A stretch of DNA of 23,687 bases from a virus. The stretch lies in the IMG/VR virus record IMGVR_UViG_3300031851_000188, positions 1-23,687 of that record; one strand, written 5' to 3'. Every line of letters starts with the position of its first letter. Position 1 is the stretch's first letter. This document shows positions 1 through 23,687 of this stretch, in pieces. The position numbers and the translations under genes were made by a program. The notes below the pieces were generated by a model. It ran no database searches, was not told the origin of the DNA, and was given only the letters and a program-made list of their open reading frames with translations.

Positions 1-1
1 G

Positions 2-1645
2 GAATACTTTGAGTTCTCTGGTTTTACTTTGTACGATTTCAATCAGTGGTTACTAGACCAAGGAGAGTGCGAGGTCATAGGTCACAACATAATTGACTAT
101 GACATACCTGTTCTTGAGAAGATACTGGGTACAGACTTCAGCAAATGTAAGGTCACAGACACGCTAGTCATGTCACGGTTAGCTAACCCACAGCGCGATG
201 GCGGTCACTCGCTAGAGAACTGGGGTAACATATTGAACCAACCAAAAGGAGAGCATTATGATTGGGATAATTTCTCGCAGGATATGGTGGACTACTGTCG
301 CCAAGATGTGCGAGTTAATAAACTGGTGTACCAGAAACTCCTCACTGAGCTTACTGGTTTTGGAAGCGAAAGCATCGAGCTTGAGCATAGAGTACAAGAT
401 ATTATATGTGGACAGATTAAATCAGGATGGACGCTAGACCAAGAGAAAGCGTTCTTATTATTAGCAGAACTAAAGGAGAAGAAGTATGAACTTGAAGATG
501 AAGTGTTACAGACTTTCAAACCGTTACCAACATTTGTCAAAGAGATTACCCCCAAGACTAAGAAAGATGGTACGTATTCGGTTGTTGGGCTTAAATTTCT
601 AGGCGATCAATGGACTACCGCAGTCGCTCCCTTCAGCCGTATTGACTACCCTGTGTTTAACTTGGGTTCTCGACAGCAGATAGGACGATACCTACAATAC
701 TTCGGGTGGAAGCCCAAGCAGTTCACTGAGACAGGACAGCCTATCGTAGACGAGGCAGTGCTAAGTAAGGTGCAAGGTATACCGGAGGCATCTCTGATTG
801 GCGAGTACCTGATGATACAGAAGCGTGTAGCACAGGTTCAGAGTTGGTTAGATGCAGTCGAGGACGATGGTAGAGTACATGGGTACGTCAATGCGTGTGG
901 CGCTGTGACAGGCCGTATGACGCACTCTAGTCCCAACATGGGACAGATCCCCGCAGTCTATTCACCCTACGGCAGAGAGTGTCGTGATGTGTGGACAGTA
1001 CCGGAGGGATATAAACTTGTGGGCTGTGACGCTAGTGGTTTAGAGTTGCGTATGCTTGCCCATTACATGAATGACGAGGACTACACTAATGAAATTCTCA
1101 ATGGAGATATTCACACGGCAAACCAGTTGGCTTCGGGCGTTGACACTAGAGATCAAGCAAAGACTTTTATATACGCTTTCCTTTATGGAGCAGGAGACGC
1201 CAAGGTCGGAAGTATCGTTGGAGGAACTAAGCGTGATGGTGCAAGACTTAAAGAAAAGTTCCTGTCAAATACGCCTTCTCTTAGAGACTTACGAGAGCGA
1301 GTTGGAGTGGCGGCTACAAGAGGCTATGTTCTTGGCTTGGATAGAAGACGGGTGTCAATACGATCCGAACACGCTGCATTGAACAGTCTATTGCAGTCAG
1401 CAGGAGCCGTGGTGATGAAGAAAGCCCTATGTTTGTTGCATGAATACGCTACACTCTGGGGCATAAAGTTTAACATTATAGGAAACATACACGATGAAAT
1501 CCAGACAGAGGTCGAGCAAGAGAAAGCAGAGGTTTTCGGACGGTTGGCAGTCAGTTGTATTGAAGCGGCAGGACTCCACTACAAACTCAACTGCCCTCTC
1601 ACCGGAGATTACAAAGTTGGAAACAGTTGGGCAGACACGCATTAA
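2..1645 (+). CDS. T7-type family A DNA polymerase, 5' end cut by window edge
   Basis: Replicative phage DNA polymerase with 3'-5' proofreading domain. The reading frame is open to the left edge (codons from position 2), so the true start and the first exonuclease motif lie outside; the TTG at 29 is only an internal codon. Residues are counted from that TTG. The exonuclease part shows GHNIIDYDIPVLEK (18-31, Exo II) and DYCRQDV (88-94, Exo III), very like T7 gp5. The polymerase part shows motif A with D334 in GCDASGLELRMLAHY, motif B RDQAKTFIYAFLYG with K378, and motif C with H488-D489-E490 in GNIHDEIQTEV, so all catalytic positions are present. Length after position 29 is 538 residues, fitting a nearly complete T7-type enzyme (about 700) lacking its N-terminus. 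It opens the visible replication operon, and the next gene overlaps its 3' end. Family assignment is very secure; host and processivity factor are unknown. Confidence 0.96.
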   Translation, partial: EYFEFSGFTLYDFNQWLLDQGECEVIGHNIIDYDIPVLEKILGTDFSKCKVTDTLVMSRLANPQRDGGHSLENWGNILNQPKGEHYDWDNFSQDMVDYCRQDVRVNKLVYQKLLTELTGFGSESIELEHRVQDIICGQIKSGWTLDQEKAFLLLAELKEKKYELEDEVLQTFKPLPTFVKEITPKTKKDGTYSVVGLKFLGDQWTTAVAPFSRIDYPVFNLGSRQQIGRYLQYFGWKPKQFTETGQPIVDEAVLSKVQGIPEASLIGEYLMIQKRVAQVQSWLDAVEDDGRVHGYVNACGAVTGRMTHSSPNMGQIPAVYSPYGRECRDVWTVPEGYKLVGCDASGLELRMLAHYMNDEDYTNEILNGDIHTANQLASGVDTRDQAKTFIYAFLYGAGDAKVGSIVGGTKRDGARLKEKFLSNTPSLRDLRERVGVAATRGYVLGLDRRRVSIRSEHAALNSLLQSAGAVVMKKALCLLHEYATLWGIKFNIIGNIHDEIQTEVEQEKAEVFGRLAVSCIEAAGLHYKLNCPLTGDYKVGNSWADTH

Positions 1646-2087
1646 CCCTGCCACTGGGAAGCCCCTGTACTACAAGGACAACCCAGAGACTAAGAAGCAG
1701 GAGAACGCTAAACAGATGTACGTCAACGGTAAATACGTACCTAAGACGCACCCCCTGTACAAAGCAGGAAGGTACAAAGGGTTTGAGGATGCGGCCTTTA
1801 GTTCCCTAGAGAACTACAAGTCTAACCCAGAGGGTCAGGTGTACATCATAACTAACCCTGCATGGGAAGGTTGGGTCAAGGTAGGTATGGCAGTAGACGC
1901 AAAGGACAGACTGAACAGTTATCAAACCAGTTGCCCTTTCCGCGATTATATGTTATACTATAGTTATGAAACAAAGGATAGACGTAAAGCAGAGTCTGAA
2001 GCACACAGCAAACTAGATGAAAAGTTTGAGCGTAGGAAAGAGTGGTTCAGATGTACACCAGAGGAAGCAATTGAGGTACTGACATGA
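1617..2087 (+). CDS. GIY-YIG superfamily nuclease, T5orf172/MUG113-like
   Basis: Small protein (156 residues from the chosen start) with a C-terminal GIY-YIG fold typical of phage T5orf172 proteins. Recognisable parts are VYIITNPAWEGWVKVGMA (first strands and loop), DRLNSYQTSCPF (conserved Arg region), the helix AESEAHSKL with the probable metal-binding Glu, and the closing EWFRCTPEEA. The start is uncertain. The frame is open into the polymerase gene up to an ATG at 1494. I prefer TTG 1617, with GGAG nine bases upstream and a 29-base overlap with the polymerase, because the segment INPATGKPLYYKDNPE looks like a real conserved N-terminus. ATG 1716 is the conservative alternative. The 3' end overlaps the next gene by ATGA. 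It could be a free-standing homing-type endonuclease or a dedicated recombination/repair nuclease; its position inside a compact replication operon favours the latter. Function is inferred from fold only. Confidence 0.78.
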   Translation: METVGQTRINPATGKPLYYKDNPETKKQENAKQMYVNGKYVPKTHPLYKAGRYKGFEDAAFSSLENYKSNPEGQVYIITNPAWEGWVKVGMAVDAKDRLNSYQTSCPFRDYMLYYSYETKDRRKAESEAHSKLDEKFERRKEWFRCTPEEAIEVLT

Positions 2088-2962
2088 AGACAACGGACAA
2101 TGTAGTACAGGACATCTACGCATTGATGGAAAGCAAAGACGCTGATCCATCTGTAGATGTAGAGGCAGAGATAGAGAAATTTGGTGAAGGCGTCAAGGCA
2201 CTAATGCGTACTGAGTTTGGTCGGAAGAAGCGAGAGGATAACCGCAAGCTACGCTTGTCGAACATTGGCCGCACCGACAAGTATCTCTGGAATCATGTCA
2301 ACGGTACAGAGGGAGAGAAGCTACAGCCTCATACCTACATCAAGTTTATGTACGGTCACTTGATTGAGGAGATGCTATTATTCTTGACCCGCATGGCAGG
2401 ACACACAGTTACTGACGAGCAGAAGGTATGTAAGGTAGAAGGTATCGTAGGTCACATGGACTGCAAGATAGATGGTGTAGTGACTGACGTTAAATCTGCC
2501 AGTAGCTTTGGGTTTAAGAAGTTCAAGGATGGGTCACTGGCCTTTGACGATCCCTTTGGTTACATAGATCAGATCAAAGCCTACGCTCACTCAGAAGGTG
2601 AGACACAGTTTGGTTGGTTAGCTATGGACAAAGCCAATGGTCACTTGACTTATCTCAAGTATGACCTTGAGGATACTCAAGCACCTGTGTATGAGGTACT
2701 GAAGGGTGACATTGCCGACAGGGTTAAGCATATAAAAAAGCTAGTAGAGCAACCAGAACCGAAAGAGTGGTGCTACCAACCTGTGCCAGACGGCAAGTCA
2801 GGAAACTCAAAGCTCTCTATTGGTTGCTCGTACTGTCAGTTCAAAGACCACTGCTACCCAAATTTAAGAGTCTTCAAGTATTCATACGGGCCAAAGTTTT
2901 TGGTAGACGTTATTAACGAACCAAGAGTAGAGGAGATCACGCTAGATGAAACGGGCTTTTAG
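2084..2962 (+). CDS. PD-(D/E)XK exonuclease, Cas4/RecB-like, with C-terminal Cys motif
   Basis: 292-residue nuclease of the PD-(D/E)XK superfamily. Visible motifs in order are GHLIEE (91-96, with H92 and E95/E96), GHMDCKID (123-130, D126), the core TDVKS (134-138, D135 and K137), and QIKAYA (163-168, the RecB-family Q motif). Near the C-terminus C248-x2-C251-x5-C257 matches the spacing of the Fe-S cysteine trio of Cas4/AddB-type nucleases, with C230 as a possible fourth ligand (in Cas4 the fourth Cys is usually far upstream; C116 and C127 are other candidates). By analogy with T7 gp6 and phage Cas4-like exonucleases it probably processes DNA ends in recombination or degrades host DNA. It starts by an ATGA overlap with the nuclease gene before it and runs 17 bases into endonuclease I. 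Nuclease fold is confident; the Fe-S cluster is an inference from spacing. Confidence 0.87.
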   Translation: MKTTDNVVQDIYALMESKDADPSVDVEAEIEKFGEGVKALMRTEFGRKKREDNRKLRLSNIGRTDKYLWNHVNGTEGEKLQPHTYIKFMYGHLIEEMLLFLTRMAGHTVTDEQKVCKVEGIVGHMDCKIDGVVTDVKSASSFGFKKFKDGSLAFDDPFGYIDQIKAYAHSEGETQFGWLAMDKANGHLTYLKYDLEDTQAPVYEVLKGDIADRVKHIKKLVEQPEPKEWCYQPVPDGKSGNSKLSIGCSYCQFKDHCYPNLRVFKYSYGPKFLVDVINEPRVEEITLDETGF

Positions 2963-3317
2963 ATCAGGACTTGAGAAGGATTTATCAGAGAAGCTAGACG
3001 GACAGTACAAGTTTGAGCCTTATGATTTACCTTACACAGTACACAAGAAGTACCTACCGGACTTTGTTCACGAGGATAAGGCAATACTGATAGAGTGCAA
3101 AGGTTTCTTTAGGGTCGGTGATACTCAGAAGTATACCGCCATACGAGACTCAATGCCAGAGTGGGAGTTAGTCTTTGTGTTGTCAAACCCTAGCAAGAAG
3201 GTACGTAAGGGTGGCAAGATAACAATGGGAGAGTGGTGTGACAAAGAAGGATTCAAACACTTCACCATTGAGACTGCCAAAGAACTAACACGTTATATTA
3301 AAAGGAAGAAAGTATAA
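2946..3317 (+). CDS. T7-type endonuclease I (Holliday-junction resolvase)
   Basis: 123-residue homologue of T7 gp3. Family knowledge: the enzyme is a dimer that cuts four-way junctions and branched DNA, needed for recombination, debranching before packaging and host-DNA breakdown. Catalytic residues visible here are E10 in SGLEKDL, D39 in YLPDF, and E50/K52 in ILIECKGF, matching the E-D-ExK set of T7 endonuclease I. Both its length and its order are T7-like. It overlaps the upstream nuclease by 17 bases and ends in a TAATG overlap with the next small gene, so the two nucleases are probably translated together. All key residues are present and I see no sign of damage. Confidence 0.93.
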   Translation: MKRAFRSGLEKDLSEKLDGQYKFEPYDLPYTVHKKYLPDFVHEDKAILIECKGFFRVGDTQKYTAIRDSMPEWELVFVLSNPSKKVRKGGKITMGEWCDKEGFKHFTIETAKELTRYIKRKKV

Positions 3318-3487
3318 TGGCTATGACACTAGAGGAGCTTAAAGAGAAATTAGTATTGCATCTGGATGAAGAGTTGACTTGTGAATTATTATCAATCACG
3401 ACATACGATTTAGTAGAGGCATTTGAACGTAGGATAATTAGAAACTTTGACAGAATAGCAGAGGACTTTGATGATGAGACTGAATGA
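3317..3487 (+). CDS. Small acidic hypothetical protein (56 residues)
   Basis: Short gene starting at the ATG of a TAATG overlap with endonuclease I and ending inside the beginning of the DUF3310 gene (17-base overlap if that gene starts at ATG 3471). The product is acidic and helical-looking, with an N-terminal MTLEELKEKL helix and an Asp/Glu-rich end (AEDFDDETE); it has one Cys and no membrane segment. No family recognised. The coupling on both sides and the absence of any gap support it as a real gene. An Arf/Gam-like or polymerase-modulating role is possible but not visible in the sequence. Confidence 0.7.
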   Translation: MAMTLEELKEKLVLHLDEELTCELLSITTYDLVEAFERRIIRNFDRIAEDFDDETE

Positions 3488-3794
3488 CGTAAGCCCCGCA
3501 GAGTGGGACAGAGTGACCAAGACGGGACTAGAGCATTGGGCTAAACCTGCTGAAGAAGAAGCTAAAGAGTTAGACCCAGTGAATAACCCAAGCCATTACA
3601 ACACAGGTGAGATAGAGTGTATTGATGCAATACGAGAGTCCATGTCCAGTGTTGCATTCAAAGGCTATCTCAAGGGCAACTGCATGAAGTACCTGTGGCG
3701 CTATGACTACAAAGGTAAGCAAGTACAGGACTTACAGAAAGCAGGTTGGTACTTAACCAAACTAACAGCAATAGTGACAGAGGAGAATAACTAG
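3471..3794 (+). CDS. DUF3310 (SaV-like) protein
   Basis: 107-residue protein with the signature of the phage-specific DUF3310 family: VNNPSHYNTGEIECIDAI, then FKGYLKGNCMKYLWRYDYKG, then DLQKAGWYLTKL. This covers roughly residues 37-101. The family is common next to nucleotide-metabolism and replication genes of phages; its biochemical role is not established. The start is chosen as ATG 3471, five bases after GAGGA (3461-3465); ATG 3474 and TTG 3468 are in frame and equally possible. The stop TAG shares a base with the GTG start of the reductase, so the two are translationally coupled. Confidence 0.88.
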   Translation: MMRLNDVSPAEWDRVTKTGLEHWAKPAEEEAKELDPVNNPSHYNTGEIECIDAIRESMSSVAFKGYLKGNCMKYLWRYDYKGKQVQDLQKAGWYLTKLTAIVTEENN

Positions 3795-5674
3795 TGGATC
3801 AGTATCAACAGTTTATACACAAGAGCAGGTACGCACGTTGGCTACCAGAGGAAGGCAGACGAGAGCGTTGGGATGAGACAGTCAACAGATACGTAGACTT
3901 CTGGAAAGACCGTGGACAGATAAATGATAAGGAAGCACTTAAGTTATTCAATGCTATCTTTAACCTAGAGGTCATGCCTAGTATGCGCTGTATGATGACA
4001 GCAGGTGAGGCACTGAACAAGGATAACGTAGCAGGGTTTAACTGTAGCTACCTACACATTGATTCACCACGTAGCTTTGATGAGCTAATGTATGTTCTCA
4101 TGTGCGGCACAGGTGTAGGCTTTAGTGTTGAACGTAACTTCATCAACAAGCTCCCTATCGTTGCTGAGACATTCCACAAGACTGACAGTGTGATCGTAGT
4201 AGCTGACAGCAAGATAGGTTGGGCTTCTGCATTCCGTGAGCTAATCAGTCTACTGTACGCAGGTAAGATACCTAAGTGGGACATGAGCAAGATACGAGAG
4301 TCAGGGGCTAGACTCAAGACATTCGGTGGTAGAGCCAGTGGGCCAGAGCCTCTTGATGATTTGTTTCACTTCTGCGTAGGTATCTTCCTGAAGGCCGCAG
4401 GTCGCAAGCTGACATCCATTGAGTGTCATGATGTATGCTGTAAGATTGCTGACATCGTAGTAGTCGGGGGTGTGCGTAGGTCAGCCCTGATTAGCCTGTC
4501 TAACCTGTCAGATCCACGTATGGCTAAGGCTAAGAACGGTAACTGGTGGGACACAGAAGGACAGCGTAGGCTTGCTAACAACAGCGTAGCGTACACTGAG
4601 AAGCCAGACTTTGAGTCTTTCCTAGCTGAGATGCAGAACATGTACGAGAGCAAGGCAGGAGAGCGTGGTATCTTCAGTCGAGTGGCGGCACAGAAGATTG
4701 CCGCACGTAACGGTAGGCGTGACCCTGAGCAGGACTTTGGTACTAACCCTTGCTCTGAGATCATCCTACGCAGTAATCAGTTCTGTAACCTGTCAGAGAT
4801 TGTTGTTCGTGCTGATGATGACCTAGCTTCGTTAAAAAGAAAGTGTGAAGTAGCGGCTATCATTGGTACACTACAGGCTACGTTGACAGACTTCCGGTAT
4901 TTACGGAATGTGTGGAAGAGAAATACGGAAGAGGAGGCATTGCTAGGCGTGAGCATGACAGGAATCATGGATCACTACCTGTTAAGCAAAGGGGATTCAC
5001 CTGACTTGGAGAAATGGCTTGGACAAATACGTGACGTTGCTATCAAGACTAACGAGAAGTGGGCTACTAAACTTGGAATTAATCAGTCTGCGGCTATTAC
5101 TTGTGTTAAGCCTAGCGGTACAGTATCTCAGCTTGTTGATAGTGCTAGTGGTATCCATCCTCGCTTCTCTGAGCATTACATTCGCAGAGTACGTAGCGAC
5201 AAGAAAGACCCGCTTGCACAGTTTATGTCAGCGGCAGGATTCCCAGTAGAGCAAGACCTGATGAGCCAAGCGTCACTGGTGTACAGCTTCCCTGTCAAGT
5301 CTCCAGAGGGTTGCACCACGGTCAAACAGGTGGGTGCTATGGAGCAGTTAAAGCTGTGGAAAGCCTATCAGAATGGGTGGTGTGAGCATAAACCAAGCAT
5401 TACTGTTTACTATACAGACGATGAGTTCTTGGAAGTAGCACAGTGGATATGGGATAACTTTGATCTGTGTAGTGGTATTAGTCTGTTGCCTTATAGCGAT
5501 CATGTATATCAACAAGCTCCGTATGAGGACATAGACGCTGAGAAGTATGAAGAGTTACTAGCGGCTATGCCAGAGGGGGTGAACTGGGATGATCTGGAAC
5601 ACTTTGAGAAAGAAGATAACACGACAGGGAGTCAGGAGTTAGCGTGTGTAGGTGGCGCATGTGAGATAGTTTAG
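3794..5674 (+). CDS. nrdJ: Adenosylcobalamin-dependent (class II) ribonucleotide reductase, RTPR-like
   Basis: Makes deoxyribonucleotides for phage DNA synthesis using B12 as radical source, so it needs no oxygen or partner subunit. The 626 residues carry NCSYLHI (C84, one partner of the redox disulfide), MCGTGVGFSVE (103-113), the active-site string TNPCSEIIL (317-325; N318, C320, E322), FCNLSE (C331, second disulfide Cys), CVKPSGTVSQLVDSASGIHP (437-456), and a flexible tail ACVGGACEIV with C618-x4-C623, the shuttle that re-reduces the site. It is shorter than the Lactobacillus triphosphate reductase (about 739), so a regulatory insertion may be missing. Start is GTG 3794 after AGGAG at 3781-3785, overlapping the DUF3310 stop. 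It is the last gene of the + operon and is followed by a terminator. Class II assignment is from the single-chain layout and the C-terminal Cys pair. Confidence 0.93.
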   Translation: MDQYQQFIHKSRYARWLPEEGRRERWDETVNRYVDFWKDRGQINDKEALKLFNAIFNLEVMPSMRCMMTAGEALNKDNVAGFNCSYLHIDSPRSFDELMYVLMCGTGVGFSVERNFINKLPIVAETFHKTDSVIVVADSKIGWASAFRELISLLYAGKIPKWDMSKIRESGARLKTFGGRASGPEPLDDLFHFCVGIFLKAAGRKLTSIECHDVCCKIADIVVVGGVRRSALISLSNLSDPRMAKAKNGNWWDTEGQRRLANNSVAYTEKPDFESFLAEMQNMYESKAGERGIFSRVAAQKIAARNGRRDPEQDFGTNPCSEIILRSNQFCNLSEIVVRADDDLASLKRKCEVAAIIGTLQATLTDFRYLRNVWKRNTEEEALLGVSMTGIMDHYLLSKGDSPDLEKWLGQIRDVAIKTNEKWATKLGINQSAAITCVKPSGTVSQLVDSASGIHPRFSEHYIRRVRSDKKDPLAQFMSAAGFPVEQDLMSQASLVYSFPVKSPEGCTTVKQVGAMEQLKLWKAYQNGWCEHKPSITVYYTDDEFLEVAQWIWDNFDLCSGISLLPYSDHVYQQAPYEDIDAEKYEELLAAMPEGVNWDDLEHFEKEDNTTGSQELACVGGACEIV

Positions 5675-5693
5675 ATATAACATGTTACAACTT

Positions 5694-5716
5694 GGGGGCA
5701 TTACGCCCCCTTTTTT
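5694..5716 (+). terminator. Rho-independent terminator of the + operon
   Basis: GGGGGC (5694-5699) pairs with GCCCCC (5705-5710) around the five-base loop ATTAC, followed at once by six T (5711-5716). It sits 20 bases after the reductase stop. On the opposite strand no T-run follows the stem, so it should act mainly on + transcription. Its T-run shares bases with the stop codon (5715-5717) of the convergent - strand gene. Confidence 0.93.
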
Positions 5717-7385
5717 ATTCCTCATCATCTCTTGCGGAGACAACCCCTGCTCCCGTAAGTAGACCTCCTCCTGCTACTGTGCCTTGTAGTTTTCTTTTTG
5801 CTGATGTTGCCCTAGCTACGTCAGCTTCTGTTACTGGAGGTCTGGATGCTTTAAAGGCTCTCTTTGTATATGCCTCATTAGTTTCTTTTGAAGTTTTCTT
5901 TATGCCCGTTACTTCTTCAGTTTCTTTAAGTGCTTTCTTAATATTTCTTTTTGTCTTGTTAGTTTTTATTTGTTTGTTATTATACTTAGCACCTGTCTTA
6001 ATTGAAGACTCAATCAGAGGAGAAGCAGTAATTAAACCGTGACCACCCACAGGGTCTTTACCTAAGATATCATGCCCGTCACTTAGCATTGTGTACATCT
6101 TTTCTTTATCAGGATCAACCACAACAAAAGCGTTCATCCCTCCTAGTTCTTTCTGTCTTGAATTGAAAGACTGCTGTGTTACTAAGTAACCTTCAGGCTG
6201 TTTTATATCTGACAGGTTTCTAGCTCCTACTGCGTTTCCTGCTTCATCACTAACTCTTGCCATCTTTATTGCACGAGTGTTCAGTAGTTTATTAAAAGCG
6301 TCTAGGGTTTTCTCTTCTCCTTTGTAAAGTTTTAAACCCTTGGCTGACTTTGCTCTAGCCAATAATAAGGTATCTAACATCTGACTAGGCTGACCACCAA
6401 CCCCTAGCTTTTTCATTAGCTGATAGGCATCTCCGTTTAAAGTAGATGAGACTTGCATAAATTCTACCATGTCTCTACCTTGTAGTTTAGGTACAGCTTT
6501 ATTGCCACCAATCTTATTTAATTTATTAACAGAGCTTAAGTAAGTATCTGTGGCTTTTCCATGAAGCGCCCTGACCACTGGCGCACCTGCTCCTGAAACA
6601 CCAATAGATTCTACGTAACCTATGTTCTTATCTACGGACGGGTCTTTAATCTGATACTCATATCTACCCTTGGGGTTTGAGACATGAGGCCCATCAGTCA
6701 AATGCTTAGTAGCTCGTTCAACAATAGAATCAGGAATAGTACCTGAAGTTCTAAAGCCCTGACCAACAGCAGAAGACAAGGTAGCTACGTCTTCTCTAGG
6801 AATACGAGAATCTAAGTAGTTAAGACCTACAATACTTTTCTCAAGCAGTGTGTCTTCAGGTGCGTCAAGCTGACGGTTGATAGAGATGGCTGTCTTTTCT
6901 GCGTCCTGTCCTACATCGCTCATCCAATCGTCTATCTTTGTATCAGACATTCCCACAACTCTACGCTTTGCTACAGCCTGTGGATCAATGCTTTCTTTAA
7001 TTGCAGGTACGATAGCTTTTGTATACTCTTTACCAAAGTTAATCGCACCTTTTATTGGGTTAGTGTAGAATTCAGGGATTCGCGTAGGTACGTTTTGTGC
7101 TGCTTTGTTAGCCAGACTACCTGCACTCGACAGCATTCCTCTAACGGGACGTACAGCCATTCCTGCAAACGGTATAGCAGAGGCATAACCTAGACCTGCC
7201 ATAAGGTAGTCACCCTGCTGTCGTGCTTGCTCTCCTTCTGCAACACCTTTAACATCTCCAATAATAGGAGTAAAGTCTATTAGAGTTTCACCCATAGATG
7301 CTGCAAAATCTTTCTGTTCTTCAGGAGACATTGTAGCTAGTGCCTGACCTAAGCCAGAACTTGTACCACCTAAGTAACTTGACAT
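5715..7385 (-). CDS. Putative virion/ejection-associated protein (556 residues)
   Basis: Last gene of the late - strand operon, coupled to the 1015-residue gene by a TAATG overlap. No catalytic domain recognised. The N-terminus has a Gly/Ala-rich hydrophobic stretch (about 60-85, GYASAIPFAGMAVRP) preceded by TLIDFTPIIGDVKGVAEG, a pattern I associate with end-of-operon internal proteins of marine podophages. Residues about 417-460 hold VVVDPDKEKMYTMLSDG and GGHGLITASP; 461-516 is strongly basic (many Lys), and the C-terminus has a Gly-rich hydrophobic patch (GTVAGGGLLTGAG) before an acidic tail. Its position after nozzle and ejection-type genes suggests a protein packed in the capsid. Function is inferred from context only. 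The stop codon lies inside the T-run of the convergent terminator. Confidence 0.75.
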   Translation of the reverse strand: MSSYLGGTSSGLGQALATMSPEEQKDFAASMGETLIDFTPIIGDVKGVAEGEQARQQGDYLMAGLGYASAIPFAGMAVRPVRGMLSSAGSLANKAAQNVPTRIPEFYTNPIKGAINFGKEYTKAIVPAIKESIDPQAVAKRRVVGMSDTKIDDWMSDVGQDAEKTAISINRQLDAPEDTLLEKSIVGLNYLDSRIPREDVATLSSAVGQGFRTSGTIPDSIVERATKHLTDGPHVSNPKGRYEYQIKDPSVDKNIGYVESIGVSGAGAPVVRALHGKATDTYLSSVNKLNKIGGNKAVPKLQGRDMVEFMQVSSTLNGDAYQLMKKLGVGGQPSQMLDTLLLARAKSAKGLKLYKGEEKTLDAFNKLLNTRAIKMARVSDEAGNAVGARNLSDIKQPEGYLVTQQSFNSRQKELGGMNAFVVVDPDKEKMYTMLSDGHDILGKDPVGGHGLITASPLIESSIKTGAKYNNKQIKTNKTKRNIKKALKETEEVTGIKKTSKETNEAYTKRAFKASRPPVTEADVARATSAKRKLQGTVAGGGLLTGAGVVSARDDEE

Positions 7386-10300
7386 TATTTCCTACCTAAT
7401 AGTTTGTCTCTGTTGTATTCTTCTGCTCCACCTAACAGGTGACTATAAGTTATTTCACCAACTACAGGAACAGGTTTAACTAACTTTTCAAAGTCAGGAT
7501 CTTCTTCAGTAAGTTCAAGAGCGCCTGAGAAAGCTGCATCAATAATAGGAGCAGCGGGAGTTACCATGTTGCTTATGAATCCAGTAGCGTCTCCCCTGCT
7601 TAGATATTTTTCTGTAGCATACTTACCAAAACCAAAGACACCTAACAACGCCCACATTGCTCTATCAGGCAGTTCTTCAGGATCAACCTCTCTGCCTTTC
7701 AGAATGTCTTTCATTACCCCTGTGCCAGTATTGGCTACGGTTAAGTAACCTCCTAGTAAAGCAGCGTTTTTAGCCGCTGTTACTTTGTTACCTTTGCTCC
7801 ACTCTTGTACAATGTTTCTACGTACAATATCATACTGCTTCAAAGTAAAGGACTTTAGCATATACAGGATACGTCCGTTAGGGTTGTTCAGATACATAGG
7901 AGGCATTTCACTTAAAGCAATAGGCTGAACATCTGCAAGAGCATTAAAAGTAAATAGCTTGACATTCTCTGTTATATCTCCCGCTTTAAGGTCACTAACT
8001 AAAGAATCAATTTCGTTGCCGTACACACCCCCATGTTTCTTTCTAAAGGCTGCTTCTCCTTTAGCTGTACGTACCTGACCTTTGGCTTGTCTAAAGGCAG
8101 CGTTAATTAAAGTCTCTTTACCTAACTTGTCTGTCCATTTAAATAAACTTAGTCCCATCGCTTTGTCAAGTAAACGAGCAGTTGTACGAGAGTCAGCATT
8201 AGTGATTTCAGTAGCCACTCTAGCGACTCCAAGGTCTATAATGCTTAAATTTTTAGTACCAAACATTGAGGCAAGAGTATTACGCAATCCGTATAAAGAA
8301 GCTGAGATAGCGGGGTCTGCAAGCTGAGTGATTGCTGAGAAAGGATTAGCAATAGTACCCATGTATCCTAAGTCTTTAACAGTAGCGTTAAGTTTACTAG
8401 CGGACTGTTCACCACCTACAAATCTAGTCTTTAGCAATTCAATTAGTTTGTCTTGCTCATCAGCAGTAAGCTGCTTAGTTTTAATCAAGTCTTCTACATA
8501 CTTAGTAACGGACTGATCGACATCTATGACACCATCATTAGTCTTTTTGGTAGACCCTTTAAAGAACTTAGATACTTCAATGTCGTTGACAGCATTACGT
8601 ATGTACATCGACAATGCTTCTTCAGGTTCAGCATAGTAAGGCAGGTTAGAATCTGTCAGTGTTAGTTGACGTTGTTGGGCAAAGGAAGGCTTACCTTTAC
8701 CATCGTGTCGATACCCACGTAACACGCCTTCAATTACTTTATCTTTTTCATTCGGCTTTAAGGTTCTGCCTTTAAGTTTCTCAGCCTTGCGTAATTGCTC
8801 AGAGATAACACCTTGGTATTCTGCTCCTAAATCTTTACGTAGCCCACGGTAATCTTTAACAAGACGGGGGAAGTAGTTTTCAATTAGCTCAAAGCTACGG
8901 CCATTTTCTCGTAGTTCTTCACCTAAGTTCTTTAGCAGAGGAACTACTGTATCAGTAAACTCACGAGCCATTGTTGGACTTACGTTCTTCATCAGCTTAG
9001 TGGCTTCATCAAAACGTCCGTTATACAGTGCCTTAGATATTTGGTTCTTAATATTCTTAGGAGCAGACTGTAGGCTAATAAGAAAAGGCTCTACCTCTGC
9101 TGTCTTAGCATAAGTCCTGCTAGCCATGCTATATTCAGTATGTCTTAAACGTCCGAACACTCCTTCATCAATGTTCCTAACCTGAGTGCTTAAGATTCCT
9201 GCTAACCTATCCAAGCCTTCCATGTACTGACGGCTGACAGCACTGTCTTCCACTAGTGCCTTGTCTACTGCTTTAGCTGCATTGGTTGCAGACCTGTGTA
9301 CGTTTAATCTTGTACCTGTTTTCTCAAGAGCCACTGCTACTTCTTGTGCATCTAACCCTGCATCTTTAAGGATCTGCCAAGGATTGTCAGGAGCTACACC
9401 ATCAGCTACTGCAATGTCTAGTTCAGCCTGTGCTTTCTTTACTATCTTATCAGCTTTCTTAGCTGCTACTTTGTTGACAATAGTTTTAGATACATAACCA
9501 ATACCTGAAACAAATACCAAACCTGCGGCTGACATCTTTGCAGCTTTTTCAGGATCAACAACTCCTTTCTCTGACAAATCTTCAAGGGCTGACATACCAC
9601 CAAACAAAGCAGCACCTCTGAGTCCTTGCTGTACAAGAGTACGCCCCATAGCTAACCCTGCTGTGGGATCAGTCAGTTGATTCATTATTACACCGCTAAC
9701 AGCAGCGGCACTTGTATCGTCTTCTACAAAGAAGTGACCGTACTTTTCTTGTAATGCTCTATCTCTCTGAAGAAGTCTAGCTTGTCTTCGTTGGTCAGGA
9801 GTCATGTCCATGTAGCCCTCAACTTCAAACAGTTCATCAGGATCTGCGTAGTCTACAAGGTGGTCTTGTCCTGCTAAGTAGTGAGGACGTCCCGCTGTTA
9901 GGCGATCAAACTGACGGAAGGGGAAGTACGTCTCAAGAATATTGCTAGCACGTTCAAGAGGCTTCTCGTCTTTGTCAACGGAATAACGCCACTGCTTCCA
10001 TGAGTCAGCCGCGCCTGAGTCTATTATAGTATCTCCAAACACACGAGAACCTACGCCCACATTATTATCTTGTAGGAACTTGGAGTTGTCAATATCTTCT
10101 TGAGTAATAAGTCTACCGCCCAGTTGAGCGTCTTCAGGCGTAGAGTAAACGCGAATAATTTCGTTTCCTTTTACTCTGTCTCCCGCAACAATACCATTTT
10201 CAGTTAAGAAAGGAGACTTCCTAATCTCTTCTAAAGTTAAAGCCCTGCCTTCTTCAGTAGTACGTGCGGCTACAGCTTGACGTTCTTCTTCTATCGCTTC

Positions 10301-10432
10301 TTCTACACGAGACTGTCTTTCCTCTGCTTGAGACTCAGCTACCGCTACCATGCGTGGATTAAAACCTTTAGACTCTGAGTCAGGATTAATACTGCTATCA
10401 CCACCGCTACGGGGGTTAGGATTAAGTGCCAT
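7385..10432 (-). CDS. Large internal virion / ejection-type protein (1015 residues)
   Basis: The largest gene in the window, in the position where T7-like phages keep their internal core proteins (gp15/gp16). No lytic transglycosylase motif is evident, unlike T7 gp16. The N-terminus is polar and Glu/Arg-rich (30-60) and contains a duplicated segment: LTLEEIRKSPFLTENG (65-80) plus DRVKGNEII (85-93), repeated as LITQEDIDNSKFLQDNN (108-124) plus SRVFGDTII (129-137). Hydrophobic stretches near 265-325 (RGAALFGGMSALEDL, AAGLVFVSGIGYVSK) and in the C-terminal part (AALLGGYLTVANTGTGV, WALLGVFGFGKYA) could insert in membrane during ejection. The C-terminal part also has YMLKSFTLKQYDIVRRNIV, which resembles conserved ends of large phage virion proteins. 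Start ATG lies seven bases after the stop of the upstream gene. Role is inferred from size, position and composition. Confidence 0.8.
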   Translation of the reverse strand: MALNPNPRSGGDSSINPDSESKGFNPRMVAVAESQAEERQSRVEEAIEEERQAVAARTTEEGRALTLEEIRKSPFLTENGIVAGDRVKGNEIIRVYSTPEDAQLGGRLITQEDIDNSKFLQDNNVGVGSRVFGDTIIDSGAADSWKQWRYSVDKDEKPLERASNILETYFPFRQFDRLTAGRPHYLAGQDHLVDYADPDELFEVEGYMDMTPDQRRQARLLQRDRALQEKYGHFFVEDDTSAAAVSGVIMNQLTDPTAGLAMGRTLVQQGLRGAALFGGMSALEDLSEKGVVDPEKAAKMSAAGLVFVSGIGYVSKTIVNKVAAKKADKIVKKAQAELDIAVADGVAPDNPWQILKDAGLDAQEVAVALEKTGTRLNVHRSATNAAKAVDKALVEDSAVSRQYMEGLDRLAGILSTQVRNIDEGVFGRLRHTEYSMASRTYAKTAEVEPFLISLQSAPKNIKNQISKALYNGRFDEATKLMKNVSPTMAREFTDTVVPLLKNLGEELRENGRSFELIENYFPRLVKDYRGLRKDLGAEYQGVISEQLRKAEKLKGRTLKPNEKDKVIEGVLRGYRHDGKGKPSFAQQRQLTLTDSNLPYYAEPEEALSMYIRNAVNDIEVSKFFKGSTKKTNDGVIDVDQSVTKYVEDLIKTKQLTADEQDKLIELLKTRFVGGEQSASKLNATVKDLGYMGTIANPFSAITQLADPAISASLYGLRNTLASMFGTKNLSIIDLGVARVATEITNADSRTTARLLDKAMGLSLFKWTDKLGKETLINAAFRQAKGQVRTAKGEAAFRKKHGGVYGNEIDSLVSDLKAGDITENVKLFTFNALADVQPIALSEMPPMYLNNPNGRILYMLKSFTLKQYDIVRRNIVQEWSKGNKVTAAKNAALLGGYLTVANTGTGVMKDILKGREVDPEELPDRAMWALLGVFGFGKYATEKYLSRGDATGFISNMVTPAAPIIDAAFSGALELTEEDPDFEKLVKPVPVVGEITYSHLLGGAEEYNRDKLLGRK

Positions 10433-10439
10433 GTTTATC

Positions 10440-11159
10440 TCACTTTATAATGTAATTATTTCCAAACTCATCGTCTGTCATTGTTGTAGGCAAGGATTGT
10501 TTTAGAACTTGTCTTAATGCTTGCTCTCTAGTTAAGGTACGTCCTTCATCCCTTGCTGCTGATACAGCTTCTTCTGCTCTTTGGAAAACTATTGTTTTTT
10601 CCGAACTGCTTAATTGATTAAACGGAATATAGTCTTCGGCTCTAGGGTCTATTTGACTTAAGATTGAATCATACAATACAATTTCATTATCAGTTAATCC
10701 TGCGTCTGAAGGCTTCTTAATATCTTTTGGCTGTCTAAACAGTATAGTAGTAGCAGCCCCAAGATCACCACCGTTAGACAAGAACTCTACCATGTCGTCA
10801 TTGCCTAAAGTCTTGGCTCTTTTAATTAAAGTTAATCTAATTGCTTGGTCTTGTTCTAATTGTTTTAAAGCTGTAGCAGTCTTAGCTGCCTCTGCAAACC
10901 TACCAGTAGCCTGTTGTATACCTGCAAGTTTACGCAGATCAGCAGGGTCACTCAGGTCTAACTGAGACATAGCCATCTGTAGTTGTTCAGCAGGAGTACC
11001 TCTGCTTTGACCCATCAGCCCACGAGCAGCCCTTTGTAAACCTTGTGCTTGTTGTGCGCCAAAGGCTAACCGTTGCTGTGCTATACTGCCTCCCGCCATA
11101 GGGTCAATACCGCCACTAGGTACGCCTGTAAGGAGTCCTGCAATATCTGTTCTAGCCAT
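10440..11159 (-). CDS. Putative internal virion protein (239 residues)
   Basis: Ala/Gln-rich, mostly helical protein lying between the Gln-rich 305-residue protein and the 1015-residue protein. The N-terminus is low-complexity (GGSIAQQRLAFGAQQAQGLQ), followed by a helical central part (LRKLAGIQQATGRFAEAAK and ALKQLEQDQAIRLTLI) and an acidic C-terminal half. No known domain or catalytic motif. Position corresponds to one of the core/ejection proteins of T7-like phages. Start follows the preceding stop by three bases (TAACTAATG), so it is translated as part of the same run. Confidence 0.74.
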   Translation of the reverse strand: MARTDIAGLLTGVPSGGIDPMAGGSIAQQRLAFGAQQAQGLQRAARGLMGQSRGTPAEQLQMAMSQLDLSDPADLRKLAGIQQATGRFAEAAKTATALKQLEQDQAIRLTLIKRAKTLGNDDMVEFLSNGGDLGAATTILFRQPKDIKKPSDAGLTDNEIVLYDSILSQIDPRAEDYIPFNQLSSSEKTIVFQRAEEAVSAARDEGRTLTREQALRQVLKQSLPTTMTDDEFGNNYIIK

Positions 11160-11162
11160 TAG

Positions 11163-12080
11163 TTATTCTCCTTTAAACAAACGTGTAGGGTCTAACGCTT
11201 TAATCCAATCTGGAGTAGGAGCGTCACCTACACCTAAGTAGCTTAATAGACCACCGTCTTCTTCAAGGTCTACACCTAGCTTTTCAGCAAGTAATCTTTC
11301 TTGTATTGTAGGCTGTGTACCTAACAAGCTAGTCATTAGACCTTGCTGTTGCTGTTGCTGCAATAGGTTAGCCAACTGCTCTGCCTGTAGTCGGGACTCT
11401 AGTCCTGTCTGACCTAACTTGGCTTGTAGTTCAGCACCACCTAACTGACCTTTCTGCTGTAGCTGTGCAGGAAGATTAGCAGCACCAAATAACCCTAGTG
11501 CTTGAGCTTGTGGCTGATAACCTGCGGCCTGTAATGTACTGCCTAGTTGAGCAGCTTGTGTCTGTTCTGCCATTGCTTGTTGTCTAGCACCTAAGTTAGC
11601 TCGTGCCATAGCTTCCTGTCGTGCAGTTTCCATAGCTAATAACTCAGGGGAAGCGCCACCATAGGCGGCAGAGGACAACCCTAAGCGGCCTTGTGACAGC
11701 ATACGCTCTTCCAATGCTAGACGCTGACGTTCCTCTTCAGGACGCTGTACGGCTCTCATCTGCTCAAATAACTGTGCTTGTGCTGTAGTAGGGTCTGCAC
11801 CTACCTGACCAAACAATCCTGTAGCTTGACCTAGCAGTTGCTGTTGTGCCGCTTGTTGCTCAGGAGATAACGTAACGCCTAAGCCACCTTCAGGTGTAGC
11901 GGCTATATTAGCTAAACCACTAGTAACAGTGTATGGTTTAAATGCAGTAGCTTCCTGTACCTGTGTACCTAATTGCTGCATCCCTGCTTGAGTCTCACGG
12001 CCAAGCTGTTGTGCTGCTTCAATGTTTTCTTGACCCAGAAAGTAAGAACCTGCGCCTCCTATTAAATCGCTTAAAGCCAT
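11163..12080 (-). CDS. Gln/Ala-rich internal virion-type protein (305 residues)
   Basis: Strongly Gln- and Ala-rich protein, comparable to T7 gp14-like internal proteins in composition and place. The N-terminus begins DLIGGAGSYFLGQENIEAA, a short Gly-rich hydrophobic patch followed by helix. The middle has long helical stretches (TARQEAMARANLGARQQAMA), and a run of six Gln in LLQQQQQQGLM is encoded by CTG/TTG-like triplet repeats at about 11344-11365. The C-terminus is acidic and ends PTPDWIKALDPTRLFKGE. Starts by a TAATG overlap with the small tail protein upstream. No enzymatic motif seen. Identification rests on position and composition. Confidence 0.72.
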   Translation of the reverse strand: MALSDLIGGAGSYFLGQENIEAAQQLGRETQAGMQQLGTQVQEATAFKPYTVTSGLANIAATPEGGLGVTLSPEQQAAQQQLLGQATGLFGQVGADPTTAQAQLFEQMRAVQRPEEERQRLALEERMLSQGRLGLSSAAYGGASPELLAMETARQEAMARANLGARQQAMAEQTQAAQLGSTLQAAGYQPQAQALGLFGAANLPAQLQQKGQLGGAELQAKLGQTGLESRLQAEQLANLLQQQQQQGLMTSLLGTQPTIQERLLAEKLGVDLEEDGGLLSYLGVGDAPTPDWIKALDPTRLFKGE

Positions 12081-12313
12081 TAGTATGACCCTCCAGTAAT
12101 TGTGTCAGCCGTCAATGTACCTGTGACGTTCACGGTAGCGGCTGTTACAGTACCTGTGAAAGTAGGACTAGCAGTGTCGGCTTTAGTAGCGACAGCAGTT
12201 GCAATGTTAGTATACTCAGCGTCGATCTCAGTACCTCTTACAATCTTAGCAGCATTGCCTGAAGGGAGAGTATCCTTTGCAGCAAAGTTAGTTGTCTTAG
12301 TGTAATTAGACAT
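12080..12313 (-). CDS. Small tail-associated protein with fibre-like repeat (77 residues)
   Basis: Short protein of a type often found in marine podophage tail operons: N-terminus SNYTKTTNFAAKDTLPSGNA, then IVRGTEIDAEYTNIATAVATK, then a Thr/Ala-rich repeat end (FTGTVTAATVNVTGTLTADT) resembling beta-structured tail-fibre repeats. It probably decorates the tail or serves as an adaptor for a fibre. Both ends are TAATG overlaps (with the nozzle gene before and the Gln-rich gene after), indicating tight coupling. No catalytic feature. Confidence 0.75.
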   Translation of the reverse strand: MSNYTKTTNFAAKDTLPSGNAAKIVRGTEIDAEYTNIATAVATKADTASPTFTGTVTAATVNVTGTLTADTITGGSY

Positions 12314-13845
12314 TAGATAAGTCTCCCTAGTAGAGCGTGTATGTCAATTTTTTGAATAGAAAAAGATGAGTTGTTTATTTCAGATTCGATACCAATAGTA
12401 ACTACTTCTCCACTTCCTGTAGTATTTACTTTAGGAGTGTTAATAAGCTGACTAGACACATACTCAGCAATGCCGTATTCAGCAATACCATACTCAGGTA
12501 CTATAGATGAAGAACTAAAAAGTAAGGCTTGTTTAGTATAATCAGTTGAATAATCATAACCCCAATTAAGGATAGCTTCTGTGGATTCACCACCAATAAT
12601 AGTAACATTAAATTTCTTTAAAAACTTTAAGTTAGAAGTGTTACCAAAGTCCAGAGGGTTACTAAAGTATCTCATTTCATAACTAACAGCACCATCAAGA
12701 TAAGAATCATATTTAGCTATACCGCTAGATAAACCTATGTAGATAGTCCCACCTTCCAATACAGTAAGAGCCAGAGGATATAACCCTGACCACGTTGTAG
12801 CCCGTTGTGACCCATCAGGCAGTGCAGTACGCATATCAAAGCAGTACACAGTGTTGCTGTCTGGTAACGTCAGTAGGTAGAATGCTTCATCAGCACTGTA
12901 CAAAGACTTAATAGGGTTAGTCTGTAGCGGTATCAGGCTTAACAAGTCAGTGCGTACATTCTTACTGATGTCGCGCATAGGCATAGACTTCTCTTGTATA
13001 GTCCTACCAAAGCTACGTACACCTGTCTCAGACAAGAACAGTATGTCAGTGCCTGTGTGCTGTACTGAGTCACGGGCTATACAGCCAACGCCTTCTACGG
13101 TGTCTGTAAGCGTCATAGAGGCAGGAGAGGAAGCACCTGAGTACACAATTATAGACTTCTTACCAAAGATGATTAGGAAGCCGTTGTGAGCCGCTAGAGC
13201 CGTTATCTCGTCAAAGCCTGTAGGCCATACAGTAGTGACATCTAACGAGCCTGACGTACCTCCTGTCCAGTGATGACCATTAAGTGTATCAGACCAGTAG
13301 ACAGTGTGTTTGTTACCTGTAATGTCTGCTGCCCAGAGTCTACCGTAGGCCGCTAGAACTTCATTAGCTTCTGGAGGAGTACCTGTAGCGTGACTGTGTG
13401 CTGAGTGTTCTTCTAATACAAAAGAACCTCCATGATCTGTACCTAGTACATACTCGTGATCTCGTTGAAACAAATATACATGATCGTTTAGAGTAACAGC
13501 TTTCCAGTTATTAGCTGTTGGAGTATAACCTGTTGGTGTAGCGTCTGTTAGTGTTGTAGTGCCTGTGAATAATTTATTGTTACCTGCTGATATGACAACC
13601 TTGTCACCAGAGTTATCAATATATTCATACACCATTTCTATGCCACGACTGCTTCCTAGTACAGAAGAGCCATTAGTAGATACTTCTACCCAACCCTTAC
13701 GCGCGCCAACACGGCCTAGCTTGTCAATAACACAGTTGTCTGCAACAGCGGCAAACGATGGATCAACACCAATGGGTGAGTCCTGTGTGTTAAGCCCTGC
13801 AAAACCAGGGGCGGCAACGGTAATATTTTGTAATTGTTGTGCCAT
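12313..13845 (-). CDS. Putative tail nozzle protein (T7 tail tubular protein B-like)
   Basis: 510 residues beginning with a motif typical of podovirus nozzle/gp12-like proteins: PGFAGLNTQDSPIGVDPSFA then ADNCVIDKLGRVGARKGW, which echoes the T7 gp12 opening (loss of ligands, 'GG/GLN.QDSP... pieces of N-terminal arm'). The remainder is beta-rich with repeated aromatic/Gly segments (VYLFQRDHEYVLG, LWAADITGNKHTVYWSD, NGFLIIFGKKSIIVYSG) consistent with a propeller. Near the C-terminus there is a direct repeat EYGIAEYGIAEY, and it ends IDIHALLGRLI. It follows the adaptor gene, as gp12 follows gp11 in T7, and both junctions are TAATG overlaps. A P22 gp10-like tail protein is the alternative description; either way it should form the distal tail tube. 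Confidence 0.8.
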   Translation of the reverse strand: MAQQLQNITVAAPGFAGLNTQDSPIGVDPSFAAVADNCVIDKLGRVGARKGWVEVSTNGSSVLGSSRGIEMVYEYIDNSGDKVVISAGNNKLFTGTTTLTDATPTGYTPTANNWKAVTLNDHVYLFQRDHEYVLGTDHGGSFVLEEHSAHSHATGTPPEANEVLAAYGRLWAADITGNKHTVYWSDTLNGHHWTGGTSGSLDVTTVWPTGFDEITALAAHNGFLIIFGKKSIIVYSGASSPASMTLTDTVEGVGCIARDSVQHTGTDILFLSETGVRSFGRTIQEKSMPMRDISKNVRTDLLSLIPLQTNPIKSLYSADEAFYLLTLPDSNTVYCFDMRTALPDGSQRATTWSGLYPLALTVLEGGTIYIGLSSGIAKYDSYLDGAVSYEMRYFSNPLDFGNTSNLKFLKKFNVTIIGGESTEAILNWGYDYSTDYTKQALLFSSSSIVPEYGIAEYGIAEYVSSQLINTPKVNTTGSGEVVTIGIESEINNSSFSIQKIDIHALLGRLI

Positions 13846-14489
13846 TAAGAATACCAGATAGTTTCTTCAGGATGTTGTGACGCATCAATAGCGATAGCAT
13901 CAGCCAAGGTGTTATCTGCAAGTGCGAACAACTCTGCTGCACTAGTGCCTCCAGTTTCACCACGCTCTCTAGCACCTAATGCAGTGGCTAGTTGTATGAC
14001 AGGTGATGCAGGTGCAAGCAAAGTATCTGAGTCTACTGTAAAATCTTCTGTTCGCTTAACCACGTTAAAACGTAACTGATACACAGCATCAGGCTTTGGA
14101 TATATATCAACAGCATAGTCTCCTGCACTGCTGACACCGTTTACGCTATAATACTGTGGAGAACTTGACGGAGGATCTTGATTTAAAAATACATTATTCA
14201 TCCAGTGTGAACCACGGTATTGCATAAAAACATTGGATGTATCATTAACAACATCTAATATTTTCATTTTACTTTTTGATCCAGTAAGTACGTAATTAAA
14301 AATACCTGCTGTAGTAGATACAGTAAGTGTAGTACGTAATGCAGTCCAATCGTAAGAGTCTTCTACGGTGCGTTTAGCATCATTGACAAACTCACCAATA
14401 AGTTTAGAGTAGGCGTTCTGACCAACAGTGGTCACTTCATCCTCCCTCAGTCTGCGTAATACGCTGTTTACCAGTTGTAAGTAAGTCAT
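13845..14489 (-). CDS. Putative head-tail adaptor (T7 tail tubular protein A / gp11-like)
   Basis: 214-residue protein with the usual layout of short-tail adaptor proteins: an N-terminal helical hairpin (LVNSVLRRLREDEV, LIGEFVNDAKRTVEDSYDWT), a central beta part, and a C-terminal helix pair (PVIQLATALGARERGET, AELFALADNTLADAIAI) ending HPEETIWYS. Family knowledge: twelve copies sit beneath the portal and join it to the nozzle. Place directly before the nozzle gene supports this. TAATG overlaps join it to both neighbours. Similarity to T7 gp11 is in architecture and order, not in obvious identity. Confidence 0.8.
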   Translation of the reverse strand: MTYLQLVNSVLRRLREDEVTTVGQNAYSKLIGEFVNDAKRTVEDSYDWTALRTTLTVSTTAGIFNYVLTGSKSKMKILDVVNDTSNVFMQYRGSHWMNNVFLNQDPPSSSPQYYSVNGVSSAGDYAVDIYPKPDAVYQLRFNVVKRTEDFTVDSDTLLAPASPVIQLATALGARERGETGGTSAAELFALADNTLADAIAIDASQHPEETIWYS

Positions 14490-16291
14490 TAGAAATTGTA
14501 ACTCCGTGGTTTAGCTTCGTAAATAGTGTTTTCAAAGAAGTTGTCATAGTCTGGTTCGTAGTCTAACTGTGGCGCAGACTCTGGGTAAAACAACTCTAGT
14601 TCTTCTCCTTGTGACTCTATAGGATAATCGCTGATGCCTATCTCTGTTTCAAACTGAAATAGCTCATCATTAAACAAGCTGTCTGTTGTGCGTGTAGGTG
14701 ATGGTATAAAGTCTTGACCTGTGTCTGACATAAGAGAAGGGCTTAGATCAAAAGGTAAGTCCATACTAGGTAGGTCAATACTAGGTAAGTCAATGTCTGG
14801 TAGAGCCTGTCTAATGGCTGTATCTAAAGCAGACAGAGCGTCACCAACAGGCTGTGTTACTGCATCATCAAGAGCCTTCGCTACTTCTCTAGTAGGTTGT
14901 ATAACAGATTTGTCTACAGCTTTACCACCTGCTCTAACAACATCTTCAGTTGTTCTACCTGCTTCTCTAATGGCTTCTTCTATAGGGTCTAAGGCACTAG
15001 TGTCTATGGCTGACACAGACTTTTTAACAATGTCAGCAACCTCCGTACCTATTTTACCAAGGGGACGTACAGCGTTTCTGACAATATCTTCAACAATACC
15101 TAAGTCAATATCTTTACCGTCTAAGTTTAGACCACCGCCTTCGTCAATATACTTACCTAGTCCTGCTAGTAAAGCATCATCAAACTCAGCACCGCCCGCT
15201 ACTTTATCTACTACCTTAACTAAACCTGCTTTAACATCGTCAGCTTGAAACCTACCTAATAAGTCTGAACCTTGAGGAACGTCAGCAAACGCTTTGTCAA
15301 GTGCTTCATTACCAAACTTACTTACAATAAAACTTTTAGGATCGCCTGTTGCCGCTGCACTTAATAAACCTACAGTATCTGTATAGCCTAATCCTGCAAT
15401 GCCTTTACCTACTGCCTCTACTCCTGTAGCTCCTTGTACTGGTTTAGCTATTATATTTGCACTTTCTAAAGCAGGAACAGCTAAAGAAAGCCAATCACTG
15501 GCGTGTAGTGTTTCTCCTGTAACAGCTTTACCTGCTGCTATTGCAGCCTCAGAATAACCGCCTGACAAGTATCCGGCAGCAACTCTAAAGGGAGCAAAGT
15601 TTAATGCTTTTTCAAAGAAACTAGACTCAGGTGGATTTCCTACCCAAATCAGAGAGTAAGAACCAATAGGAGCTTCTCCTCCACTAATGTCTACATAAGA
15701 GCCTGAGTTCAATCCAAAATTTGGGCCTCGTAACTTTTCAATTTCGTTATACTCATCAGAGTTTCGAAAGTGTCTAAGGTGTGACATAGTGCCGTAACCA
15801 GTGTCAGGCCCTTTCATGAACAGCTTAGACGTATCATAGTCGTAAGGGTAGTCTATTTCAAACTCTTTAACTGTATCTATAAATAAAGGAGGTTTTTCTT
15901 CTTCAATTTTACTGCCAAAAACATCAGCACCTGCTATGTCATCTGCGTAGCCTGCACCACCAGTGCCTGTGATATAACCTCTAAACTCTCCTGAGAAAGC
16001 CTCTTCTTCGTATTCAGCCTCTCTTCTATACTTTTCTCTAGCGTCAGTCCAATTTTTTTGATATTCGCTTGACCCTAAATAGTTAGTATACCAATCTGCC
16101 ATGTTAAATTCAGGTTCAGCCCTAGAACCCATAACTGTGACAGGAGTTGGTATATCAATACTAGGAGAATCTATAGTAGATGCGAAAGGAGTAGCATTTA
16201 AATTTACAACTTCTTCTCTAGCGTCAGCAAAAGCCTGAGCGCGAGTGCGTCTTGCTCTATTAAACGCACCATTTCTTCCCCTTAAAGCCAT
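14489..16291 (-). CDS. Unrecognised virion-type protein with D-L-P-S repeats (600 residues)
   Basis: No family recognised. The N-terminus is basic (RGRNGAFNRARRTRAQAFAD); 50-260 is acidic and aromatic-rich; 260-330 is Ala/Gly-rich and hydrophobic (AAIAAGKAVTG, LSLAVPALESANIIA), and 400-500 is helical with a repeated amphipathic pattern (DDAVTQPVGDALSALDTA). A short tandem repeat IDLPS/IDLPS/MDLPF around 500-515 is encoded by near-identical 15-base units at about 14755-14800. The C-terminus is acidic and aromatic. It sits between the holin gene and the tail adaptor, coupled to both by TAATG overlaps. A structural or ejection role is likely; an endolysin or tail-spike is not supported by any visible motif. 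Confidence 0.72.
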   Translation of the reverse strand: MALRGRNGAFNRARRTRAQAFADAREEVVNLNATPFASTIDSPSIDIPTPVTVMGSRAEPEFNMADWYTNYLGSSEYQKNWTDAREKYRREAEYEEEAFSGEFRGYITGTGGAGYADDIAGADVFGSKIEEEKPPLFIDTVKEFEIDYPYDYDTSKLFMKGPDTGYGTMSHLRHFRNSDEYNEIEKLRGPNFGLNSGSYVDISGGEAPIGSYSLIWVGNPPESSFFEKALNFAPFRVAAGYLSGGYSEAAIAAGKAVTGETLHASDWLSLAVPALESANIIAKPVQGATGVEAVGKGIAGLGYTDTVGLLSAAATGDPKSFIVSKFGNEALDKAFADVPQGSDLLGRFQADDVKAGLVKVVDKVAGGAEFDDALLAGLGKYIDEGGGLNLDGKDIDLGIVEDIVRNAVRPLGKIGTEVADIVKKSVSAIDTSALDPIEEAIREAGRTTEDVVRAGGKAVDKSVIQPTREVAKALDDAVTQPVGDALSALDTAIRQALPDIDLPSIDLPSMDLPFDLSPSLMSDTGQDFIPSPTRTTDSLFNDELFQFETEIGISDYPIESQGEELELFYPESAPQLDYEPDYDNFFENTIYEAKPRSYNF

Positions 16292-16674
16292 TATCGTTCT
16301 CTCTGTACGTTTTTAGTCTTTTCTACTGTACGCATAGCACCTAAGCCTAACATGCCCATCAGTACACTTGTGAGTAATGAGCTATCAACAGGTGGGACAG
16401 TAAACCAGATTCCTAGTATTGGAGCTAGGATGGTAGAATAGAATAAGGCTAGTCCACATATCCAACCAATGGCAGGACGCCATCCCGCGACAAATAAACT
16501 CTTGTGTGCCGCTTCAGCCTTGTTGACCTCTATCTGTCCCTTGGCTAACTCTTGAGCATGTTTCTCAGCCATAGTAGATAGTTCATAGGCTATTTGGTTT
16601 TTCTTATCTTTATCTTCTATGAATTTATCTAAAAGACCTGTCACTGGCCCTATTAAACTATTTAAAATACTCAT
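16291..16674 (-). CDS. Holin, GTA_holin_3TM-like
   Basis: 127-residue membrane protein with features of the GTA_holin_3TM family: N-terminal LNSLIGPVTGLLDKF, a helical linker (AEKHAQELAKGQIEVNKAEA), the hallmark AGWRPAIGWICGLALFYS (first membrane segment, about 66-88), a second segment within PVDSSLLTSVLMGMLGLGAM, and the end GLGAMRTVEK. Family knowledge: such proteins permeabilise the inner membrane to time lysis. The start ATG at 16674 agrees with family N-termini but has no Shine-Dalgarno sequence and lies only two bases after a perfect -10 element, so its expression from that promoter is puzzling (see findings). The end overlaps the next gene by TAATG. Confidence 0.85.
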   Translation of the reverse strand: MSILNSLIGPVTGLLDKFIEDKDKKNQIAYELSTMAEKHAQELAKGQIEVNKAEAAHKSLFVAGWRPAIGWICGLALFYSTILAPILGIWFTVPPVDSSLLTSVLMGMLGLGAMRTVEKTKNVQRER

Positions 16675-16676
16675 AT

Positions 16677-16705
16677 ATTATACACTATTTAGTCTTGTTT
16701 GTCAA
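16677..16705 (-). promoter_or_regulatory. Perfect-consensus sigma-70 promoter
   Basis: Read on the - strand: TTGACA (16705-16700), 17-base spacer, TATAAT (16682-16677). Both hexamers match the bacterial consensus exactly with optimal spacing. It lies in the only gap between the 63-residue membrane protein and the holin; transcription would begin near 16670, slightly inside the holin reading frame. It would feed the 600-residue protein, adaptor, nozzle and ejection genes. Confidence 0.85.
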
Positions 16706-16880
16706 GTTCTTTCTTCGTCTCACCATGCACAAGTTTCTGCACAGTGTCAGATTCATAGATGCGAATACCTAGCCAGATGATTGTCAGCAGTGATGCTACA
16801 GGTGGTAGCCAAGATGCTAGCGATAGTATAGCCGTAGATATTGCAGTAACGTCCAACATGTCTTTCGTTTGTTCATCCAT
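16689..16880 (-). CDS. Small single-span membrane protein, holin-like (63 residues)
   Basis: Short protein with a polar acidic N-terminus (MDEQTKDMLDV), one long or two short hydrophobic stretches (about 13-42: AISTAILSLASWLPPVASLL and TIIWLGIRIY) broken by a Pro pair, and a charged Lys-rich C-terminus. This looks like small phage holins or antiholins. It overlaps the upstream gene by eight bases and precedes the GTA_holin-type gene, so these three membrane proteins form a probable lysis cassette. Which one is holin and which a regulator cannot be decided from sequence. Confidence 0.78.
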   Translation of the reverse strand: MDEQTKDMLDVTAISTAILSLASWLPPVASLLTIIWLGIRIYESDTVQKLVHGETKKELDKQD

Positions 16881-17352
16881 TTCCTTGTCCTATGATCCAA
16901 GAGATTGTTAAGTAAACACCAGAGGCTAATACTAGGATACCTGTGGTTTGTAGTGTGTTCCAGTATAACGCTTTACGTCTACGCTCTTGTGCGTATATAG
17001 TCTTCTCTCGTTTCTCCTTGATCTTCCTACGCAACTCTACCAACTCTTTGTAGCCGTTTGGCCCGTAGGAATACATCAGGAGTTCTCTGAGTTCCTTCTC
17101 TTGTTGCTGTATCTTCTTTTGGTGAGCATATACCTGCATTGCCTCTTGCTCAACAGACTGTGACGCAACAATCTTTTTAAATAGTGGTGGGTTTTCTGCC
17201 CTTCGTTGACATTCATTTAAATCACTTACTGCTCCGTACCACCGCCCTATCTGTGATAATGTATCCTCCACATCACGACCCGCAGCTACCATACGCTTGA
17301 TAGTACCAAAGGCGTTAGTGGCTATGCTGATGGCTGTGACTGGATCAATCAT
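16873..17352 (-). CDS. C-terminally membrane-anchored coiled-coil protein (159 residues)
   Basis: Starts IDPVTAISIATNAFGTIKRM, an amphipathic helical N-terminus, followed by a long Glu/Lys/Gln-rich region (about 70-125, e.g. QKKIQQQEKELRELL and LRRKIKEKREKTIYAQERRR) that should be a coiled coil, and a single membrane segment near the C-terminus (TGILVLASGVYLTISWII, about 136-154). No enzymatic motif. Membrane anchor plus coiled coil next to two holin-like genes suggests a lysis role (spanin-like), though inner-membrane spanins usually anchor at the N-terminus. This family appears in marine phage tail operons, but I know of no assigned function. Confidence 0.76.
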   Translation of the reverse strand: MIDPVTAISIATNAFGTIKRMVAAGRDVEDTLSQIGRWYGAVSDLNECQRRAENPPLFKKIVASQSVEQEAMQVYAHQKKIQQQEKELRELLMYSYGPNGYKELVELRRKIKEKREKTIYAQERRRKALYWNTLQTTGILVLASGVYLTISWIIGQGNG

Positions 17353-17373
17353 TAGTTAGTACCTATATTTAAA

Positions 17374-17874
17374 TTAATTAAAAACTACATCTACTGTAGC
17401 ACCTATAGTAGTTCCAAAGGGTGCAGTAGTTCCTACGTTTTTTGTCCAATTCGTCTTCCCGCTAGGATCAGCAGCATAATTAAAACTAGTTCTAGCATGA
17501 GCAGTCCCACCGCCAAAAGAAACAGTTGTCCATCCTGAGTTAGTAGGAGTTGTGTCGTCAATACTTATTTGTGCAATCCAAGAGCCGCCATAAATAGTAG
17601 GATTTTGTGCGTGAAGGCTAATATAATTTGAACCAGATTCCCACTTACAGACCCCATCAGACACGCTGCCGAAAGAAAAAGTTGGAGACGAGGAGCTAAA
17701 ACCGTACCAAGGGCCTGCATAAGTAGGATCAGCGGCTGCTTTATAACCAACAGTAACTGTTTGAGTATCAAGAGAACTGCTCCACACCTTATTGCTTCCT
17801 ACCCAGACCTCATTAATCTCTGTACTGCCAATTTTAATTTCAGTTATTTCAGTGCTGCCTACATAAATACTCAT
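17374..17874 (-). CDS. Tail-tip protein, paralogue of 18484-19035 gene (166 residues)
   Basis: Two-part protein. The N-terminus (1-33) is a repeat of the form YVGSTEITEIKIGSTEINEV then WVGSNKVW, a short beta-repeat often used to attach to a tail structure. From about residue 36 to the end it is a paralogue of the second product below: TVTVGYKAA-PTYAGPWYG, NSGWTTVSFGG, then APFGTTIGATVDVVFN. The shared part is Gly/Ser/Thr/Tyr/Trp-rich and without charge clusters, as expected for a beta-sandwich receptor- or carbohydrate-binding domain. The two genes flank two other small genes. Likely a virion surface protein; target unknown. Confidence 0.78.
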   Translation of the reverse strand: MSIYVGSTEITEIKIGSTEINEVWVGSNKVWSSSLDTQTVTVGYKAAADPTYAGPWYGFSSSSPTFSFGSVSDGVCKWESGSNYISLHAQNPTIYGGSWIAQISIDDTTPTNSGWTTVSFGGGTAHARTSFNYAADPSGKTNWTKNVGTTAPFGTTIGATVDVVFN

Positions 17875-17876
17875 GG

Positions 17877-18266
17877 CTAAGTCCTAAAATAAATAGTATT
17901 TGAGTCAGTCCCTGTAGATGCTGTAGAAATATTATAACCATCTACTTTATCAGCGTCTAGTCCCGAACCAGAACCATCTACTGTTAGTAAAGCAGCTAGT
18001 ATTTCAGCAGCAGTTTGGTCTGCTGTTGCTCCTGTTTCAACACCATCTAATTTAGTTTTTAAAGCAGTTGTAAAATTCTTTTCTGTTAGGCCGCCATCTC
18101 CTACTGTATAAGTAACTGCGGGAGATACTTCAACTACAGCATTAGAACTGTCTTTTGTATAAATCTTTTTGTCTGTAACATTAACAGCAAGCTCACCTTG
18201 AACTAAATCACTAGCCAAAGGAACTGCTGAAGCTGTTGAACTGTTTTTAATTATAATGGTTGTCAT
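17877..18266 (-). CDS. Small tail-fibre protein with Mtd-N/phage-repeat features (129 residues)
   Basis: The N-terminus TIIIKNSSTASAVPLASDL then VQGELAVNVTDKKIYTKDS matches the common phage fibre/tropism-determinant N-terminal module (GEL-A-N-D-K-I/LYTKD). This is followed by two short fibre repeats: LKTKLDGVETGATADQTAAE and LTVDGSGSGLDADKVDGY. Ends STGTDSNTIYFRT. Probably a trimeric adaptor or short fibre. It starts by an ATGA overlap with the 66-residue gene (SD GGAGA) and precedes the 166-residue paralogue by two bases after the TAG stop. Module assignment is by recognisable motifs. Confidence 0.84.
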   Translation of the reverse strand: MTTIIIKNSSTASAVPLASDLVQGELAVNVTDKKIYTKDSSNAVVEVSPAVTYTVGDGGLTEKNFTTALKTKLDGVETGATADQTAAEILAALLTVDGSGSGLDADKVDGYNISTASTGTDSNTIYFRT

Positions 18267-18463
18267 TCTGAATCTCCATTATTTTGATTTTCTAACTCAT
18301 ACATATATTGCATAGATGCGTGCATGTTCTCTGCTTCTGTTTTTATATAGTTTTGTATTTCTTCTTCTGAAACATCTGTTATAACAATTTCAAAATAAGA
18401 ATCCAAATAATTAAAAGCCGCACGAATGTCGCCTTCTTCTTCTATTACTGTGTAGTCAATCAT
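18263..18463 (-). CDS. Small acidic hypothetical protein (66 residues)
   Basis: Acidic protein with no recognised domain; begins IDYTVIEEEGDIRAAFNYLD and ends with a polar Gln/Asn/Glu tail. Aromatic and helical-looking, no membrane segment. It lies between the 183-residue tail protein and the 129-residue fibre protein, overlapping the latter by ATGA, so it belongs to the fibre cassette and may be a chaperone or a small fibre component. Start ATG 18463 has only a weak upstream ribosome-binding site. Confidence 0.72.
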   Translation of the reverse strand: MIDYTVIEEEGDIRAAFNYLDSYFEIVITDVSEEEIQNYIKTEAENMHASMQYMYELENQNNGDSE

Positions 18464-18483
18464 TGGTTAAATACTCTGTTAAA

Positions 18484-19035
18484 TTAGTTAAACACTACTG
18501 ATTTAGTAGCACCTACAGTAGTACCATAAGGTGAAGTGTACCCTACCAACCGAGTCCAAAACTGCGCTGATGGGCTACCGCCATAACTAAAGCTTGCTCT
18601 GGAATAGGTTGACCCGCCTATAGTTATACTTGTCCATCCTGAATTACCGGCTGTGCCCCCAGTTATTGATACTTTCAACTGATACCGCCCATTATAAATG
18701 CCCGGCCTTTGGGCGTTTAACTCGTGATAAGATGCACCGCTTCGCCATGCGACAGAGGTTTTGCTTACACTGCCCGTTCCGCTGTAGTTTTGATACCCAT
18801 ACCAAGGCCCTGCATAAGTAGGATGAAGGGCGGCTTTATAACCGACAGTAACTGTTATAGAGTCTAGCGAACTAGAAGCCCCATAATAATTTGAAAAAGC
18901 CACGTAAGCCCCACTGGACTTACCAATAAGACCACGGATGTCAGCGTCGTTAATGGTGCAAGCAGAACCGCTAGAGCCACCTGCTTCAACGTGGATTTCG
19001 TTTAAGCCAATCATTCCTGAGCTTGTTACGGCCAT
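18484..19035 (-). CDS. Tail-tip protein, paralogue of 17374-17874 gene (183 residues)
   Basis: Two-part protein. The N-terminal about 50 residues, VTSSGMIGLNEIHVEAGG then INDADIRGLIGKSSGAYVAF ending NYYGASS, are a conserved phage tail module found at the N-terminus of many unrelated distal tail proteins. From about residue 57 the protein matches the 166-residue paralogue: TVTVGYKAALHPTYAGPWYG, NSGWTSITIGG, SPYGTTVGATKSVVFN. The shared C-terminal half is therefore joined to two different anchoring modules in the same genome. It follows the collagen-like fibre after two bases (TAA TT ATG). Likely a receptor-binding tail-tip protein. Confidence 0.82.
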   Translation of the reverse strand: MAVTSSGMIGLNEIHVEAGGSSGSACTINDADIRGLIGKSSGAYVAFSNYYGASSSLDSITVTVGYKAALHPTYAGPWYGYQNYSGTGSVSKTSVAWRSGASYHELNAQRPGIYNGRYQLKVSITGGTAGNSGWTSITIGGSTYSRASFSYGGSPSAQFWTRLVGYTSPYGTTVGATKSVVFN

Positions 19036-19037
19036 AA

Positions 19038-20384
19038 TTAAGAACCTTTAAGTTCGTCTACTTGTGACTTCAAGTCTTTGATTGATTCAATTAATAATGA
19101 TACAAGCTGATCATATTCGACGTACTTGTAGTTCTCTTCATCGCCTTTCATAAGCATAAGTTGAGCTTCACCAACTGCCTGTGGTAGCACCTTTTCTACT
19201 TCCTGTGCCATTACACCCGCAGAGCGCTTGTCGTCTTTTAAGTAGGTAAACTCGTAGCCGTTTAACTGGCAGACTTTATCGAGAGCGTTCTCTACCTTGT
19301 TGATGTCTTTTTTCAGATTGATGTCAGACGTAGAAGTAGAGTAGGCATAGATGTTACCGTCAGCGTGGAAGTCACCATTGGTGTTCATTAAGAACTCTTC
19401 GGCATCTGCGTTATTTACGCGAAACCTAATCTGGCTAGGCGATTTGATGTACGTGTGACTGTTGTTAGAAAAGTACAAGCGGTTTTTGCTATCACTAGAG
19501 GCGTACCACGTATTAGCTGCAAACGTACCAGAGAATCCACCAGTAGCACCAGTCGGACCTTGTGGGCCAGTAGCACCAGTAGCGCCAGTAGCACCAGTAG
19601 CACCAGTAGCACCATCAGCACCTGCGGGGCCTTGTGGCCCTGCTACAGTAGAGTCTGCTCCGGTAGCACCTTGTGGCCCTGTTGCACCTTGTGGCCCTGT
19701 AGCACCTGTCGGCCCTGCTACAGTAGAGTCAGCACCTGTCGCTCCGGTAGCTCCTTGAGGCCCTGTTGCACCTTGAGGGCCTGTAGCACCTTGAGGGCCT
19801 GTAAGGGCTGTTAGTTGTTCAGATGTAAAGTCGGAGTATACAAAAGCATTACCTTGTGGGCCTGTAGCTCCAGTAGCACCCGTTGGGCCTGTTGCGCCAG
19901 TAGGCCCTGTAGCTCCTGTAGGGCCAGTAAGTGCTGTTAGTTGTTGAGTAGTAAAATCAGAATATACAAAAGCATTACCCTGTGGGCCTTGAGGCCCTGT
20001 AGCTCCTGTAGGCCCTGTAGCTCCTGTGGGTCCTACAGGCCCTTCAACAGTTGAATCAGCCCCTGTAGCACCTGTTGATCCTGTATCTCCTCTAGGAACA
20101 GTTAATACACCTGTGCTACTATTATATGACGCATTAGTTCCCGCAGAGCCAGTAGCTGTAGTTAATGTAAGAATTTGATTTGCAGAATTTGCGGAAGCGG
20201 TTGCACTATTAGCTGCTTGAGTTGCGCTAGTAGCAGCAGCAGCAGAACTAGACGAACTAGCGACAGCACTAGCGGCTGCATCACTTGCTTTCGTAGTTGC
20301 TATGATAGTTTGTTCTGTAACGGCAAGTAACGAGGCATCATTATTAGAATCGCCTGAACCGCCCTCTCCTCTATATATAGCCAT
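19038..20384 (-). CDS. Collagen-like tail fibre with C-terminal peptidase S74 chaperone
   Basis: 448-residue fibre. Residues 1-75 form an Ala/Ser-rich helical stalk (coiled-coil-like) after [12 protein letters not shown]; 99-283 consist of Gly-X-Y collagen-like triplets ([13 protein letters not shown] type) interrupted twice by an identical-looking segment [19 protein letters not shown] (136-154) and [19 protein letters not shown] (178-196); 284-350 is a beta region; 353 to the end is a peptidase S74/intramolecular chaperone with the Ser-Lys dyad S353-D354 and K358 in [12 protein letters not shown], and [15 protein letters not shown]. Family knowledge: the S74 domain trimerises the fibre and then cuts itself off before that Ser. 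The gene begins after a TAGGAGC ribosome-binding site and follows the capsid terminator. Likely host-binding fibre. Confidence 0.92.
19538..20088 (-). repeat. Collagen-type Gly-X-Y repeat tract with nine-base units
   Basis: Coding repeat within the fibre gene, built from near-identical nine-base units (Gly-Ala-Thr and Gly-Pro-Thr/Gln triplets). Within 19560-19612 five almost perfect units follow each other (e.g. TGCTACTGGCGCTACTGG on the coding strand). Such tracts expand and contract by slippage, so fibre length may vary between relatives. Confidence 0.8.
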
Positions 20385-20422
20385 TATAGCTCCTACGAAA
20401 ACAAAAGAAAATTAAAAAGGGA

Positions 20423-20446
20423 AAGGGGACTCCGTAGAATCCCCTT
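20423..20446 (-). terminator. Rho-independent terminator after the major capsid gene
   Basis: On the - strand AAGGGGA (20446-20440) pairs with TCCCCTT (20429-20423) around a ten-base loop, followed by TCCC and a run of five T (plus-strand A-run at 20414-20418). It separates capsid from fibre genes. A partial terminator after the capsid gene is known from T7 (after gene 10) and lowers expression of tail genes relative to capsid. Confidence 0.85.
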
Positions 20447-20458
20447 AGTTGTATCAGC

Positions 20459-21385
20459 TTACTGAACAGCCAATACGAATCCTGCTTCAGGACGCATTAC
20501 TTGACAACCGTAAAGCGTATCAGCAGTGTAGAGAGTACCCAAGAACTCTTGCTTGTACTGGGTCTGTGAGCGAATACCTTGCTGCTCTGCAAGAACATTA
20601 GTGTCCTTGTGGATTAGCTGTGCGCCACGTACACCAGTTTCAATAGTAGGTACGTTAGTAGATACAAACACATCAACGCCATAGAGATTACCAATCTTGC
20701 CAGTCTCTACGCCTTTGCCATTAACAAAGTCAGTAGAAGTGTAGCGATCAATACCCATGATAGCGTTACGCAGTGAAGGAGGAACGATAAAGCTACGTCC
20801 GTCCATAGGAACGTCTGCGTCATCCATCTTCTGAATCAATGCGCGGAACGCACCGTCAGTGAATGCATTAACGTCAGCAGTGCCATCAGCATCGTAGGCT
20901 TCCAAAGCGCCACCCGCAGTGATTTGGAATGCAGCGTTGTGAACGTAGGAAGAACCGTCACCGTTACCGAAAGACTTACCAAGAGCAAACAAATCATCGT
21001 CTACTTGCTTGGCTAGGCCGTAACCTGCGTCACCAGTATAGAACTGACGCAAAGAAGCGAGAGCCTGTACTTCGGTGATGTCTTCAATCATACGAGAGAA
21101 TTCAAAGTGCTTGTTGATGTTGATTAGCACTTCAGACTCAACAGCGTTCTGAATAGTTACAGCAGTGCCTTCGGCTTTGGCGTGAGCCGCACCACGAGTT
21201 GGCTTAGGTACATGGATGGTGTCGCCTTTCTTACCAGTCATGCTCATTTTTTTAACGAGGTTAGCCAGAACAAGATTGCTCTTGTATGCAGCAATTACTT
21301 CGTCACTCCAGATTTCTGGAATAAATTTAGCAGCAGATGTGTTGTCTACTGCACCGCCCATTGCGGGATATACTGAATCAGTCAT
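20459..21385 (-). CDS. Major capsid protein
   Basis: 308-residue HK97-type coat protein of the podovirus class. Recognisable elements are AAKFIPEIWSDEVIAAYKSN (N-arm), KKGDTIHVPKPTRGAAHAKA (E-loop region), NKHFEFSRMIEDITEVQALA (spine helix start), AFRALIQKMDDADVPMDGR with FIVPPSLRNAIMGID (P-domain), and GNLYGVDVFVSTNVPT followed by EFLGTLYTADTLYGCQVM (A-domain). Family knowledge: hexamers and pentamers of this protein form the icosahedral head. It follows the scaffold gene by 21 bases and precedes a terminator. No signs of a proteolytic leader. Confidence 0.94.
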   Translation of the reverse strand: MTDSVYPAMGGAVDNTSAAKFIPEIWSDEVIAAYKSNLVLANLVKKMSMTGKKGDTIHVPKPTRGAAHAKAEGTAVTIQNAVESEVLININKHFEFSRMIEDITEVQALASLRQFYTGDAGYGLAKQVDDDLFALGKSFGNGDGSSYVHNAAFQITAGGALEAYDADGTADVNAFTDGAFRALIQKMDDADVPMDGRSFIVPPSLRNAIMGIDRYTSTDFVNGKGVETGKIGNLYGVDVFVSTNVPTIETGVRGAQLIHKDTNVLAEQQGIRSQTQYKQEFLGTLYTADTLYGCQVMRPEAGFVLAVQ

Positions 21386-21406
21386 AATAATAGTCCTATA
21401 ATGAAA

Positions 21407-22198
21407 TTAGTTTCGGACTCTCCCTTCAGCATATGCTTGCATGATTTCATCAGACAAAGACAAATACCTATCAGGATCATCCTGCATTAGTTTAATAATG
21501 TCTGAGCGTCTATAAACTTTGCGAGATGCTGTCTCACCACTTCCCTTTGCACCGCCTGTTGAGGCAGTTTTAACAGCTTCTTTCCTGCTCGCTTTCTCCT
21601 GTGCTACTGTCTGACCAACAGCTTGTTGACGTTCCTTCCATAAACTGAAAAGCTCATCAGCGGCTTCATAGTCATACTGCGTATCCGCTTGTGCAAAGAG
21701 TTGAGTACGAATCTTTGATCCTTTAATCCAATCAACAAACTTACCATCTTGCAGAATCTCTTGCATGTCGGGATGACGTTGTAACAAATGAGACTGCGCT
21801 GTCTGTTGCTTGTACTGCTGTGTTTGTGCTTCAGCAGCTTTGATTGAAGGATGATTCTTAATCGCTCTCTCGACTGCCTTGTCGGGATCAGAGAAAAAGT
21901 CTATATCTTCTTCAGCTTCTTGTGGTGCTTGTGTTGTCGTGTCGAGTTGTGTCTGTATGTAGTCATCAACAACTTTACGTAGCTCCCCTACTTCACTGCT
22001 CTGTCGGCCTAATAACTTCTCAGCCTCTTGGTGCATCCGTACAATATCAGCCGTTGACTTTCCTTTGTACTTGTCAGGGATTTCTTCTTGTTCTTGAGGA
22101 GTTTCCTGTAATTCAGGTTCCTCAGTTACTTGATCTACTACTTCTTCGTTGTTGTCTAGTTCTTCTTCTACTGGACGCTCGTCTATTAGTGTTGCCAT
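21407..22198 (-). CDS. Capsid assembly scaffolding protein
   Basis: 263-residue acidic, helical protein typical of podovirus scaffolds: very acidic N-terminus (VEEELDNNEEVVDQVTEEPE), conserved-looking PDKYKGKSTADIVRMHQEAE then KLLGRQSSEVGELRKVVDDY, and a C-terminus rich in Arg/Lys/Ser (KASRKEAVKTAS, ETASRKVYRRSDIIKLMQDD) which in such proteins binds the coat. Located directly before the coat gene. The start has a GGAG Shine-Dalgarno seven bases upstream. Expected to be lost from the mature head. Confidence comes from composition, motifs and place. Confidence 0.9.
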   Translation of the reverse strand: MATLIDERPVEEELDNNEEVVDQVTEEPELQETPQEQEEIPDKYKGKSTADIVRMHQEAEKLLGRQSSEVGELRKVVDDYIQTQLDTTTQAPQEAEEDIDFFSDPDKAVERAIKNHPSIKAAEAQTQQYKQQTAQSHLLQRHPDMQEILQDGKFVDWIKGSKIRTQLFAQADTQYDYEAADELFSLWKERQQAVGQTVAQEKASRKEAVKTASTGGAKGSGETASRKVYRRSDIIKLMQDDPDRYLSLSDEIMQAYAEGRVRN

Positions 22199-22249
22199 TA
22201 TTAAACTCCGTGATTTCTCATTATGGAGGTGTATTATGTAAGGATTCGG

Positions 22250-22480
22250 TTAGGAGTTAGCCTTACGCTCTTGTTGTAGCTTCTGCGCTCTATTCCTCTC
22301 CCACTGTCTAGTTGCACCTAAAAAATCACCAGACAGAGGGTCTAACTTGGAACGCACAGGACTTACAATTCTTTGTGCTATCTTGTCACAGTCTAAACAC
22401 GGTATGTGTGTACATTCAGAATCAACTAGTCTTTCGTTGATGTGACCCTGATCACACTTAAAGTCAACCAAGATACGCAT
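22250..22480 (-). CDS. FmdB-like zinc-ribbon protein (76 residues)
   Basis: Small Cys-rich protein: C9, H13, C23 and C28-x2-C31, with CLDCDKIAQRIVSPVRSK downstream, as in zinc ribbons of the FmdB/CxxC_CxxC_SSSS type, followed by a conserved DPLSGDFLGATRQWERNR and a basic tail. The first knuckle is C-x3-H rather than the usual C-x2-C. It lies in the head operon between the 81-residue protein and the scaffold and is coupled to the former by a TAATG overlap. Role unknown: regulation or a head-packaging accessory are possible. Zinc binding is inferred from spacing. Confidence 0.82.
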   Translation of the reverse strand: MRILVDFKCDQGHINERLVDSECTHIPCLDCDKIAQRIVSPVRSKLDPLSGDFLGATRQWERNRAQKLQQERKANS

Positions 22481-22725
22481 TACTCTTGTGCATCTTCTAG
22501 TTGTTGTTGTTCAGCCGTGTCAAGCTGTGCTTCTAGATTAAGTATATTAGCTATGATTGAAAGTTGGCCTTTACGAAAGTGTAGGTCTTCCACATCTTTA
22601 GTTAATTCTACTGAGTTAATTAGTACCGCATTAGAGTTCAGGTCTTCTAACAGTTGTTTCCAACCTTCTGAACGAAACATATCTCTCATGTTGCGGTAAT
22701 ATAGTTCTAGCTTAGGGTCAATCAT
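22480..22725 (-). CDS. Hypothetical head-operon protein (81 residues)
   Basis: First gene after the strong promoter at 22774-22802. Begins IDPKLELYYRNMRDMFRSEG, continues WKQLLEDLNSNAVLINSVEL, and ends with a Gln/Glu-rich helix (LDTAEQQQLEDAQE). No recognised domain, no membrane segment. The start codon ATG 22725 has GGAGA at good spacing, and the stop overlaps the zinc-ribbon start by TAATG. Small helical proteins in this place occur in marine podophages between packaging and scaffold genes; function unknown. Confidence 0.8.
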   Translation of the reverse strand: MIDPKLELYYRNMRDMFRSEGWKQLLEDLNSNAVLINSVELTKDVEDLHFRKGQLSIIANILNLEAQLDTAEQQQLEDAQE

Positions 22726-22773
22726 ACTGTTTCTCCAATAAGGACAGATGAGTTAATGTTAGTGTACCCTGTT

Positions 22774-22802
22774 ATTATAACATAAAAGCATAAGAAAGTC
22801 AA
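22774..22802 (-). promoter_or_regulatory. Near-consensus sigma-70 promoter of the head operon
   Basis: On the - strand TTGACT (22802-22797), 17-base spacer, TATAAT (22779-22774). One mismatch to consensus, optimal spacing, AT-rich spacer. The start of transcription would fall near 22767, about 42 bases before the ATG of the 81-residue gene. It is followed by the zinc-ribbon, scaffold and capsid genes and ends at the 20423-20446 terminator. Confidence 0.88.
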
Positions 22803-22805
22803 GCA

Positions 22806-22931
22806 TTATTTCTTATTTTTACTTGACTTCTGTGCAGTTTTGTTGTATATAGCGTCCCAGTTGCTAGCAAACTTCTTTTGGTCTGTCTTTCTCTGGGAGC
22901 TACCTTTACCACCGTGGGTCTGACCCTTCAT
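22806..22931 (-). CDS. Tiny basic protein (41 residues), GGKGS type
   Basis: Last of four overlapping basic mini-genes. Reads MKGQTHGGKGSSQRKTDQKK, then FASNWDAIYNKTA and a Lys-rich end. The ATG overlaps the TGA of the 80-residue gene (ATGA). The pattern GGKG-S-x-QR-xTD-x-KKF-xxNWDxI resembles small conserved phage proteins in head regions of marine podophages (recollection, not a database result). Net charge strongly positive. Function unknown. The stop lies four bases before the promoter's -35. Confidence 0.8.
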   Translation of the reverse strand: MKGQTHGGKGSSQRKTDQKKFASNWDAIYNKTAQKSSKNKK

Positions 22932-23170
22932 CGTTTCTTACCTTTATGTAGGCCGTGTTTGGCGTGTTGCTTACCCTTGGCAGTGGCTTCTCTTTTCTTC
23001 TTGTTAGCAGCCGCTAGCTTCTTCTTACCTGCTGCGGTTGACTTTAGTTTCTTTATAGTCTTGGAGGGTGCGTAGACTTCGCCTGTCTCTGATGACTTCT
23101 TACCGCTAGGTGTACGCCACTTCTGCTTAGTCCACTTCTTTAAAGACTTCTGTGATTCCTTTAGTGCCAT
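22928..23170 (-). CDS. Small Lys-rich protein (80 residues), DUF5872-like
   Basis: Very basic protein: MALKESQKSLKKWTKQKWRT, then PSGKKSSETGEVYAPSKTI, a long Lys/Ala stretch (AAGKKKLAAANKKKREA) and a HAKHGLHKGKKR tail. The pattern SLKKWTKQKWRT-SGK recalls the DUF5872 family of small viral proteins (moderate certainty). The start has GGAGG ten bases upstream and overlaps the previous stop by TAATG; the stop overlaps the next gene by ATGA. Its composition suggests a DNA- or RNA-binding or condensing role, an inference only. Confidence 0.83.
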   Translation of the reverse strand: MALKESQKSLKKWTKQKWRTPSGKKSSETGEVYAPSKTIKKLKSTAAGKKKLAAANKKKREATAKGKQHAKHGLHKGKKR

Positions 23171-23349
23171 TACTTATAGCCTCCACCCTTTGCCTTGTAC
23201 TCCTTGGCTAACATCTGAGCTTTCCTAGCAGACCATTGACCTGCCTTACCACCCTTAGTTCCTGCTTTAATTTTATTAAACAAGTTCTTCCGCATGGTAG
23301 GCTTAGTGTAGTTACCTGCTTTATTTACTGTAGACTTTTTAGTTGGCAT
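23170..23349 (-). CDS. Small basic protein (59 residues)
   Basis: Translated from ATG 23349: MPTKKSTVNKAGNYTKPTMR, then KNLFNKIKAGTKGGKAGQWS and ARKAQMLAKEYKAKGGGYK. Strongly basic with Gly-Lys repeats; no membrane segment. It begins one base after the stop of the 33-residue gene and ends in a TAATG overlap with the 80-residue gene. This type of protein recurs beside packaging genes in marine phages, from memory. Function unknown; DNA binding or virion-packed accessory are candidates. Confidence 0.84.
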   Translation of the reverse strand: MPTKKSTVNKAGNYTKPTMRKNLFNKIKAGTKGGKAGQWSARKAQMLAKEYKAKGGGYK

Positions 23350-23350
23350 A

Positions 23351-23452
23351 CTACTTACCTTTCTTAACTGGCTTCTTCTTAGGCTTTGCCGCTGTCTTCT
23401 TCTTTGGTGGTCTGCCTACTTTACTACCGTATGTACCTTTACCGTATGGCAT
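23351..23452 (-). CDS. Micro-protein (33 residues), GKGTYGSKVGRPPKK type
   Basis: Reads MPYGKGTYGSKVGRPPKKKT followed by AAKPKKKPVKKGK. It contains an AT-hook-like GRPPKKK and a KKKPVKK tail, so is likely to bind DNA. A good ribosome-binding site (TAGGAGA) precedes the ATG. The same short motif recurs in other phages' tiny basic proteins, from memory. It opens a chain of four overlapping basic mini-genes. Confidence 0.8.
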   Translation of the reverse strand: MPYGKGTYGSKVGRPPKKKTAAKPKKKPVKKGK

Positions 23453-23488
23453 AATCTTCTCCTACATTAAAGTGTCGTATTTCTGCAT

Positions 23489-23512
23489 TTATATGTACAT
23501 ATAAGTGTACAC
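23489..23512. promoter_or_regulatory. Two adjacent palindromes in the late intergenic region
   Basis: A perfect 16-base palindrome TTATATGTACATATAA (23489-23504) is followed directly by an eight-base palindrome GTGTACAC (23505-23512), in a 91-base non-coding stretch upstream of the basic mini-genes. A TTGACG box on the - strand lies at 23523-23518, but no -10 at usual spacing was found. Operator or start-site function is possible. Confidence 0.55.
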
Positions 23513-23543
23513 GTTTTCGTCAATATGGTGAATCTGTGTAGAC

Positions 23544-23687
23544 TTATAATCCTATTAAGCCCCAACCGTGGTTTGCAATTGCATTGAGAATAATAAAGAT
23601 ACATGTAGCCATATGAGTAAACCACCAAACAGTCCTAATACTAGCGACAGTATTAGCTTGCTTATCTGTCTCACCTATCTTCTCCCC
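23544..23687 (-). CDS. C-terminus of a membrane protein, cut by window edge
   Basis: Open reading frame running in from the right edge for 47 codons to TAA at 23546-23544. The visible end reads QANTVASIRTVWWFTHMATC then IFIILNAIANHGWGLIGL, with a membrane segment of about 20 residues followed by a Gly/Trp-rich tail. Looks like small marine-phage membrane proteins with a conserved R-xx-WWFTH box (from memory). Only this end is inside the window; start and family unknown. Confidence 0.7.
   Translation of the reverse strand, partial: GEKIGETDKQANTVASIRTVWWFTHMATCIFIILNAIANHGWGLIGL

Follow-up and report, generated by a model that had tools for sequence, protein, structure and literature searches.

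Small proteins that are encoded beside the head genes of phages and travel with the DNA, as internal or ejected components of the head, include gp6.7 and gp7.3 of phage T7 and IPI-III of phage T4. The four small basic proteins described here (ORF1-ORF4) are comparable to these only by an analogy of how they might work, and no sequence relation between the two groups was found. A second set of small, basic proteins, DUF6321 (PF19846) and GLYANI (phrog_16028), occurs alone or in fused form next to the family of ORF1 (F1) in marine T7-like phages, but these proteins also have no detected sequence relation to ORF1-ORF4, and are absent from the window. By profile match, ORF2 is a member of phrog_17747 (residues 2-59 on positions 6-63 of 63, E 2.6e-37) and ORF3 of phrog_14910 (residues 1-72 on positions 1-67 of 80, E 1.1e-17), although neither PHROG entry gives a function. 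Other points of comparison are the AT-hook peptides and the giant-virus DUF5872 (PF19197), which has been listed in the haptophyte virus CpV-BQ1 (PMC12085832).

The four genes were proposed in the initial annotation as good candidates for a function not yet described, and this is supported by the finding that no curated family of known function matches any of the products. A literature search returned no record of the pairing of phrog_17747 with phrog_14910, or of a fused cellular form of the two. The papers searched also contained no proteomic record of the ORF1-ORF4 families, and neither DUF6321 nor phage head proteins of a Lys-rich, histone-like kind were mentioned in them. The carriers of these genes, which are either annotated as hypothetical or overlooked, are relatives of highly abundant ocean viruses, that is, phages of the HMO-2011 type, pelagiphages, roseophages, and OM43 phages.

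The block of basic genes in the window

The window, meaning the whole stretch of DNA that was analysed, is an entire virus record of 23,687 bases, from an ocean virus of bacteria. Its DNA polymerase is nearest to those of the HTVC103P-type pelagiphages, and its capsid protein, at low identity, to those of the Pf-WMP3-like cyanopodoviruses. The four genes were confirmed on the minus strand with the positions, lengths, junctions, and Lys-rich composition first assigned to them (Table 1): a one-base gap separates ORF1 from ORF2, while the junction of ORF2 and ORF3 is TAATG, and that of ORF3 and ORF4 is ATGA. All four starts have a Shine-Dalgarno-like sequence (AGGAG in ORF1, AAAGG in ORF2 and ORF4, and GGAGG in ORF3, the last of which sits inside the terminal Gly codons of ORF2), and the coupled translation that had been proposed is supported. 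The products contain 24-36% Lys and have a pI of 10.4-10.8, with net charges of +13, +15, +23, and +9 in ORF1, ORF2, ORF3, and ORF4, respectively.

Table 1. Positions of the basic block and of the neighbouring features in the window.
Feature	Position	Strand	Description
ORF1 (family F1)	23351..23452	(-)	33 aa; MPYGKGTYGSKVGRPPKKK followed by a Lys-rich tail; AT-hook-like GRP core
ORF2 (family F2, phrog_17747)	23170..23349	(-)	59 aa; corresponds to the first half of the two-domain cellular protein
ORF3 (family F3, phrog_14910)	22928..23170	(-)	80 aa; corresponds to the second half of the two-domain cellular protein
ORF4 (family F4)	22806..22931	(-)	41 aa; motif FASNWDAIYNK; optional partner
Promoter-like site, TTGACT-17-TATAAT with TG	22774..22802	(-)	between the block and the head genes
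Small membrane-protein ORF, 5'-cut	23544..23687	(-)	GEKIGETD...; GEKIGETDKQAN...; upstream of ORF1
81-aa acidic ORF	22480..22725	(-)	neighbour; first gene downstream of the promoter
76-aa Cys-rich ORF	22250..22480	(-)	neighbour; possible zinc ribbon, from a reading of the sequence
Head scaffolding protein	21407..22198	(-)	neighbour; phrog_13678 E 5.2e-13, phrog_19777 E 6.6e-6
Major capsid protein	20459..21385	(-)	neighbour; phrog_267 E 6.5e-52; PF19821, PF11651

All four ORFs are genuine genes under strong purifying selection. Comparison with close relatives gives dN/dS values of mostly 0.01-0.2 across the four (below 0.25 in ORF1 and 0.07-0.22 in ORF4), and the pooled pN/pS is 0.21 in ORF1, 0.06 in ORF2, 0.23 in ORF3, and 0.16 in ORF4. 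In the F1 family, there are 1068 changes at the third codon position, versus 353 and 323 at the others. ORF1 and ORF4 are very short and of low-complexity composition, as would be expected of chance Lys-rich ORFs without function, but with dN/dS far below 1 in all four ORFs, conserved overlaps, and homologues in isolates, the probability of this explanation is negligible, and spurious ORFs are ruled out by the dN/dS values and the conservation.

The alignment of 37 ORF2 sequences contains 24 invariant columns, and the DNA of this gene keeps an identity of approximately 69-82% across the phages of Pelagibacter, Roseobacter, Methylophilales, and Puniceispirillum, to which nothing else in the same 3.7-kb stretch aligns. 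Among the carriers of F2 are HMO-2011, CRP-1, and MEP402. Scans of IMG/VR recovered at least 597 relatives of ORF2 and at least 591 of ORF3; ORF1 and ORF4 are too short to be used as sole seeds for a scan of the collection.

The block had been described as a unit of its own, followed by a strong promoter of the head genes, and this arrangement was borne out. The promoter-like site matches the consensus at 11 of 12 positions, and six relatives, two of which are near-identical to the window, have it in the corresponding position, with 11-12 matches in the five that were scored; it is also kept in the relative L003, which has no ORF4. Upstream of ORF1, there is no promoter-like site with more than 8 of the 12 matches. 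Given a site after ORF4 and nothing comparable before ORF1, the block lies outside the head promoter, and the timing of its expression may thus differ from that of the head genes. An imperfect inverted repeat, TGTACacttatatGTACA, at 23470-23520, upstream of ORF1, is a possible operator. In L024 and L035, a small membrane protein similar to that encoded at the end of the window also lies close to the basic genes.

The ORF2-ORF3 pair and its two-domain cellular form

Bacterial genomes scanned with the ORF2 alignment yielded cellular proteins in which an ORF2-like and an ORF3-like domain are joined in one chain, whereas these domains are split over two overlapping ORFs in the window. Fusions in the order ORF2-ORF3 are found in Fibrella, Spirosoma, Acidobacteriaceae, Pyrinomonadaceae, Verrucomicrobia, Myxococcus, Bdellovibrionales, and Chitinivibrionales, so that the carriers include Bacteroidota, Acidobacteriota, and Myxococcota. 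The reverse order, ORF3-ORF2, is encoded by a 138-142-aa gene on some SAR11 chromosomes (L239, L254, and L261, in contigs of up to 521 kb), where it is preceded by a short-chain dehydrogenase gene. In the hhalign comparisons, the bacterial fusion aligns by its first part with phage ORF2 (E 1e-25) and by its second with ORF3 (E 9e-16), while both ORFs align with the SAR11 fusion in the reversed order (ORF2, E 7e-25; ORF3, E 3e-29). These alignments identify ORF2 and ORF3 as the split halves of a single two-domain cellular protein, which is found fused in both orders.

Among the findings, it is this relation that is new and testable, and with a one-piece homologue in a culturable bacterium, a question on uncultured phages can be addressed by straightforward biochemistry. 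It also modifies the initial annotation, which referred to four distinct proteins: there are indeed four separate ORFs, but the description has to be corrected because ORF2 and ORF3 form one protein in other genomes, and the partners of this pair, ORF1 and ORF4, can be exchanged.

In a tree of the ORF2 part, which is based on 46 columns with a midpoint root and gives no direction of transfer, the two types of fusion form separate, supported clades, and the SAR11 fusion groups with the pelagiphage and split SAR11 copies (99/92). That fusion took place at least twice, and in opposite orders, strongly indicates that the halves act jointly, and they probably do so on DNA. The distribution of the fused form in bacteria is sporadic. 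In SAR11, where the gene is accessory, two of 197 genomes have the fusion and four have split, adjacent copies; the fusion is also present in two of the 120 genomes from the order of L258, and in 11 of the 121 from the family of L215. Some of the other matches in the bacterial scan are likely to be phage contigs that were binned with metagenome genomes, and the statements on cellular fusions are based on long contigs or isolates.

The AlphaFold2 model of the bacterial fusion is mostly helical (pLDDT 76.5, pTM 0.50), and its comparison with the PDB revealed no fold relative, the only matches being among predicted viral proteins; the model of the reverse-order SAR11 fusion (pLDDT 49) was discarded as unusable. 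Solved structures included no sequence relative of either ORF1 or the ORF2 profile.

Several of the bacterial ORF2-ORF3 fusions may have the same two-domain layout as DUF5872, being collinear with as many as 100 or so of the 116 positions of its model (E 3.5e-4 to 0.05), although they score only 14.6-21.6 bits against a curated cut-off of 27.5, and the split phage proteins of the window have no match to this family. Given such remote, sub-threshold scores, the best of which is 21.6 bits, the cellular form is not filed in DUF5872, and is a probable distant relative of this giant-virus family, rather than a member of it.

Exchangeable partners around the core pair

ORF2 and ORF3 form a core pair throughout the marine phages. 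In the 133 loci that have both on one strand, ORF2 always precedes ORF3, and the single-base overlap (TAATG) is the commonest arrangement (56/133). Of 80 loci with ORF2, 76 have ORF3 no more than 1.5 kb away, and of 78 loci with ORF3, 72 have ORF2 at such a distance; family patterns matched shuffled sequence almost never. ORF1 and ORF4 are found in about a tenth of the ORF2/ORF3 loci (the ORF4 motif in about 9%), and the exact four-gene set is limited to near relatives, the widely conserved unit being the ORF2-ORF3 pair. A lack of orthologues in conserved order in related genomes had been named as an outcome that would count against the block; both the orthologues and the order were found, above all for ORF2-ORF3, while the order of the full four is conserved in near relatives only.

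The other small basic families around the pair vary, and include F5 (phrog_7595), GLYANI, DUF6321, and F6-F10, which are labels coined in this analysis for the patterns observed. At least six such further families join, swap, or fuse around ORF2-ORF3. Modules of the ORF1 family, for example, are fused with F6 or F9, GLYANI is fused with DUF6321 (phrog_11180 and phrog_28131), and the ORF2 domain (F2) is fused with HNH_3, and with another module in gp63 of HMO-2011.

The AT-hook-like motif that had been noted in the first gene has a GRP core that is invariant in all 26 distinct F1 sequences, which were collected with a pattern that does not require GRP. This core, with its flanking Lys and other basic residues, is what ORF1 has in common with the AT-hook peptides, from which it differs by the lack of a Pfam match and, in most F1 members, of an Arg before the GRP; RGRP is found in some relatives (L030, L122, L175, and L185). 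The search of ORF1 against the Pfam AT-hook and other families produced no match at E 1, which is a weak test with so short a model.

F1 is located among the head genes of marine T7-like phages, where its annotation is usually missing. It lies between the scaffold and capsid genes in CRP-171, SS120-1, Ran, HTVC022P, S-SBP1, and two uncultured relatives, directly after the capsid gene in P-SCSP1a, and directly after the portal gene in HTVC115P. In the published account of the HTVC022P transcriptome (PMC12753301), the temporal classes are described as contiguous, which implies that the F1 gene of this phage (gp30) would be late. Phage P-SCSP1u also carries an F1 ORF, and its shell, resolved at 3.2 A, is formed by the capsid protein alone (PMC10575957). 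It follows that F1 is not an ordered component of the shell in this phage, where a role in the decoration of the capsid is unlikely. In cyanophage P-SCSP1a (L083 3569-3987, minus strand), DUF6321 and GLYANI proteins are encoded between the capsid and adaptor genes, adjoining an unannotated F1 ORF.

Possible roles at packaging and on the host chromosome

The charge of the proteins, the GRP core, and the HNH fusion point, with fair confidence, to the binding of nucleic acid. The composition is similar to that of small, ribosomal-type basic proteins, which would also suit the binding of RNA or ribosomes, as an aid to late translation or through contact with phage RNA, but no RNA-related family was matched, and the companion families are linked to DNA and to head proteins, which makes this role highly improbable.

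The leading interpretation, which falls a little short of being probable, is that the coupled basic modules bind the replicated phage genome at packaging, and that some of them enter the head. Here, ORF2 and ORF3 would act as short, Lys-rich, putative nucleic-acid-binding modules that form one functional unit, made as separate, coupled polypeptides rather than as one fused protein, while the AT-hook-like ORF1 and ORF4 would be optional partners, drawn from a single pool of exchangeable basic modules. The set would be expressed together with the late genes and bind to the replicated phage DNA during packaging, where it may neutralise or condense the DNA, or dock it onto the terminase or procapsid, and part of the set would probably pass into the head along with the DNA. 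If so, the heads would contain genome-associated proteins that are missing from the present structural models.

The late timing, and the action at packaging or within the virion, are less firmly indicated than the binding itself. A packaging or virion role is weakly favoured by the location near terminase and head genes, and by the fusions of companion families with virion proteins. In phages, F2 and F3 adjoin terminase, portal, and lysis genes, with terminase found nearby in 19 of 133 cases, versus eight of 133 in a control of farther genes on the same contigs (p 0.04), a modest difference that led to the rejection of terminase adjacency as proof of packaging. DUF6321, which adjoins F1 in several phages, also forms the end of a cyanomyovirus protein annotated as structural. 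F5, a segment of which lies in the virion-borne portal protein of cyanophage CL131, has a weak match (E 1.9e-6) to phrog_220, "minor head protein and DNA pilot". These links to the virion come through the companion families, however, and not through ORF2-ORF4 themselves, which counts against the packaging role, as do the location of the block outside the head promoter and the composition of the P-SCSP1u shell.

Terminase is the commonest annotated neighbour, and its small subunit adjoins F2 in several loci, which, with the HNH_3-F2 fusion, raises the alternative that the proteins serve the packaging motor or an HNH nuclease as accessory subunits for DNA binding, involved in recognition or cutting at the terminase rather than in coating the genome. 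This is very unlikely, considering that the window contains no terminase, its nearest head genes being those of the scaffold and capsid, that the enrichment of terminase is modest, and that shuffling among many families is a poor fit to a dedicated subunit.

The fused form is kept in bacteria without phages, and the core activity thus need not be packaging. Action on the host chromosome is the main rival to the packaging interpretation, and would involve a set of nucleoid proteins, shared with a cellular nucleoid or stress protein, that displaces or compacts the host DNA, alters host transcription, or protects the phage DNA in the course of infection. This would be consistent with the presence of the same two-domain protein on bacterial chromosomes, where the fused gene adjoins a DUF3140 gene in two unrelated genomes, and once also lies near YflT-like and hemerythrin genes, and with a block that has no share in the head promoter. 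It is nonetheless rather unlikely, given the location of the genes among late or packaging genes in most phages, and of F1 among the head genes, as well as the lack of any Pfam or PHROG match of the ORFs to HU, H-NS, or other nucleoid proteins. If the set does act on the host, it would represent a widespread, unknown take-over function.

A broader form of the packaging interpretation is that marine phages share a kit of at least ten interchangeable basic micro-modules, which would constitute a viral chromatin that coats or condenses the genome in the head. The core of this kit would be a nucleoid protein of two domains, which the phages have in common with bacteria and, as a remote relation, with giant viruses, and which they encode as two separate pieces. 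This broader form is clearly unlikely.

A number of features were also observed outside the block. Three large late ORFs of the window, all on the minus strand (5715-7385, 7385-10432, and 14489-16291; 556, 1015, and 600 aa), have no convincing PHROG match, and a fourth minus-strand ORF (19038-20384) encodes a tail-fibre-like protein that has collagen repeats and, at its C terminus, an S74 endosialidase chaperone domain. In cyanophage CL131, the 1394-aa portal protein (L179 1899-6080), which has been detected in the virions (PMC6293099), holds an F5-like segment at about residues 520-600, and one of the adjacent genes carries the annotation of HU-family DNA-binding protein. The S-P4 protein gp060 (L178 2630-4219), a structural protein (T4 GC0119), looks like a series of small basic modules, the last of which is DUF6321.
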